Shown: one piece after another, positions 1 through 64,000 of the stretch
How the letters are laid out: every line of letters starts with the position of its first letter
Position numbering within the stretch: the stretch's first letter is position 1
DNA from: Variovorax beijingensis
GTDB lineage: Bacteria > Pseudomonadota > Gammaproteobacteria > Burkholderiales > Burkholderiaceae_C
DNA: 64,000 nucleotides
Assembly: GCF_007828835.1 (NCBI RefSeq)
Contig: NZ_VIVL01000001.1
Location: forward strand, 620,001-684,000
Direction of reading: 5' to 3'
The notes under the pieces: generated by a model
Databases searched by the model: none
Seen by the model: the letters and a program-made list of their open reading frames with translations, nothing else
What the model was told of the DNA's origin: nothing
Program-made: the position numbers and the translations under genes

Positions 1-449
1 CGCATCAGCGCGCGCCGCTCCTCGCTCATCGTGCCTTCGATGTGGTCGTTCTCGGCAAAGGAGAAGTGGATGGGAATCGGCTGCGTGCTGGTGCCCACCT
101 CGATCTCGACCTGGTGGTTTTCCAGCAGCAGGCGGAACTGGTCGAGGTAGTAGCGCGAGAACAGGTCGGGCCGCGTCAGCGTGGTCTCGTAGCGGCCGGG
201 CCCGGCGACGAAGCCGTAGCTCAGCCCCGCGTTGGCCGGCGGCGTGTGGCGCGAGACGGTATGCGTGTGCACCCGCACGAAGGGGTAGCAGGCCCGCACC
301 CGGCCCGGCAGCGCCTCCCCGGCCACGAAGCGCAGCATCGATTCGCGCAGATGCGCCAGGCCGCCCTGGTAGATGGACTTGACCTGTTCGAGCGCGGCGG
401 CGGCGTCGTTGAAGCGGGCGGGGGCGACGAAAGTGGGCATGTAGGGCAT
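1..449 (-). CDS. amn: AMP nucleosidase, N-terminal part (runs off the window edge)
   Basis: AMP nucleosidase hydrolyses AMP to adenine and ribose 5-phosphate in the cytoplasm. Only the first 149 codons are in the window; the C-terminal phosphorylase-like catalytic domain lies beyond base 1. Read on the minus strand from the ATG at 449, the protein begins MPYMPTFVAPARFNDAAAAL and contains CYPFVRVHTHT, LSYGFVAGPGRYETT and HFSFAENDHIEGTMSEERR. I recognise these as the conserved N-terminal domain (AMNp_N) of bacterial AMP nucleosidases. It starts 49 bp after the SLOG-family gene on the same strand, so the two may be co-transcribed. The identification rests on recognised motifs; the activity is inferred. 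Confidence 0.85.
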   Translation of the reverse strand, partial: MPYMPTFVAPARFNDAAAALEQVKSIYQGGLAHLRESMLRFVAGEALPGRVRACYPFVRVHTHTVSRHTPPANAGLSYGFVAGPGRYETTLTRPDLFSRYYLDQFRLLLENHQVEIEVGTSTQPIPIHFSFAENDHIEGTMSEERRALM

Positions 450-498
450 GACGGCATTGTGCAATGCGGCCGTGCCGGCTGCTGCCCCCGCAACCGGC

Positions 499-1047
499 TC
501 AGGCGAGAAGACAGGCCAGCACCTTGGCGAGCATGTCGTCCACATCCGCAGCCTGCACCGCGCCCGGCAGTTCGACGTCGCCATGCATCACGAACACCGG
601 CTTGCCCCACTTGAGCCCCATCGCCATTTCCGACAGCGTGCCCATGTTGCCGCCGATGGCGACCAGGCACACGCCGCTGCGCGCGATGATGCCGTTGCGC
701 ATCTCGCCCATGCCGGTGGGAATGGCCACGCTGAGCCATTCGTTGGCATTGCGGTCGTCGTCCTCGGGCAGGATGCCCACGGCAATGCCGCCGGCCTCGG
801 CGGCGCCGCGCGAGGCCGCGGCCATCACGCCGCCGCGTCCGCCGCAGACCACCGCCATGCCAGCACCGGCCAGCGCATGCGCCACGGCGTAGGCCGCCTC
901 GCATTCGGCCGGGCCGCCGTCGCCGGGGCCGAGGATGGCCACCGGCTGGCGGTGGCGCGCCGGTCCCTGTTGCTTCTGCGCCAGGCGCGCCAGCGCCTCA
1001 ATGACCGGCGCCGGCCGCACCGCGCTCGCGCCTTCGCGTAAGGACAT
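499..1047 (-). CDS. TIGR00725/SLOG-family nucleotide-binding protein
   Basis: A 182-residue Rossmann-like protein of the SLOG/LOG superfamily (DprA-related TIGR00725 group). Visible motifs are a first glycine-rich strand-turn (VAILGPGDGG), CGGRGGVMAAASRGA, and a second loop IGGNMGTLSEMAMG, which stands where lysine-decarboxylase-like LOG enzymes have PGGxGTxxE. The N-terminal 35 residues are basic and low in conservation. The ATG at 1047 has a GGGAG sequence upstream. The gene overlaps the end of the ABC permease gene by 50 bp and precedes amn by 49 bp. LOG enzymes release adenine from nucleoside 5'-monophosphates, so placement beside AMP nucleosidase is suggestive, but the changed loop means a phosphoribohydrolase activity cannot be assumed. 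Confidence 0.75.
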   Translation of the reverse strand: MSLREGASAVRPAPVIEALARLAQKQQGPARHRQPVAILGPGDGGPAECEAAYAVAHALAGAGMAVVCGGRGGVMAAASRGAAEAGGIAVGILPEDDDRNANEWLSVAIPTGMGEMRNGIIARSGVCLVAIGGNMGTLSEMAMGLKWGKPVFVMHGDVELPGAVQAADVDDMLAKVLACLLA

Positions 1048-1819
1048 CGCCCACTCCCATCACGATCACACACACCACCATCAGCACCAGCGACAAGGCC
1101 GCTGCCACCGCAAAATCCGAACCGCCGTCGCCCACCTGCGCGAACAGCATCAGCGGCAGGATGTTGAGCTGCGTGCCCACCAGCGCCAACGCCGTGCCAT
1201 AGGTGCCCATGGCGATCGCGGCCACCATGCAGGCGTTCGACAGCACCGAGGGCATCACCTCGGGCAGCACCGTATCCCGGAAGGCCCGCGCCCGCGAGGC
1301 GCCCAGCGTGCGCGCCGCCTGCGCCGGGCGCAGGTCGAGGTTGGCGAACACCGGGTACAGCGACAGCGCCACGCGCGGGATCAGGTAGTACGCATATGCA
1401 AAACCCAGGCCCGACACGCTGTAGATCCAGCTGCCGAGCGCGGCCGGGTCCGCACCCAGGCCGGCCAGCAGCTGCGTCACGAAGCCCGCGCGCCCGAAGG
1501 CCAGGATGAAGCCGTAGGCGATCACGAGGCCCGAGAAGGCCAGCGGCAAGCCCAGCAGGGTCATCATCCACTGGCGCCGGCCCTCGGGCTGGCGCGCGAG
1601 TTCGATCGCGATGCAGGTGCCCACCAGCGCCGAGATCGCGCCCGCCGCGAGGCCCAGGCCCAGCGTGTTGCGCAGCGCGCCCAGGAACAGCGGGTTGCCG
1701 AACAGCCGCCCGAAGGCACTGCCGCCGTCGCCGAAGGCCTCGGGCAGCAGCGCCGCCAGCGGCACCGCGAAGAACAGCGCCATGAAGGCCCAGGCCGGCC
1801 AGGCGCCAAAGCGTCGCAT
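998..1819 (-). CDS. ABC transporter inner-membrane permease (second permease)
   Basis: A 273-residue integral membrane subunit of the binding-protein-dependent importer at 998-4735. About six hydrophobic segments are visible, starting with WAFMALFFAVPLAALLPEAF and ending near ALSLVLMVVCVIVMGVGDVL. The cytoplasmic EAA-type loop that docks on the ATPase is seen as AARTLGASRARAFRDTVLP (about residues 168-186). It lies 6 bp downstream of the solute-binding protein gene, so it is the last ABC gene of the operon. The permease-ATPase-binding protein-permease order resembles phosphonate, ferric or thiamine-type importers; the substrate cannot be read from the sequence. Confidence 0.85.
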   Translation of the reverse strand: MRRFGAWPAWAFMALFFAVPLAALLPEAFGDGGSAFGRLFGNPLFLGALRNTLGLGLAAGAISALVGTCIAIELARQPEGRRQWMMTLLGLPLAFSGLVIAYGFILAFGRAGFVTQLLAGLGADPAALGSWIYSVSGLGFAYAYYLIPRVALSLYPVFANLDLRPAQAARTLGASRARAFRDTVLPEVMPSVLSNACMVAAIAMGTYGTALALVGTQLNILPLMLFAQVGDGGSDFAVAAALSLVLMVVCVIVMGVGDVLTRRRERGAAGAGH

Positions 1820-1825
1820 GGCGGC

Positions 1826-2914
1826 CTACTTGCCCAGTGCGGCCTGCGCCCAGAGCTTGTCGACTTCGGCCTTGCGTTCCGAGGCCTTCACCACGTCGAG
1901 CGGACGGATCTGCGGCGCGGCCGGCATCTTGGCCGCGACATCGGCGGAGAGCGGCGTGCCCGGCACGGCAGGCCGCACGAAGCCCTGCGCGAACAGCGAC
2001 TGGCCGGCCTCGCTCATGATGAAGTTGAGCCACAGCTTGCCGGCATTGGGGTTGGGGCCGTTCTTCACGAGGCTGATCGCATAGGGCGCGGCCACGCTCG
2101 CTTCCTTCGGGATCACGACCTCCACCGCGTCGCCCATGCCGTCGACGTGCTTGGCCTTGAGGCCATCGTTCTCGTAGCTGATCCAGACCGGGATCTCGCC
2201 CTTGAGGAACTTGGCGTACGGCGTCGTGCCTTCCACGCGCAGCACGTTGCCGGCCGCATGCAGCTTGCCGAGGTAGTCCGTGCCGGGCTGTACGTTGTCG
2301 ACGCTGCCGCCGTTGGCATAGGCCGCGGCAAAGGTCAGCACCTGGCCGATGCCGGTGGAGCGCGGGTCGAGGTAGACCACCGTGCTCTTGAACTCGGGCT
2401 TGAGCAGGTCGGCCCAGCCGGTGGGCACGCTCTTCACCAGCTTCTTGTTGACCAGGAAGGCGATGTTGAGCGTGTGGATGGTGAACCAGCGGCCCTCGGC
2501 CTCGCGGAACACCGGCGGCAGCTTGTCGAAGTTCACGGGCTTGAAGGGCGCGACCACGTCCTTCTTCGCGGCGTCGACGGCGGAGGCCGCGAAGTAGTAG
2601 GCGGTGTCGGCCTGCGGGCGGCGCTTGGTCTTTTCGAGTGCGACCACGGTGGCGGCGGAGCCGATGTCGTTGTAGGTCAGCTCGATCTCGGGGTAGCGCT
2701 TCTTGAAGTCGCGGAACAGCGATTTCCAGTTGGCCCACTCGGGGCCGGTGTCGAAGGAGACGCACAGGCCTTCCTTCTGCGCCTCGGCGTACAGCGCCTT
2801 CTCGCCAGCGTAGAGCTCCGGGCCGTCGAAGGCGAAGGCGGTGCGGGCCGCGAGGGAGGCCAATGACAGTGCGGGCAGTGCGCCGGCGGCCTGGATCAGA
2901 TGTCTGCGTTGCAT
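1826..2914 (-). CDS. ABC transporter periplasmic substrate-binding protein
   Basis: A 362-residue extracellular solute-binding protein of the Fe/2-aminoethylphosphonate-like (SBP family 1/6) type. The N-terminus is a cleavable signal sequence with two arginines (MQRRHLIQAAGALPALSLAS...ARTAFA). The mature part has LTYNDIGSAATVVALEK, FTIHTLNIAFLVNKKL, GWADLLKPEFKSTVVYLDP and KLWLNFIMSEAGQ, typical of this fold. The ATG at 2914 is preceded by CCAAGGAG at good spacing, which decides the start over upstream in-frame codons. The gene sits between the ATPase gene (28-bp gap) and the second permease (6 bp). It captures the ligand in the periplasm for the permease pair; the ligand is unknown. Confidence 0.85.
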   Translation of the reverse strand: MQRRHLIQAAGALPALSLASLAARTAFAFDGPELYAGEKALYAEAQKEGLCVSFDTGPEWANWKSLFRDFKKRYPEIELTYNDIGSAATVVALEKTKRRPQADTAYYFAASAVDAAKKDVVAPFKPVNFDKLPPVFREAEGRWFTIHTLNIAFLVNKKLVKSVPTGWADLLKPEFKSTVVYLDPRSTGIGQVLTFAAAYANGGSVDNVQPGTDYLGKLHAAGNVLRVEGTTPYAKFLKGEIPVWISYENDGLKAKHVDGMGDAVEVVIPKEASVAAPYAISLVKNGPNPNAGKLWLNFIMSEAGQSLFAQGFVRPAVPGTPLSADVAAKMPAAPQIRPLDVVKASERKAEVDKLWAQAALGK

Positions 2915-2942
2915 GGGGTGGCTCCTTGGAGGGGAAAAAAGG

Positions 2943-3967
<1,025 letters not shown>

Positions 3968-3971
<4 letters not shown>

Positions 3972-4735
3972 GCGCGCTGCTTCACAAGGGAGGAAGAAAG
4001 AAGGGCCGACGCGCTCGCCAGCACCAGCAGGATCACCGTGGCCGCACAGGCGAAACCCGTCGCGCCGTAGAAGGCCTGCAGCAGCACCACCGGGTAGGTG
4101 CGGTTCTGGAAGCTCGTGAGCAGGTTCGACACGCCGAACTCGCCCACCGAAATGGCGGCCACCATCACCAGCCCGCTGATCAGGCTCTGCCGCAGGCTGG
4201 GCAGCACGATGCCGGTGAACTGCTGCCAGCCCGAGGCGCCGAGCGTCGCGGCCGCCTGCTCCAGCCGGCCCAGGTCCAGGTGGCGCAGGTCGGCCAGCAG
4301 CGTGTTGGTGAGGTAGGGCAGCGTGAGGATCGCGTGCGCCGCGATCAAGAGCGGCATCGAACCCAGCCATGGCGCGAGGTCGGTGTTGAACACGATCATG
4401 TAGCCGAAGGCCAGCGTGATGGCGGGCACCGCGATCGGCATGGCGCTCACGATGCGCGCCGCCAGGCTGCTGCCGCGCCCAGCGCCGTGGTACAGCGCAT
4501 AGGCCAGCGGCAGCGCCAGCACGGTGTTGATCGCGCAGGCCGACATGGCCACCACCAGGCTGCTCACGAAGGCCTTGCGAAATGAGCTGTCGAGCCAGAG
4601 GTCGAGGTACCACTGCCCGGTGATGCCCGTGGGCAGCAGCGTGTTGGTCCAGTTGCCGCCGAAGCTGCCGACCAGCAGCAGGGCGATCGGCAGCAGCAGG
4701 TACAGGCCGTAGATGAGCGAGATGCCGCGAACCAA
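3968..4735 (-). CDS. ABC transporter inner-membrane permease (first permease)
   Basis: A 255-residue membrane permease and the first gene of the importer operon. Hydrophobic segments begin at ISLIYGLYLLLPIALLLVG. The EAA loop is seen as AAATLGASGWQQFTGIVLP (about residues 164-182). The start is probably TTG at 4735, with GGGAG eight bases upstream; no better-placed ATG exists nearby, so the exact start is less certain than the gene. It is divergent from the LysR gene at 4924, and the 188-bp gap between them should hold the control region. Confidence 0.82.
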
Positions 4736-4778
4736 GTGGATGTCTCCCGATGTCTTGTGCAGCCGGCATACTTTCCGG

Positions 4779-4799
4779 GTGCGCTACTTTTTCGCGCAC
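4779..4799. promoter_or_regulatory. Candidate LysR-type operator (GTGCGC-N9-GCGCAC)
   Basis: A perfect 6-bp inverted repeat, GTGCGC and GCGCAC separated by 9 bases, lies in the 188-bp divergent gap between the ABC importer operon and the LysR gene. It contains the T-N11-A symmetry of LysR-type sites within the interrupted dyad. It sits nearer the importer start. Assignment to the adjacent LysR protein is by position only. Confidence 0.35.
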
Positions 4800-4923
4800 G
4801 GCCAGTTGCCGCGCTCCAGCGAATTCTAGGAAGCACATGCGTACTTATGGGTGAAAGCTGGATGACGACGCTTGAGCAATCGGAAAGTGTTTTTCACGGA
4901 GCTTTCATCAACCGGAGCCATGC

Positions 4924-5832
4924 ATGAAGCGCGACTGCCCCACCATCCAGGAACTGCTGGCCTTCGACGCCGTGGCGCGCCACCAGAGCATCACGCTCGC
5001 GGCCGGCGCCCTGTGCATCACGGTGAGCGCGGTCAGCAAGCAGATCGCGGGGCTCGAGGCCTTCCTGGGCCGCGAGCTGCTGCAGAAGAACGGCCGCGGC
5101 GTGCAGCTCACGCCGCAGGGGCGGGTGTACTGGCAGAAGATCTCGGGCGGGCTGCGCGCCATCGAGACCGCGACCTTCGAGGCGCGCTCGGGCGATGCCG
5201 GCGCCGGTCTGCTAACGCTCGCGAGCGTGCCCACCTTCCTCACCAAGTGGCTCATCCCGCGCCTGCCGGCCTTCAGCCAGAAGAGCCGCCATGTGATGCT
5301 GAGCTTCAGCCGCCACCTGGAGCCCAGCGACGGCATCCCGGCCGGCGTCGATGCCGCCATTCGCTACGGCCCCGACGGCTGGCCCGGCGTGGTGTCCGAA
5401 TACATCGCGGGCAGGGAATTCGTGCTGATCGCGGCGCGCGCGCTGGTCGAGCAGCGCCACCGCATCGCGCAGCCGGCCGACGTCGTCGCCCACACGCTGC
5501 TGCACCATGAGGGCGCGCCCACCGCCTGGCGCCAGTGGGCCTCGCAGCACGGCGTGCCCGAGGTGCAGACCGTGGCCGGGCCGCGCTTCGCGCAGTATTC
5601 GGCGCTGATCCAGGCGGCCCTCAGCGGCCTGGGCATCGGGCTGGTGCCGAAGCTGCTGGTGCAGGAGGAGCTGTCAGAGGGATCGCTGCTGAGCCCCTGC
5701 GGCATGCCGGTGCGCGTGGACCAGGGGCACTACCTCTGCTATCGGCCGGACCGGCTCGACCTGCCGGCCTTCGTGGCGTTTCGGGAATGGCTGATGGAGG
5801 AGGGCGTGAAATCGCGCGGCACGCAGGCATGA
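4924..5832 (+). CDS. LysR-family transcriptional regulator (GcvA-like)
   Basis: A 302-residue LysR-type regulator. The N-terminal winged helix-turn-helix is visible in residues about 5-65 (LLAFDAVARHQSITLAAGAL, ITVSAVSKQIAGLEAFLGREL), followed by a periplasmic-binding-like effector domain from about residue 90. The C-terminal part (YSALIQAALSGLGIGLVPKLLVQEEL) matches the GcvA-like subgroup. It is transcribed divergently from the ABC importer, the usual arrangement for a LysR activator of the neighbouring operon. The effector is unknown but may be the importer's substrate. Confidence 0.9.
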   Translation: MKRDCPTIQELLAFDAVARHQSITLAAGALCITVSAVSKQIAGLEAFLGRELLQKNGRGVQLTPQGRVYWQKISGGLRAIETATFEARSGDAGAGLLTLASVPTFLTKWLIPRLPAFSQKSRHVMLSFSRHLEPSDGIPAGVDAAIRYGPDGWPGVVSEYIAGREFVLIAARALVEQRHRIAQPADVVAHTLLHHEGAPTAWRQWASQHGVPEVQTVAGPRFAQYSALIQAALSGLGIGLVPKLLVQEELSEGSLLSPCGMPVRVDQGHYLCYRPDRLDLPAFVAFREWLMEEGVKSRGTQA

Positions 5833-5891
5833 GGCAGCAGGCTTCGCTAATCTCTGTACTCGAACAGTCAGACAACCAAGGAAGCGAAACG

Positions 5892-6788
5892 ATGAAAGTC
5901 GCAGTCATGGGCGCCGGCGCAGTCGGCTGCTACTACGGTGCCATGCTGGCGCGCGCGGGCCACGAGGTGGTGCTGATCGGCCGGCCTTCGCACGTGGAGG
6001 CGGTTCGTGCGAACGGGCTGCGGCTGGAGACGAAGGCCTTCGACGAGCAGGTGCCGCTCGGCGCCAGTACCGAGCCCAGCGCGGTGCAGGGCGCCCAGCT
6101 TGTGCTGTTCTGCGTGAAGTCCACCGACACCGAAGCGGCCGCGGCGCAGATCAAGCCGCATCTCTCGCCCGATGCGCTGGTGCTCACGCTGCAGAACGGC
6201 GTCGACAACGACGAGCGGGTGCGCGCGGTGCTGCCGTCCAGCGAGGTGGCCGCCGCCGTGGTCTATGTGGCCACCGAGATGGCCGGCCCCGGCCACGTGA
6301 AGCACCACGGCCGCGGCGAGCTGGTGATTGCGCCTTCGCGCCGCAGCGAACAGGTTGCGCAGCAGCTGGTGACCGCCGGCGTGCCCACGCAGATTTCCGG
6401 CAACGTGCGCGGCTCGCTCTGGGCCAAGCTGGTGCTGAACTGCGCCTACAACGCGCTGTCGGCCGTGTCGCAGCTGCCCTACGGCGAACTCGTGAAGGGC
6501 ACGGGCGTGGCCGAGGTGATCCGCGACGTGGTCGCCGAATGCCTGGCCGTGGCCAAGGCCGACGGCGTCGAAATCCCGGGCGATACCGATGCGGCCATCC
6601 GCGGCATTGCGCAGTCGATGCCCTCGCAGTATTCATCGACCGCGCAGGACCTCGCACGCGGCAAGCCCAGCGAAATCGACCACCTCAACGGCTTCGTCGT
6701 GCGCCGCGGCGAGGCGCTGGGCGTGCCCACGCCCGCCAACCGCGTGCTGTTCGTGATGGTGAAGCTGCTCGAAAACAAGCAGCGCTAG
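5892..6788 (+). CDS. 2-dehydropantoate 2-reductase family protein (PanE/ApbA-like)
   Basis: A 298-residue NADP-dependent reductase of the ketopantoate reductase family, which makes pantoate for coenzyme A synthesis. The N-terminal Rossmann motif is [13 protein letters not shown]. The conserved active-site stretch is [20 protein letters not shown], with Lys and Asn in family positions. The start at 5892 follows AAGGAAGCGAAACG. Its stop codon overlaps the stop codon of convergent gor (shared CTAG at 6785-6788). Many genomes carry several paralogues of this family acting on other 2-oxo acids, so I leave the symbol blank; type III pantothenate kinase is encoded 11 kb away. Confidence 0.8.
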
Positions 6789-8143
6789 CCCGGCATGGGC
6801 TCGCGCATCGTCACGAACTCTTCGGCCGCCGTCGGGTGGATGCCGATGGTGCTGTCGAACAGCGCCTTGGTCGCGCCCGCGCGCATCGCCACGGCAAAGC
6901 CCTGCACCACCTCACCCGCATCGGCGCCCACCATGTGCAGGCCGACCACGCGGTCGCTGGCCTTGTCGACCACCAGCTTCATGAAGGTGCGCTCGGTGCG
7001 GCCCGACAGCGTGTGGCGCAGCGACTTGAACTCGCTCGAGAACACCGCCACGTCGCCGAACTTCGCGCGCGCGTCGAGCTCGGTGTAGCCGCAGGTGCCG
7101 ATGTTGGGGTGCGTGAACACGGCCGTCGGAATGAACTCGTAGTCGAGCCGGCGCCGGCCCTTGCCGAACAGTTCATCGACCACCACCATCGCCTCGGCCA
7201 GCGCCACCGGCGTGAGCTGCACGCGCGTGGACACATCGCCCACCGCATGGATCGACGGCACCGAGCTGCGGTAGTGCGCATCGACCGCGATGGCGCCGCG
7301 CTCGTCGAGCTTGACGCCCGCCGCTTCGAGGCCCAATCCCTGGGTGTTGGGCACGCGGCCGGTCGCAAACAGCACCGTGTCGGCTTCGATCTGCTGGCCG
7401 CGCGCGAGCGTGACCGTGAGCCCGTGCGCCCCGCGCGTGATCGAGGTGGCCTCGCAGTTCAGCCGCACCTCGACGCCCGCCTTGCCCATCTCGTTGGCCA
7501 GGAACTGCCGCACGTCGTCGTCGAAGCCGGTGAGCAGGTGTGCGCGGCGATGCAGCTGCGTCACCTGGGCGCCCAGGCCGTTGAAGATCGATGCGAACTC
7601 GCAGGCGATGTAGCCGCCGCCCACCACCAGCAGGCGCTTGGGAAACGGGTCGAGGTCGAACATCGCGTCGGAGGTGGCGATGTGCTCGCGGCCCGGGATG
7701 TCGGGCACGTAGGGCGTGCCGCCGGTGGCCACCAGCAGATGGCGCGCGGTGTGGCGCTTGCCGTCGACCTCGACCGTGTGGCCGTCGAGCAGCTGCGCCC
7801 AGCCCGTGACCAGCACGACGCCGGAATTCTTCAACAGCGAGGCATACACGCCGTTGAGCCGCTTGATTTCTTTTGCGCGCTGGTCCTTGAGGTGCGCCCA
7901 GTCGAATTGCGGCGCCTGCGGCAGTTGCCAGCCATAGCCCGCGGCTTCCTCGAAGGATTCGGCATAGCCGGCCGCGTAGCTGTAGAGCTTCTTCGGAATG
8001 CAGCCCACGTTGACGCAGGTGCCGCCGAGTTCGGCCGCCTCGGCCAAGGCCACGCGTGCGCCTTGCTGGGCCGCCATGCGGGCTGCGCGAACGCCGCCGC
8101 TGCCGCCGCCGATGACGAAAAGATCGAAGTCGAATGTGCGCAT
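6785..8143 (-). CDS. gor: Glutathione-disulfide reductase
   Basis: A 452-residue FAD-dependent class I disulfide oxidoreductase that uses NADPH to reduce glutathione disulfide. The FAD motif is [14 protein letters not shown] near residue 12, the redox-active pair is in [14 protein letters not shown] (about residues 40-53), and the NADPH fold is [17 protein letters not shown]. The C-terminal His-Glu dyad is seen in [21 protein letters not shown]-type preference is consistent with the basic residues in QLHRRAHLL after the second Rossmann fold. It converges on the reductase gene at 5892 with overlapping stop codons. Confidence 0.9.
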
Positions 8144-8245
8144 GGAAAGACGCTCCTTGGCGGCGACTGTAGCCGCCGGCCAAGAGCGCCGCTTGCGGCG
8201 GGGCTTGCACGGCGCGGTGGCGCTGCCGCGCCGTGAGACCGGCGT

Positions 8246-10189
8246 TCAGCGCTGGTCGGGAGAGGTCCAGAGCCGCCGGCGGTCGTCGGCGCCGGACTGG
8301 CCCGGTTGCGCAGGGAGGTGCGGCTGGGCCTGAGGTTGAGGCTGCGCTGGAGCTGGTGCGGTGAAGCCGCGTTGCTGCTGCATCGCGCGCACCTGCGCTT
8401 CCTGGGCTTGGCGCTGGGCCTGCTGTTGTGCCTGGATCTGCTGCTGCGCCTGGGCGGCGCGTTGCTGCGCCTCCTGCTGCTGGCGCAGCATCTGTTGCTG
8501 AGCCAGGGCCTGCTGCTGTGCCGCGCGTTGTTGCTGCTGCATCTGCTGCTGGGCTTGTGCCTGGGCCTGCGCCTGGGCTGCACGCTGCTGCGCCTCCTGC
8601 TGTTGCCGCAAAGCCTGTTGCTGCTGTTGCTGGAGCTGCATCTGCTGCTGCTGCCGTTGTTGCCACTGGTCCTGGGCGCCGCGTTGCGGCCATTCCTGCT
8701 GCTGGCGCAAGCCCTGCTGGCGCTGCCATTCCATCTGCTGCTGTTGCTGCTGCTGTTGCTGGATCGCCTGCGCCTGCTGCATCTGCTGGGTTCGCCGCGC
8801 CTGTTCGTAGCGCAGTTCCTGCTGCTCGCGCGCCATCAGCTGCGTCGGCGGTGCCACCGCGGCCGGCCGGCCGAAGCCGCCGCCGAAGTTGTGCATCGGG
8901 ATGCCCGGCGCCGGCGCGACCGGCACGCGCGCGAAGCGGTCGTCCGGCAGCCGCACCAGGTCGCGCCGGCCGAAGGGGCCGCGGCCGAAGCGATCGGCCG
9001 GCAGCACGGTCACGGCGCCCGCCATCTGCTGGTTGGCATAGAAGCCGTTGCGCAGCTCGGCCTGCCGGTTGCGGTAGGCCGCCATGCGGTTCACCTGGTC
9101 GAGGTAGCGCTGGCTCGCACGATAGCCGGGCCGCCATGCCTCGCCGGGGGCCAGCGGGAACCAGCCCACGCCGCTGCGGCCATCGCCGATCTGCAAGGCG
9201 GCGTTGGCGCCGCCGCCGCCCACGAAGCCGACCAGCGCGGGCGAATACACGGGCCGTGCGGCCGGCCGTCCCGGCACCCAGGCCCAGCGCGGGCCCACGC
9301 GTGCCCAGCGGCCGTAGTGGAAAGGCGCAAAGCCCCAGGGCGCGGCGTCGACCCAGGTCAGGCCCCAGGGCGCGATGTTGACCCACTGGCCGTCGCGGTA
9401 GGGCGCCCAGTCGGCGTCCACGCCGCGCGGGAACCAGACGTCGCCGTAGGTCGGGTCGCTCTGCCAGTCGCCGTAGGCGTCGAGCTGCTGGTAGCCCACG
9501 ACCTCGCGCGACACATAGCGTGCGGAGATCGACTGGTCCTCGATGCGGTTGCGTTCGGCCACCCACGCGTCGAAGCTCCCGCTCTGCGCCGGCGCACCGC
9601 CCACCGCGGCCAGGTTGCGGCCCGATACGGTGAGCTGCTGCCGCGCACCCAGCGATTGCGATTCGCCGTTCTCGCCATAGAGCGTGACGCGGCCCGAAGC
9701 CACCGCGATCCAGGTGGTGCCGGCCGCCGGGTCGGCCGCCACGCGGTATTCGCCGGGCGCGTCGATCACGACCGCGAGGTTGCCGGTGTCCACCTCGAAA
9801 CGCTGGCCCGCGAGGTCGTCGCGCACGCGCAGCTGCAGGTTGCCCTGGTTCGCGGTGAGGCGCACGGTGTCGTCGTCGAGTTCGGAGAATTCGACATGCG
9901 TCTGTCCGTCCATGCGCAGCGCGGCCGAGCCGATGTGGACTTCGGCGCGCGCATTGCGGTCGGTCCAGAGCCGGTCGCCGGTGGTGATGGGGCGGTTGGG
10001 CTGTGCGTCGTACCAGCTGTCTTCGCCGGCCGGCGCGAAGCTCACCGTGCCCTGCTGCAGGTTCAGGCGCGCCACGCGTCCCGGCGGGTCCTGCTGTGCG
10101 CTGGCCGCCGCACCGAGGCACAGCAGCGCGAAGCCGAGCAGCCATCGGTGCCATGGCCGGTGAAGATCAGGAAAGGCGGGGCGGTTCAT
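8246..10189 (-). CDS. Exported FecR-domain/DUF6600-type protein with long glutamine-rich tail
   Basis: A 647-residue protein with a signal peptide (RWLLGFALLCLGAAASAQ). Residues about 33-190 resemble FecR-type domains (GTVSFAPAG, DRLWTDRNARAEVHIGSAAL). Residues about 215-330 carry tryptophan/tyrosine-rich repeats (YGDWQSDPTYGDVWFPRG, WVNIAPWGLTWVDAAPWGF) of the DUF6600 type. From about residue 470 to 615 the sequence is dominated by glutamine (runs such as IQQQQQQQQQMEWQRQQ) with Ala and Arg. The start at 10189 was chosen because it places the signal peptide at the N-terminus. No enzymatic motif is seen; a surface or periplasmic role is inferred. The gene is divergent from the exported dikinase-like gene, with a 139-bp shared upstream region. 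Confidence 0.8.
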   Translation of the reverse strand: MNRPAFPDLHRPWHRWLLGFALLCLGAAASAQQDPPGRVARLNLQQGTVSFAPAGEDSWYDAQPNRPITTGDRLWTDRNARAEVHIGSAALRMDGQTHVEFSELDDDTVRLTANQGNLQLRVRDDLAGQRFEVDTGNLAVVIDAPGEYRVAADPAAGTTWIAVASGRVTLYGENGESQSLGARQQLTVSGRNLAAVGGAPAQSGSFDAWVAERNRIEDQSISARYVSREVVGYQQLDAYGDWQSDPTYGDVWFPRGVDADWAPYRDGQWVNIAPWGLTWVDAAPWGFAPFHYGRWARVGPRWAWVPGRPAARPVYSPALVGFVGGGGANAALQIGDGRSGVGWFPLAPGEAWRPGYRASQRYLDQVNRMAAYRNRQAELRNGFYANQQMAGAVTVLPADRFGRGPFGRRDLVRLPDDRFARVPVAPAPGIPMHNFGGGFGRPAAVAPPTQLMAREQQELRYEQARRTQQMQQAQAIQQQQQQQQQMEWQRQQGLRQQQEWPQRGAQDQWQQRQQQQMQLQQQQQQALRQQQEAQQRAAQAQAQAQAQQQMQQQQRAAQQQALAQQQMLRQQQEAQQRAAQAQQQIQAQQQAQRQAQEAQVRAMQQQRGFTAPAPAQPQPQAQPHLPAQPGQSGADDRRRLWTSPDQR

Positions 10190-10328
10190 GGGTTTGTCTC
10201 TGGTTCCCGGGGCCGGATGAAAGCGTTGGATATGTAACGCGCGAGAATCCGCTGCCGCTGTCAGCGCATGTCCCCTGCTTGGTGAAGCGCACGCACATTC
10301 GGCAACCGCTTGTAATCGAGGACTCGGC

Positions 10329-12392
10329 ATGAAAAACAACAAGAACGCCTGTGCACTGGGCGAATTGCGCTACCGAAACAATAGTGCGGCCCGGTGGGCG
10401 GCAGCGCTCGCCTGCGCCGCGATGGCCATTGTTGCCGCCGCGCCCGCGGGCGCGCAGCTCGCGCGCAAGCCTTCCTACTACCAGCAGCAGAACAACAAGG
10501 CGGCTCCGGAAGGCGCGCAGCCTCCGGCGCGGCCGGCCGCACCCGCGTCGCTGCCGATGCTGCGCAGCCGCGGCGACTTCGACACCCTGGCCCGCGTGTA
10601 CGACGCCGGCACCCCGATGCAACTGGCCCACGTCCTGTTCGCGGTCGACCGCCATGCGAGGCCGGTGCGCACCTACTACATCGACACGCCGCGCTACCAG
10701 CTGCATGTGCGCTTCGTGCGCGAGACCGGGCTCGCGCCGCGCGCGGGCAAGCGCGAGATCGACCGCAACTACCTCGTGCCCGATCGCCGCTTCCTGTTCG
10801 GCACGCTGAGCTGGCAGCAGAACATCGGCAGCTTCACCTACGAGTTCTGGGAAGGCGACCGGCTCACGCCCGCGCTGCTGCGCGAGGCCGATGCGCAGGT
10901 GAAGGCCAGCTTCTTCGCGTCCGTGAAATTCAAGACCAACTCGACGCTGCATGAACGCATCGCGAACGAGGCGGGCATCGGCTTCGTCAGCCAGGAGGCG
11001 CTGATCCGCGAGCAGCCCTACATGCCGATGAACCTGGGCACGGCCACGGGCCGCGTGCGCATCGTGGACGAGGCCTCGGGCGCGAATGCGCTGAACGCGC
11101 TGCTGCCCGACGACATTGCCGTGCTGCGCCAGGTGCCGATCGGCCTGCCGCCCGTGGCCGGCGTGCTGACCGAGCGGCCGTCCACCGCGCTGTCGCACGT
11201 CAACCTGCTGGCCAAGGGCTGGGGCATTCCCAACGCCTATGTGCGCGATGCCGCGGCCGTGCTGCGCGAGCACGCGGGGCAGTGGGTGGCGCTCAAGGTG
11301 GCCGCGTCGGGCTACCAGGTGCGCCGCCTCACGGCGGAAGAGATCGCCGCGCTGCCGCCGCGCGCGGCGCGTGCGGCGGCCACCGGCGCACTGCCGGGCA
11401 GCGGCAAGGCCGCGAAGCCGGACCTGCGCGAGACGCGCCTGCTGCCGCTGGCGTCATTGCGCGCCCGGAACAGTGCGCAATGCGGCGCCAAGGCTGCCAA
11501 CCTCGGCGCCATGCTGGCCGCGCGCATTCCGGGCACGACCGTGCCCGACGGCTTCTGCATTCCGTTCGCGCACTACGACCGCTTCATGCGCGCGAACGGC
11601 CTGGCCGGGCGCATCGCCAGCATGCGGCAGCAGCCCGGTTTCGCGGGCGATCCGCAGATCCGGCAGAAGGCATTGGCGCAATTGCGCGACGAGATCGTGC
11701 AGTGGCCGGTCGATGCGGCCAGCGCTGCGGCATGGCGGGCCGCATGGCAGGCGCAGCTCGGCGGTGGCGGCGTGTTCGTGCGCAGCTCGTCCAACTCCGA
11801 AGACCTGCCCGGCTTCAGTGGCGCGGGGCTCTACACCACCGTGCCCAACGTCAAGACCGGCGACGCGCTCGAACTCGCGGTGAAGAAGGTCTGGGCCTCG
11901 GTGTTCAACCCCGAGGCCTGGGAGGCGCGCAGCGCCGCGGGCTTCGGCGCCGAGTCGGTGCTGATGGGCGTGTTCGTGCAGACGGCCATCGATTCCACCA
12001 GCGCCGGCGTGATGATCACGCGCGACCCCTTCGACGCCGGCCATCCGCACGCCACCTACATCTCGGCCAAGCGCGGCATCGGCATCCGCGTGGTGGAGGG
12101 GCGGCGCGTGGCCGAGCAGGTGATGTATTCGAGCTGGTCCAAAGCGATCCAGGTGCTGAGCCGCTCGGCCGAAGAGACGGCGCTGCAGCTGGACAGGGAC
12201 GGCGGCGTGAAGGAGGTGCCGGTCGAGGCCGGGCGCAACGTGCTGACCGACGAGCTGGTGGTGCGGCTGGCCACCGTGGGGACGGCCGTGAAGCGCGCGT
12301 TCAACGGCGTCGACCAGGACATCGAATGGGCCACGGTGGGCGAGCGCATCGTGCTGCTGCAGGCGCGGCCGTACGTGGAGCGGCGCCGCTGA
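10329..12392 (+). CDS. Exported PEP-synthase/glucan-dikinase-like protein (PPDK_N domain)
   Basis: A 687-residue protein with an N-terminal hydrophobic segment (about residues 22-43, ending PAGAQ) that looks like a signal peptide with a long polar leader. Residues about 388-685 form an ATP-grasp PPDK_N/PEP-binding domain: KAANLGAMLAARIPG, VFVRSSSNSEDLPGFSGAGL, VWASVFNPEAW and the terminal IVLLQARPY. Before it, at about 288-303, LSHVNLLAKGWGIPNA resembles the phosphohistidine swivel motif. This order, swivel domain first and nucleotide-binding domain last, is that of plant glucan and phosphoglucan water dikinases, the reverse of PEP synthase. Residues about 75-270 are not recognised. An ATP-using enzyme outside the cytoplasm would be strange, so either the leader is not cleaved or the protein uses another ligand. 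Confidence 0.75.
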   Translation: MKNNKNACALGELRYRNNSAARWAAALACAAMAIVAAAPAGAQLARKPSYYQQQNNKAAPEGAQPPARPAAPASLPMLRSRGDFDTLARVYDAGTPMQLAHVLFAVDRHARPVRTYYIDTPRYQLHVRFVRETGLAPRAGKREIDRNYLVPDRRFLFGTLSWQQNIGSFTYEFWEGDRLTPALLREADAQVKASFFASVKFKTNSTLHERIANEAGIGFVSQEALIREQPYMPMNLGTATGRVRIVDEASGANALNALLPDDIAVLRQVPIGLPPVAGVLTERPSTALSHVNLLAKGWGIPNAYVRDAAAVLREHAGQWVALKVAASGYQVRRLTAEEIAALPPRAARAAATGALPGSGKAAKPDLRETRLLPLASLRARNSAQCGAKAANLGAMLAARIPGTTVPDGFCIPFAHYDRFMRANGLAGRIASMRQQPGFAGDPQIRQKALAQLRDEIVQWPVDAASAAAWRAAWQAQLGGGGVFVRSSSNSEDLPGFSGAGLYTTVPNVKTGDALELAVKKVWASVFNPEAWEARSAAGFGAESVLMGVFVQTAIDSTSAGVMITRDPFDAGHPHATYISAKRGIGIRVVEGRRVAEQVMYSSWSKAIQVLSRSAEETALQLDRDGGVKEVPVEAGRNVLTDELVVRLATVGTAVKRAFNGVDQDIEWATVGERIVLLQARPYVERRR

Positions 12393-12449
12393 GCGCCGGC
12401 GTTCTCCGTCTGGTTCCGCTCGCAGTGCCGCCGCGGCACCGGCGGCGCC

Positions 12450-14363
12450 TCATCCATACAGGTACTGTGGCAGCCACAGCGTCAGCCCCGGCCAGATGTA
12501 CATGAACACCATGCACAGGATCACGATCAGCATGTAGGGCATCATCCCCGCGAAGATCTGGTTGATCGTCACGTGCGGCGGCGACACGCCCTTCAGGTAG
12601 AAGGCCGACATCGCCACCGGCGGCGAGAGGAACGCCGCCTGCAGGTTCACGAACACCAGCACGCCGAACAGCAGCGGGTCGATCTGGAAATGCGCGAGCA
12701 GCGGCAGGAAGATGGGCACAAAGATCACGATGATCTCGGTCCATTCGAGCGGCCAGCCCAGGATGAAGATGATCGCCTGCGACAGCAGCAGGAACTGCAG
12801 CGGGCTGAGGTTCATGCCCAGCACCCATTCCTCGACGATGCGCTGGCCGCCCAGCAGCGCGAACACCGCCGAGAACAGCGCCGAGCCCACGAACAGCCAG
12901 CACACCATCGAGGTGGTCTTGAGCGTGAGGAACACGGCCTCCTTGATCTTCTTGAAGTTCAGCGTGCCGGCCTGCCATGCCATCAGGAAGGCGCCGGCCG
13001 CGCCCACCGCGGCCGACTCGGTGGCGGTCGTGATGCCGAACAGGATCACGCCCAGCACCACCAGGGTGAGCGTGGCCAGCGGCATCACCGACGACACTAG
13101 CATGCGCAGGATCTCGAACTGCTCCGCGTCCATGCGCCAGTAGTACCAGGCCAGCAGCGCGAGCGTGAAGAGGCTGGCCAGCAGGAAGCCGGTGTAGAAG
13201 GCCTCGGGCACGGCGGCGGTCTTCGGCGCATCGACCGCTTCGCCGAGCTGCCGCAGGCCGCCCTCGGCCGCCGCGGGGGCCGGGGCTTCGCTGCCGGGAG
13301 GCTCCTCGACGCCGCCCGGCGGCTCCTGCAGGCCGCCTTCCGCGGCAGGCTCCTTCGGCGCGTCGGACGCCGGCGGCTCGGCCAGCCCGGTTCCGGAAGA
13401 AGCTTCGGGCGCCGCCTGCTGCTGCTGCTGCTGCGCCACCGGCGCGTTGCCGCTGTTGTTGTCCGCCTGCGAGTAGATCGCCACGTACCACCAGACCGAT
13501 CCCAGCGTCGCGGCCGCGAGCGCCAGCGGCACCAGCGCGCTCAGCAGGCTGCGCAGCAGCATCCACCAGGTGATGCGCACGCCCTCGGCCGCGCCGCGCA
13601 GCGCGCGCGCCGGCGACACCACGGCCGCTGCGAGCGCGGGCAGCATGCGCGGCGAATAGCTGGCTGCGATGTGCGCGACCCAGGGTGAGATGGGTGCGCG
13701 CTGCTGGTCGGGCGGCAGCTTGGGCGCGACCTTCGGCTGCAGCATGGCCCAGCCGATCACGTAGATCAGGTAGAGAAAGGCGAGGAAGAAGCCCGGGAAC
13801 ATCGCCGCCGCATAGAGCTTGACCACCGACTGCCCGGCCACGGCCGCGTACACGATGATCATCACCGAGGGCGGAATCAGGATGCCGAGCGTGCCTCCCG
13901 CCGTGATGACGCCGGCCGCCAGGCGCGTGTCGTAGCCGGCGTTGAGCATCGGCCGCATCGCGATCACGCCCATCAGCACCACCACCGCGCCGACCAGGCC
14001 GCTCGCAATGCCCCAGAAGGTGCAGACGATCAGCGTGGTCACCGCGAGCGACCCCGGCACGCGGCGGAAGGCCAGCTGCACGCTGTGGAACATCTTGTCG
14101 ACCAGCGCGCCGCGCTCCATCACATAGCCCATCAGCACGAACAGCGGGATCGACAGCAGCGTCTCGTTGGTCATGGCGCCGAAGGCGCGCTGCACCATCA
14201 GGTCGAAGATCCTGTTGTCCAGCCAGTGCGCGGCGGGATCGTGGAAGGCGATGAAGCCGAAGAACATGCCCAGCCCCATCAGCGTGAACGCCGTGGGAAA
14301 ACCCAGCATGATCACGACCACGATCAGGCCGAGCATCGAGAGGCCGAGTGCGGGGTCGCTCAC
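12450..14363 (-). CDS. TRAP transporter large permease subunit (DctM type) with internal insertion
   Basis: A 637-residue integral membrane protein, the transport-active subunit of a TRAP secondary importer. Conserved DctM stretches are seen in both halves (GIASGLVGAVVVLMGVIAMR, GGTLGILIPPSVMIIVYAAV; and TTATESAAVGAAGAFLMAW, FLSPPVAMSAFYLKGV). Typical DctM proteins are about 430 residues. Here residues about 210-415 are an insertion with two extra hydrophobic helices flanking a stretch of polyglutamine and Pro/Glu/Gly-rich sequence. The start is taken as GTG at 14363, which overlaps the dctQ stop codon (GTGA); an ATG at 14336 is an alternative. Confidence 0.88.
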   Translation of the reverse strand: MSDPALGLSMLGLIVVVIMLGFPTAFTLMGLGMFFGFIAFHDPAAHWLDNRIFDLMVQRAFGAMTNETLLSIPLFVLMGYVMERGALVDKMFHSVQLAFRRVPGSLAVTTLIVCTFWGIASGLVGAVVVLMGVIAMRPMLNAGYDTRLAAGVITAGGTLGILIPPSVMIIVYAAVAGQSVVKLYAAAMFPGFFLAFLYLIYVIGWAMLQPKVAPKLPPDQQRAPISPWVAHIAASYSPRMLPALAAAVVSPARALRGAAEGVRITWWMLLRSLLSALVPLALAAATLGSVWWYVAIYSQADNNSGNAPVAQQQQQQAAPEASSGTGLAEPPASDAPKEPAAEGGLQEPPGGVEEPPGSEAPAPAAAEGGLRQLGEAVDAPKTAAVPEAFYTGFLLASLFTLALLAWYYWRMDAEQFEILRMLVSSVMPLATLTLVVLGVILFGITTATESAAVGAAGAFLMAWQAGTLNFKKIKEAVFLTLKTTSMVCWLFVGSALFSAVFALLGGQRIVEEWVLGMNLSPLQFLLLSQAIIFILGWPLEWTEIIVIFVPIFLPLLAHFQIDPLLFGVLVFVNLQAAFLSPPVAMSAFYLKGVSPPHVTINQIFAGMMPYMLIVILCMVFMYIWPGLTLWLPQYLYG

Positions 14364-15028
14364 TGGGTACCTCCTGCCGTGCCGCTCTTGCGCTGCTGCG
14401 CAGCCTGCTCGATGGCCTTGGCCTTGTCGATCACCTCGCGCTTGTCGGCTTCGTCCACATGGGTGCTGCCGGCGAGCTGCTCGCCGACCACGTCCATCTC
14501 TTCCGCGTCCTTCAGGCGCGGCGTCCACGCGCCGGTCTTCAGGCACAGCACGCAGCGCACCATCTCGGCAATGCCCTGCAGCAGCAGCACGGCGCCGGCC
14601 ACCGGAATGACGAACTTGAAGGGATAGAGCGGAATCGGGACGGCATTGAAGGTCTGCTCGCGCATCGCCAGCGATTCGCCGAAGTAGGTCCAGCCCGACC
14701 AGGTGAGCGCCACCACGCCGGGCAGGAAGAAGAGGATGAACAGCACCAGGTCGAGCGCGGCCTGCGTGCGCGGCTTCATGCTGCCGTAGAGGAAGTCGCC
14801 GCGCACGTGGCCGGCCTGCGAGAGCGTGTAGGCGCCGCCCATCATGAAGAGCGTCCCGTAGAGCATGTTGTTGGCATCGAAGATCCAGGCGGTGGGTGCG
14901 TTGAGCGCGTAGCGCTTGAAGACCTCGCCGCACACCAGCAGCATCAGCGCCACGATGAGCCAAGAGAAGGTCTTGCCCACGACCATGCTGAACCGGTCGA
15001 CGGCGTGGAGGAAGCGTTGGGTGTTCAT
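14360..15028 (-). CDS. TRAP transporter small permease subunit (DctQ type)
   Basis: A 222-residue membrane protein with four predicted transmembrane helices, the DctQ subunit that pairs with DctM. The first helix is FSWLIVALMLLVCGEVF, and the family segment APTAWIFDANNMLYGTLFMM follows. The C-terminal about 50 residues are charged and predicted cytoplasmic (DVVGEQLAGSTHVDEADKRE), longer than usual for the family. The start is ATG at 15028, with an upstream in-frame ATG at 15052 that lies in a repeated element (15053-15135 boundary) and is less likely. The stop overlaps the dctM start by 4 bp. Confidence 0.87.
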   Translation of the reverse strand: MNTQRFLHAVDRFSMVVGKTFSWLIVALMLLVCGEVFKRYALNAPTAWIFDANNMLYGTLFMMGGAYTLSQAGHVRGDFLYGSMKPRTQAALDLVLFILFFLPGVVALTWSGWTYFGESLAMREQTFNAVPIPLYPFKFVIPVAGAVLLLQGIAEMVRCVLCLKTGAWTPRLKDAEEMDVVGEQLAGSTHVDEADKREVIDKAKAIEQAAQQRKSGTAGGTQ

Positions 15029-15052
15029 GTCATGTTGATAGGCAGGACCCAT

Positions 15053-15135
15053 CCGTGGAACACCGTGGAACCGGCTTTGCCGGGCCACAGGTGTTGCTCC
15101 CTGCAAGAGGTTTGGCGAAGCGACACGAAGCGCAC
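15053..15135 (-). repeat. Intercistronic hairpin repeat, family R3, copy 1
   Basis: Read on the minus strand this 83-bp element aligns over its whole length with 63079-63160. Its core is a hairpin (15059-15095) with arms AACACC/GGTGTT, GTGG/CCAC and CCGGC/GCCGG around an AAA loop. The other copy has GCGG/CCGC in the middle arm, a compensated change that keeps pairing. It occupies the gap between the TRAP binding-protein gene and dctQ, in the sense orientation. Confidence 0.7.
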
Positions 15136-15146
15136 ACCGACCGGTG

Positions 15147-16256
15147 TCAGCTCTTCTTCTTGCCGAAGTAGTGGTTGTAGGCCATCTTGAAATCGACGCC
15201 GTAGTCGTTCTGCCACTGCAGCGCGCGCTCCGCGAACACGCGCTGCGAGTCGAGCACCTTCTTGAACAGCGGGTTCTCTGCGGACTTCTTCTCCACCGTC
15301 TTGTCCCAGGCAGCAAGCTGCGCGCGCAGCACCGCGTCGGGCGTCTTGTAGAACTTGATGCCGGCTTTCTTCATGTCGGCATAGTCCTGCGAGTTGCGCT
15401 GCACCGCCTTCCAGCTCATGTCGGCACTCGCGGCCTGCACGGCGTAGTCGATGATGGAGCGCAGTTCCTGCGGCAGCGCGCTGTACTTGCCCTTGTTGAA
15501 CAGCACCTCGAACTGCTCGCCCGACTGGTGGAAGCTCTGCAGCATGCAGTTCTTCACCACGTCGGGAAAGCCGAGCACGCGGTCGCTGGAGGCGTTGTTG
15601 AACTCGGCCGCATCGATCAGCCCGCGGTCCAGCGCGGGCACGATCTCGCTGCCGGGCAGCGGGTTCACCGCCGTGCCCATCTCGGTGAACATGTCGACCG
15701 CCAGGCCCACGGTGCGGAACTTCAGGCCCTTCATGTCTTCCACCTTGGCCACCGGCTTCTTGAACCAGCCCAGCGGCTGCGTGGGCATGGGGCCGTAGAG
15801 GTACGACACCACCTCCATGTTCAGGCTCTTGTAGATTTCGTCGAGCAGCGCCTTGCCGCCGCCGTAGTTGTGCCAGGCCAGCACCGTGTTGGCGTCCATG
15901 CCGAAGCCCGGACCCGAACCCCACAGCGCGAGCGCCGAGTTCTTTCCGTAGTGGTAGGCGACCACGCCATGGCCGCCGTCCAGCGTGCCCTTGTTCACCG
16001 CTTCGAGCAGCTGGAACGCCGGCACCACCGCACCCGAGGGCAGCACCTCGATCTTGAGGCGGCCGCCCGCCATGTCATTGACCTTCTTCGCGAAGTCCTG
16101 CGCATATTCGTGGAAGATGTCCTTGGCCGGCCAGGTGCTCTGGAAGCGCAGGGAGGTGGTCTGGGCCATGCTGACCATCGGCGCCGACATGGCGCCTGCG
16201 GCAACGGCGGCACCCTTCAGGAGGTTGCGGCGGCCGGGCGATTTGCTGTCTGTCAT
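15147..16256 (-). CDS. TRAP transporter solute-binding protein (TakP/DctP type)
   Basis: A 369-residue periplasmic receptor of the TRAP system. The signal region SPGRRNLLKGAAVAAGAMSA has a twin-arginine-like motif. Family sequences include RFQSTWPAKDIFHEYAQDF, LKFRTVGLAVDMFTEMG (with the ligand-contacting Arg), and DRGLIDAAEFNNASSDR. These match the 2-oxo-acid-binding TakP/mannitol-chloroaromatic branch rather than the classical C4-dicarboxylate DctP. The start at 16256 follows GGAGAGAGACAAG; an upstream ATG at 16271 overlaps that ribosome site and is unlikely. The gene is first in the TRAP operon. Confidence 0.88.
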   Translation of the reverse strand: MTDSKSPGRRNLLKGAAVAAGAMSAPMVSMAQTTSLRFQSTWPAKDIFHEYAQDFAKKVNDMAGGRLKIEVLPSGAVVPAFQLLEAVNKGTLDGGHGVVAYHYGKNSALALWGSGPGFGMDANTVLAWHNYGGGKALLDEIYKSLNMEVVSYLYGPMPTQPLGWFKKPVAKVEDMKGLKFRTVGLAVDMFTEMGTAVNPLPGSEIVPALDRGLIDAAEFNNASSDRVLGFPDVVKNCMLQSFHQSGEQFEVLFNKGKYSALPQELRSIIDYAVQAASADMSWKAVQRNSQDYADMKKAGIKFYKTPDAVLRAQLAAWDKTVEKKSAENPLFKKVLDSQRVFAERALQWQNDYGVDFKMAYNHYFGKKKS

Positions 16257-16368
16257 CTTGTCTCTCTCCATACAATTTCTGACCGAAGAAACCCTGCCCG
16301 CCTTCTTGGCGCGATGTTCGGCAGGCCCATCCGCATCTTTGGCGCGCTGGAATATGTGACAAACAGGG

Positions 16369-16388
16369 TTTTCACGAACTGGTGAAAA
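16369..16388. promoter_or_regulatory. Candidate operator palindrome upstream of the TRAP operon
   Basis: A perfect 7-bp inverted repeat TTTTCAC-N6-GTGAAAA lies 113 bp upstream of the TRAP binding-protein start, in the gap divergent from the rhodanese gene. Such an A/T-tipped dyad in a GC-rich gap fits a dimeric repressor or activator site. No regulator gene is adjacent, so the binding protein is unknown. Confidence 0.35.
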
Positions 16389-16474
16389 ATTCCATCATCC
16401 GGCGAGGACGCCGAACAGCGTGAAGACGGCTGTTGCCAGTGAAGTAACCCTATCGATTGGAAGGAATGAAAGAG

Positions 16475-16888
16475 ATGACTGAACCCGTTGGGGAAAAAGG
16501 CTATGCCGGCGACGTGACGCCCGAGCAGGCCGCGCAGTGGATGGCCAGCGGCGAGGCCGTGCTGGTCGACGTGCGCACCGACGCCGAGCGCGAATGGGTC
16601 GGCTACGTGCCCGGCGCCGTGCCGCTGGCCTGGAAGCAGTGGCCAGGCATGGCGCTCAACCCGGCCTTCGACGGCGGCATCCGCGCGGCGGGCGAGGACG
16701 GCAAAAAGAAGCTGGTGCTGCTGTGCCGCAGCGGCGTGCGCTCCATCGCCGCCGCACGGCGCGCCACCGAACTGGGGCTGGAGGCCTACAACATCCTCGA
16801 AGGTTTCGAGGGCAATCCGGATGAGAGCGGCCACCGCGGGCAGATCGGCGGCTGGCGCAAGCGCGGGCTGCCCTGGAAGCAGAACTAA
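16475..16888 (+). CDS. Single-domain rhodanese-like sulfurtransferase
   Basis: A 137-residue rhodanese-fold protein. The active-site loop is CRSGVRS, with the catalytic Cys following KKLVLL, and the N-terminal rhodanese segment AVLVDVRTDAEREWVGYVPG is clear. It would carry sulfane sulfur on the cysteine; the acceptor is unknown. AAGGAA lies 9 bases before the ATG at 16475, which favours this start over ATG at 16466. A strong terminator follows directly. Confidence 0.88.
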   Translation: MTEPVGEKGYAGDVTPEQAAQWMASGEAVLVDVRTDAEREWVGYVPGAVPLAWKQWPGMALNPAFDGGIRAAGEDGKKKLVLLCRSGVRSIAAARRATELGLEAYNILEGFEGNPDESGHRGQIGGWRKRGLPWKQN

Positions 16889-16895
16889 ACAAAAA

Positions 16896-16924
16896 GGCCC
16901 ACCGAAACCAGTGGGCCTTTTTCA
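16896..16924 (+). terminator. Rho-independent terminator, bidirectional
   Basis: A 7-bp stem GGCCCAC/GTGGGCC with an 8-base loop is followed by TTTTT on the plus strand and preceded by AAAAA, so it can end the rhodanese transcript and also the convergent BON-LysM transcript. Confidence 0.88.
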
Positions 16925-16944
16925 TTGCAGCTGGCTGAATCAGC

Positions 16945-17406
16945 TCACAGCACCGGAATGCGCAGCTTCTGCCCCGGATAGATCTTGTCCGGATGGCTCA
17001 GCATCGGCTTGTTCGCCTCGAAGATCACGTTGTACTTGTTGGCGTCGCCGTAGTACTTCTTGGAGATGGCCGACAGCGTGTCGCCCTTCACCACGTCGTG
17101 GTACTGGGCCGGCGGTGCGGGCGGGGCGACCAGCTTGTTGTCGACGCTCGTCACATTGGCCACGTTGCCCGCGGCCAGCGCGGCTTTTTCGCTGGCTTCC
17201 TGCGAAGGCGCCTGGCCGGCCAGGGTCACCACGCCGCTGCTCGCGGTGTAGGTCACTTCCAGGCCCGTGAGCCCGAGATTCTGCGTCTCGATGTAGGTCT
17301 TGATGGCCGCCGCGGCCTTGGCGTTGGCATCCGGCTCGGCCGCCTGCGCCGACGATCCGCCGAACAGCTTCTCGCCGGCTTCCTTGATGAAACTGAGCAA
17401 ACCCAT
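16945..17406 (-). CDS. kbp: BON and LysM domain protein (Kbp/YgaU-like)
   Basis: A 153-residue cytoplasmic-type protein with no signal peptide. The BON domain is residues about 25-90 ([31 protein letters not shown]) and the LysM domain is about residues 100-152 ([35 protein letters not shown]). Length and domain order match E. coli Kbp, a potassium-binding protein. AAGGAGAGAACC precedes the ATG at 17406. It converges on the rhodanese gene across a shared terminator. The potassium-binding role is inferred from the family. Confidence 0.85.
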
Positions 17407-17540
17407 GGTTCTCTCCTTGCGCCTTGGTTGAGGGGAATCGCGAATGTAGCGGCGAAACCGGGCATGGGCGCGTAGGTCCGCGCCGCGTGTGTCAAAGACG
17501 TGCCAGCATCGATCACGACAAAGTCGCAATAATCCCGCCC

Positions 17541-18311
17541 ATGGCATCCCCCTTCCTCGCGATCGACATCGGCAATACCCGCCTCAAATGGGCGCTCTAC
17601 GATGCGGCGCATCCGGGGGCCGCGCTGCAGGCGCATGGGGCGGAGTTCCTCGACCACATCGAGCGGCTGGCCGACGGCCCCTGGGCCGAGCTGCCCGCGC
17701 CCGGCTCCATGCTCGGCTGCGTGGTGGCCGGCGACGCGGTGCGCCGCCGCGCCGAGGAGCAGATCGTCGAGCGCTTCGATTGCGCCCCGCGTTGGGTGGT
17801 GTCGAGCGCGGCCGAGGCCGGCATCGTCAACGGCTACGACCATCCGACGCGGCTGGGCGCCGACCGCTGGGTGGCGATGATCGGTGCACGCCACCGGATG
17901 CTGGACGCGGGGCCGGCGCGGCCGATGGTGGTGGTGATGATCGGCACCGCGGTGACGGTCGAGGCCATCGATGCCGGCGGCAAGTTCCTGGGCGGCCTGA
18001 TCCTGCCGGGCCACGGCATCATGCTGCGTGCGCTGGAGTCGGGCACGGCCGGCCTGCACGTGCCGACCGGCGAGGTGCGCGAATTCCCCACCAACACCAG
18101 CGACGCGCTCACCAGCGGGGGTACCTATGCCATTGCCGGCGCGGTCGAGCGCATGGTGCAGCACGTGCGCTCGCACTGCGGCGCCGAGCCCGCCTGCTAC
18201 ATGACCGGCGGCGCGGGCTGGAAGATGGCGCCCGTGATGAACGGGGACTTCGAGCTGGTCGAAAGCCTGATCATGGACGGCCTGCTGGTGATTGCCCAGG
18301 CACGCGGCTGA
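17541..18311 (+). CDS. coaX: Type III pantothenate kinase
   Basis: A 256-residue kinase that phosphorylates pantothenate, the first step of coenzyme A synthesis. The ASKHA-fold motifs are visible: phosphate-1 loop [13 protein letters not shown] at the N-terminus, [15 protein letters not shown] near the middle, and [32 protein letters not shown] is the pantothenate-site region. The ATG at 17541 follows an AATAAT-containing stretch with no clear Shine-Dalgarno sequence, so it may be read from a near-leaderless transcript. Type III enzymes are typical of betaproteobacteria and are insensitive to CoA feedback. Confidence 0.9.
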
Positions 18312-18324
18312 CCCGCCGGCAGCG

Positions 18325-19140
18325 TCAACGGCCGCTGAAGCGCGCGGGCCGCCGCTCGACGAAGGAACGCACGCCTTCGGCCGCGTCCTCGCTGTTCGAC
18401 AGCCGCTTCTGTGTCTCGATGAATTCCGAGACGGCCGCGAGCGGTCCTTGTTCGACGGCCTTGATCACGTTGAGCCGCGTGGCCACCACCGCCAGCGGGG
18501 CCTGCGCCGCGATGCGCTGCGCAATGGCCAGCGCCGCGTCGAGCTCCTGTCCGGCCGGCACCACCTTCTGCACGAAGTTCAGGCGATAGGCTTCGGCGCT
18601 GTCGAACTCGTCGGCCGTGAGCAAATGCAGCATGGCGTTGCCCACCCCCGCGCGCTCGGCCATGCGCAGCGTGGCGCCGCCCGTGGCCATGATGCCGCGC
18701 TGCACCTCCATCTGCGAGAAGCGGCAGTTGTCGGCCGCCACCACGATGTCGGCACCCAGCATCAGTTCGATGCCCACCGTGAAGCAGATGCCCTTGACCG
18801 CCGCCACCATCGGCTTGGTGCGGCGGCGGTAGCCGGGCAGGCCGAAGTCGTGCGGCTCCACCAGGCCCGCCGGAATCGCCTTCTCGCCGCGCTTCATGTA
18901 CTCGGTGACCGCCGGCAGGTCGAGCCCGGCCGTGAAGTGGTCGCCGAAGGCATGCAGCACGCCCACGCGCAGCGCCGGGTCGTCGTCGAGCCGGGTGTAG
19001 GCCTCGGCCAGCTGCCTGAACATCGGCGGCGTCCAGCCGTTGCGCTTGGCGGGGCGGTTGATGCCGATCAAGAGCACGTGGTCGAGCACCTGGGTGTCGA
19101 TGCAGCCTTCTGCCGGCGGGGTGGTGGGTGTCGCGGTCAT
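18325..19140 (-). CDS. Crotonase/enoyl-CoA hydratase family protein
   Basis: A 271-residue crotonase-fold enzyme acting on acyl-CoA thioesters. The first oxyanion-hole region is GDHFTAGLDLPAV and the second is KGICFTVGIELMLGADIVVA. The family acid is in QMEVQRGIMATGGATLRM. The reaction type (hydratase, isomerase or hydrolase) cannot be fixed from motifs. It lies 34 bp downstream of the 3-hydroxybutyryl-CoA dehydrogenase gene on the same strand, which favours consecutive beta-oxidation-like steps. Confidence 0.85.
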   Translation of the reverse strand: MTATPTTPPAEGCIDTQVLDHVLLIGINRPAKRNGWTPPMFRQLAEAYTRLDDDPALRVGVLHAFGDHFTAGLDLPAVTEYMKRGEKAIPAGLVEPHDFGLPGYRRRTKPMVAAVKGICFTVGIELMLGADIVVAADNCRFSQMEVQRGIMATGGATLRMAERAGVGNAMLHLLTADEFDSAEAYRLNFVQKVVPAGQELDAALAIAQRIAAQAPLAVVATRLNVIKAVEQGPLAAVSEFIETQKRLSNSEDAAEGVRSFVERRPARFSGR

Positions 19141-19174
19141 GGCGTTTGTCTCCTTGTTCTTGTCGGACGCCAGA

Positions 19175-20023
19175 TCAGTAGGTGTACACGCCGCGCCCGG
19201 TCTTGCGCCCGAGCTGGCCCGCAGCCACCATCTCCTTGAGCAGCGGGCAGGGCCGGTACTTGGAATCGCCGAACTGCTCGAGGTACACCTCCATCACGGC
19301 CAGGCACACATCCAGCCCGATCATGTCGGCCAGCGCCAGCGGGCCGATCGGCTGGTTGCAGCCCAGCTTCATGCCGGCGTCGATGTCTTCGGCCGTGGCG
19401 ATGCCTTCGGACAGCACGAAGAAGGCCTCGTTGATCATCGGCACCAGGATGCGGTTGACCACGAAGCCCGGCGCGTTCTTCACCGTGATCGGCGACTTGC
19501 CGAGCTTCTCGGCCAGCGCCTTGACGGCGTCGTGCGTGGCGTCGCTCGTGAGGTAGCCGCGGATCAGCTCCACCAGCGCCATCATCGGCACGGGGTTGAA
19601 GAAGTGCATGCCGATGAAGCGGTCGGCGCGCGAGGTGGCGGCCGCGAGCTGGGTGATCGAGATCGAGGAGGTGTTGGAGGCGATGATCACCTCGGGCGCC
19701 AGCAGCTCGTCGACCTGCTTGAGGATCTTGAGCTTGAGCGCATGGTTCTCGGTGGCGGCCTCGATCACGAGCTGCGCGCCCTTCAGGTCGTTGTAATCGG
19801 TCGAGCCCTTGATCAGCGCGAGCGCGGCAGTCTTCTGCTCGGCCGTGAGCTTTTCCTTCTTGATCAGCCGGTCGAGGCTGCCCGAGATGGTGGCCAGGCC
19901 CTTGTCGACCGCCGCCTGGGCGACATCGATCATCACCACGTTGACGCCCGACACCGCGCAGGCCTGCGCGATGCCGTTGCCCATTGTTCCGGCGCCGATG
20001 ATGCCGACGGTCTGAATCGTCAT
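19175..20023 (-). CDS. 3-hydroxybutyryl-CoA dehydrogenase
   Basis: A 282-residue NAD-dependent 3-hydroxyacyl-CoA dehydrogenase. The N-terminal Rossmann motif is GIIGAGTMGNGIAQA, the catalytic region is SNTSSISITQLA with FIGMHFFNPVPMM (catalytic His), and the dimer domain has PGFVVNRILVPMINEAF. The length matches the single-domain Hbd/PaaH type. AAGGAG precedes the ATG at 20023. With the crotonase downstream it forms a two-gene acyl-CoA oxidation unit, or it serves polyhydroxybutyrate turnover. Confidence 0.9.
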   Translation of the reverse strand: MTIQTVGIIGAGTMGNGIAQACAVSGVNVVMIDVAQAAVDKGLATISGSLDRLIKKEKLTAEQKTAALALIKGSTDYNDLKGAQLVIEAATENHALKLKILKQVDELLAPEVIIASNTSSISITQLAAATSRADRFIGMHFFNPVPMMALVELIRGYLTSDATHDAVKALAEKLGKSPITVKNAPGFVVNRILVPMINEAFFVLSEGIATAEDIDAGMKLGCNQPIGPLALADMIGLDVCLAVMEVYLEQFGDSKYRPCPLLKEMVAAGQLGRKTGRGVYTY

Positions 20024-20202
20024 GAGAAAACTCCTTGAAGAATGAAAGCGAAAAAAGAGGGAGCGGGTGGACGCGCCACCGCGGCAGGAGATCGATTGTG
20101 AAGCAGCCCCGCCCGGCCGCCGTTGCCGCGCGTGACACCGGTGGCCCGCGGGTGGCTTACAGTGCTGCGATTGCTTTTTCTTCCCTCTTTTCGACTCCGA
20201 CC

Positions 20203-21405
20203 ATGACCACCCTCGGCACCCCTCTTTCCCCCTCGGCCACCCGCGTGATGCTGCTGGGCTCCGGCGAACTCGGCAAGGAGGTGCTGATCGCGCTGCAGCG
20301 CCTGGGCGTGGAGACCATCGCGGTCGACCGCTACGAGAACGCGCCGGGCCAGCAGGTGGCCCACCATGCGCGCACCATCACCATGAGCGACCCCGAGCAG
20401 CTGAAGGCGCTGATCGAGGCCGAGAAGCCGCAGCTCGTGGTGCCCGAGATCGAGGCCATCGCCACGCCGATGCTCCAGCAGCTCGAGGACGCCGGCGTGG
20501 TGCGCGTGATTCCCACCGCCCGTGCCGCCCGCCTCACGATGGACCGCGAAGGCATCCGCCGCCTGGCCGCCGAGACGCTGGGCGTGCCCACCAGCCCCTA
20601 CAAGTTCTGCGACTCGCTGGCCGAGTTGCAGGCGGCCATCGACGCGGGCATCGGCTATCCCTGCATCGTCAAGCCCGTGATGAGCAGCTCCGGCAAGGGC
20701 CAGAGCAAGATCGACGGCCCGGCCGACGTGCAGAAGGCCTGGGACTACGCCATGGCCGGCGGCCGCGTGAGCCACGGCCGCGTGATCGTCGAGGGCTTCA
20801 TCGACTTCGACTACGAGATCACGTTGCTCACGGTGCGCGCCAGGGACGCGGCCGGCGCGGTGCAGACCCGGTTCTGCGAACCCATCGGCCATGTGCAGGT
20901 GAGCGGCGACTACGTCGAAAGCTGGCAGCCGCACCCGATGGCGCCGGCCGCGCTGCAGAAGGCGCAGCAGATTGCCGAGGCCGTCACGTCCGACCTGGGA
21001 GGCCAGGGCCTGTTCGGCGTCGAGTTGTTCGTGAAGGGCGACGAGGTCTGGTTCAACGAAGTGAGCCCGCGTCCGCACGACACCGGCATGGTGACCATGG
21101 CCACGCAATGGCAGAACGAGTTCGAGCTGCATGCGCGCGCCATCCTCGGCCTGCCGGTGGACACCTCGCTCAAGAGCCCCGGTGCCAGCGCCGTGATCTA
21201 TGGCGGCGTGGATGCTGCCGGCATCGCCTTCGACGGCGTGGCCGAGGCGCTGCAGGTGCCCGGCAGCGACATCCGCCTGTTCGGCAAGCCCGAGAGCTTT
21301 GCCAAGCGCCGCATGGGCGTGGCGCTGGTGCATGCGGCCGATACCGGCACGGCCCGCAGGCTGGCCAAGGAAGCCGCAGCGCGCGTGAAGCCGCGCAAGG
21401 CTTAG
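20203..21405 (+). CDS. purT: Formate-dependent phosphoribosylglycinamide formyltransferase
   Basis: A 400-residue ATP-grasp enzyme that formylates GAR using formate and ATP in purine synthesis. Residues include [20 protein letters not shown] (pre-ATP-grasp fold), [16 protein letters not shown] (ATP-binding strand), [20 protein letters not shown] split over two strands, and RPHDTGMVT. The length is typical. The start at 20203 gives the family N-terminus; longer in-frame extensions upstream are low-conservation. It is divergent from the dehydrogenase gene, with a 179-bp gap. Confidence 0.93.
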
Positions 21406-21468
21406 CCAGTTTTCGCAAGCCGCGCCAGGGCGGCGCGGGCATGGTCGGACCGATCCACCGGAGACACC

Positions 21469-22410
21469 ATGCTGCACCCCCAGGCGCGCGCCTTGCTTGA
21501 CTTCATCGAGGCGCGCGGCATCCCGCCCACGCACACGCTTTCGCCGGCCGAGGCGCGCGCCTTCTATCGCGAGCGCCGCGCCACCACCCAACCCGAGGCC
21601 CCGCCGGTCGCCGAAGTCCGCGGACTGGAGGCCGACGGGCCGTACGGCACCATCCCGGTGCGGCTCTACCGCCCGCTGGGTTCCCTGGCCCATGCCGCGC
21701 TGCCGGTGCTCGTGTACTTCCACGGCGGCGGCTGGGTCATCGGCGACCTCGACACGCACGACGTGCTGTGCCGCTCGCTTGCCAACGGCGCGGGCTGCGC
21801 GGTCGCCTCGATCGACTACCGCATGGGGCCCGAGCACCGCTTCCCGGCTGCCGTCGACGACGTGCTGGCCGCCACCCGCTGGGTGCGCCGCGAAGCCGCC
21901 TCGCTCAGCCTCGATGCAAGCCGCCTCGCGGTGGGCGGCGACAGCGCAGGCGGCAACCTCGCCGCGGTGGCGGCCATTGCCGCGCGCGATGCCGGCGACC
22001 TGCCGATCGCCTTCCAGCTGCTGGTCTATCCCGCCACCGACATGCGCCGCGGCCATCCCTCGCACCAGGCCAACGGCCAGGGCTACCTGCTGACCCGCGA
22101 CACGATGGCGTACTTCCACGACCACTACATCGACGACCCCCGGCACGACCTCGACTGGCGCGCGTCGCCGCTGCTGTGCGCCGATCTCTCGGGCCTGCCG
22201 CCTGCGTTGGTGCTCACCGCCGGCTACGACCCGCTGCGCGACGAAGGCATGGCCTACGCCGAGGCGCTGACCGCCGCCGGCAACCGCGCCGCATACGTCT
22301 GCTTCGAGCGCCAGATCCATGGCTTCATCACCATGGGCAAGGTGCTCGACGAGGCCGACACGGCCGTCGCGCTGTGCTGCGCCGAGCTTCGCCGCGCGCT
22401 CGCGCCATAG
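21469..22410 (+). CDS. Alpha/beta hydrolase, hormone-sensitive-lipase-like esterase
   Basis: A 313-residue carboxylesterase of the HSL/family IV type. The oxyanion motif is YFHGGGWVIGDLDTHD, the nucleophile is in GGDSAGGNLAAVAA, the acid is in AGYDPLRDEG and the histidine in RQIHGFITMGK. No signal peptide is seen, so it is probably cytoplasmic and acts on short acyl esters. It is 63 bp after purT on the same strand; no functional link is evident. Confidence 0.87.
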   Translation: MLHPQARALLDFIEARGIPPTHTLSPAEARAFYRERRATTQPEAPPVAEVRGLEADGPYGTIPVRLYRPLGSLAHAALPVLVYFHGGGWVIGDLDTHDVLCRSLANGAGCAVASIDYRMGPEHRFPAAVDDVLAATRWVRREAASLSLDASRLAVGGDSAGGNLAAVAAIAARDAGDLPIAFQLLVYPATDMRRGHPSHQANGQGYLLTRDTMAYFHDHYIDDPRHDLDWRASPLLCADLSGLPPALVLTAGYDPLRDEGMAYAEALTAAGNRAAYVCFERQIHGFITMGKVLDEADTAVALCCAELRRALAP

Positions 22411-22536
22411 CGCCAGCAAGCCCTAGGGAAAGTCCCCGCGCAAATGCACGCCGCGCAGCCGGCCCCCGCCGCTACGATCCAGCCAACGCAGCGCCGGTCC
22501 CGGGCCGGCGGCGGCCCGATGCAGGAGACAGACACC

Positions 22537-23367
22537 ATGCAGCGAACGAAGGCGGCGCCGCCGGAAAGCGGCGGCGCGCAGCGCGGGGAGCGCCTGATGT
22601 GGCTCACGCACCAGCGTGTGTTCTACGCCGGACTGCTCGGGGCCGCGGCCGAGCGCACCATGGGCGGGTACGGGGTGTACGTGTCGCCCGCCGGCGCGCC
22701 GCCGAACCGCCTGTGCGTCGGCGGCGGCGCCTGGCAGGCGGGCGAGCTGCTGGTGGTGCCGCCGCAGGTGCCGCACCGCGTGGAAAGCGCGCATCCGCTC
22801 ATCTTCAACCTGCTGATCGAATCGGAGTCGGTCGATCCCGCGCGGATGCCGGCCTTCATGCAGCACTGCGGGCCGGTCGATGCGCCGGCCTTCGTGCGGC
22901 GCATGCGCAACGCCCATGCGCACCTGCTCGCCGCGTCGGGCCGCGGCACGGACTTCGACGGCTTCGATTTCGATGCGCTGTTCTTCGGCGGGCCGCTGGC
23001 GCCGCGCGCGCTCGATGCGCGCATCCGCAAGGTGATCGACGCCATCAACGCCGATCCGGCCGCACCCACCTCGGCGGAAGACTGCGCGGCCTCGGTGCAC
23101 CTGTCGTTCTCGCGCTTCCTGCATCTGTTCAAGCAGGAAACCGGCATGGCGTTTCGCGCCTTCCGCGCCTGGAAGCGCGCGCGCAGCCTGCTGCGCCACG
23201 TGCGCCAGGCCAGCACGCTGACCGACATCGCGCTGGACACCGGCTACCCCGACTCGACGCACTTCAGCCATTCGATCCGCCAGGTCTACGGCCTGAAGCC
23301 CAGCGACATCCTGGCCGGCTCGCGCCGCCTCGCGCTGCACGACGCAGCCGGCGGCTTCAGGCAGTAG
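22537..23367 (+). CDS. AraC-family transcriptional regulator
   Basis: A 276-residue regulator. The N-terminal about 150 residues look like a cupin-type sensing region (GELLVVPPQVPHRVESAH). The C-terminal AraC double helix-turn-helix spans about residues 165-265 (VHLSFSRFLHLFKQETGMAF, LTDIALDTGYPDSTHFSHSI). CAGGAGACAGACACC before ATG at 22537 decides this start over the in-frame ATG at 22519. Its stop is 17 bp before livH on the same strand, so it may be co-transcribed with, and regulate, the Liv cluster. Confidence 0.85.
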   Translation: MQRTKAAPPESGGAQRGERLMWLTHQRVFYAGLLGAAAERTMGGYGVYVSPAGAPPNRLCVGGGAWQAGELLVVPPQVPHRVESAHPLIFNLLIESESVDPARMPAFMQHCGPVDAPAFVRRMRNAHAHLLAASGRGTDFDGFDFDALFFGGPLAPRALDARIRKVIDAINADPAAPTSAEDCAASVHLSFSRFLHLFKQETGMAFRAFRAWKRARSLLRHVRQASTLTDIALDTGYPDSTHFSHSIRQVYGLKPSDILAGSRRLALHDAAGGFRQ

Positions 23368-23384
23368 CCGCAAGAAGAGGCCCC

Positions 23385-24260
23385 ATGCAGATCCTCCAAC
23401 TCCTGCTGTCGGGCATTGCACAAGGTTGCATCTATGGGCTGATCGCGCTGGGCTTCGTGCTGATCTACAAGGCCACCGAAACCGTGAGCTTCGCGCAGGG
23501 CGACCTGATGATGCTCGGCGCCTTCGGCGCGTTTGCCGGCATGTCGCTGTTCGGGATGCCGTTCTGGCTCGCGGCCCTGCTCGCGGTGGTGGCGATGACG
23601 GCCTTCGGCGTGCTGCTCGAACTGGTGGTGATCCGCCCGATCCTCGGGCAGCCGCAATTCTCGATCGTGATGCTCACCATCGGCATCGCCTACGTGGCGC
23701 GCGGGCTCATCACCATGGTGCCGGGCATCGGCACCGACACCCACACGCTGCCCGTGCCCTACAAGGACCAGATCTGGAAGCTGGGCGGGCTGGTGGTCAA
23801 CCTCGAGCAGCTCGCGATCATCATCGCCACGGCCATCCTCTGCGGCCTGCTGTTCGCGATGTTCCGCTACAGCAAGCTCGGCATCGCGATGCAGGCCTCG
23901 TCGCAGAATCAGCTCGCGGCGTACTACATGGGCATTCCGGTGAAGCGCTTGAACGGATTGGTGTGGGGGCTCGCGGCGGCGGTCGCGGCCATTGCCGGCA
24001 TGCTGCTCGCGCCCATCACCTTCGTGCACGCGAACATGGGCTTCATCGGACTCAAGGCCTTTCCGGCCGCGGTGGTGGGCGGCTTCGGCAGCCTGCCGGG
24101 CGCCATCGTCGGCGGGCTGGTGATCGGCATCGTCGAATCGTTCGCGGGCTTCTACCTGCCCGACGGCTTCAAGGACACGGCGCCGTACATCGTGGTGCTG
24201 CTGATGCTCATGATCAAGCCGAACGGTCTCTTTGGCGAGAAGCTGCGCAAGAAGGTGTAG
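23385..24260 (+). CDS. livH: Branched-chain amino acid-type ABC permease (LivH)
   Basis: A 291-residue membrane permease of the HAAT importer family. Segments include LLLSGIAQGCIYGLIALGFV, YKATETVSFAQGDLMMLGAF and the cytoplasmic coupling loop region KAFPAAVVGGFGSLPGAIVG. It pairs with LivM to form the channel. First structural gene of the liv cluster; a hairpin repeat separates it from livM. Substrate may not be an amino acid, given the acyl-CoA ligase encoded in the cluster. Confidence 0.9.
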   Translation: MQILQLLLSGIAQGCIYGLIALGFVLIYKATETVSFAQGDLMMLGAFGAFAGMSLFGMPFWLAALLAVVAMTAFGVLLELVVIRPILGQPQFSIVMLTIGIAYVARGLITMVPGIGTDTHTLPVPYKDQIWKLGGLVVNLEQLAIIIATAILCGLLFAMFRYSKLGIAMQASSQNQLAAYYMGIPVKRLNGLVWGLAAAVAAIAGMLLAPITFVHANMGFIGLKAFPAAVVGGFGSLPGAIVGGLVIGIVESFAGFYLPDGFKDTAPYIVVLLMLMIKPNGLFGEKLRKKV

Positions 24261-24268
24261 AAGCATGT

Positions 24269-24350
24269 GCCCCCACGCTCGTCACTTCGTGTACTCGCTG
24301 CCCCCCGAGGGGGCGCAGGTCCGCCTTGGGGCGGCCCGGCGACGGACCTG
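24269..24350 (+). repeat. Intercistronic hairpin repeat, family R1, copy 1
   Basis: This 82-bp stretch begins GCCCCCACGCTC and matches 60160-60240 closely. It holds a GCCCCC-CGA-GGGGGC hairpin, then CCGCC-TTGG-GGCGG inside an outer arm CAGGTCCG/CGGACCTG. The outer arm differs between copies by compensated changes. It fills the livH-livM gap and ends only 4 bases before the livM start. Confidence 0.75.
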
Positions 24351-24354
24351 ATTC

Positions 24355-25431
24355 ATGCGCTTCATCTTCAAGACCAGCTACGACCAGGACATCCGCCTCG
24401 CCAAGCACGGCGGCCATGTGTTCTGGTACGGCCTGCTCGCCGCGTTCCTCGTCGCCGCGCCCTGGGCGATCGACGAGTACTGGCTCGCGCAGCTGACCTT
24501 CGTGCTGATCTACGGCATCGTCGGGCTGGGCCTGATGCTGCTGGCGGGCTTCACGGGGCAGTTCTCGATCGGGCATGCGGCCTTCCTTGGCGCGGGAGCC
24601 TACACGCAAGGGGTGCTGACCAACCTGGGCGTGCCGTTTCCGATTGCGCTGCTCGCGGCCGCGGCGCTGTCGGCGGCAGTGGGCGTGGTGGTCGCGCTGC
24701 CGGCCCTGCGCGTGAAGGGCATCTACCTGGGCATCGCCACGCTGTCGTTCGGCTTCATCGTCGAGGAAGTGTTCGCGCGCTGGGAGAGCGTGACGGGCGG
24801 CAACGCGGGGCTGCATGTGAAGCCGCCGCAGTTGTTCGGCTGGTCGCTCGGGTCGGGCAATGGCTTCTACTTCCTGTGCCTGGTGGTGGCGGTGCTCAGC
24901 ACGCTCGGCATCCTGAACCTGCTGCGTTCGCCGACCGGCCGCGCCTTCGTGGCGATCCGCGATTCGGAAATCTCGGCGCAGAGCATGGGCATTCACCTGG
25001 CGCGCTACAAGACGATGTCGTTCGCGATCTCGGCCGCGCTCGCGGGCCTGGGCGGCGCGCTGTATGCGCACAAGCTGAGCTTCATCTCGCCCGACCAGTT
25101 CAACATCCTGCAGTCGATCGACCTGCTGCTGATGGTGGTGATCGGCGGCCTGGGCTCGGTGCATGGCGCGTTCCTGGGCGCGATTTTCCTGATCGCGATG
25201 CCGCAGCTGATCTCGATGGGCAAGGACTGGCTGCCGGCCGTGATCGGGCAGGCGCCGGGTCTGCAGGGGCTGGTGTACGGGCTGGTGCTGATCGCCTTCG
25301 TGCTGTTCGAGCCGCTGGGGCTGTATGGCCGCTGGCTCAAGATCCGCACCTGGCTGCAGCTCTTTCCGTTCTACCGCAAGGGGTTGTTCAAGCGGCAGAA
25401 ATCCTTCACAAAGTCGGACCGCCTTAGATGA
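24355..25431 (+). CDS. livM: Branched-chain amino acid-type ABC permease (LivM)
   Basis: A 358-residue membrane permease, partner of LivH. Characteristic segments are [40 protein letters not shown] and [20 protein letters not shown]. The C-terminal tail is basic. The start follows directly on a hairpin repeat, with no evident Shine-Dalgarno sequence between repeat and ATG. Its stop overlaps the livG start by 4 bp (ATGA). Confidence 0.9.
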
Positions 25432-26252
25432 CGAGCAGCGGCGACATCCTTCTTTCGGCCAGGGACCTGAGCGTGCGCTTCGGCGGCGTGCTCGCGGTCA
25501 ACAAGGTGAGCTTCGACGTGCGGCGCGGCGAGGTGTTCACGCTGATCGGACCGAACGGCGCGGGCAAGACGACGGTGTTCAACCTGATCAGTCGGATCTA
25601 CACGCCGACCATGGGCGAGATCACGTGGCATGGCGGGGCGGCCGGGCCGCTGGCGCTGACACATCAGGCGCCGCACGCGATTGCGGCACTCGGCATTGCA
25701 CGCACCTTCCAGAACATCGAACTCTTCGAGCATGCGACGGTGCTGCACAACCTGCTGATCGGCCGCCACACGCATCGGCAGACGGGGTTCTGGAGCGAGG
25801 TGTTCTTCACGCCGGCCACGCGGCGCGCGGAAATTGCGGCACGCGAGAAGGTGGAGCAGGTGATCGATCTGCTGGATTTGCAGCATCACCGCGATTCGAT
25901 GGTGGCCGGCTTGCCGTACGGCGTGCGCAAGGTGGTGGAGCTCGCGCGTGCGCTGTGCACCGAGCCCAAGCTGCTGCTGCTCGATGAGCCATCGTCCGGG
26001 CTCAACGTCGAAGAGACGGCGGACATGGCGTTCTGGATCCAGGACATCCAGCATGAGCTGGGGGTGTCGGTGCTGATGGTCGAGCACGACATGTCCTTGG
26101 TGTCGAAGGTGTCGGACCGCGTGCTCGCGATGAACATGGGCGAGGTGCTGGCTACCGGCACGCCGCGCGAGGTGCAGGCGGATGCGCGTGTCATCGAGGC
26201 TTATCTCGGGACTGTGGATGACGTGAGCAGCTTGAGGAGGGTTGGGGCGTGA
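25428..26252 (+). CDS. livG: Branched-chain amino acid-type ABC ATPase (LivG)
   Basis: A 274-residue ATP-binding subunit. Walker A is GPNGAGKTT, the family insert [20 protein letters not shown] follows, Walker B is [12 protein letters not shown], and [12 protein letters not shown] holds the H-loop. The signature loop is [16 protein letters not shown] rather than LSGGQ, as is usual for this subfamily. It is coupled to livM by overlap and followed by a 481-bp non-coding gap before livF. Confidence 0.92.
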
Positions 26253-26280
26253 ATGTTCTGTTCGCCGCTTCGTTGGCGGC

Positions 26281-26465
26281 GCCCGGTATGCGGTGCGGCG
26301 CGGTCGCCCCCACTATGCCGGCCCTTCGGGCTCCCTTCCGGTGCTCGCTTTCCGCGGGGTCTCGCCCAAACTCGCTTCGCTCAAACAAGGGCGAGCCCTT
26401 ATCCGCGGAAAGCTGCGCTCCTCAGCGGCACAGAGGGGGCGCCCACCCCGCACCGCACACCGGGC
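26281..26465 (+). repeat. Structured 185-bp element E1 (nested inverted repeats)
   Basis: Terminal arms 26281-26298 and 26448-26465 pair over 18 positions with one mismatch, then 26305-26311 pairs with 26435-26441. The core has an 11-bp perfect stem GCTTTCCGCGG (26347-26357) with CCGCGGAAAGC (26403-26413) and an inner stem CTCGCCC (26361-26367) with GGGCGAG (26389-26395) around an AACTCGCTTCGCTCAAAC loop. Element E2, read on the minus strand, has the same loop and junctions but different, still perfectly paired stems. It starts 28 bp after livG. Confidence 0.8.
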
Positions 26466-26500
26466 TCGGTCGGAGGTGGAACCACCCTGAGCGTGTCCAC

Positions 26501-26684
26501 GGCGTTGGGGCCCCTGCCCCGGGCGGGCCGTTGAGGCGCCGCCGAGCAGCGGAGCGACAAGCGGATCAGGGCTCGCAGCTGTTTGAGCGAAGCGAGTTCT
26601 GCGAGACCCCGCTTGTCGCGAGCAGCGCAGGGAAGCCCGAAGGGCCGGTGACGTCGGCCGGCCCGGGGCAGGGGCCCCAACGCC
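26501..26684 (-). repeat. Structured 184-bp element E2, inverted relative of E1
   Basis: Perfect 24-bp terminal inverted repeats (26501-26524 and 26661-26684) enclose a core whose stems are GCGACAAGCGG (26554-26564) with CCGCTTGTCGC (26609-26619) and CTCGCAG (26572-26578) with CTGCGAG (26599-26605). The loop carries GAGCGAAGCGAG, the complement of the E1 loop. Relative to E1, five outer-stem and two inner-stem base pairs are replaced with pairing kept. It ends 49 bp before livF. Confidence 0.8.
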
Positions 26685-26733
26685 GCTCCCCGTTCTTGTC
26701 AAACGATCGAGCAAATCCTCAAGGGACAACGAA

Positions 26734-27507
26734 GTGACCGACGTCGTCCTCCAACTACTCAACGTCGAAAGCGCCTACGGCCCCATCAAGGCCATCCGCG
26801 GCGTGAGCCTGAAAGTCAGGCAAGGCGAGATCGTGACCGTGCTGGGCTCCAACGGCGCAGGCAAGACGACGATCCTCAAAACGATCTCGGGAATCATCGA
26901 CCCGAGAAAGGGCAGCATCGAGTTCCAGGGCAGGGACATCACTGCCAAGGACCCGGCCTACATCGTGCAGCAGGGCCTGAGCCATGTGCCCGAAGGCCGC
27001 GAGGTGTTCCCGCTGCTGTCCGTGAAGGACAACCTGCTGATGGGCGCCTACACCCGCAAGGACCGCGACGGCGTGGCGCGCGACATGGAGAGCGTCTACA
27101 CCTACTTCCCCATCCTGCGCGAAAGAGCCGCGCAGGATGCCGGCCTGCTCTCGGGCGGCCAGCAGCAGATGCTCGCCATTTCGCGCGCCATCATGGCCGC
27201 GCCGCATCTGATCCTGCTCGACGAGCCCAGCCTCGGTCTCAGCCCCAAGCTGACGAAGGAGATCTTTGAGATCGTCGTGCGCATCAACCGCGAGCGCGGC
27301 ACCACCATCCTGCTCGTGGAGCAGAACGCCAACATGGCGCTCAACGCTTCCGACCACGGCTACGTGCTCGAGAACGGCCGCATCGTCATGGAAGATACCT
27401 GCGAACGCCTGCGCGAAAAGGAGGACATCAAGGAGTTCTACCTCGGCGTCAAGGACGACGGCGTGCGCGGCGAGCGGCGCTGGAAAAAGAAGAAGACCTG
27501 GAGATGA
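26734..27507 (+). CDS. livF: Branched-chain amino acid-type ABC ATPase (LivF)
   Basis: A 257-residue ATP-binding subunit. Walker A is GSNGAGKTT, GLSHVPEGREVFPLLSVKDN is the LivF-typical region, the signature is LSGGQQQMLAI, Walker B is LILLDEPSLGLSP, and TILLVEQNANMAL follows. The C-terminus has an extra basic tail (RGERRWKKKKTWR). GTG is the start, with AAGGGA upstream. It is separated from livG by the E1/E2 elements rather than overlapping it. Confidence 0.92.
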   Translation: MTDVVLQLLNVESAYGPIKAIRGVSLKVRQGEIVTVLGSNGAGKTTILKTISGIIDPRKGSIEFQGRDITAKDPAYIVQQGLSHVPEGREVFPLLSVKDNLLMGAYTRKDRDGVARDMESVYTYFPILRERAAQDAGLLSGGQQQMLAISRAIMAAPHLILLDEPSLGLSPKLTKEIFEIVVRINRERGTTILLVEQNANMALNASDHGYVLENGRIVMEDTCERLREKEDIKEFYLGVKDDGVRGERRWKKKKTWR

Positions 27508-27511
27508 AGGC

Positions 27512-29392
27512 ATGAGCACAACTGCCCTGCGCGCTCCAGCAGGCCTCTGGGACCTCGCGCATCTGCAGCCGAGTCCCGGCATCGTCGTGCCGGGCGAGAC
27601 CATCCCCGCCGTGTTCTGGAAGGCCGTGGAGCTGCGCGCCGACAAGGTCTGGATGCGGCAGAAGGAATTCGGCATCTGGCGCGCCTGGACCTGGCGGCAG
27701 ACCGCCGAGGCCGTGCGCGAGATTGCGGGCGGCCTGCTGGCGCTCGGCTTCGGGCCGGGCGAATGCGCGTCGATCCTCGCCAACACCGTCATCGAATGGG
27801 TGCTGTGCGACGTCGCCGTGCTCAGCTGCGGCGGCGTGTCCAACGGCATCTATCCCACCGACGCGGCCTCGCAGGTGCGCTACCTCTGCGAGGACTCGCG
27901 CACCACCGTGCTCTTCGTCGAGGACGACGAGCAGCTCGACAAGGCGCTCGAAGTGCGCGCGCGGCTGCCGATGCTGCGCAAGGTCGTCGTGTTCGACATG
28001 AAAGGCCTGCGCGACCTCGACGACCCGGGCGTCATCAGCCTGGACGCCCTGCGCGCACTCGGCCGCGACCACCTGCAGGCCCATCCGCAGGCGCTGGAGC
28101 AGCGCATCGCCGCCTGCCGCCCGGAAGACCTCGCGATCCTGGTCTACACCTCGGGCACCACCGGCAAGCCCAAGGGCGCGATGCACAGCCACCGTGGGCT
28201 GGTCTACACCATGCGCGGCTACAACACGCTGCTCGCGCAGGGCGAAGGCGACGAGCGCATGTGCTTCCTGCCGCTGTGCCACATCGCCGAGCGCATGGGC
28301 GGCGAATACTTCGCGATGTACACCGGCTCGATCCTCAACTTCGTCGAGAACCCGGAAACGGTGCCCGAGAACGTGCGCGAGATTTCGCCCACGGTGTTCA
28401 CCGCCGTGCCGCGCGTGTGGGAGAAGTTCTACTCGGGCGTGATGATCGCGCTCAAGGAAGCCAGCCGCCTGCAGCAGGCCGCCTATGGCTGGAGCATCGG
28501 CGTCGGCCGGCAGATTGCCGAGCGCGTGCTCCAGGGCCAGCCGGTGGGCGCCTGGCTGCGCTTGAAGTTCCGCCTGGCGCGCTGGCTGGCGCTCGACAAC
28601 GTTCGCAAGCTCATCGGTATCCACCGCGCGCGCTTCCTCGTGACCGGCGCGGCGCCGATCTCGCCCGAGCTCGTGCGCTGGTACCTCGCGCTGGGCGTGC
28701 CCATGCTGGAGGTCTGGGGCATGACGGAATCGTGCGGCGCTTCCACCGGCGTGCCGCCTTCGCGCATCCGGCCGGGCTCGATCGGCCCGGCCACCAGCTA
28801 CAACGAGGTGCGCCTCGATCCGCAGACGGGCGAAATCCTGGTGCGCGGCCCCAATATCTTCATGGGCTACCTCAACCTGCCGGAGAAGACCGCCGAGACC
28901 ATCGACGCCGACGGCTGGCTGCACACCGGCGACGTGGGAACGGTCGACGCGGAAGGGTATTTCCGCATCACCGACCGCATGAAGGACATCATCATCACGG
29001 CAGGGGGGAAGAACATCACGCCGAGCGAGCTGGAGAACGAGCTCAAGTTCAGCCCCTACATCACCGACGCAGTGGTGATCGGCGACAGGAAACCCTACCT
29101 CACGGTGATCGTCATGATCGACCAGGAGAACGTCGAGAAGTTTGCGCAGGATCACGACGTGCCATTCAGCAACTACGAAAGCCTGACGCGCGCGCAGGAG
29201 GTGCTGGGCCTGATCCAGTGCGAGATCGACCGTGTCAACGCCAGGTTCGCGCGGGTCGAGCAGATCAAGAAATTCTTTTTGCTCGAAACGCAGCTGAGCG
29301 CCGAGGACGAAGAGCTCACGCCGACGATGAAGCTCAAGCGCAAGCTGGTGCAGGCCAAGTACGCGGAGCGCATCGAAGCCATGTACCGCTGA
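27512..29392 (+). CDS. AMP-forming acyl-CoA ligase (long-chain fatty-acid/aryl-CoA type)
   Basis: A 626-residue adenylate-forming enzyme that activates a carboxylate to its CoA thioester. The P-loop-like motif is YTSGTTGKPKGAM, the second core motif is WGMTESCGASTG, and ADGWLHTGDVGTVD and RMKDIIITAGGKNITPSEL complete the set; the C-terminal lysine is in TPTMKLKRKLV. Length and LCFALIPLCHIAER-like sequence place it with FadD15-type long-chain ligases. It starts 4 bp after livF and precedes the binding-protein gene, so its substrate is probably what the Liv system imports. Confidence 0.88.
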   Translation: MSTTALRAPAGLWDLAHLQPSPGIVVPGETIPAVFWKAVELRADKVWMRQKEFGIWRAWTWRQTAEAVREIAGGLLALGFGPGECASILANTVIEWVLCDVAVLSCGGVSNGIYPTDAASQVRYLCEDSRTTVLFVEDDEQLDKALEVRARLPMLRKVVVFDMKGLRDLDDPGVISLDALRALGRDHLQAHPQALEQRIAACRPEDLAILVYTSGTTGKPKGAMHSHRGLVYTMRGYNTLLAQGEGDERMCFLPLCHIAERMGGEYFAMYTGSILNFVENPETVPENVREISPTVFTAVPRVWEKFYSGVMIALKEASRLQQAAYGWSIGVGRQIAERVLQGQPVGAWLRLKFRLARWLALDNVRKLIGIHRARFLVTGAAPISPELVRWYLALGVPMLEVWGMTESCGASTGVPPSRIRPGSIGPATSYNEVRLDPQTGEILVRGPNIFMGYLNLPEKTAETIDADGWLHTGDVGTVDAEGYFRITDRMKDIIITAGGKNITPSELENELKFSPYITDAVVIGDRKPYLTVIVMIDQENVEKFAQDHDVPFSNYESLTRAQEVLGLIQCEIDRVNARFARVEQIKKFFLLETQLSAEDEELTPTMKLKRKLVQAKYAERIEAMYR

Positions 29393-29424
29393 TTCATTTT
29401 TCGTCAACCCGAGGAGACAACGCC

Positions 29425-30591
29425 ATGATGAAGCTCAAGACAGTGACGACCCTGGCCGTGCTGGGCCTGGTCGCGACGTTCGCGTCCGCGCAGCAGCAGG
29501 GCGTGAGCAAGGACGAAATCCGCATCGGCACCATCCAGGACCTGTCGGGCCCGCTCGCGGGCTTCGGCAAGCAGGCGCGCAACGGCATGCAGCTGCGCGT
29601 GGACGAGCTCAACGAGCAGGGCAGCATCCACGGCCGCAAGCTCAAGCTCTTCGTGGAGGACTCGGGCTACGACCCGAAGAAGGCCGTGCTCGCGGCGCAG
29701 AAGCTGGTCAACCAGGAGAAGATCTTCATCATGGCTGGCCACATCGGCACGGCGCAGAACATGGCGGCCATGCCGGTGCAGTTCGAGAAGAACATCGTCA
29801 ACTTCATGCCGATCACCGCGGCGCGCGAAATGTACGAGCCGCTGAACCGGCTCAAGTACTCGTTCGCGGCCACCTACTACGACCAGATCCGCCTGGCGCT
29901 GCCCAAGATGATCAAGGAGAAGGGCGCCAAGAAGGTCTGCACCATCTACCAGGACGACGAATTCGGGCTCGAGGTGCTGCGCGGCGCCGAGGCGGGCCTG
30001 AAGACCGCCGGCATGGAGCTGGCCGAGAAGACCTCGTTCAAGCGCGGCGCCACCGACTTCAGCTCGCAGGTCGCCAAGATGAAGGCCGCCAACTGCGACC
30101 TCGTGGTGCTCGGCACCATCATCCGCGAGACCATCGGCACCGTGGGCGAGGCGCGCAAGACCGGCTTCAACCCGACCTTCCTGGGCTCCAGCGCCTCCTA
30201 CACCGACCTGATCCACAAGCTCGGCGGCAAGGCCATGGACGGCATCTACGCCACCATGACGGTGCAGAACCCCTACACCGACGAGCAGTCGCAGCCGCTG
30301 CGCTTCTGGGCCAACAAGTACAAGACCAAGTTCAACGAAGACCCGACGGTGTTCTCGGTGTATGGCTACGTCATCATCGATTCGTTCATCAAGGCGGCGC
30401 AGAAGGCCGGCCCGAACCTCACGACCGACAGCTTCATCAAGTCCATGGACAGCATGACCTTCGAGCCCGACATGTTCGGCAGCCCCAAGAGCTCGTACAC
30501 CGCGACCAAGCGCCTGGGCAACGACCAGTCGCGCTTGTCCCAGATCAAGGATGGGAAATGGGTCGTCGTGTCCGACTATGTGACACCATAG
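29425..30591 (+). CDS. Liv-type ABC transporter substrate-binding protein
   Basis: A 388-residue periplasmic receptor with a signal peptide (TLAVLGLVATFASAQ). Family features: IRIGTIQDLSGPLAGFGKQA, LFVEDSGYDPKKAVLAAQKL and DEFGLEVLRGAEAGLKTAG. GAGGAG lies 8 bases before the start at 29425; a second in-frame ATG follows immediately. It closes the liv cluster. The branch with ARNGMQLRVDELNEQGSIHG is common for aromatic or fatty-acid substrates in related bacteria, which fits the adjacent CoA ligase, but specificity is inference. Confidence 0.88.
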   Translation: MMKLKTVTTLAVLGLVATFASAQQQGVSKDEIRIGTIQDLSGPLAGFGKQARNGMQLRVDELNEQGSIHGRKLKLFVEDSGYDPKKAVLAAQKLVNQEKIFIMAGHIGTAQNMAAMPVQFEKNIVNFMPITAAREMYEPLNRLKYSFAATYYDQIRLALPKMIKEKGAKKVCTIYQDDEFGLEVLRGAEAGLKTAGMELAEKTSFKRGATDFSSQVAKMKAANCDLVVLGTIIRETIGTVGEARKTGFNPTFLGSSASYTDLIHKLGGKAMDGIYATMTVQNPYTDEQSQPLRFWANKYKTKFNEDPTVFSVYGYVIIDSFIKAAQKAGPNLTTDSFIKSMDSMTFEPDMFGSPKSSYTATKRLGNDQSRLSQIKDGKWVVVSDYVTP

Positions 30592-30598
30592 CGGGACC

Positions 30599-31060
30599 AT
30601 GCCCAACTACTGGTTGATGAAATCCGAGCCCGACGAGGTCTCGATCGACGATGCGCTCGCCGCGCCCAACGCCACCGTGGCCTGGACCGGTGTGCGCAAC
30701 TATCAGGCACGCAACTTCATGCGCGACGGCATGAAGGTCGGCGATGGCGTGCTGTTCTACCACTCGAGCTGCCCCGAGCCCGGCATCGCAGGCCTTGCGC
30801 GCGTGGCCTCGGGCATCAAGCCCGACCCGACGCAGTTCGACCCGACGTCGCCTTATTACGACCCGGCCTCGAAGAAGGACGATCCACGCTGGCTGCTGGT
30901 CGACGTGCAGGCCGTTCGCAAGACGCGCCTGCTGCCGCTGCCCGAGCTGCGTGCCAGGCCCGAGCTGGCCGAGCTCGTCGTGCTGCGCAAGGGCAACCGG
31001 CTGTCGATCACGCCGGTCGAGCCCGCGCACTGGCGAGTCATCGAGAAGATGCTGGGCTGA
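30599..31060 (+). CDS. EVE domain-containing protein
   Basis: A 153-residue EVE (PUA-like) domain protein, of the type found in human THYN1. The domain fills the protein: YWLMKSEPDEVSIDD at the start, WTGVRNYQARNFMRDGMKVG, then VLFYHSSCPEPGIAGLARV. EVE domains recognise modified bases in DNA or RNA, so a nucleic-acid surveillance role is possible. It begins 7 bp after the liv binding-protein gene and converges on marC with a 5-bp gap. Confidence 0.9.
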   Translation: MPNYWLMKSEPDEVSIDDALAAPNATVAWTGVRNYQARNFMRDGMKVGDGVLFYHSSCPEPGIAGLARVASGIKPDPTQFDPTSPYYDPASKKDDPRWLLVDVQAVRKTRLLPLPELRARPELAELVVLRKGNRLSITPVEPAHWRVIEKMLG

Positions 31061-31065
31061 TTCGG

Positions 31066-31719
31066 TCAGCCCACGCGCTGCAGGATCGGAAACAGCTTGC
31101 CCAGGCCGTCGGCCATGACCTCGACCGCGAGCGCCGCGAGGATCAGGCCCATGAGCCGCGTCATGATGTTGATGCCGGTCTTGCCGAGCACGCGCGCGAT
31201 CGGCTGCGCGAGCGAAAACGCCAGCGCGGTGGCCAGCGCCACCACCACGCCATACCCCACCAGGAGCCCGAGCTCCCACAGGTGCTGCGTCTTGTCGGCA
31301 TAGATCACCACGGTGGAGATCGTGGCCGGCCCGGTGAGCAGCGGAATGGTGAGCGGCACCACCGCAATGGAGGCGCCCATGGACGCCTTGACCTCGGTGG
31401 CGCGCAGTTCCTCGACATTGGTCTTGCTCTCGGCCGGCTTGGCGTTGAGCATCGACAGCGAACTCATGAGCAGCAGCAGGCCGCCGCCCACCTGGAAGCT
31501 GGCAATCGAGATGCCGAAGAACGCCAGCAGCTGCAGCCCGATCAGCGCGCTGACCGCAATCACCACGAAGGCGCTGAAGGCCGACATGCGCACCGTGTGG
31601 CGGCGCTGCGCATCCGAGTAGCCCTGCGTGTAATGGATGAAGAAGGGCACGATGGCCAGCGGGTTGACGATGGCCACCAGCGTGACCAGCGGCTTGATCA
31701 GGTCCATCGAGGTGCTCAC
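31066..31719 (-). CDS. MarC family integral membrane protein
   Basis: A 217-residue protein with about six hydrophobic segments. Family motifs are VAIVNPLAIVPFFIHYT near the N-terminus and VPLTIPLLTGPATISTVVIY in the second half; function of the family is unknown. GGGAGG lies 5 bases before the GTG at 31719 and 17 bases before the ATG at 31707, so GTG is the preferred start. It is 2 bp after the SDR stop codon, so translation is probably coupled. Confidence 0.85.
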   Translation of the reverse strand: MSTSMDLIKPLVTLVAIVNPLAIVPFFIHYTQGYSDAQRRHTVRMSAFSAFVVIAVSALIGLQLLAFFGISIASFQVGGGLLLLMSSLSMLNAKPAESKTNVEELRATEVKASMGASIAVVPLTIPLLTGPATISTVVIYADKTQHLWELGLLVGYGVVVALATALAFSLAQPIARVLGKTGINIMTRLMGLILAALAVEVMADGLGKLFPILQRVG

Positions 31720-31721
31720 TT

Positions 31722-32468
31722 CTACCTCCCTCCGGTCACGTCGAGCAGGGCCATGGTGGTGTAGCTCGCCTCGGCGGACAGCAGCCACAGGATCGCGCCG
31801 GCAATTTCTTCCGCGCTGCCGGTGCGCTGCATCGGCACGGTGGGCGCGAGCTCGAAGGCGCGCTCGGGCATGCCGCCGGAGGCATGGATCTCGGTGTCGA
31901 TCAGGCCCGGGCGCACCGCGTTGACGCGGATGCCCTCGGCGGCCACTTCCTTGGCCAGGCCGATGGTGAAGGTGTCGATGGCACTCTTGCTGGCCGCGTA
32001 GTCGACGTACTGGCCGGGCGAGCCCAGCCGCGCGGCGGCGCTCGAGACGTTGACGATGGCGCCGCCCGATCCGCCGTGCCGGGTGCTCATGCGCCGAACC
32101 GCTTCGCGCGCGCAGACGAAGCTGCCGATCACGTTGATGCGGAACATGCGTTCCAGCCGCGCCACGCTCATTTCGTCGACGCGGGCCTGCACGTCGACGA
32201 CGCCGGCGTTGTTGACCAGAGCCGTGAGCCGGCCGAGCCTGGCATCGACCTTCTCGAACATGGCCAGCACCTGGGCTTCGTCGCCCACGTCGGCCTGCAC
32301 GGCAATGGAGGTACCGCCGCCCGCGCGAATGGCGCGCACCACCTCGTCGGCGGCGAGCGAGTTGCTCGCGTAGTTGACAGCCACCGCGTAGCCGCGCTGC
32401 GCCGCCAGCAGGGCGGTGGCGGCGCCGATGCCGCGGCCGCCGCCCGTGATCAAGAGCACCTGGTCCAA
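31722..32468 (-). CDS. Short-chain dehydrogenase/reductase
   Basis: A 248-residue NAD(P)-dependent oxidoreductase of the classical SDR type. The cofactor motif is ITGGGRGIGAATALLA, the active-site set is Asn in VNNAGVVDV, Ser in IVNVSSAAARLG and Tyr-Lys in YVDYAASKSAIDTF. The start appears to be TTG at 32468 with a strong AGGAGG six bases upstream. It is divergent from the isomerase-like gene at 32542. The substrate is unknown. Confidence 0.87.
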   Translation of the reverse strand: MDQVLLITGGGRGIGAATALLAAQRGYAVAVNYASNSLAADEVVRAIRAGGGTSIAVQADVGDEAQVLAMFEKVDARLGRLTALVNNAGVVDVQARVDEMSVARLERMFRINVIGSFVCAREAVRRMSTRHGGSGGAIVNVSSAAARLGSPGQYVDYAASKSAIDTFTIGLAKEVAAEGIRVNAVRPGLIDTEIHASGGMPERAFELAPTVPMQRTGSAEEIAGAILWLLSAEASYTTMALLDVTGGR

Positions 32469-32541
32469 AACCTACCTCCTGCAGAGAAACTGCGTGTCAG
32501 TTAAAACCGTTGGCTTGGATTACATCATCGGGGGCACGCGC

Positions 32542-33147
32542 ATGAGCACTGACAAGACGATTGACTACTACTTTGCGCCACAGAGCCCATGGACCTATCT
32601 GGGGCATTCCCGCTTTGCCGCGATCGCTGCGGCTGCCGGCGCCACGGTGCGCGTGCGGCCGATCGACCTGGGCAGCGTGTTCCCGGTGTCGGGCGGGCTG
32701 CCGCTGGGCAAGCGCGCGCCGCAGCGCCAGGCCTACCGGCTGGTCGACCTCGCGCGCTGTTCGCGCCACCTCGGCCTGCCGCTGAACACCAGGCCGAAGT
32801 TCTTTCCGGTGGCCAGCGACGATGCGGCCCGGGTCATCATCGCGGTCGACATGCACGACGGCACCGAGGCCGCCATGCGCATGTGCGCGGCAGTGTTCGC
32901 GGCCGTGTGGGTGCAGGAGCGCAACATCGGCGACCCGAAGGTGCTCGATTCGCTGGTCGTCGAATGCGGGCTGTCGCCCAAGCGCGCGGAGCAGTCGCAG
33001 AGCCAGGCGGTGCAGGAGCGTTACGAGGCTTACACGCAGGAAGCGATCGACATCCAGGTGTTCGGTGCGCCAAGCTATGTCATCGATGGCGAGATATTCT
33101 GGGGCCAGGACCGGCTCGACTTCGTCGAACGCGCGCTGCGCCAGTAA
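32542..33147 (+). CDS. 2-hydroxychromene-2-carboxylate isomerase-like, DsbA-fold protein
   Basis: A 201-residue member of the kappa-class glutathione transferase/HCCA isomerase family. The N-terminus DYYFAPQSPWTYLGHSRF has the family Ser-Pro-x-x-Tyr-Leu motif, and the C-terminal segment GAPSYVIDGEIFWGQDRLDF is characteristic. Known relatives act with glutathione in naphthalene-type degradation, but no other aromatic degradation genes lie here. A dienelactone hydrolase gene follows 46 bp downstream. Confidence 0.87.
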   Translation: MSTDKTIDYYFAPQSPWTYLGHSRFAAIAAAAGATVRVRPIDLGSVFPVSGGLPLGKRAPQRQAYRLVDLARCSRHLGLPLNTRPKFFPVASDDAARVIIAVDMHDGTEAAMRMCAAVFAAVWVQERNIGDPKVLDSLVVECGLSPKRAEQSQSQAVQERYEAYTQEAIDIQVFGAPSYVIDGEIFWGQDRLDFVERALRQ

Positions 33148-33193
33148 CCGGCATTCCTTTTCCTTTCAGTTGCCATTCAAGGAGCAAGACAAC

Positions 33194-33877
33194 ATGGGTC
33201 AATTCATCGATCTGAAAGCCAAGGACGGCTTCACCTTTCCCGCCTACGTGGCCGAACCGGCCGGCAAGCCGCGCGGCGCGGTGGTCGTGGTGCCGGAGAT
33301 CTTCGGCGTCAACTCGCACATCCGCTCGGTGGCCGACGGCTATGCGGCGGACGGCTACCTGGCGGTGTCGCCCTCGACCTTCCATCGCGTGAAGCCCGGC
33401 GTCGAGCTCGGCTACAGCGACGAGGACATGAAGGCCGGCTTCGCGCTGAAGACCGCGGTCGAGGCGCTGCCCGCGCCCGGCGTGCTGCAGGACATCGAGG
33501 CCGCCGTGGCCTATGCGTCGAAAGCCGGCAAGGTCGGCATCGTGGGCTATTGCTGGGGCGGCCTGCTGGTCTGGCGCGCCGCCAGCCTGGTTCCGGGTAT
33601 TGCCGCTGCGGCGCCCTACTACGGCGGCGGCATGACCACGCCGGAGGAAACCGCGCGCCAGCCCAAGGTGCCGGTGCTCGCGCATTTCGGCAACCAGGAC
33701 CACTGGATCCCGCTGGACACCATCGAGGCCTTCAAGAAGGCGCATCCCGAGGTGGAGGTGCACGTCTACGAATCGGGCCACGGCTTCAACTGCGACCAGC
33801 GCGGCTCCTACAACGCCGAGGCCGCCAAGCTCGCGCGCACGCGCACGCTCGGGTTCTTTGCCAAACACGTCGGCTGA
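33194..33877 (+). CDS. Dienelactone hydrolase family protein
   Basis: A 227-residue alpha/beta hydrolase. The nucleophile is Cys in GIVGYCWGGLLVWRA (the DLH signature), the acid is in FGNQDHWIPLDT, and the His in YESGHGFNCDQRGS. VVVVPEIFGVNSHIRSVAD is also typical. Relatives open dienelactones in chlorocatechol breakdown or act more broadly. AAGGAGCAAGACAAC precedes the ATG. It converges with the LysR gene, with 18 bp between stop codons. Confidence 0.9.
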   Translation: MGQFIDLKAKDGFTFPAYVAEPAGKPRGAVVVVPEIFGVNSHIRSVADGYAADGYLAVSPSTFHRVKPGVELGYSDEDMKAGFALKTAVEALPAPGVLQDIEAAVAYASKAGKVGIVGYCWGGLLVWRAASLVPGIAAAAPYYGGGMTTPEETARQPKVPVLAHFGNQDHWIPLDTIEAFKKAHPEVEVHVYESGHGFNCDQRGSYNAEAAKLARTRTLGFFAKHVG

Positions 33878-33895
33878 GTGCGGCCGGGGCCCGGC

Positions 33896-34801
33896 CTATT
33901 TCTTCCGCGAGCCCGGCCCCTTGCCGACGCGGGTCTGCAGAAAGTCGAGCAGCGCGCGCAGCGCCGCGCTGTTGTGGCGCCGCTGCAGGTAGGCGGCCGA
34001 CAGCCACATGTCCTTGCGCGCATAGCCCTGCAGCACCGGCACCAGCTCGCCATGCTCGATGTGCGACTGCACGAGGATCGAGGGCAGGTAGATCACGCCG
34101 AAGCCGTGCATCGCGACCCGGATCAGCGGCGCACCCTCGGTGCAGTCCATGCGGCTCTTCACCGGCACGTCCAGCGGCTCGCCGCCGTCGTCGAAGCGCC
34201 AGACCGGCTGGGCGCCCAGCAGCGAATGCGTGAGCGCCTCGTGCGCCGAGAGGTCGCGTGGATGCTCGGGCTTGCCGTGTTTCTTCCAGTACACCGGCGA
34301 GGCGCAGACCACCATCTCCATGAGCATCAGCTTGCGCACGATCAGGTTGGCGTCCTCGACCGGGCCGCTGCGGATGTCGACGTCGATGCCTTCTTCCGCG
34401 AGGTCGACCGTGCGGTTGGTCAGCTGCAGGCTGATGCTCACGTCCGGGTAGTAGCGCATGAAGTCGGCCAGCAGGCTCGGAAACTCGCCGTTGCCCATGC
34501 CGTGCGGCGCTGAAATCCGCAGCCGGCCGCCGGGCTGCCTGGCGCGCTCCTGCAGCTCGGCCTGGGTGAGCTCCACCATTTCGAGCACCGGGGTGCTGCG
34601 CTCGAGCAGCAGTTGCCCGGCATCGGTCAGGCTCACGGAGCGCGTGGAGCGGTTGAGAAGCCGCACGCCGAAGCGGGTTTCGAGTTCCGCCACGTACTTG
34701 CTGACCGTCGCCTTCGACATGTCGAGCTTCTTGGCCGCGTGCGAGAAGCTGCCATGCGAGGCCACTTCCCGGAAGGTTCTGATCAGATCGAGACTGTCCA
34801 T
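33896..34801 (-). CDS. LysR-family transcriptional regulator (AaeR/CrgA-like)
   Basis: A 301-residue regulator. The winged helix-turn-helix is residues about 5-62 (LIRTFREVASHGSFSHAAKK, MSKATVSKYVAELETRFGVR). The effector domain begins about residue 90 (GRLRISAPHGMGNGEF), typical of the large AaeR/CrgA-like group. ATG at 34801 gives the family N-terminus; upstream in-frame codons extend it by 40 unconserved residues. Its target is unknown; a matching palindrome lies 122 bp upstream. Confidence 0.88.
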   Translation of the reverse strand: MDSLDLIRTFREVASHGSFSHAAKKLDMSKATVSKYVAELETRFGVRLLNRSTRSVSLTDAGQLLLERSTPVLEMVELTQAELQERARQPGGRLRISAPHGMGNGEFPSLLADFMRYYPDVSISLQLTNRTVDLAEEGIDVDIRSGPVEDANLIVRKLMLMEMVVCASPVYWKKHGKPEHPRDLSAHEALTHSLLGAQPVWRFDDGGEPLDVPVKSRMDCTEGAPLIRVAMHGFGVIYLPSILVQSHIEHGELVPVLQGYARKDMWLSAAYLQRRHNSAALRALLDFLQTRVGKGPGSRKK

Positions 34802-34922
34802 GTCAAAGTCAAAGCGCCCATTGTTTCCGTTCCGCGGCCGGCCCGCTTCGATTCTCGGGGAAGCCCCGGCATTTGCAGGCGCCGGTGCGCCCGGTTCGTG
34901 TGCATGCTGCCGGTGCGTCATT

Positions 34923-34939
34923 GTTTCAATAGAGGAAAC
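34923..34939. promoter_or_regulatory. Candidate LysR-type operator (GTTTC-N7-GAAAC)
   Basis: A perfect dyad GTTTCAATAGAGGAAAC with the T-N11-A spacing typical of LysR-type regulators lies between the divergent LysR gene and the small exported protein gene at 35065. It could serve autoregulation, the exported gene, or both. Confidence 0.5.
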
Positions 34940-35064
34940 ACCGTGTCTCTGTTCCGCGTGATTTACACAGGCCGTTCAGTTGGAAACTCGCCGCACAGGT
35001 GAGCACGGACGAATGAACGAGCGAGCCTGGTGGACGAACCATCCAACCAATACAAGGAATTGAA

Positions 35065-35433
35065 ATGAAGACTTCGCACATCCTCGCCGCCGCTGCCCTG
35101 ACCCTGCTGGCCGCCACCGGCGCCCAAGCCGAATCCTACGAAGGCGTGAACACCGCCGTCTCGACCAAGAGCCGCGACGAAGTCAACGCCGAAGCCGTGC
35201 GCACCGCATCGGCTCCCAACCAGAACGTGACCCGCGGCTCGCGCGGCCCGGAAACCGTCGCCGTGTCGAAGGACCGCGCGCTCGTCGAAGCCGAAGCCGT
35301 CCGTACGGCCTACGCTCCCGACCAGAACGTGACCGGCGGCTCGCGCGTCAACAGCAAGGTCATCTCGACGATGCCCCACCCGATGGACGCACGCGTCCAG
35401 GCCCAGCAAGGCTCGGGCGCCGTCGCCAAGTAA
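35065..35433 (+). CDS. Small exported protein with internal repeat, paralogue of 62173
   Basis: A 122-residue protein with a clear signal peptide (ILAAAALTLLAATGAQA). The mature part holds two copies of a motif: AEAVRTASAPNQNVTRGSRG and AEAVRTAYAPDQNVTGGSR. It starts ESYEGV after cleavage, exactly as the paralogue at 62173 does. No cysteine is visible in the mature part. I do not recognise a named function. It is rich in charged and small residues and likely soluble in the periplasm. It is followed by a strong terminator, so it is probably monocistronic. Confidence 0.85.
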   Translation: MKTSHILAAAALTLLAATGAQAESYEGVNTAVSTKSRDEVNAEAVRTASAPNQNVTRGSRGPETVAVSKDRALVEAEAVRTAYAPDQNVTGGSRVNSKVISTMPHPMDARVQAQQGSGAVAK

Positions 35434-35462
35434 GACCGGCGAAACCGCTGGCCCTCGCGGGT

Positions 35463-35500
35463 AAGCAAAAAAGCCACGCAATTGCGTGGCTTTTTTGCTT
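35463..35500 (+). terminator. Rho-independent terminator, bidirectional
   Basis: A near-perfect 17-bp inverted repeat with AATT loop and TTTTTTGC tract ends the exported protein gene at 35433. The symmetrical A-tract on the left also lets it end the convergent corA-like transcript. Confidence 0.93.
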
Positions 35501-35518
35501 TGAAGCGGGACGGGGCCC

Positions 35519-36679
35519 TCAGCGCGTGCGCGCCAGGTAGCGCTTGCGCCAGAACACCAGCACCAGCAGCAGCGCGATCACCAGCATCGCGATCATGGCG
35601 ATCCAGAAGCCATCCGCCTTGTGCACCAGCGGAATGAACTCGAAGTTCATGCCGAAGATGCCGGCAATGAGATTGAGCGGCAGGAAGATGGCCGTCAGCA
35701 CCGTGAGCACCCGCATGATGTCGTTGGCGCGGTGGCCCTGCACGCTGAAATGCATCTGCACCGCGGTTTCCGCGTTCTGTTCGAGCCGGTGCACGTGGTG
35801 CACCACGCGCTCGATGTGCTCGAGCACGTCGCGGCTTCGCACCATGATCAGTTCCCGCTCGCGCTGCTCCGCCTCGCCTTTGACCGGGGGCAGCGTCTCG
35901 AGCGAATCGATCCAGTCCTGGATGGCCGCGCGCTGGTCTTCGCAGATCTCGTCCAGGTGGTGCAGCGACTGCCGGGCTTCCATCAGCGCGCCCCAGTTGG
36001 TGAAGCGGCTGCGCGGATCGATCAGCTCGGTCTGCCAGTGGTCGAGCTGGCGCGTGAGTTCGCGGCGCATGTCCAGGTAGCCGTCGACGATCTGGTTGAC
36101 GACGCGCAGCATCAGGTCGGCGGTGCCGGTGGGCACGCGGGCCGAGGTGGCGCGCACGTCGAGCGCGGGGGCGCCCTTGTCGTCCGGCGATCCCGCGGCG
36201 AGCAGCCGGGCGGCAAAGGCATCGCGCACCGCGCCGTCCTCGGGGTGCACCGACAGCAGCACGCGGTCGAACAGCGCGAAACCCACCGGGCGGGTGTCGA
36301 CCCGGCGCAATACGGGAGGGCCGCGGCGCAACGGCGCGGGAAGGGGCGGCTCGCCGCCCGTGGTGCCCTTGCCGTTGCCCAGCGCCGCCTGGCCAGGGCC
36401 GCTCGAGAGGCGCCGGAACACCAGCACGTCATATTGCGAGGTGTAGTCGTAGTGCGACGGCAGCTGGTCGTTGAGCAGGTCCGCCACGTGCAGGTCGACC
36501 AGCTGCGCCTGGCAGAGCGACTGCAGGATCTGCTGGACCTCGGACAGCGAGGCGCGGAATTCCTCGCGTGTGAGCGAAATCCAGAGATAGCCTTGCGCGG
36601 CACAGGCCCCGGGCAGTGCGAGAGGCGCCAGCGCCGGATGCTCGCTCACGCGCGAGCGGTCGATTTCGAAGATGCGCAT
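35519..36679 (-). CDS. CorA-family divalent cation/zinc transporter
   Basis: A 386-residue CorA-type membrane protein. The long N-terminal cytoplasmic domain (about 1-320) is helical and charged; two C-terminal transmembrane helices follow, with the pore motif GMNFEF at about residue 344 after FLPLNLIAGIF. The ZntB/CorA class carries Mg, Co, Ni or Zn; substrate is not decidable here. A low-complexity Gly/Pro stretch lies at about residues 95-115. It starts 3 bp after hemB, so the two are probably one operon. Confidence 0.87.
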   Translation of the reverse strand: MRIFEIDRSRVSEHPALAPLALPGACAAQGYLWISLTREEFRASLSEVQQILQSLCQAQLVDLHVADLLNDQLPSHYDYTSQYDVLVFRRLSSGPGQAALGNGKGTTGGEPPLPAPLRRGPPVLRRVDTRPVGFALFDRVLLSVHPEDGAVRDAFAARLLAAGSPDDKGAPALDVRATSARVPTGTADLMLRVVNQIVDGYLDMRRELTRQLDHWQTELIDPRSRFTNWGALMEARQSLHHLDEICEDQRAAIQDWIDSLETLPPVKGEAEQRERELIMVRSRDVLEHIERVVHHVHRLEQNAETAVQMHFSVQGHRANDIMRVLTVLTAIFLPLNLIAGIFGMNFEFIPLVHKADGFWIAMIAMLVIALLLVLVFWRKRYLARTR

Positions 36680-36682
36680 GCG

Positions 36683-39594
<2,912 letters not shown>

Positions 39595-39626
39595 TGGCTT
39601 GCGGCGGGCGTCACTAAAATCTCCCG

Positions 39627-39980
39627 ATGCCCAGTTCCTCTTCCGCCGCGCCGCGCGGCTATTACGGCCGCCACATCTTCTTCTGCCTGAACGAGCGCAA
39701 GAACGGGGAAGACTGCTGCGCCCTGCACAACGCCCAGGCGGGTTTCGACCGCTGCAAGGCGAAGGTCAAGGAGGCTGGACTGGCCGGTCCCGGCAAGGTG
39801 CGCGTCAACAAGGCGGGCTGCCTGGACCGCTGCGCCGGCGGCCCGGTGGCGGTGGTCTATCCCGAAGCGGTCTGGTACACCTTCGTCGATGCCGACGACA
39901 TCGACGAGATCGTCGACTCGCACCTGAAGAACGGCCAGGTCGTCGAGCGCCTGTTGCTGCCTCCCGATGTCGGGCGCTGA
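39627..39980 (+). CDS. Thioredoxin-like [2Fe-2S] ferredoxin
   Basis: A 117-residue protein of the thioredoxin-fold 2Fe-2S ferredoxin family. Cysteines are in HIFFCLNERKNGEDCC near the N-terminus and NKAGCLDRCAGGP in the middle; GPVAVVYPEAVWYTFVD follows as in relatives. Cluster ligands are probably the first FFC, a Cys of the EDCC/RC region, and the two in GCLDRC. A TAAAAT sequence about 10 bases before the ATG may be its own -10 box. The electron partner is unknown. Confidence 0.85.
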   Translation: MPSSSSAAPRGYYGRHIFFCLNERKNGEDCCALHNAQAGFDRCKAKVKEAGLAGPGKVRVNKAGCLDRCAGGPVAVVYPEAVWYTFVDADDIDEIVDSHLKNGQVVERLLLPPDVGR

Positions 39981-40052
39981 ACTTTTCGCGAAGTCCGGCG
40001 CTCGTACCCTGCGCCCGGACCCTCGCGGCCGGGTGCTTCCATTCCTCGCACC

Positions 40053-40685
40053 ATGAATTCCCAGACCGAGAAGATTCGCCTCCAGGGCGCCGCCGGCGTC
40101 ATCGAGGTGCAGCGCGACCAGCCGGCCGAGGCTGCGCGCGGCATCGCCGTGATCGCCCATCCGCATCCGCTGTTCGGCGGCACCATGGACAACAAGGTGG
40201 TGCAGACCCTGGCGCGCGCATTCGTCTCCTGCGGCTGGACCGCGGTGCGTTTCAACTTCCGCGGTGTGGGTGCGAGCGAAGGCGTGCACGACGAGGGGCG
40301 CGGCGAGTGCGAAGACATGCTGGACGTCATCTCCCAGCTCGCGCCCCAAGGCCCGCTGGCGATTGCCGGCTTCTCGTTCGGCGCCTTCGTGGCAAGCTGC
40401 GCGGCCGAAAAGCTCTGGGCCGGCCGCGACCTGCGGCAGCTCGTGCTCGTTGGAACGGCGGCTTCGCGCTTTTCCGTCGCCACGCTGCCGGCCGAGGCGC
40501 ACGAGCGCACGCTGGTGGTCCACGGCGAGGCCGACGACACGGTGCCGCTGGCGGCGGTCATGGACTGGGCGCGGCCGCAGTCACTGCCTGTCACGGTTAT
40601 TCCGGGGGGCGGCCATTTCTTTCACGGACAATTGCCCCTCCTCAAAAGCCTGGTTGTCCGCCATCTGCGCGCGGGCGCCGCATGA
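40053..40685 (+). CDS. Alpha/beta hydrolase (KANL3/Tex30-like)
   Basis: A 210-residue hydrolase of the COG2945 type. The family start is IAVIAHPHPLFGGTMDNKVV, the nucleophile is in AIAGFSFGAFVASCAAEKL (Ser in GFSFG), the acid in HGEADDTVPLAAV and the His in IPGGGHFFHGQL. The substrate is not known. It ends 55 bp before the carboxypeptidase gene on the same strand. Confidence 0.88.
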   Translation: MNSQTEKIRLQGAAGVIEVQRDQPAEAARGIAVIAHPHPLFGGTMDNKVVQTLARAFVSCGWTAVRFNFRGVGASEGVHDEGRGECEDMLDVISQLAPQGPLAIAGFSFGAFVASCAAEKLWAGRDLRQLVLVGTAASRFSVATLPAEAHERTLVVHGEADDTVPLAAVMDWARPQSLPVTVIPGGGHFFHGQLPLLKSLVVRHLRAGAA

Positions 40686-40740
40686 AAAGCCTCACGGGCT
40701 TGTGTTTTCGTCTCCTCCCCGCTTCTCTCCTATTGCTCCC

Positions 40741-41910
40741 ATGAATCGTTTTTTTGACGCGTTTCGCGCGCTGGTGCTGGCCGCCGCCGCATCGGCTTGC
40801 ATGATCGCCGCTGCCCAGGTGCCGGCGCCGCCCGAGATCGCCGCGCGCAGCTACCTGCTGCTCGACGTCACGGCCAACCAGATCCTTGCGCAGAAGGACA
40901 TCGACAGCCCGGTCGAACCGGCGTCGCTCACCAAGCTGATGTCGGCCTACATCGTGTTCGACGCGCTGCGCGCCAAGAAGATCACGCTGACCCAGACCAT
41001 GCCGGTCAGCCAGCGCGCCTGGAAGATGCCCGGCTCGCGCATGTTCATCGATCCCAAGATGCAGGTGCCGGTCGAAGACCTGATCAAGGGGCTGATCGTG
41101 CAGTCGGGCAACGACGCCACCGTGGCGCTGGCCGAAGGTGTTGGCGGCACCGTGGAGCATTTCGTCGAGCTCATGAACGCCCAGGCCAAGGCGCTGGGCA
41201 TGAAGAACACCACCTACAAGAACCCCGAAGGCCTCACCGCGCCCGGCCACACCACCACGGCGCGCGACCTGAGCATTCTCGCGACGCGCCTGGTGCGCGA
41301 CTTCCCCGAGGAAGCCAAGTACTACGCGATCAAGAAATACCGCTATCCCGGCACACCGTCGACCAACGACACCAACCGCAACCTGCTGCTGTTCCGCGAC
41401 CCGACCGTCGACGGCCTGAAGACCGGCCACACCGAAGCGGCCGGCTACTGCATGATCGCCACCGCCAAGCGCGACTTCCCCAACCTGACCGGCGGGCGCC
41501 GGCTGCTGTCGATCGTGCTGGGCACCTCGGGGGAGACCGTGCGCGCGAACGAATCGCAAAAGCTCCTGAACTGGGGCTACACCGCCTATGACGCCGTGCG
41601 CTTGTTCGACGCCGGCCAGCCGGCCGCCACGCCGGCGGTCTGGAAAGGCAAGGCCAACACGCTCAAGCTGGGCCGCCCGGAAGCCATCGTGGTCGCGGTA
41701 CCGACCGGTACCGCCAGCAAGATCAAGACCCAGGTGGCGCGTCCCGATCCGCTGGTGGCGCCGTTCACCAAGTACCAGCCGGTGGGCTCGCTCAAGGTGA
41801 CCCTGGACGACCAGCCGCTGGCGGACGTGCCGCTGGTGGCGCTGGAAGGCGTCGAGCAGGCGGGCATCCTCGGCCGCGCCTGGGATGCTGTCCGGCTCTG
41901 GATCAAGTAA
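40741..41910 (+). CDS. dacC: D-alanyl-D-alanine carboxypeptidase (PBP5/6 type)
   Basis: A 389-residue penicillin-binding DD-carboxypeptidase that trims pentapeptide stems of peptidoglycan at the periplasmic face of the membrane. A signal peptide is seen ([16 protein letters not shown]). The three active-site motifs are SLTK (in [15 protein letters not shown]), SGN (in [12 protein letters not shown]) and KTG (in [14 protein letters not shown]). The C-terminal about 95 residues form the PBP5-like beta domain, ending in an amphipathic helix ([10 protein letters not shown]) for membrane anchoring. dacA and dacC cannot be told apart here, so the symbol is tentative. Confidence 0.88.
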
Positions 41911-41945
41911 GGAAGAGCGCCAGGCAACGCCGGCCGACGCTGTCC

Positions 41946-41973
41946 TTGCCGTTTCAAGCCCGCCTGCTATACT
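41946..41973 (+). promoter_or_regulatory. Promoter of the str operon
   Basis: TTGCCG (41946-41951) and TATACT (41968-41973), 16 bp apart, lie about 130 bp upstream of rpsL. The following leader to 42101 is T-rich and carries no gene. Confidence 0.7.
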
Positions 41974-42101
41974 CGTGGGCTTTTCGGAATTTTCCGAAGG
42001 GTTTCACGTTTTCGTTATTCCCGGTTTCCTTTTCTTGCGTCACGACAAGGCAGGGGCGGCTTCACAGCCAAAAGCCGGGTTGTTTTGGGACTAATTCATT
42101 C

Positions 42102-42479
<378 letters not shown>

Positions 42480-42629
42480 GCCTTCCTGTTGCCAAAAAAC
42501 AAACGGTGTTCGGTTGCCTTGGCGGGCACATCGAACGAAGTGACCCAATCCCGGGTCGAGTAAGTGAGAGTCCGGAATGGCTCTCGCGGTATCGGAAACG
42601 ATGCCAACTGAAGCAAAGAGGTTAGAAAA
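42480..42629 (+). promoter_or_regulatory. rpsL-rpsG intercistronic region, possible S7 target
   Basis: A 150-bp gap inside the str operon without a gene. In E. coli the matching region is bound by S7 for translational feedback. Several short arms could pair (for example GGTTGCC near 42514 and GCCAAC near 42603), but I cannot show the S7 fold. AAAGAGG precedes the rpsG start. Confidence 0.3.
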
Positions 42630-43103
42630 ATGCCACGTCGTCGCGAAGTCCCCAAACGTGAAATCCTGCCGGACCCCAAGTACGGCAATGTCGAGCTGTC
42701 GAAGTTCATGAACGTGATCATGGAAGGCGGCAAGAAGGCGATCGCCGAGCGCATCATTTATGGCGCGCTCGACTTCATCGAAAAGAAGAACCCCGACAAG
42801 GACCCGCTCGAGGCCTTCACCGTTGCCATCAACAACGTGAAGCCGATGGTCGAAGTCAAGTCGCGCCGCGTCGGCGGTGCCAACTACCAGGTGCCGGTCG
42901 AAGTGCGTCCCGTGCGCCGCCTGGCGCTCTCGATGCGCTGGATCAAGGAAGCTGCCCGCAAGCGCGGCGAGAAGTCGATGGCCCTGCGCCTGGCCAACGA
43001 ACTCATGGAAGCCACGGAAGGCCGTGGCGGCGCCATGAAGAAGCGCGATGAAGTGCACCGCATGGCAGAAGCCAACCGGGCGTTCAGCCACTTCCGCTTC
43101 TAA
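42630..43103 (+). CDS. rpsG: 30S ribosomal protein S7
   Basis: A 157-residue S7, typical bacterial length, that nucleates assembly of the 3' domain of 16S rRNA. Visible motifs: [19 protein letters not shown] at the start, [20 protein letters not shown], and [20 protein letters not shown]. The C-terminus [13 protein letters not shown] is standard. In the str operon it is followed 96 bp later by fusA. Confidence 0.98.
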
Positions 43104-43199
43104 GAATCAAACTTCGCTTGGGCGTTGGGTGTTGGGTTTCGGGCGGTGTCGCCCGTGCTCGAGGCCCAGCGCTCAACGCATTTAACCCGAAAGTAAATC

Positions 43200-45299
43200 A
43201 TGTCCCGCAAGACCCCCATCGAGCGCTACCGCAACATCGGCATCTCCGCGCACATCGACGCCGGCAAGACCACGACGACCGAGCGCATCCTGTTCTACAC
43301 CGGTGTGAACCACAAGATCGGTGAAGTGCACGATGGCGCCGCCACGATGGACTGGATGGAGCAGGAGCAGGAGCGTGGCATCACGATCACCTCGGCTGCC
43401 ACCACCTGCTTCTGGAAGGGCATGGCCGGCAAGTTCGACGAACACCGCATCAACATCATCGATACCCCCGGCCACGTGGACTTCACGATTGAAGTCGAGC
43501 GCTCGATGCGCGTGCTGGACGGCGCCGTCATGGTGTACGACGCGGTCGGCGGCGTGCAGCCCCAGTCCGAAACCGTCTGGCGCCAGGCCAACAAGTACAA
43601 GGTTCCGCGCCTTGCGTTCGTCAACAAGATGGACCGCACCGGCGCCGACTTCCTGCGCGTGCGCCAGATGATGGTGGACCGCCTGAAGGCCAACCCCGTC
43701 GTGATCCAGATCCCGATCGGTGCCGAAGAGCACTTCCAGGGCATCGTCGACCTCGTGAAGATGAAGGCGATCATCTGGGACGAAGACAAGGGCGTGACCT
43801 TCACCTACGGTGAAATCCCCGCGAACCTGACCGACGTCTGCAACGAATACCGCGAAAAGCTCGTCGAAGCCGCTGCCGAAGCGAGCGAGGAGCTGATGAA
43901 CAAGTACCTCGAAGGCAACGAGCTGACCGAGGAAGAAATCAAGAAGGCCATCCGCCAGCGCACCATCGCCGGCGAGATCCAGCCGATGCTGTGCGGCTCG
44001 GCCTTCAAGAACAAGGGCGTGCAGGCCATGCTCGACGCCGTCGTCGAATACATGCCGGCACCGACCGACATTCCCCCGGTCAACGGCCTCGACGAAGACG
44101 AAGCGCCTGTCACCCGCAAGGCCGACGACAACGAGAAGTTCTCGGCGCTCGCGTTCAAGCTGATGACCGACCCGTTCGTGGGCCAGCTGACCTTCGTGCG
44201 CGTCTACTCGGGCGTGCTGACCAAGGGCGACAGCGTCTACAACCCGGTACGCGGCAAGAAGGAACGCATCGGCCGTATCGTGCAGATGCACGCGAACAAC
44301 CGCGAAGAAGTCAATGAAATCCGCGCCGGCGACATCGCCGCCTGCGTGGGCCTGAAGGAAGTCACCACGGGCGAAACCCTGTGCGACCCGGCGGCCATCG
44401 TGACGCTCGAGCGCATGGTGTTCCCGGAATCGGTGATCTCGCAGGCCGTCGAGCCCAAGACCAAGGCCGACCAGGAAAAGATGGGCATCGCCCTGCAGCG
44501 CCTCGCGCAGGAAGACCCTTCGTTCCGCGTCAAGACCGACGAGGAATCGGGCCAGACCATCATCGCCGGCATGGGCGAGCTCCACCTCGAAATCATCGTG
44601 GACCGCATGAAGCGCGAATTCGGCGTGGAAGCCAACGTCGGCAAGCCGCAGGTGGCCTACCGCGAAACGATCCGCAAGACCGTCGAAGAAGCCGAAGGCA
44701 AGTTCGTTCGCCAGTCGGGCGGCAAGGGCCAGTACGGCCACGTCGTGCTCAAGATCGAACCGCAGGAAGCCGGCAAGGGCTTCGAGTTCGTCGACGCCAT
44801 CAAGGGCGGTGTGGTTCCTCGCGAATACATCCCCGCGGTGGAAAAGGGCGTTGTGGAAGCGCTGACGCAAGGCGTGCTGGCGGGCTACCCCGTCGTCGAC
44901 GTCAAGGTCACGCTGCACTTCGGTTCGTACCACGATGTGGACTCGAACGAAATGGCGTTCAAGATGGCCGCGATCTTCGGTTTCAAGGAAGGCGCCCGCA
45001 AGGCCAACCCCGTGATTCTCGAGCCCATGATGGCCGTGGAAGTCGAAACCCCCGAAGACTACGCCGGCAACGTGATGGGCGACCTCTCGTCACGCCGCGG
45101 CATGGTGCAGGGCATGGACGACATGATCGGTGGCGGCAAGTCCATCAAGGCCGAAGTGCCGCTGTCGGAAATGTTCGGCTACTCGACCACGCTGCGCTCG
45201 ATGTCGCAAGGCCGCGCCACGTACACGATGGAGTTCAAGCACTACGCCGAAGCTCCCCGTAACGTGGCCGAAGCCATCGTGGCTGCTCGCGCAAAGTAA
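43200..45299 (+). CDS. fusA: Elongation factor G
   Basis: A 699-residue translational GTPase that drives translocation. G1 is [16 protein letters not shown]3 is [16 protein letters not shown]4 is [10 protein letters not shown]. Domain IV is recognised by [19 protein letters not shown] and the C-terminus by [14 protein letters not shown]. The length fits the main EF-G rather than EF-G2. AAAGTAAATC precedes the start, a weak ribosome site for such a gene. Confidence 0.98.
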
Positions 45300-45312
45300 G
45301 TTTCAAGAATGC

Positions 45313-45335
45313 AGGGCCGCGCAGTGCGCGGCCCT
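45313..45335 (+). other. Hairpin in the fusA-tuf gap
   Basis: An 11-bp perfect inverted repeat AGGGCCGCGCA-G-TGCGCGGCCCT lies 13 bp after fusA. The following CTCGTTGTCT is only weakly T-rich, so it may be a partial terminator or processing and stability hairpin rather than a full stop between fusA and tuf. Confidence 0.5.
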
Positions 45336-45439
45336 CGTTGTCTGCGATCCGGTGCCGCCGCGTTCCCGTGCGGGGCGAACCAGCAATCGGATGCAGACAT
45401 AAAACCAATACACGGGAATGCTCTTTCAAGGATTGAAAA

Positions 45440-46633
<1,194 letters not shown>

Positions 46634-46654
46634 GCCGCACGCAAAGGAATCACC

Positions 46655-46969
46655 ATGGCCACCAAGCAAAAAATCCGCATCCGCCTGAAGGCGTTCGACT
46701 ACAAGCTGATCGACCAGTCGGCAGCCGAAATCGTTGATACCGCCAAGCGCACCGGCGCGATCGTCAAGGGTCCCGTGCCCTTGCCGACCCGCATGAAGCG
46801 TTTCGACATCCTGCGTTCGCCGCACGTCAACAAGACCTCGCGCGACCAGCTCGAGATCCGCACGCACCAGCGCCTGATGGACATCGTCGACCCGACCGAC
46901 AAGACCGTGGACGCGCTGATGAAGCTCGACCTGCCGGCCGGCGTGGACGTCGAGATCAAGCTGCAGTAA
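46655..46969 (+). CDS. rpsJ: 30S ribosomal protein S10
   Basis: A 104-residue S10, which also serves as NusE in antitermination. Sequence [38 protein letters not shown] and the C-terminal [12 protein letters not shown] are standard. It closes the str transcription unit here: a strong terminator follows 25 bp after the stop, unlike most bacteria where rplC continues directly. Confidence 0.98.
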
Positions 46970-46993
46970 ACCGGCCTCGCGCTGCGTTTCCTG

Positions 46994-47030
46994 AAAAGCC
47001 CGCTTGCAGAAATGCAAGCGGGCTTTTTTC
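46994..47030 (+). terminator. Rho-independent terminator after rpsJ
   Basis: AAAAGCCCGCTTGCA and TGCAAGCGGGCTTTT form a perfect 15-bp stem around a 4-base loop, followed by a T-run. Confidence 0.95.
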
Positions 47031-47114
47031 ATTTGTCTCCCAACTATGGCATCCTCGCGCACCGGGACTCTTCTGGCCAACAGTGCCGGGGCTGAAACGA
47101 GGGCAGTACACGCT

Positions 47115-48698
47115 ATGAGCTACAGGAACTCTTCTGCATGGATCGCGGCGTGTGTCGCGATGGCGCTGCTGGCCGGCTGCGGTGGCGGAGGCGGAGGCGG
47201 GGGAGGTGGCGGCGGCCTGGCCGGCTTCCCGCTGCCGGTGGCGGGTCCGGTGATCCTGAGCGGTACGGCCACCTATGAATCCGTGCCGAATCCGAACGGC
47301 ACGCTGGTCTATGCCAGTTCGGCCCCCAGGCCCGTGCGAGGGGCCAGTGTGGAAGTGCTCAATGCGGCAACGTCCGCGCAACTGGCCACGGCCACCACCG
47401 ACGACAACGGTGCCTACGCGGTGTCCGTGCCCGCGAACACGATGGTCGCGGTGCGGGTCAAGGCCCAGCTGGTTCGAAGTGGCCCGGGCGCAAACTGGGA
47501 TGTGACGGTGCGCGACAACACGCGCTCCGGCGGCCTCTACACCATGCAGAGTCCCACCTTCTCGTCGGGCGTGGTCGCCTCGGTGCGCGACCTCCACGCA
47601 CCTTCGGGCTGGGGTGGCTCGAGCTACACCGGGGACCGGGTGGCGGCGCCGTTCGCCGTACTCGATACGGTCTACACCGCGATGCAGAAAGTGGTGTCGG
47701 TTGCGCCTGCAACGGCGTTTCCGGCATTGCGCGTGTTCTGGAGTCCCAACAATGCGCCCTCCCCTGGCAGTGTGGCGGCGGGGCAGATCGGCACCACCTT
47801 CTTCGTCGACAGAGGCAGCAACGGCCGAGAAATCTACGTGCTGGGCAAGGAAGATGTCGATACCGATGAATACGACACCTCAGTGATTGCCCATGAATGG
47901 GGGCACTACTACCAGTCCGCCTTCAGCCGCGACGACTCGATGGGCGGGGACCACAGCCAGAGCCAGCGTACCGATCGCCGGCTCGCCTTCTCGGAAGGCT
48001 GGGGCAATGCCTGGTCGGGCATTGCGTTGGGGCGCCGGAACTATGTCGATTCGGGCGGCGCGCAGCAGGCGTCCGCTCGGGAGAGCATCAACATCGACCT
48101 TTCCGCCGGCGCGGCAACCGTGGCGGGCTGGTACCGCGAGACCTCGATCCAGTCGATTTTCTGGAACCTCAACCAGCAGGTCGGCTTCAAGCCGATCCAC
48201 GACACGCTGACCGGCTTCCAGTTCAGGAGCGGCGCGGCCGTCACCTCGATCCACCCTTTCTCGGCGGCCTTCAACGCGACCGCTCCAGGCAGCGCTCCGG
48301 CCCTGGCTGCCCTGCTCGGCGGGCAGAGCATCAATGCGGCGGACAATGATCCGTTTGGCGGCGCCGAAACCAACGACGGTGGAATTTCTGTCGCCATCCC
48401 GATGTACAAGATGGCGACCGTGGGCGGCGGCGTGACCCAGACCTGCGTCTCGAACGACGCCGGCACGGGCAACAAGCTCGGCAACTTCTCCTATGTACGC
48501 TTCAATGCGCCTGCCAACCGCAGCTACCAGATTGCCGTGAATGGCGGTCCGGCGGGATCCAACCCCGATTTCGAGATCTTCAGGGGCGGCCTGATCGCCC
48601 GCACCGGCAATACGGTCAGCCTCTCGGCTGGCGAGTACGTTCTGGCAGTGACGGACCTCAGCAGTCTCGACGCATGCTTCAACGTCTCCATTCAGTAG
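47115..48698 (+). CDS. Lipoprotein with HEXXH metallopeptidase motif, inserted in the S10 region
   Basis: A 527-residue predicted lipoprotein: the lipobox is LLAGC with Cys22, followed by a run of glycines. Residues about 65-115 resemble a carboxypeptidase-regulatory-like beta domain (VRGASVEVLNAATSAQ). The zinc-metalloprotease motif HEWGHYY is at about 260-266 and AFSEGWGNAWSGIALG at about 290-305 may supply the Glu ligand of a gluzincin. The tail (VRFNAPANRSYQIAVNGG) looks like a C-terminal beta domain. Substrate and partner are unknown. It stands between rpsJ and rplC with no functional tie to ribosomal proteins. Confidence 0.75.
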   Translation: MSYRNSSAWIAACVAMALLAGCGGGGGGGGGGGGLAGFPLPVAGPVILSGTATYESVPNPNGTLVYASSAPRPVRGASVEVLNAATSAQLATATTDDNGAYAVSVPANTMVAVRVKAQLVRSGPGANWDVTVRDNTRSGGLYTMQSPTFSSGVVASVRDLHAPSGWGGSSYTGDRVAAPFAVLDTVYTAMQKVVSVAPATAFPALRVFWSPNNAPSPGSVAAGQIGTTFFVDRGSNGREIYVLGKEDVDTDEYDTSVIAHEWGHYYQSAFSRDDSMGGDHSQSQRTDRRLAFSEGWGNAWSGIALGRRNYVDSGGAQQASARESINIDLSAGAATVAGWYRETSIQSIFWNLNQQVGFKPIHDTLTGFQFRSGAAVTSIHPFSAAFNATAPGSAPALAALLGGQSINAADNDPFGGAETNDGGISVAIPMYKMATVGGGVTQTCVSNDAGTGNKLGNFSYVRFNAPANRSYQIAVNGGPAGSNPDFEIFRGGLIARTGNTVSLSAGEYVLAVTDLSSLDACFNVSIQ

Positions 48699-48712
48699 CA
48701 AGAAAGGCCGCC

Positions 48713-49249
48713 ATGAACATCCGATCGAATTCGATGATGGCCCTCGCGTGCCTCGCAATGGCAACGCTGTCGGCGCCGGCCGCGGCAGACGGCGAGCCTG
48801 CGTCGCGCAACGCCGGGCATCCGGCGTCGCCACGCCATGCCGCCCCGATGACCGCGGCGCCGCAAAAGCCCGGCGGCGCCGGCGTCAAGCTCGAATATCG
48901 GCTCGATGGCGCACCGAAACTGGGCCAGGCCACGCCTGTGGTGCTGCAATTCGAGGGCGTGACGGAGGCCGAGGGTGCCACGGTCCGCCTGAGCGCCGAC
49001 AAGGGGCTGGCCCTTCAGGGAAGCAGCACGCTCGTGCTGCCGGCCGGCAAGCGGACCACGGCCACCGTCCTCGTGGTGAGCGAGACCGAGGGGCTGGCCT
49101 ACCTCAATGTGTTCATCAAGCAGGGCGGTGCCTCGAGCGTGGTTTCGGTCCCCATCCAGACCGGCACGGCGGCGCCAACCCTGAAGTCCAGCGGCGAAAT
49201 GAAGACCACGCCAGGTGGCGACAGCATCATCACGATGCCTGTCAAATAG
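48713..49249 (+). CDS. Small exported protein of unknown function
   Basis: A 178-residue protein with a signal peptide (MMALACLAMATLSAPAAA). The mature part from about residue 55 reads as a beta-sandwich (KLEYRLDGAPKLGQATPVVL, ATVRLSADKGLALQGSSTLV, TATVLVVSETEGLAYLNVF). No catalytic motif or cysteine pattern is visible. It starts 14 bp after the metallopeptidase gene and is probably co-transcribed, so a periplasmic partner role is possible. Function not recognised. Confidence 0.8.
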   Translation: MNIRSNSMMALACLAMATLSAPAAADGEPASRNAGHPASPRHAAPMTAAPQKPGGAGVKLEYRLDGAPKLGQATPVVLQFEGVTEAEGATVRLSADKGLALQGSSTLVLPAGKRTTATVLVVSETEGLAYLNVFIKQGGASSVVSVPIQTGTAAPTLKSSGEMKTTPGGDSIITMPVK

Positions 49250-49307
49250 GCCGGAAGCCTGTAAAACCAGGGGGCGGGGCGCCCTTCGGGCCGCTTCGCA
49301 ATGCAGC

Positions 49308-49337
49308 TTGCACTGCGCCCGCCTCGCGGGCTATAAT
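49308..49337 (+). promoter_or_regulatory. Promoter of the rplC-rpsQ operon
   Basis: TTGCAC (49308-49313) and TATAAT (49332-49337) with 18-bp spacing stand 148 bp upstream of rplC. The 235-bp gap 49250-49484 contains only this promoter and a leader, where feedback control by L4 would be expected. Confidence 0.75.
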
Positions 49338-49484
49338 CGCTGGCTCTGCCCTTCGTGCGTCCATTTGGGCGCCGTGAGAGCCGAGATTTATCAACCTTCT
49401 TCCGCTGTTCGGGGAAACCCGGCAAACGCTGTCGCCAATTGAAGTGGCAGCGGCGAAGGAAGCTTCCATTTTTGGAGAAAACAA

Positions 49485-50165
49485 ATGAGTCTGAGCAACT
49501 CCCTCGGGTTGCTGGGCCGCAAGGTGGGGATGATGCGTCTCTTCACCGATGACGGGGACGCAGTTCCTGTCACGGTGGTGGATGTGTCCAACAACCGTGT
49601 GACCCAGATCAAGTCGCAAGAGACCGACGGCTACGTCGCACTGCAAGTGACGTTCGGTTCGCGCAAGGCATCGCGCGTGACCAAGCCGCAAGCCGGCCAC
49701 CTCGCCAAGGCGGGTGTCGAAGCTGGTGAAATCATCCGCGAATTCCGCGTGACCGCCGATACCGCTGGCCAGCACAAGCCGGGCGCCGTGATCGCCGCGA
49801 GCAGCGTGTTCTCGGTGGGCCAGAAGGTCGACGTGCAAGGCACTTCGATCGGCAAGGGCTACGCCGGCACCATCAAGCGCCACAACATGAGCTCGCAACG
49901 CGCGTCGCATGGCAACAGCCGTTCGCACAACGTTCCCGGCTCGATCGGCATGGCACAAGACCCCGGTCGCGTGTTCCCCGGCAAGCGCATGACGGGCCAC
50001 CTCGGCGACGTCACCAAGACCACGCAGAACCTCGATGTCTTCCGCATCGACGAAGCGCGTCAACTGTTGCTCATCAAGGGCGCGATCCCGGGTTCGAAGG
50101 GTGGCTTCGTCACCGTGCGTCCCGCCATCAAGGCCAAGCCGCAAGCGGCTGAAGGAGCGAAGTAA
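49485..50165 (+). CDS. rplC: 50S ribosomal protein L3
   Basis: A 226-residue L3, placed at the peptidyltransferase entry. The family core is [17 protein letters not shown] at the start and [23 protein letters not shown] sequence ([20 protein letters not shown]); the methylated Gln of E. coli L3 falls in [16 protein letters not shown]. Its stop overlaps the rplD start by one base. Confidence 0.97.
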
Positions 50166-50785
50166 TGCAACTCGAACTCCTGAACGAACAGGGCCAGGCC
50201 GCGTCGAAGTACGACGCCCCCGAGACCGTGTTCGGCCGTGACTACAACGAAGACCTGGTCCACCAGATCGTCGTTGCGTTCCAGGCCAACGCCCGCCAAG
50301 GCACGCGCGCCCAGAAGGACCGCGAGCAGGTCAAGCACTCGACCAAGAAGCCTTTCAAGCAAAAGGGAACGGGCCGCGCCCGTGCCGGTATGACGTCCTC
50401 GCCGCTGTGGCGCGGGGGTGGCCGGATCTTCCCGAACATGCCTGACGAAAACTTCTCGCAGAAGATCAACAAGAAGATGTACCGCGCCGGCATGGCCGCC
50501 ATCTTCTCGCAGCTCGCTCGCGAAGGCCGTCTGGCCGTGGTGGATTCGCTGACCGTGGATTCGCCCAAGACGAAGCCGCTGGCAGCCCGTTTCAAGGCGA
50601 TGAATCTCGAGTCCGTGCTCGTGATCGCCGAAGAAGTCGACGAAAACCTGTACCTTGCCTCGCGCAATCTGGTCAACATTCTCGTGGTCGAACCCCGCTA
50701 CGCCGATCCGGTGTCGCTGGTCCACTACAAGAAGGTGCTGGTCACCAAGGGTGCCGTCGACAAGCTCAAGGAGATGTTCGCATGA
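50165..50785 (+). CDS. rplD: 50S ribosomal protein L4
   Basis: A 206-residue L4; its loop reaches into the exit tunnel. Conserved [20 protein letters not shown] and [20 protein letters not shown] are present. In E. coli L4 represses the S10 operon by acting on the leader. It is overlapped by rplC (1 bp) and rplW (4 bp). Confidence 0.97.
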
Positions 50786-51117
50786 GCCGCGTGAACCCTA
50801 CCGCCGCTGAACGTACGTTCGAAGAAGGCCGCCTGATGGCGGTGCTGGTCGCCCCGATCGTGTCCGAAAAGGCCACGATGGTCGGCGAGAAGTCGAACGC
50901 TGTCACTTTCAAGGTGCTGCAAGACGCCACCAAGCCCGAGATCAAGGCCGCTGTCGAACTGATGTTCAAGGTCGAAGTCCAGGGCGTGTCGGTGCTCAAC
51001 ACCAAGGGCAAGACCAAGCGCTTTGGCAAGTCCATCGGCCGCCGCGACAACGTTCGCAAGGCCTATGTGACGCTGAAGCCCGGTCAAGAGCTCAACCTCG
51101 TCGGGGAAGGCGCTTAA
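50782..51117 (+). CDS. rplW: 50S ribosomal protein L23
   Basis: A 111-residue L23, at the tunnel exit where trigger factor and SRP bind. Core motifs [20 protein letters not shown] and [20 protein letters not shown] are normal. The N-terminal 18 residues ([18 protein letters not shown]) are extra compared with E. coli L23. Confidence 0.95.
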
Positions 51118-51119
51118 TC

Positions 51120-51944
51120 ATGGCCGTCATCAAGATGAAACCCACTTCGCCGGGCCAACGTGGCGCGGTGAAGATCTCGCGGGACCACCTGTTCAAGGGT
51201 GCTCCTCACGCGCCTCTGCTGGAACCCCAGTTCCAGAAGGCCGGCCGCAACAACAACGGCCACATCACGATCCGTCATCGTGGCGGCGGTGCCAAGCACC
51301 ACTACCGCGTTGTCGACTTCGTGCGCAACAAGGACGGCATCCCGGCCAAGGTCGAACGCATCGAGTACGACCCGAACCGCACCGCCCACATTGCCCTGGT
51401 CTGCTACGCCGACGGCGAGCGCCGCTACATCATCGCCCCGCGCGGTCTTGAGGCTGGTGCAACGCTGCTGAGCGGTTCGGAAGCCCCGATCCGCGCCGGC
51501 AACACGCTGCCGATCCGCAACATTCCGGTCGGCTCGACGATCCACTGCATCGAACTGCAACCCGGCAAGGGCGCGCAGATCGCGCGTTCGGCCGGCACGT
51601 CGGCCACGCTGCTGGCTCGCGAAGGCGTCTACGCCCAGGTCCGCATGCGTTCGGGTGAGGTGCGCCGCATCCACATCGAATGCCGCGCCACCATCGGCGA
51701 AGTCGCTAACGAAGAGCACAGCCTGCGCCAACTCGGCAAGGCCGGTGTGAAGCGCCACATGGGTATTCGCCCGACCGTTCGCGGCGTGGTGATGAACCCG
51801 GTCGACCACCCGCACGGTGGTGGCGAAGGCAAGACCGGCGAAGGCCGCCATCCTGTCGACCCGTGGGGCAACCTGACCAAGGGCTACCGTACCCGTAACA
51901 ACAAGCGCACGCAGGTCTTCATCGTGTCGCGCCGCAAGAAGTAA
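51120..51944 (+). CDS. rplB: 50S ribosomal protein L2
   Basis: A 274-residue L2, essential for subunit joining and peptidyl transfer. [39 protein letters not shown] and the invariant His in [19 protein letters not shown] are all present. It begins 2 bp after rplW. Confidence 0.98.
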
Positions 51945-51954
51945 GGGATAGCAA

Positions 51955-52233
51955 ATGACTCGCTCTCTCAAAAAGGGTCCGTTTGTTGACCATCACCTCG
52001 TGGCCAAGGCCGACAAGGCCGTGACGACGAAGGACAAGAAGCCGATCAAGACCTGGTCGCGCCGCTCGATGGTTCTGCCCGAGTTCATCGGCCTGACCAT
52101 TGCCGTGCACAACGGCAAGCAGCACGTGCCTGTCTACATCACCGACCAGATGGTCGGCCACAAGCTCGGCGAATTTGCGCTCACGCGCACGTTCAAGGGG
52201 CACCCCGCGGACAAGAAAGTCCAGAAGAAGTAA
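51955..52233 (+). CDS. rpsS: 30S ribosomal protein S19
   Basis: A 92-residue S19 of normal length in the head of the small subunit. [18 protein letters not shown] and the C-terminal [17 protein letters not shown] are typical. AAGGGATAGCAA precedes the start. Confidence 0.97.
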
Positions 52234-52242
52234 GGAACGACC

Positions 52243-52575
52243 ATGTCTGAAACACGTGCAGTCCTCCGCGGTGTCCGCCTCTCGGTCGACAAGGGCCGTC
52301 TGGTCGCTGACCTGATCCGCGGCAAGAAGGTTGATCAAGCGCTCAACGTTCTGCAATTCACGCAGAAGAAGGCCGCTGTGATCATCAAGAAGGTGCTCGA
52401 GTCGGCAATTGCCAACGCCGAGCACAACGATGGCGCCGATATCGACGAACTGAAGGTCAAGACCATCTACGTCGAACAGGGCGCAACGCTCAAGCGCTTC
52501 ACCGCGCGAGCCAAGGGTCGCGGTAACCGCATCAGCAAGCCCACGTGCCATGTGTACGTGACGGTTGGCAACTAA
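52243..52575 (+). CDS. rplV: 50S ribosomal protein L22
   Basis: A 110-residue L22; its beta-hairpin lines the exit tunnel. [20 protein letters not shown] and [20 protein letters not shown] are visible. The hairpin carries the usual macrolide-site sequence, with no obvious duplication. Confidence 0.97.
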
Positions 52576-52592
52576 GAACGCCTGGAAGAAAT

Positions 52593-53519
52593 ATGGGACA
52601 GAAAATCCATCCGACCGGCTTCCGCCTTGCGGTTACCCGTAACTGGTCCAGCCGCTGGTACGCAAGCGACCGCGATTTCGCGGGCATGCTGGCCGAAGAC
52701 ATCAAGGTCCGCGAATACCTCAAGAAGAAGCTGAAGAACGCTTCGGTGTCGCGCGTCATGATCGAGCGTCCCGCCAAGAACGCGCGCATCACGATCTACT
52801 CGGCTCGTCCGGGCGTCGTGATCGGCAAGAAGGGCGAAGACATCGAGAACCTCAAGCGCGAACTGGGCAAGCAGCTCGGCGTGCCGGTGGCAGTGAACAT
52901 CGAAGAAGTGCGCAAGCCCGAAATCGATGCCCAGCTGATCGCCGACAGCATCACGCAGCAGCTCGAAAAGCGGATCATGTTCCGCCGCGCCATGAAGCGC
53001 GCCATGCAGAACGCCATGCGTCTGGGTGCCCAGGGCATCAAGATCATGTCGGCTGGCCGCCTGAACGGCATCGAAATTGCCCGTACCGAGTGGTATCGCG
53101 AAGGCCGCGTGCCCCTCCACACGCTGCGCGCCGACATCGACTACGGCACCTCGGAAGCCAAGACCACCTACGGCGTCATCGGCGTCAAGGTCTGGGTCTA
53201 CAAGGGCGACACGCTGGGCCGCAACGACCTGCCGGCCGTCGAAACGCCGCGTCCGGACGACGAGCGTCGTCCGCGTGGTCCGCGCCGCGATGGCCGCCCG
53301 GGTGGCGACCGTCCGGGTTCGGACCGCCGTGGTCCCGGCCCGCGCGCCGGTGCCCGTGGCCCGATCGGTGGCAACACCGCCCCTGCCGACGGCAGCGACA
53401 AGCCCGCAGAAGCCACTGGCGCAGCCCCCGCTGCTCCGGGTGCAGACTCGAAACCCGCCGTTAAGCGCGTCCGCAAAGCCGCGCCAGCTGCAGCAGCTGA
53501 CGGTGCCAAGACCGAGTGA
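52593..53519 (+). CDS. rpsC: 30S ribosomal protein S3 with long C-terminal extension
   Basis: A 308-residue S3. Residues 1-210 are standard: [20 protein letters not shown], the KH-type loop [20 protein letters not shown], and [21 protein letters not shown]. coli S3 ends near residue 233; here residues about 212-308 form an Arg/Gly/Pro-rich then Ala/Lys-rich tail ([30 protein letters not shown]). The tail would lie on the solvent side near the mRNA entry. ATG at 52593 follows GGAAGAAAT. Confidence 0.95.
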
Positions 53520-53547
53520 TCGGTCTTAGAACTACGGAGTATTAAAA

Positions 53548-53964
53548 ATGCTGCAACCTGCACGCAGAAAGTTCCGCAAGGAACAAAAGGGCCGCAACAC
53601 CGGCGTCGCAACCCGGGGCAACTCGGTTGCCTTCGGTGACTTCGGTCTCAAATGCACCGACCGCGGCCGCCTCACGGCGCGCCAGATCGAAGCCGCTCGC
53701 CGCGCGATTTCGCGTCACGTGAAGCGTGGTGGCCGTATCTGGATCCGCGTGTTCCCGGACAAGCCGATCTCTACCAAGCCCGCCGAAGTGCGGATGGGTA
53801 ACGGTAAGGGCAACCCCGAGTACTACGTCGCTGAAATCCAGCCTGGCAAGATCGTGTTCGAGATCGTCGGCGTGCCCGAAGAACTCGCCCGCGAAGCGTT
53901 CCGCCTGGCCGCCGCCAAGCTTCCGCTGCGTACGACCTTCGTCGCTCGCCAGCTCGGCGCCTGA
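53548..53964 (+). CDS. rplP: 50S ribosomal protein L16
   Basis: A 138-residue L16 of typical length, binding near the A-site t[20 protein letters not shown] and [20 protein letters not shown] are conserved; Arg81-type hydroxylation motif region is [15 protein letters not shown]. Confidence 0.97.
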
Positions 53965-53977
53965 GAGGAGAACATCC

Positions 53978-54229
53978 ATGGCAACACGTAAGAAAAAAGA
54001 AACCGCGGCTCCGGCCAAGGTGACCAAGGCTGCAACCCTGCGCACGAAGGACGTCGCAGGCCTGCAAGCCGAGATCAAGGACCTGCAGAAGGCCCATTTC
54101 GGCCTGCGCATGCAGAAAGCCACGCAACAGCTGTCGAACACCTCGACGCTGCGCGTGACGCGCCGCGACATCGCGCGCGCCAAGACCATTCTTGCTCAGA
54201 AGCAGCAAGAAACCCAAGCCGCCAAGTAA
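53978..54229 (+). CDS. rpmC: 50S ribosomal protein L29 with N-terminal extension
   Basis: An 83-residue L29. The core (about 20-83) has [20 protein letters not shown] and [18 protein letters not shown] Lys/Ala-rich N-terminal extension of about 20 residues ([19 protein letters not shown]) is absent from the 63-residue E. coli protein. GAGAGGAGAACATCC precedes the ATG. Confidence 0.95.
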
Positions 54230-54238
54230 GGAGTGAAC

Positions 54239-54508
54239 ATGACGGAAGCTAAAAAATCCCTCAAGCGCACCTTGATCGGCAAGGTGGTCAGCGACAAGCG
54301 TGCCAAGACCGTGACCGTGCTGGTCGAGCGCCGTGTGAAGCACGAGCTCTACGGCAAGATCGTGGCCAAGACGAGCAAGTACCACGCCCATGACGAAAAG
54401 GGCGAGTACAAGCTGGGCGACACCATCGAGATCACGGAAAGCCGTCCGATCTCGAAGACCAAGAACTGGGTCGTGACCCGCCTGGTCGAGAAGGCCGTGC
54501 TGGTCTGA
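54239..54508 (+). CDS. rpsQ: 30S ribosomal protein S17
   Basis: An 89-residue S17, an early 16S-binding protein. [20 protein letters not shown] and [19 protein letters not shown] are conserved. AAGGAG lies 5 bases before the ATG at 54239, so the in-frame GTG at 54233 is not the start. It is the last gene of this operon: a terminator and an unrelated gene follow, and rplN and the spc genes are not in the window. Confidence 0.96.
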
Positions 54509-54559
54509 TCACCGGCTGATCGACCTCTCGGGAAGCCTCTCGAAGGCAACCCATCCGGA

Positions 54560-54586
54560 AACGGCCCACAATGTGGGCCGTTTTTC
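54560..54586 (+). terminator. Rho-independent terminator after rpsQ
   Basis: AACGGCCCACA and TGTGGGCCGTT form an 11-bp stem with minimal loop, followed by TTTTTCTTTTT. It ends the rplC-rpsQ transcript. Confidence 0.92.
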
Positions 54587-54604
54587 TTTTTCAGGAGCAC
54601 TCAG

Positions 54605-55111
54605 ATGATCAAAGTCGGCGACACCCTTCCTTCGGCAACCCTGCAGGAATATTCGGAGGTCGAAGGCGAAGGCTGCAGCATTGGCCCGAACCCGGTGGAC
54701 GTGGGCAAGGCCACGGCCGGCAAGACCATTGCGCTGTTCGCGCTGCCGGGCGCCTTCACGCCCACCTGCTCGGCCAAGCATGTGCCCGGCTATGTGCAGC
54801 ACTACGACGACTTCAAGGCCGCCGGCGTGGACGAGATCTGGTGCGTGAGCGTGAACGACGCCTTCGTGATGGGCGCCTGGGCGCGCGACCAGAAGACCGG
54901 CACCAAGGTGCGCATGCTGGCCGACGGCAGCGCCGATTTCGCCAAGGCCACCGGCCTCACGCTCGACCTGACCGGCCGCGGCATGGGCCTGCGCAGCAAC
55001 CGCTATTCGATGCTCGTGAAGGACGGCAAGGTGGCCACGCTGAATGTCGAGGCGCCGGGCAAGTTCGAGGTCAGCAATGCCGAGACGCTGCTGGCCCAGG
55101 CCCGCGGCTGA
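54605..55111 (+). CDS. Peroxiredoxin of the Prx5/AhpE-like (thioredoxin-fold) group
   Basis: A 168-residue peroxiredoxin. The peroxidatic Cys is in LPGAFTPTCSAKHVPGY (PxxxTxxC motif), about residue 55. Further features: VSVNDAFVMGAWARDQ and LRSNRYSMLVKDGKVATLNV, typical of Prx5. A second Cys (about residue 81, IWCVSVND) is present. It reduces hydrogen peroxide or alkyl hydroperoxides with glutathione or thioredoxin. It lies where rplN is expected in most bacteria. Confidence 0.9.
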   Translation: MIKVGDTLPSATLQEYSEVEGEGCSIGPNPVDVGKATAGKTIALFALPGAFTPTCSAKHVPGYVQHYDDFKAAGVDEIWCVSVNDAFVMGAWARDQKTGTKVRMLADGSADFAKATGLTLDLTGRGMGLRSNRYSMLVKDGKVATLNVEAPGKFEVSNAETLLAQARG

Positions 55112-55123
55112 CGGCCGAGCTGA

Positions 55124-55711
55124 CTAAAGATCCACCTTGAGGTAGTGCGCGCCCGCGATCGGGTTGTGATAGTAGGGCGGCACTTCCTCGAAACCCAGGT
55201 CTTCGTAGAGCGCGCGGGCCGATTCCATCTCGTCCAGCGTGTCGAGCAGCACGCAGGCATAGCCCGCGCCGCGCGCGGCGTCGAGGACGGCTTCGGCGAG
55301 TTGCCGCCCGACGCCCAGCCCGCGAAAGCCGGGCCGTACGAACAGGCGCTTCATCTCCGCGGCATTGGCGTAGTCGGTGTTGTCGAGCGGGCGCAGCGCG
55401 CAGCAGCCAGCCACGTGCGCCAGCGTGCCGTTGGCGCGCAGGAGGGTCGGCGCGCGTTGCCCGGCTTCCTCCTTGATATGGGCGGCATCGACCAGCGCGA
55501 GCAGCAGGGCGCCGCGCGGCTCGGCGTAGTCGCCTGGCAGCGTGGCGACCTCTTCCTCGAAGTTCTGGAAGCACAGGTCGATGCCCAGCGAGGCGGCGTA
55601 GTCGCGGAAGATCGCGCGTGCCGCATCGATTTCGGCAGGTTCCTCCGGCGTCAGGAGCACGACGGCTGGGGTGTCGGCCAGCGGCAGGGGGCGTGAAACC
55701 GAAAAGCTCAT
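55124..55711 (-). CDS. GNAT-family N-acetyltransferase
   Basis: A 195-residue acetyltransferase-like protein. The acetyl-CoA-binding motif A is MKRLFVRPGFRGLGVGRQLA at about residues 115-134, followed by YACVLLDTLDEMESARALYE. The C-terminal GFEEVPPYYHNPIAGAHYLK is typical of a GNAT group found near small regulators. It starts within 4 bp of the cytochrome b stop codon (ATGA overlap). Substrate unknown. Confidence 0.85.
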   Translation of the reverse strand: MSFSVSRPLPLADTPAVVLLTPEEPAEIDAARAIFRDYAASLGIDLCFQNFEEEVATLPGDYAEPRGALLLALVDAAHIKEEAGQRAPTLLRANGTLAHVAGCCALRPLDNTDYANAAEMKRLFVRPGFRGLGVGRQLAEAVLDAARGAGYACVLLDTLDEMESARALYEDLGFEEVPPYYHNPIAGAHYLKVDL

Positions 55712-56421
55712 ACGCGCAACGATGAGATCCAGTACGCCACGCCCGCGCATGCTGCGAACAGCACCAGTGCGAGCCCGCGCGAGGCGGCGTCGTCGCGGCT
55801 CGGCGCCACCTGGCTGCGGACGGGCGTGATCAGCTTGTCGCCCGAGACCATGGGCCGCACCAGGCGATGCCGCTTGACCAGTACGTAGAAGAGCACCGCC
55901 AGCACGTGCAGGCTCACCAGGGCGATCACGATCGTCTTGCCCGGCCCCTCGTGCCAGCCCGTTGCACGGCTCACCACGTCGCCGGGGACGAAGCGCGTGA
56001 GCGGCCCCGCCGCGGCAATCTCGTCGTCGGCCATCAACCCCGTGCCGACCTGTACCGCGAGCACCGCGAGCACGGCGAAAACCGAGAGGGCGCCCAATGG
56101 CGTGTGGCCGATCACATGATCGGGATGGGCCCGCCCGCGCAGGTACGCGATGACCGAACCCGGACCATAGAAGAACGAGGCAAAACGCGACCAGTGTCCG
56201 CCCACGAAACCCCAGAGCAACCGAAACAGCAGCAGGGCGAGCACTGTGTAGCCCAGGCGGAAGTGCCACTCCATGACGCCGCCGAGGCCAGTGGCGATCA
56301 GGCCGATCACGGCAACGCTCAATGTCCAGTGGAAAACGCGCGTCGGCAGATCCCAGATGCGCTTTCGGACGGGGGTGTCGGACGCTGCGGCCTGCACGGC
56401 GGCCACGGGGGAGTCGGTCAT
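55708..56421 (-). CDS. Cytochrome b561-like membrane protein (COG3658 type)
   Basis: A 237-residue membrane protein with four or five helices. The N-terminal signature IWDLPTRVFHWTLSVAVIGL and the His in LGYTVLALLLFRLLWGFVGG, HTPLGALSVFAVLAVL and ALVSLHVLAVLFYVLVKRH supply the haem ligands of the b-type cytochrome. It is divergent from cytochrome c', and the two together suggest electron transfer across the inner membrane to a periplasmic haem protein. Confidence 0.86.
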   Translation of the reverse strand: MTDSPVAAVQAAASDTPVRKRIWDLPTRVFHWTLSVAVIGLIATGLGGVMEWHFRLGYTVLALLLFRLLWGFVGGHWSRFASFFYGPGSVIAYLRGRAHPDHVIGHTPLGALSVFAVLAVLAVQVGTGLMADDEIAAAGPLTRFVPGDVVSRATGWHEGPGKTIVIALVSLHVLAVLFYVLVKRHRLVRPMVSGDKLITPVRSQVAPSRDDAASRGLALVLFAACAGVAYWISSLRV

Positions 56422-56580
56422 CGAAGAGGGGAGGTGCGCAAAAGACTGCGGAACGCGCAGATTAGCAAAGTCCGGGCCGCTGCATGCTTCGGGTTGTTGC
56501 TATGCGCACCTGGAATGCTGCCCCTACACTCGGCGCGGCGCTGCTCTCGACGGTGCCGAACCCACAAACAAGGACCCCCG

Positions 56581-57027
56581 ATGATTCGACTTGCTTCGTT
56601 CGCACTGGCCGCTGCCTGCGCCGCGATTTCCCTGCCGGCCGCCGCCCAGTTCGCCAAGCCCGAGGACGCCATCAAGTACCGCCAGAGCGCGCTGTTCGTG
56701 ATGGGACAGCATTTCAGCCGTGTCGGCGCCATGGCCAATGGACGCATTCCCTACGATGCGGCTGCCGCCTCCGCCAATGCCGAGATCGTGGCTGAAATGG
56801 CCAAGTTGCCCTGGACCGCCTTTGGGGCCGGAACCGAGGGCGGCAAGGGCAAGCCCGAGGTCTGGAAGGAAGCTGCGAAGTTCAAGGAACACCAGGACAA
56901 GATGGTTGCCGAGACCGGCAAGCTGGTGATCGCGGCCAAGGCCGGCACCATCGAGGCGCTCAAGGCCCAGTTCAGCGCCACCGCCGCGAGCTGCAAGGCT
57001 TGCCACGACAGCTTCCGCAACCAGTAG
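56581..57027 (+). CDS. Cytochrome c'
   Basis: A 148-residue periplasmic protein with a signal peptide (FALAAACAAISLPAAAQ). The haem c motif CKACH is near the C-terminus (SCKACHDSFRNQ), the hallmark of cytochrome c', a four-helix bundle that binds NO and CO. EDAIKYRQSALFVMGQHFSR is the family N-terminal helix with the aromatic distal-side residues. It lies divergent to the cytochrome b gene, with 159 bp between. Confidence 0.9.
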   Translation: MIRLASFALAAACAAISLPAAAQFAKPEDAIKYRQSALFVMGQHFSRVGAMANGRIPYDAAAASANAEIVAEMAKLPWTAFGAGTEGGKGKPEVWKEAAKFKEHQDKMVAETGKLVIAAKAGTIEALKAQFSATAASCKACHDSFRNQ

Positions 57028-57045
57028 GCGAGCTGCGGAAACACA

Positions 57046-57072
57046 AAAGGCGCTCCCGGAGGGAGCGCCTTT
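57046..57072 (+). terminator. Rho-independent terminator, bidirectional
   Basis: AAAGGCGCTCCC-GGA-GGGAGCGCCTTT, a perfect 12-bp stem, separates the convergent cytochrome c' and TlpA-like genes and can serve both. Confidence 0.92.
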
Positions 57073-57090
57073 CTTGAATCCAGCGGCGGA

Positions 57091-57588
57091 TCAAGCCTCG
57101 GCGAGCAGTTTTTCGATCAGCTTGTGAAGCTCGGCGAAATCGGGCTCGCCCACATAGCGCTTCACGATCTCGCCCTTCTTGTTGACCAGGTAGGTGGTGG
57201 GCGTGAGCTTCACGTCGCCCCAGGCCTGGGCCACGCTGCCGGTGTTGTCGATCGCCACCTTGAACGGCAGCTTGCGGGTCTCGGCAAAGTTGACGACGTA
57301 GCTGGGCGGGTCGTAGCTCATGGCCACGGCCAGCGTGTCGTAGCCCTTGGACTTGTACTTGTCGTAGGTGGCAATGACCTTGGGCATTTCAGCCACACAG
57401 GTCACGCAGCTCGTGGCCCAGAAATTCACCAGGGTGACTTTGCCCTTCAGGTCGTTGGTGCTTTTCTTGCTGCCGTCGAGCAGCACGAAGGTCGAGGCCG
57501 GTGCCGCGGTGGCGCCGGAGCCGAGATACACCCCCACGCCAGTGGCCAATGCAAGGGCAACTGCGGCGACGGTGATGTACTTTTTCAT
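57091..57588 (-). CDS. TlpA-like periplasmic thioredoxin (CxxC)
   Basis: A 165-residue membrane-anchored thioredoxin-fold protein. The N-terminal helix YITVAAVALALATGVGVYLG is a signal anchor. The active site is FWATSCVTCVAEMPKV (Cys-Val-Thr-Cys), with the cis-Pro in KLTPTTYLVNKKGEIVKR. Relatives reduce apocytochrome cysteines during c-type cytochrome maturation, which fits the neighbouring cytochrome c' gene. Confidence 0.88.
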   Translation of the reverse strand: MKKYITVAAVALALATGVGVYLGSGATAAPASTFVLLDGSKKSTNDLKGKVTLVNFWATSCVTCVAEMPKVIATYDKYKSKGYDTLAVAMSYDPPSYVVNFAETRKLPFKVAIDNTGSVAQAWGDVKLTPTTYLVNKKGEIVKRYVGEPDFAELHKLIEKLLAEA

Positions 57589-57677
57589 GGCAGCGGATGG
57601 AGGAAGGCCGGGCAATTTTAGTTCCGCCGGCCGGATCGTGCTGGCACCCGGCCGGCCGGCTCGATAATCGTTCCCCG

Positions 57678-58220
57678 ATGCCATCGCCCGTTTCCCGTTT
57701 CCGGCCCGCGATTGCCGCAGCCGCCGCGTTCGCGCTTGCCGCCTGCAGCCCCACCTTCAACTGGCGCGAGGTGCCGGTTGCCGACGACGGCCTCGTCGTC
57801 CTCCTGCCCTGCAAGCCGGACCGCGCCCATCGTGCCTTGCCGCTGGGCGTCGAGTCGGTGCAGGTCGACATGGCGGGCTGCGAGACCGGCGGTGCGACCT
57901 TTGCCGTGGCCCATGCATCCGCCGAGAGCCCGGCGCAGGCCGAGGCCTGGCTCAGGGCGTGGCGTGCCGCCACCCGCAGCCAGCTGGGCGAGGCGCAGGT
58001 GACCGAAGCCCCCGCGGCGCTGAAACGCGCGACCGCCGCGCCCGCGCCGGTGCGGCTCGATGCCCAGCCGCCGCGCCAGGGCGCCGCGCCGGTCCAGGTG
58101 CTCTGGTTCGCCCAGTCGAAGAAGAACGGCGGTGTCTCGCTCTACCAGGCGACCGTGCTCGGCCGCCCTTCTGCGCCCGAGGCGGTGAACACCTTCTTCG
58201 AGGGCCTGCGTCTTCCATGA
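57678..58220 (+). CDS. Predicted lipoprotein of unknown function
   Basis: A 180-residue protein with a lipoprotein signal (AIAAAAAFALAAC, Cys after LAA). The mature part is unremarkable: FNWREVPVADDGLVVLLPC, AQAEAWLRAWRAATRSQLG and SLYQATVLGRPSAPEAVNTF. No catalytic residues stand out. Its stop overlaps the MFS carrier start by 4 bp, so the two are translationally coupled. Confidence 0.8.
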   Translation: MPSPVSRFRPAIAAAAAFALAACSPTFNWREVPVADDGLVVLLPCKPDRAHRALPLGVESVQVDMAGCETGGATFAVAHASAESPAQAEAWLRAWRAATRSQLGEAQVTEAPAALKRATAAPAPVRLDAQPPRQGAAPVQVLWFAQSKKNGGVSLYQATVLGRPSAPEAVNTFFEGLRLP

Positions 58221-59464
58221 GCGGCGGCCTGCTTGCCGGACGGCGGCAAATCGCCACCGTCTTCCTGGCCTTTGCCTTCGCCTATTTCCTCTCGACGCTG
58301 GTGCGCGCCATCACGGCCACGCTGTCGCCCGCGCTCACCGCCGAATTCGGACTCGAATCGCGCGACCTCGGTTTGCTCGCGGGCGGCTATTTCCTGGGTT
58401 TCGCGTTCACCCAGCTGCCCATGGGCACCTGGCTCGACCGCCATGGGCCCAAGCGCGTGATCGTCTGCTTCCTGTCTGCCGCAGTGGCCGGCTGCCTGCT
58501 GTTTTCGGTGGCCACGCATTTCTGGCTGCTGCTCGCGGCGCGCGTGCTGACCGGCGTCGGCGTGAGCGCCTGCCTGATGGCGCCGCTCACCGGCTATCGG
58601 CGCTGGCTGACGCCGCCCATGCAGCTGCGCAGCAACTCGTGGATGCTGATGGTGGGCTCCTTCGGCCTGGTCGGCGCGACCTTGCCTGTGCAGTGGCTCA
58701 TGCCCTACCTCGGCTGGCGACCGCTGTTCTGGCTGCTGGCGGCGGGTGTGCTGGTGTCGATGGCGCTGATCGCATGGGCTGCACCGGCATGGCACGACGA
58801 AACCGCCGCGAAGGAGAAAAATCAGGACGAGGGCAGCTACGCGGCCGTATGGCGCGATCCCTTCTTCCGCAAGCTCGCGCCGATCGGTTTCTTCAACTAC
58901 GGCGGCTTCGTCGCGATGCAGACGCTCTGGGTCGTGCCATGGCTCACGCGCGTGGCGGGCTACACGCCCCAGGAGGCTGCCGGCGCGCTGTTCTGGATCA
59001 GCATCGCACTGCTCGCCACCTATGGGCTCTGGGGCATGGTCAACCCGCGGCTCGCGCACCGCGGTATCCCCGCCGCCCGGCTGCTGGCGTGGGGCATGCC
59101 GCTCGGGATGCTCGCGCTTGCTCTCGTTTTGATAGCTGGTCCCGCGGCGGGGACGGTGGCGTGGATGGTCTTCCTGTGCGTCTCCACCGTCGTCACGCTG
59201 GCCCAGCCCGCCGTCGCCCTGGCCTTGCCGACAGCGCTCGCGGGCCGCGCGCTGTCGGCCTACAACCTGATGGTCTTTGCAGGCGTATTTGTCGTGCAGT
59301 GGGGCATCGGCCTGCTGATCGACCTGTTCGCCAGCGCCGGGCTCGATCCAGTGGCCGCGTTCCGCGCGGCCCTGTCCTTTTTCCTGGCCTGCTGCGTTAT
59401 GTCGTATGTCTACTTCCTTTGGGCGCCCCCGCATAATCGGTGCGTAGTCCCCCGACCCGCATGA
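58217..59464 (+). CDS. Major facilitator superfamily transporter
   Basis: A 415-residue carrier with 12 predicted transmembrane helices. The MFS motif between helices 2 and 3 is MGTWLDRHGPKRVI, and ARVLTGVGVSACLMAPLTGY is the antiporter-like motif region. The central loop (EKNQDEGSYAAVWRDPFFRK) is hydrophilic. The start overlaps the lipoprotein gene and the stop overlaps the EIIA gene (ATGA), so it belongs to one tightly packed operon with the PTS genes. Substrate unknown. Confidence 0.88.
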   Translation: MSGGLLAGRRQIATVFLAFAFAYFLSTLVRAITATLSPALTAEFGLESRDLGLLAGGYFLGFAFTQLPMGTWLDRHGPKRVIVCFLSAAVAGCLLFSVATHFWLLLAARVLTGVGVSACLMAPLTGYRRWLTPPMQLRSNSWMLMVGSFGLVGATLPVQWLMPYLGWRPLFWLLAAGVLVSMALIAWAAPAWHDETAAKEKNQDEGSYAAVWRDPFFRKLAPIGFFNYGGFVAMQTLWVVPWLTRVAGYTPQEAAGALFWISIALLATYGLWGMVNPRLAHRGIPAARLLAWGMPLGMLALALVLIAGPAAGTVAWMVFLCVSTVVTLAQPAVALALPTALAGRALSAYNLMVFAGVFVVQWGIGLLIDLFASAGLDPVAAFRAALSFFLACCVMSYVYFLWAPPHNRCVVPRPA

Positions 59465-59916
59465 ACAGCATCCTCATCATCGCCCACTCACCGTTCGCGC
59501 AGGCGCTGCGGCGGTGCGCGCTGCATGTGTTCCCCGATTGCGAACAGGCCATCGTCGCACTCGACGTGCTGCCCAACGTGTCGCCCGAAGAAACGCTGGC
59601 GGCCGCCCGCATCACGCTCGCGCAGCAGCTCAATGCGCCGCGCTCGCAGGTGCTGGTGCTGGCCGACGTGTTCGGCGCAACACCTTGCAACGTGGCCCAG
59701 AAGCTGGTGGACGGCGTCCGCTCGCGGCTGGTGGCGGGCGTCAACCTGCCGATGCTGCTGCGCGCGGTGACCTACCGCCACGAGCCGCTCGAGACGCTGG
59801 TGCAGCGCGCCATCGCGGGCGGCACCGCGGGTGTCATGCAGGTGGCGGTGGCTGCACCCCAGAACCAGGCGAAGAGAAAGCACAGTGATCAAGAAATCCG
59901 TGACCATCAGCAATAA
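59461..59916 (+). CDS. PTS EIIA component (mannose/fructose type)
   Basis: A 151-residue PTS EIIA of the EIIA-Man fold. The phosphorylated His is His9 in SILIIAHSPFAQAL, and DVFGATPCNVAQKLVDGV and GVNLPMLLRAV are conserved. It overlaps HPr by 32 bp. With HPr and EI but no sugar-specific EIIB or EIIC here, it probably acts as a regulatory phosphoprotein. Confidence 0.88.
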   Translation: MNSILIIAHSPFAQALRRCALHVFPDCEQAIVALDVLPNVSPEETLAAARITLAQQLNAPRSQVLVLADVFGATPCNVAQKLVDGVRSRLVAGVNLPMLLRAVTYRHEPLETLVQRAIAGGTAGVMQVAVAAPQNQAKRKHSDQEIRDHQQ

Positions 59917-60154
59917 GCTGGGCCTCCATGCGCGCGCATCGGCCAAGCTCACCAAGATCGCAGGCAGCTTTCCTTGCGAGGTGTGGCTCTCGCGCGGCGA
60001 CCGCCGCATCAATGCCAAGAGCATCATGGGCGTCATGATGCTGGCCGCCGGGCTCGGCTCGACCGTCGAGCTCGAGACCAACGGCCAGCAGGAAGAAGAG
60101 GCGATGGACGCCCTCGTCCAACTCATGAACGACAAGTTCGGCGAAGGCGAATGA
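59885..60154 (+). CDS. ptsH: Phosphocarrier protein HPr
   Basis: An 89-residue HPr. His15 lies in NKLGLHARASAKLTK and Ser46 in RRINAKSIMGVMMLAAG, the two regulated phosphorylation sites. GTG at 59885 is the start; it overlaps EIIA. It receives phosphate from EI and passes it to EIIA. A hairpin repeat (60160-60240) separates it from ptsI. Confidence 0.92.
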   Translation: MIKKSVTISNKLGLHARASAKLTKIAGSFPCEVWLSRGDRRINAKSIMGVMMLAAGLGSTVELETNGQQEEEAMDALVQLMNDKFGEGE

Positions 60155-60159
60155 AGGTG

Positions 60160-60240
60160 GCCCCCACGCTCCGCACTGCGTGTCGTCGCTGCCCCCCGAG
60201 GGGGCTCGGCCGCCTTGGGGCGGCCCGGCGGCGGCCGGTG
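60160..60240 (+). repeat. Intercistronic hairpin repeat, family R1, copy 2
   Basis: This 81-bp stretch matches 24269-24350: the GCCCCC-CGA-GGGGGC hairpin and CCGCC-TTGG-GGCGG are identical, and the outer arm is CGGCCG/CGGCCG in place of the other copy's GGTCCG/CGGACC. It lies between ptsH and ptsI in the sense orientation, ending 17 bp before the ptsI start. Confidence 0.78.
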
Positions 60241-60257
60241 AACTTCGGTAGGCGCCC

Positions 60258-62051
60258 ATGACCTTCGCAGTCCACGGCCTCCCTGTCGCCCGTGGCATTG
60301 CCATTGGCCGCGCGGTGCTGGTGGTGTCCAGCCGCATCGACGTGGCCCACTATTTCATCAAGCCCGAAGAAATAGAAACCGAGATCGACCGGGTGCGCAT
60401 GGCCCGCAACGCGGTGGCCGACGAGCTTGCCAAGCTGCAGGCCAGCGTCGCGCTGATGGGCCCCAACGATGCGCCGCACGAGCTCGCGGCGCTGCTCGAA
60501 GTGCACCAGATGCTGCTGCAGGACGAGGCGCTCACCGGCGGCGTCAAGCACTGGATCACTGACCGGCTCTACAACGCCGAGTGGGCGCTGACCACGCAAC
60601 TCGAAATCATCGCGCGCCAGTTCGACGAGATGGAGGACGAGTACCTGCGCGAGCGCAAGGCCGACCTCGAGCAGGTGGTCGAACGGCTGCTGCACCGCAT
60701 GAAGGGCACGGCCGCGGTGCTGGCGCCGAGCCCACCGCGCCGCAAGCGTCCTGCGGCCGAGGAGGACGACGACCCCACCGCCGGCGACGGCATCGACGCG
60801 CCGCTGGTGCTGATCGCGCACGACCTGTCGCCGGCCGACATGCTCCAGTTCAAGAAGAGCGTGTTCGCCGGCTTCGTGACCGACGTGGGCGGGCGCACCT
60901 CGCACACCGCCATCGTCGCGCGCAGCATGGACATTCCGGCTGTGGTGGGCGCGCGTACCGCGAGCCAGCTGGTGCGCCAGGACGACTGGGTGATCATCGA
61001 CGGCGATGCCGGCGTGGTGATCGTCGATCCCTCGCCGATCATCCTGGCCGAGTACGGCTTCAAGCAGCGCCAGGGCGATCTCGAGCGCGGCCGGCTCGCG
61101 CGCCTGCGCCACAAGCCCGCGGTGACGCTCGACGGCCAGCGCGTCGAGCTGCTTGCCAACATCGAGATGCCCGAGGACACCGTCGGCGCCGTCAAGGCCG
61201 GCGCAGTGGGCGTGGGGCTGTTCCGCAGCGAGTTCCTCTTCATGGGCCGCGAGTCGCAGCGCCAGACCCGCCTGCCCGACGAGGAAGAGCAATACCAGGC
61301 CTACAAGCGCGCGGTCGAGGGCATGCAGGGCATGCCGGTCACCATCCGCACCATCGACGTGGGCGCCGACAAGCCGCTCGACGGCAAGGCGGCCAGCAAG
61401 CAGGAGCATCTGAATCCCGCGCTCGGCCTGCGCGCCATCCGCTGGAGCCTGGCCGACCCGGCGATGTTCCTCACGCAGTTGCGCGCCATCCTGCGCGCGG
61501 CGGCGCACGGCGAGATCCACCTGCTGATCCCCATGCTCGCGCACGTCAGCGAGATCCGCCAGACGCTGTCGCTGATCGACTTTGCGCGCTCGGAGCTCGA
61601 CAGCCGCGGCGCCGTATACGGCAAGGTGAAGCTCGGCGCGATGATCGAGATTCCCGCCGCCGCGCTCACGCTCAAGACCTTCCTGAAGTACTTCGACTTC
61701 CTGTCGATCGGCACCAACGACCTGATCCAGTACACGCTGGCCATCGACCGGGCCGACGAGGCCGTGGCCCATCTCTACGACCCGGCCCATCCCGCAGTGC
61801 TGAGGCTCGTGGCCGACACCATTGCCGAATGCCGCCGCCAGGGCAAGAGCGTGGCCGTGTGCGGCGAGATGGCGGGCGACGTGGCCTTCACGCGTCTCTT
61901 GCTCGGCCTGGGACTGCGCAGCTTCTCGATGCATCCCTCGCGCATCCTCGCCGTTAAGCAGGAGGTGCTGCGCGCGGACACCAGCAAGCTCGAGGAATGG
62001 GCCAAGGGCGTGCTCGAGTCGGACGATCCTGCGGCCGCCCTGGCCGGCTGA
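60258..62051 (+). CDS. ptsI: Phosphoenolpyruvate-protein phosphotransferase (Enzyme I)
   Basis: A 597-residue EI that takes phosphate from PEP. The phosphohistidine is in DVGGRTSHTAIVARSMDIP at about residue 216. The C-terminal PEP-binding domain has GVGLFRSEFLFMG, VTIRTIDVGADKPL and LGLRAIRWSL, and the catalytic Cys in SVAVCGEMAGD. An acidic/basic insertion (PPRRKRPAAEEDDDPTAGDG, about residues 158-177) is not in E. coli EI. It closes the PTS operon. Confidence 0.95.
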   Translation: MTFAVHGLPVARGIAIGRAVLVVSSRIDVAHYFIKPEEIETEIDRVRMARNAVADELAKLQASVALMGPNDAPHELAALLEVHQMLLQDEALTGGVKHWITDRLYNAEWALTTQLEIIARQFDEMEDEYLRERKADLEQVVERLLHRMKGTAAVLAPSPPRRKRPAAEEDDDPTAGDGIDAPLVLIAHDLSPADMLQFKKSVFAGFVTDVGGRTSHTAIVARSMDIPAVVGARTASQLVRQDDWVIIDGDAGVVIVDPSPIILAEYGFKQRQGDLERGRLARLRHKPAVTLDGQRVELLANIEMPEDTVGAVKAGAVGVGLFRSEFLFMGRESQRQTRLPDEEEQYQAYKRAVEGMQGMPVTIRTIDVGADKPLDGKAASKQEHLNPALGLRAIRWSLADPAMFLTQLRAILRAAAHGEIHLLIPMLAHVSEIRQTLSLIDFARSELDSRGAVYGKVKLGAMIEIPAAALTLKTFLKYFDFLSIGTNDLIQYTLAIDRADEAVAHLYDPAHPAVLRLVADTIAECRRQGKSVAVCGEMAGDVAFTRLLLGLGLRSFSMHPSRILAVKQEVLRADTSKLEEWAKGVLESDDPAAALAG

Positions 62052-62075
62052 GCCGCGCGGTTCGCTTCCAGAAGC

Positions 62076-62100
62076 GAAACATAACGAAACACGCCGAAAC
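62076..62100 (+). promoter_or_regulatory. Three GAAAC boxes phased at 10 bp
   Basis: GAAAC occurs at 62076, 62086 and 62096, exactly one helical turn apart, in the 121-bp gap between ptsI and the small exported protein gene. Phased direct repeats suit a cooperatively binding regulator. A 9-bp hairpin (62114-62132) lies between these boxes and the gene start. Confidence 0.35.
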
Positions 62101-62172
62101 CGCGGCGAAAGGACTTGCCGCACTGCGGCAAGCACCATCAGGTCTCCTCTTCCACCACAGAAAGGCCAGACC

Positions 62173-62544
62173 ATGAAATCTCTCTCCCTGACCCAAGTCG
62201 TCGCCGTCGGCTCCTTCGCGCTGCTCGCTGCAGCCGGGGCCAAGGCCGAATCCTACGAAGGCGTCCAGCCTCTCACCTCGGCAAAGAGCCGCGCCGAAGT
62301 CAATGCCGAGGCCGTTCGCGAGGCTTCCGCTCCAGACCAGAACGTCGTGCGCGGTTCGCGCGGCGCCGAGACCATGGCCGTGTCGAGAGACCGCGCGGGC
62401 GTCGTCTTCGAAGCCATGCGCACCGCCGCCGCACCCGACCAGAACGTGACCTCGGGTTCGCGCGTGAACAGCAAGGTCATCTCGACCCTGCAGAACCCTG
62501 TCGATGCACGTGCCGCAGCCGCCGGCAACAGCAACAGGCTCTAA
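62173..62544 (+). CDS. Small exported protein with internal repeat, paralogue of 35065
   Basis: A 123-residue protein with a signal peptide (VVAVGSFALLAAAGAKA). The mature part begins ESYEGV and holds two repeats, AEAVREASAPDQNVVRGSRG and EAMRTAAAPDQNVTSGSR, as in the protein at 35065; the C-terminal SRVNSKVIST is shared too. No function is recognised. It lies between ptsI and the Spy-like gene and may have its own promoter near the phased GAAAC boxes. Confidence 0.85.
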   Translation: MKSLSLTQVVAVGSFALLAAAGAKAESYEGVQPLTSAKSRAEVNAEAVREASAPDQNVVRGSRGAETMAVSRDRAGVVFEAMRTAAAPDQNVTSGSRVNSKVISTLQNPVDARAAAAGNSNRL

Positions 62545-62589
62545 GACCCATCACGCCCGCAGGGCACTCCGCGGGCCGCAAGGAACATC

Positions 62590-63057
62590 ATGAAGCACTG
62601 GATCAAACGCACTCTCTTCGGTTTCGCCGGCCTTGCGGTCGTGGCGGGCAGCATTGCCGGCTGCGCCGGCCATCGGCACGGCTGGGGCAGCGGCGATTCC
62701 GCCGAGTTCCGCACCAGGATGGTCGAACGCGTCGGCAGCAAGCTGGAACTCGACGCAGCGCAGAAGCAGAAGCTCACCGTGCTGGCCGAGAAGCTGCAGG
62801 CGCAGCGCGAAGCCATGCGCGGCGCGGGCGGGTCGGGCGATCCGCGTTCGCAGTTCAAGGCACTGTTCGCGGGCAACAAGCTCGACCAGGCAGCCGCCAC
62901 GCGGCTCGTCGACGAGAAGACCACGGCCGTGCGCAACGGCAGCCCGGAGATCATCGCAGCCGCCGCCGATTTCTTCGACAGCCTGAACGCCGAGCAGCAG
63001 CAGAAGGTGCGTGACTTCATGGACCGCGGCGGACGCCGCTGGCGCCATCATGGCTAG
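62590..63057 (+). CDS. Spy/CpxP-family periplasmic protein
   Basis: A 155-residue envelope protein with a lipoprotein-type signal (GLAVVAGSIAGC). LTxxQ-like motifs are LELDAAQKQKLTVLAEKL and DSLNAEQQQKVRDFMDRGG, the hallmarks of Spy/CpxP chaperones and metal-sensing relatives. His residues (GHRHGWG; RRWRHHG) cluster at the mature N- and C-termini and could bind metal. It would stabilise or monitor proteins in the periplasm; partner unknown. Confidence 0.83.
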   Translation: MKHWIKRTLFGFAGLAVVAGSIAGCAGHRHGWGSGDSAEFRTRMVERVGSKLELDAAQKQKLTVLAEKLQAQREAMRGAGGSGDPRSQFKALFAGNKLDQAAATRLVDEKTTAVRNGSPEIIAAAADFFDSLNAEQQQKVRDFMDRGGRRWRHHG

Positions 63058-63550
63058 GCTTGGCTCACTCCCAGCCTTCGCGCACTTCGTATCGCTTCGC
63101 CAACCCCCTGCCGGCGGGCGATACCTGCGGCCCGGCGCAGCCGGTTCCGCGGTGTCCCGCGACCAGGCGGTGGCCGCGAGGGGCGGCGTGCGCGCGCTGC
63201 TGCGGCTCGAAGGCGCCGCGGTGCTGGGCGTGGCGCTCGCCGCCTACGCCCAGTTCGGCGCGGGTTGGGGGGCGTTCGCGCTCTGGCTGCTCGTGCCCGA
63301 TCTGTCGCTGCTGGGCTACCTCGCGGGCCCGCGCACGGGCGCGGCGCTTTACAACGCGGCGCACTCGTACGTCGGCCCGGTGCTGCTGCTGGCGCTCGGC
63401 GTGCTCGCGGCCATGCCCTGGGCGGTGGCCGGTAGCCTGATCTGGCTGGCCCACATCGGCGTCGACCGTGCGCTGGGCTACGGGCTCAAGTACGCAGCGG
63501 GCTTCGCCACCACGCACCTGGGCCGCATAGGCAGGGCCGATCCATGGTGA
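63050..63550 (+). CDS. DUF4260-type small membrane protein; start uncertain
   Basis: A membrane protein of up to 166 residues with about four hydrophobic segments (LRLEGAAVLGVALAAYAQFG, ALWLLVPDLSLLGYLAGPR, VGPVLLLALGVLAAMPWAV). The region from LLRLEGAAVLG onward matches the DUF4260 family. The first about 34 codons coincide with an R3 repeat copy (63079-63160), so the real start may be GTG at 63152, giving 132 residues. Function unknown. Confidence 0.7.
   Translation: MARLGSLPAFAHFVSLRQPPAGGRYLRPGAAGSAVSRDQAVAARGGVRALLRLEGAAVLGVALAAYAQFGAGWGAFALWLLVPDLSLLGYLAGPRTGAALYNAAHSYVGPVLLLALGVLAAMPWAVAGSLIWLAHIGVDRALGYGLKYAAGFATTHLGRIGRADPW
63079..63160 (+). repeat. Intercistronic hairpin repeat, family R3, copy 2
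   Basis: This stretch aligns with 15053-15135 (minus strand). The shared core is a hairpin (63121-63155) with arms ATACC/GGTGT, GCGG/CCGC and CCGGC/GCCGG. It overlaps the putative 5' part of the DUF4260 gene, so either the repeat was captured as coding sequence or that gene starts later. Confidence 0.68.
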
Positions 63551-63951
63551 GCGGCGCGTCCATGCCCAGCGGCCGCAGCGCTTCCCCCGTGGTGCACGCG
63601 CCGGCCGCGCGCGCATGGATGCTGGCCGAGACGCTCATGCTCGGGCTCGCGTCGACCGTGCACGCGGGGTTCCTGGTGTCCGGCTACGCGCATGCTGCGG
63701 CCCGCAACGCCGAGGCGGTGATAGCCGCCGTGCTGGTGCTGGCCTCGGCCGAGACCTGGCTGCGTCCCCATCATGCGCGCCGCGCCGCCATCTTCGGCCA
63801 GGGCTTCGCGCTGTTGGGCACGCTGGTCGGGCTCGGCACCATCATCGCGGGCATCGGTCCGCGCACGGTGCCGGACCTCGTCTACCACGCGCTGCTGCTC
63901 TGCGTTCTCGTGGCGGGCCTGGCCTGGGCGCTGCGATGCCGGCCGGTCTGA
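63544..63951 (+). CDS. Small integral membrane protein
   Basis: A 135-residue protein with four hydrophobic segments (AETLMLGLASTVHAGFLVSG, AEAVIAAVLVLASAETWL, FGQGFALLGTLVGLGTIIAG, VYHALLLCVLVAGLAWAL). No motif of known function is visible. It overlaps the upstream DUF4260 gene by 7 bp and follows the same direction, so co-translation is likely. An ATG overlaps its stop codon (TGATG), but the following frame leaves the window after 16 codons and is not called. Confidence 0.7.
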   Translation: MVSGASMPSGRSASPVVHAPAARAWMLAETLMLGLASTVHAGFLVSGYAHAAARNAEAVIAAVLVLASAETWLRPHHARRAAIFGQGFALLGTLVGLGTIIAGIGPRTVPDLVYHALLLCVLVAGLAWALRCRPV

Positions 63952-64000
63952 TGGTCGGCGAGGTCATTCGCCACCTTCTTGTCAGGAGGCACAATCCCGC

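Follow-up and report, generated by a model that had tools for sequence, protein, structure and literature searches.

A palindromic repeat family with a conserved loop and covarying stems in the livG-livF gap of Variovorax beijingensis

Introduction

MITEs and foldback elements are non-coding and carry terminal inverted repeats. The elements described here are likewise non-coding, have terminal inverted repeats and display a presence/absence pattern at an orthologous site, but they differ in that neither a target duplication nor a parent transposon was found (Y1_Tnp alone was sought) and in that the arms are unshared between their two forms. REP/BIME repeats (the GTAG and CGTC superfamilies, with RAYT/TIRYT transposases) are described, in the passages of PMC3733652 that concern them, as interspersed, intergenic, multi-copy palindromes of several phyla, with stems of varying sequence and opposite-orientation dimers that fold apart or together and are rarely found between divergent genes; our family resembles them in all these respects. 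REPs, however, are given in the same passages as 20-40 bp long, bearing a GTAG or CGTC tag that stays unpaired and, in most families, short loops, whereas the present family measures about 185-600 bp and has an 18-base cross-phylum loop, side mini-hairpins and a pseudoknot module.

On the scale of single hairpins, GNA or GNNA loops with G-C pairs form stable DNA mini-hairpins, d(GCGAAGC) among them, and the pertinent part of PMC4686876 treats these as isolated short fragments. The family described here holds GCGAAGC in its loop and C-GNA-G in its side hairpins, but as parts of a large repeat. Flavo-1 (Rfam RF01705) is presented in the portions of PMC2864571 and PMC9723704 that deal with it as an RNA of Bacteroidetes whose function is not known, and its hits fall indistinctly sense or antisense of transcribed regions, many of them outside such regions (PMC9723704, same portion).

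Here we analyse two elements that lie between livG and livF of Variovorax beijingensis, in a window (the whole stretch of DNA that was analysed) of 64,000 nucleotides, following up an original prediction that had been made from the letters of this window.

Results

Two inverted elements with the same layout

The livG-livF gap (26253-26733) holds two short-form elements side by side (Table 1). Each has terminal arms and a small side hairpin; its outer stem (11 bp) and inner stem (7 bp) are separated by an internal bulge, and the loop has 18 bases. The two are inverted relatives of each other (61 nt at 80%; 48 nt at 81%). The original prediction had placed the elements, their stems, their loops and their paired arms correctly. 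On the loop strand, the outer stems read GCTTTCCGCGG and GCGACAAGCGG, with five consecutive pairs different and all of them paired, and the inner stems read CTCGCCC and CTCGCAG, with two pairs different, which bears out the predicted change of seven pairs without loss of pairing. The GCGAAGC that had been noticed in the loop on one strand is on the plus strand in element 2 and on the minus strand in element 1. The terminal arms are paired, as had been claimed, and are less strictly conserved. When the two strands of each core were folded as single-stranded DNA, z-scores ranged from -3.4 to -5.5 against shuffles, and the GCGAAGC strand formed the more stable fold in both cores (-23.8 versus -21.7 and -24.4 versus -21.5 kcal/mol). 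The initial observation is sound and more significant than it was first stated to be.

Table 1 Features of the livG-livF region, in window positions
Feature	Position	Strand	Remarks
livG-like ABC ATPase, upstream	25428-26252	+	from the original prediction and the liv-type order of open reading frames
Element 1, short form, one core	26281-26465	-	folded GTTTGAGCGAAGCGAGTT strand is minus, antisense to the operon
Element 1 left arm	26281-26320		pairs with right arm 26426-26465, 85% complementary
Element 1 side mini-hairpin	26320-26331	-	C-TTC-G on plus, C-GAA-G on minus
Element 1 outer stem, 11 bp	26347-26357 / 26403-26413		
Element 1 inner stem, 7 bp	26361-26367 / 26389-26395		
Element 1 loop	26369-26386	-	AACTCGCTTCGCTCAAAC on plus; GCGAAGC on minus at 26374-26380
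Element 1 right arm	26426-26465		partner of 26281-26320
Element 2, short form, one core	26501-26684	+	folded strand is plus; inverted relative to element 1
Element 2 arms	about 26500-26530 / 26655-26685		97% complementary
Element 2 outer stem	26554-26564 / 26609-26619		
Element 2 inner stem	26572-26578 / 26599-26605		
Element 2 loop GTTTGAGCGAAGCGAGTT	26581-26598	+	GCGAAGC at 26587-26593
Element 2 side mini-hairpin	26635-26645	+	C-GAA-G on plus
livF-like ABC ATPase, downstream	26734-27507	+	

Occupancy of the livG-livF junction

We compared 30 livG-livF loci of the same genus, the best 30 of the 50 genomes with a match. Ten contain two elements and nine contain one; four (L198, L200, L201, L216) are empty, with livG and livF sharing ATGA, and two are nearly empty (L191, L196). 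The remaining five are a truncated element (L195), coreless arms (L215), a second element that lacks its core (L210), a locus that ends at the contig end (L199) and L203, in which the same junction is occupied by an unrelated palindromic insert (CCCCTTCCGGGGGAAGG ... CCCCCGGAAGGGGAGGG). Because livG and livF share ATGA in four relatives, we consider the elements to be an insertion that splits an otherwise overlapping gene pair, as had been proposed. On the livG/livF tree, the three states none, one and two require nine changes when L199, L203 and L215 are scored as none and L195 and L210 as one. Between species the gap changes in length and its blocks are swapped, and filled and empty sites differ by more than the element, so that no clean target-duplication junction can be drawn. 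Open frames of 162 codons (plus strand, 26249-26737) and 149 codons (minus strand, 26313-26762) run across the gap.

The orthologous copies of element 2 record how its outer stem has changed, from GACAAGC/GCTTGTC through GACAGGC/GCCTGTC to GACGGGC/GCCCGTC, and each of the two intermediates (L192, L197) carries one G.T on the folded strand. A CTTTCCGC core type, on the other hand, occurs at four separate places of the host tree (L188, L192, L208, L210) together with a matching side hairpin, inner stem and right junction, e.g. in L192 beside its sister L189, and we therefore conclude that whole cores have been swapped. This type is absent from the other cores of the V. beijingensis genome, where no donor was found. 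Compensation, as originally read from the two elements, is thus stepwise in the outer stem of element 2, and part of the difference between copies is whole-core replacement.

The internal-loop flanks resemble direct repeats, and exactly one core is missing both from L215 and from the second element of L210. The idea that hairpins insert into the loops of other hairpins is a conjecture, as the same data would follow from deletion between short direct repeats. A longer loop variant, AACTCGCTCCACTGCGTTGCGCTCAAAC or a near form, looks like an added tiny hairpin in L190, L193, L197 (element 2) and L015.

Relative to the operon, the folded strand runs antisense both in element 1 and in each of the nine relatives that have one full element; in two further short-form loci of the V. 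beijingensis genome, L007 and L012, it runs sense. All three short-form loci of this genome (L003, which is the window site, L007 and L012) lie in branched-chain-type ABC transporter operons, the latter two in an ATPase-ATPase gap (PF00005 with PF12399, then PF00005) and in a permease/binding-protein gap.

A multi-copy family with head-on pairs of cores

A covariance model built from 25 cores found 16 cores in the V. beijingensis genome, the window's two among them, arranged as seven inverted pairs and two single copies; the loop itself occurs at 15 places at one mismatch or fewer. The copies come in two forms: a short form, measuring 185 and 184 bp in the window, whose single core is flanked by plain arms, and a long form of about 600 bp that is almost wholly self-complementary and has two cores. 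Terminal inverted repeats, which MITEs carry, are present in the window elements, and the arms are not common to copies of different form. Across the genus, 56 of 61 genomes have copies, from 0 to 34 each, at E <= 1e-4 and with stricter filters that lose weak matches. The suspicion of a structured repeat family is supported. Plasmid records gave one match per element, in Variovorax paradoxus CP063167.

Among distinct neighbouring cores no more than 700 bp apart, taken over all loci, the arrangement was (+,-) in 61 cases, (-,-) in three (L074, L269, L340), (+,+) in one (L235) and (-,+) in none. Neighbouring cores on opposite strands are always head-on, and therefore either exposed DNA strand shows one core the right way round. 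Both neighbouring genes could be called in 30 of 48 clusters by a GC-by-codon-position heuristic, which gave 20 codirectional, eight convergent and two divergent sites, with at least one divergent call wrong (L279, which is a livG-livF site). A called frame spans the core in two of the 48 clusters (L088, L093).

The stems covary

In the 25 cores, six of the eleven outer-helix pairs have changed on both sides, a number no higher than in shuffled alignments (5.3), and the double-changed cells amount to 48 versus 16.4 after shuffling. In 144 model matches (111 distinct rows from 92 loci), all 20 pairs are doubly changed, with 549 double-changed cells versus 146.8 shuffled, and the covariation score is 0.653 versus 0.150 shuffled and at most 0.14 in slid versions; this alignment was fitted to the structure, which favours covariation. 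Eight per cent of its cells are not standard pairs. The claim that the fold is kept is upheld by these counts. Homologues with uncompensated stem mutations had been named as what would speak against it, and such copies do exist, since one subfamily (GATTCCGGCGGG/CCCGCCTCCATC; L001-, L005-, L076+, L124+) has the outer half of its outer stem unpaired; overall, the stems covary.

The loop occurs in several phyla

The original prediction had proposed a search of Comamonadaceae, a scope that proved too narrow. A scan of one genome per species for the exact 18-mer returned at least 117 stretches, 80 of them named, with groups assigned from record titles; the matches listed include Bacteroidota, Bacillota, CPR, Pseudomonadota and others. 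Where the flanks sufficed for scoring, the loop caps a stem scoring at least 5 in 74 of 104 distinct occurrences, versus 1.9% with swapped flanks: 20/27 in Bacteroidota, 11/16 in Bacillota, 13/16 in Burkholderiales, 2/6 in other Gammaproteobacteria, 2/3 in CPR, 3/3 in delta-type, 0/1 in cyanobacterial-type, 2/3 in unnamed and 21/29 in unlisted records. The stems capped in the different phyla are unrelated to one another. Several of the 30 non-capping occurrences resemble hairpins that are bulged next to the loop (L075, L111, L112), and others show no hairpin (L133, L162, L178).

The loop is also repeated within genomes. In eight genomes, chosen because they hold the loop, a degenerate pattern gave 116 matches, from 1 to 35 each, and its backward version gave none. 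The distribution is patchy: exact loops occur in 10 of 274 genomes of the class, our own included, and the degenerate pattern matches in six of 148 genomes of a Bacteroidota sample centred on G342, a genome chosen for having the loop; that sample, with its centre, contains 17 matches, ten of them in G342, versus one for the control. For the exact loop the backward-pattern control is not independent, because AACTCGCT and TCGCTCAA together form a mirror repeat.

A phage origin was considered and rejected: of 54 IMG/VR stretches with the 18-mer, 47 fall into two sequence groups (39 L016-type and eight L022-type) whose architecture is different from that of the elements. At least four of the other seven are hairpins of 6-10 bp (L017, L024, L025, L038).

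GNA mini-hairpins and a second module

In other families of the class, the parts follow one another in the same order, i.e. arm, side hairpin, TGCG-like segment, outer stem, inner stem and loop. Among 46 distinct junctions, which were found by a pattern and come from related loci, 41 have a side hairpin whose stem is 4 bp or longer and whose loop has three bases, the loop size to which the search was confined. Its triloop is TNC closed by C-G in 41 of 41 (N is T in 27, G in eight, A in five and C in one), i.e. C-GNA-G on the other strand, versus TNC in 93 of 1624 background hairpins with three-base loops. The centre of the 18-base loop reads T-N-C in 255 of 268 distinct cores (T 244, G 8, A 3), with the T fixed by the search pattern, and the other cores comprise three with a centre of four bases, GNNA when read on the opposite strand, and ten with longer inserts.

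A second module was found with a loose pattern 28-204 bases outside the loop in 28 occurrences, of which L133 looks like chance; the window's two short forms are without it. Its parts are a pyrimidine/purine hairpin, a short turn and an A-rich linker, together with a segment whose bases complement those of the hairpin loop (CTTGAT/ATCAAG, CTTGAA/TTCAAG, CTTGAC/GTCAAG, TCGCC/GGCGA). In 64 distinct hairpins of this type, at least four complementary bases are present in 48 and at least five in 23, versus 31% and 10% when partners are swapped. In all 16 asymmetric cases the linker is a mirror image of the purine arm, as it is in all 26 cases of a broader search that overlaps the first; there are no direct copies. 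On the folded strand, this has the apparent layout of an H-type pseudoknot in which a pyrimidine third strand would run parallel to the purine arm. The predicted triplex is a sequence pattern, and its cases, coming from related loci, are dependent on one another. The arrangement may resemble that of telomerase RNA.

Mismatches suggest one folded strand

Mismatches were counted on the loop strand of the fitted alignment, in sequences that are related and events that are not independent. There, TC/CT outnumber GA/AG by 65 to 8 and AC/CA outnumber GT/TG by 72 to 27; the same two classes stand at 30 versus 3 and 9 versus 5 over 100 distinct inner stems and at 10 versus 2 and 8 versus 3 outside Burkholderiales-type loci. 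On the other strand, the mismatches in excess are the better tolerated G.A and G.T pairs. By column of the fitted alignment, the first excess is 10 versus 2 and the second only 8 versus 5, for which reason the G.T excess is weak. The mismatches point to one folded strand. Where the original prediction left the choice between RNA and extruded DNA, the data favour, short of proof, one single strand, probably of DNA. Considering (i) the orientation of the cores, (ii) their GNA loops and (iii) the record of Flavo-1 described below, we prefer DNA over RNA with moderate confidence.

Flavo-1 adjoins cores in Flavobacterium caeni

The window stretch has no Rfam match up to E 1. Rfam searches of 18 and 17 further loci gave no match at the core, and the only match near a core was Flavo-1, which in both L104 and L144 occupies the outward side of the core, on the folded strand. 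The genome of L104, that of Flavobacterium caeni (G334), has at least 133 Flavo-1 matches and 11 cores; beside nine of these cores, a Flavo-1 on the folded strand lies no more than 300 bp outward, and the other two have none among the matches listed. Many of the Flavo-1 copies listed for this 3.7-Mb genome form outward (-,+) pairs about 750-900 bp apart. The number and pairing of Flavo-1 in F. caeni suit a repeat better than an sRNA. Like the family, Flavo-1 has conserved segments that enclose a stem of variable length and, in F. caeni, it adjoins cores on the folded strand; it differs in that the window elements do not match it and in that some of its copies stand alone (L287, L288).

With no Rfam match at the window elements and no description found in the literature, the suggestion of an undescribed family stands. 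Searches with the loop and linker strings returned no relevant paper, in a collection with few subscription journals and preprints; the 92 families of PMC2267715 were considered through its abstract and selected passages.

No coupling to a Y1_Tnp transposase

The V. beijingensis genome has one Y1_Tnp (PF01797), RAYT-like gene (C2:299354-299683), and 58 of 61 genus genomes have the domain, nearly every genome having a single such gene. The loop, at three mismatches or fewer, is found at none of nine Y1_Tnp loci within about 1.5 kb on each side (L187, L316-L323), and eight of the nine have GGGGTCAGA or a near form nearby, which fits the TIR motif GGGGWSAS of another repeat class in the relevant passage of PMC3733652. 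One 99% complete genome (G035) has six cores and no Y1_Tnp, and three that are at least 99% complete (G024, G026, G036) have Y1_Tnp and no cores. With no locus flanked by an element and presence uncoupled from cores, a RAYT as mobiliser is unsupported. Judged as REPs, the elements form opposite-orientation dimers (61 in (+,-) arrangement), their size is outside the REP range, a linked flanking RAYT is lacking (0/9), and no GTAG or CGTC tags were noticed by eye in the copies inspected. In its way of life the family resembles REPs, but it does not qualify as one by size or by linked transposase.

Discussion

Since distant bacteria keep the loop letter for letter and the stems change but stay paired, it appears that these elements preserve the fold of one strand. 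On balance, and by a little, we lean towards regarding the elements as copies of a REP-like, non-autonomous mobile palindrome that is read as folded single-stranded DNA. In such a scheme, the strand reading GTTTGAGCGAAGCGAGTT would fold once single-stranded, some enzyme would recognise it by its shape and loop and then copy or move it, recombination would spread and swap cores, and insertion would be tolerated between genes that are not divergently transcribed. Covariation, the cross-phylum loop, copy number, head-on pairs, the GNA rule, the strand asymmetry of mismatches together with the more stable single-stranded DNA fold of that strand, and presence/absence and core exchange at livG-livF all count for this reading. 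Against it count the lack of a mobiliser or target duplication among our findings and the subfamily with a broken outer stem, and mobility is read from a presence/absence pattern that loss and recombination could also give. Furthermore, the pyrimidine third strand of the pseudoknot and the G.U-type mismatches would suit RNA, and it is unlikely, though worth weighing, that the elements are a structured non-coding RNA family in which the folded strand is transcribed and the core hairpin, the triplex pseudoknot and a Flavo-1-like end module act in the cell. Such a family would account for a strand-specific fold, the apparent pseudoknot, the G.T on the folded strand in both one-sided intermediates of element 2 and the filing of Flavo-1 in Rfam as an sRNA on the same strand, but the folded strands of a head-on pair lie opposite each other, the orientation relative to the operon varies, GNA triloops are described for DNA, and Flavo-1 itself is sense or antisense and often outside transcribed regions in the part of PMC9723704 that treats it.

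Two further explanations were weighed. A benefit to the host, with the element serving e.g. as an mRNA stabiliser, attenuator or terminator between operon genes, is suggested by the codirectional majority of sites (20 of 30, with eight convergent and two divergent by heuristic calls of which at least one divergent is wrong) and by the branched-chain-type operons around all three short-form loci; we consider it distinctly improbable, as close relatives have the same operon without the element, copy number varies from 0 to 34 and distribution is patchy (10 of 274 class genomes, six of 148 in the Bacteroidota sample). Templated repair of quasi-palindromes by template switching could keep the arms of old, inert elements complementary without selection on the fold, and copies do differ from one another by blocks of several pairs at a time and exchange whole cores. 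It leaves unexplained the cross-phylum 18-base loop, the GNA rule, the strand asymmetry and the mirror linker, the last of which counts against it because arm-copying would not make a mirror linker, and we give this explanation very little credence.

Going further, we raise tentatively, as a possibility that may well prove wrong, that Bacteroidota, Bacillota, CPR and Pseudomonadota share one ancient or horizontally spread superfamily of modular folded single-stranded DNA elements. Its modules would be the loop-18 core with GNA side hairpins, the triplex pseudoknot and end modules such as Flavo-1; a widespread enzyme would read conserved loops and shape while the stems vary freely, and one Rfam 'RNA' family at least would be a piece of this superfamily. 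If this is true, a repeat architecture of several phyla is still unnamed, because sequence searches see only unrelated stems, and Flavo-1 would be recast as part of a repeat. The elements would then be a natural case of selection on the fold of one exposed chromosomal DNA strand, a fold that includes DNA mini-hairpins and a predicted triplex pseudoknot, and the loop, the strand and the partner module would provide direct handles for finding the enzyme that reads them.
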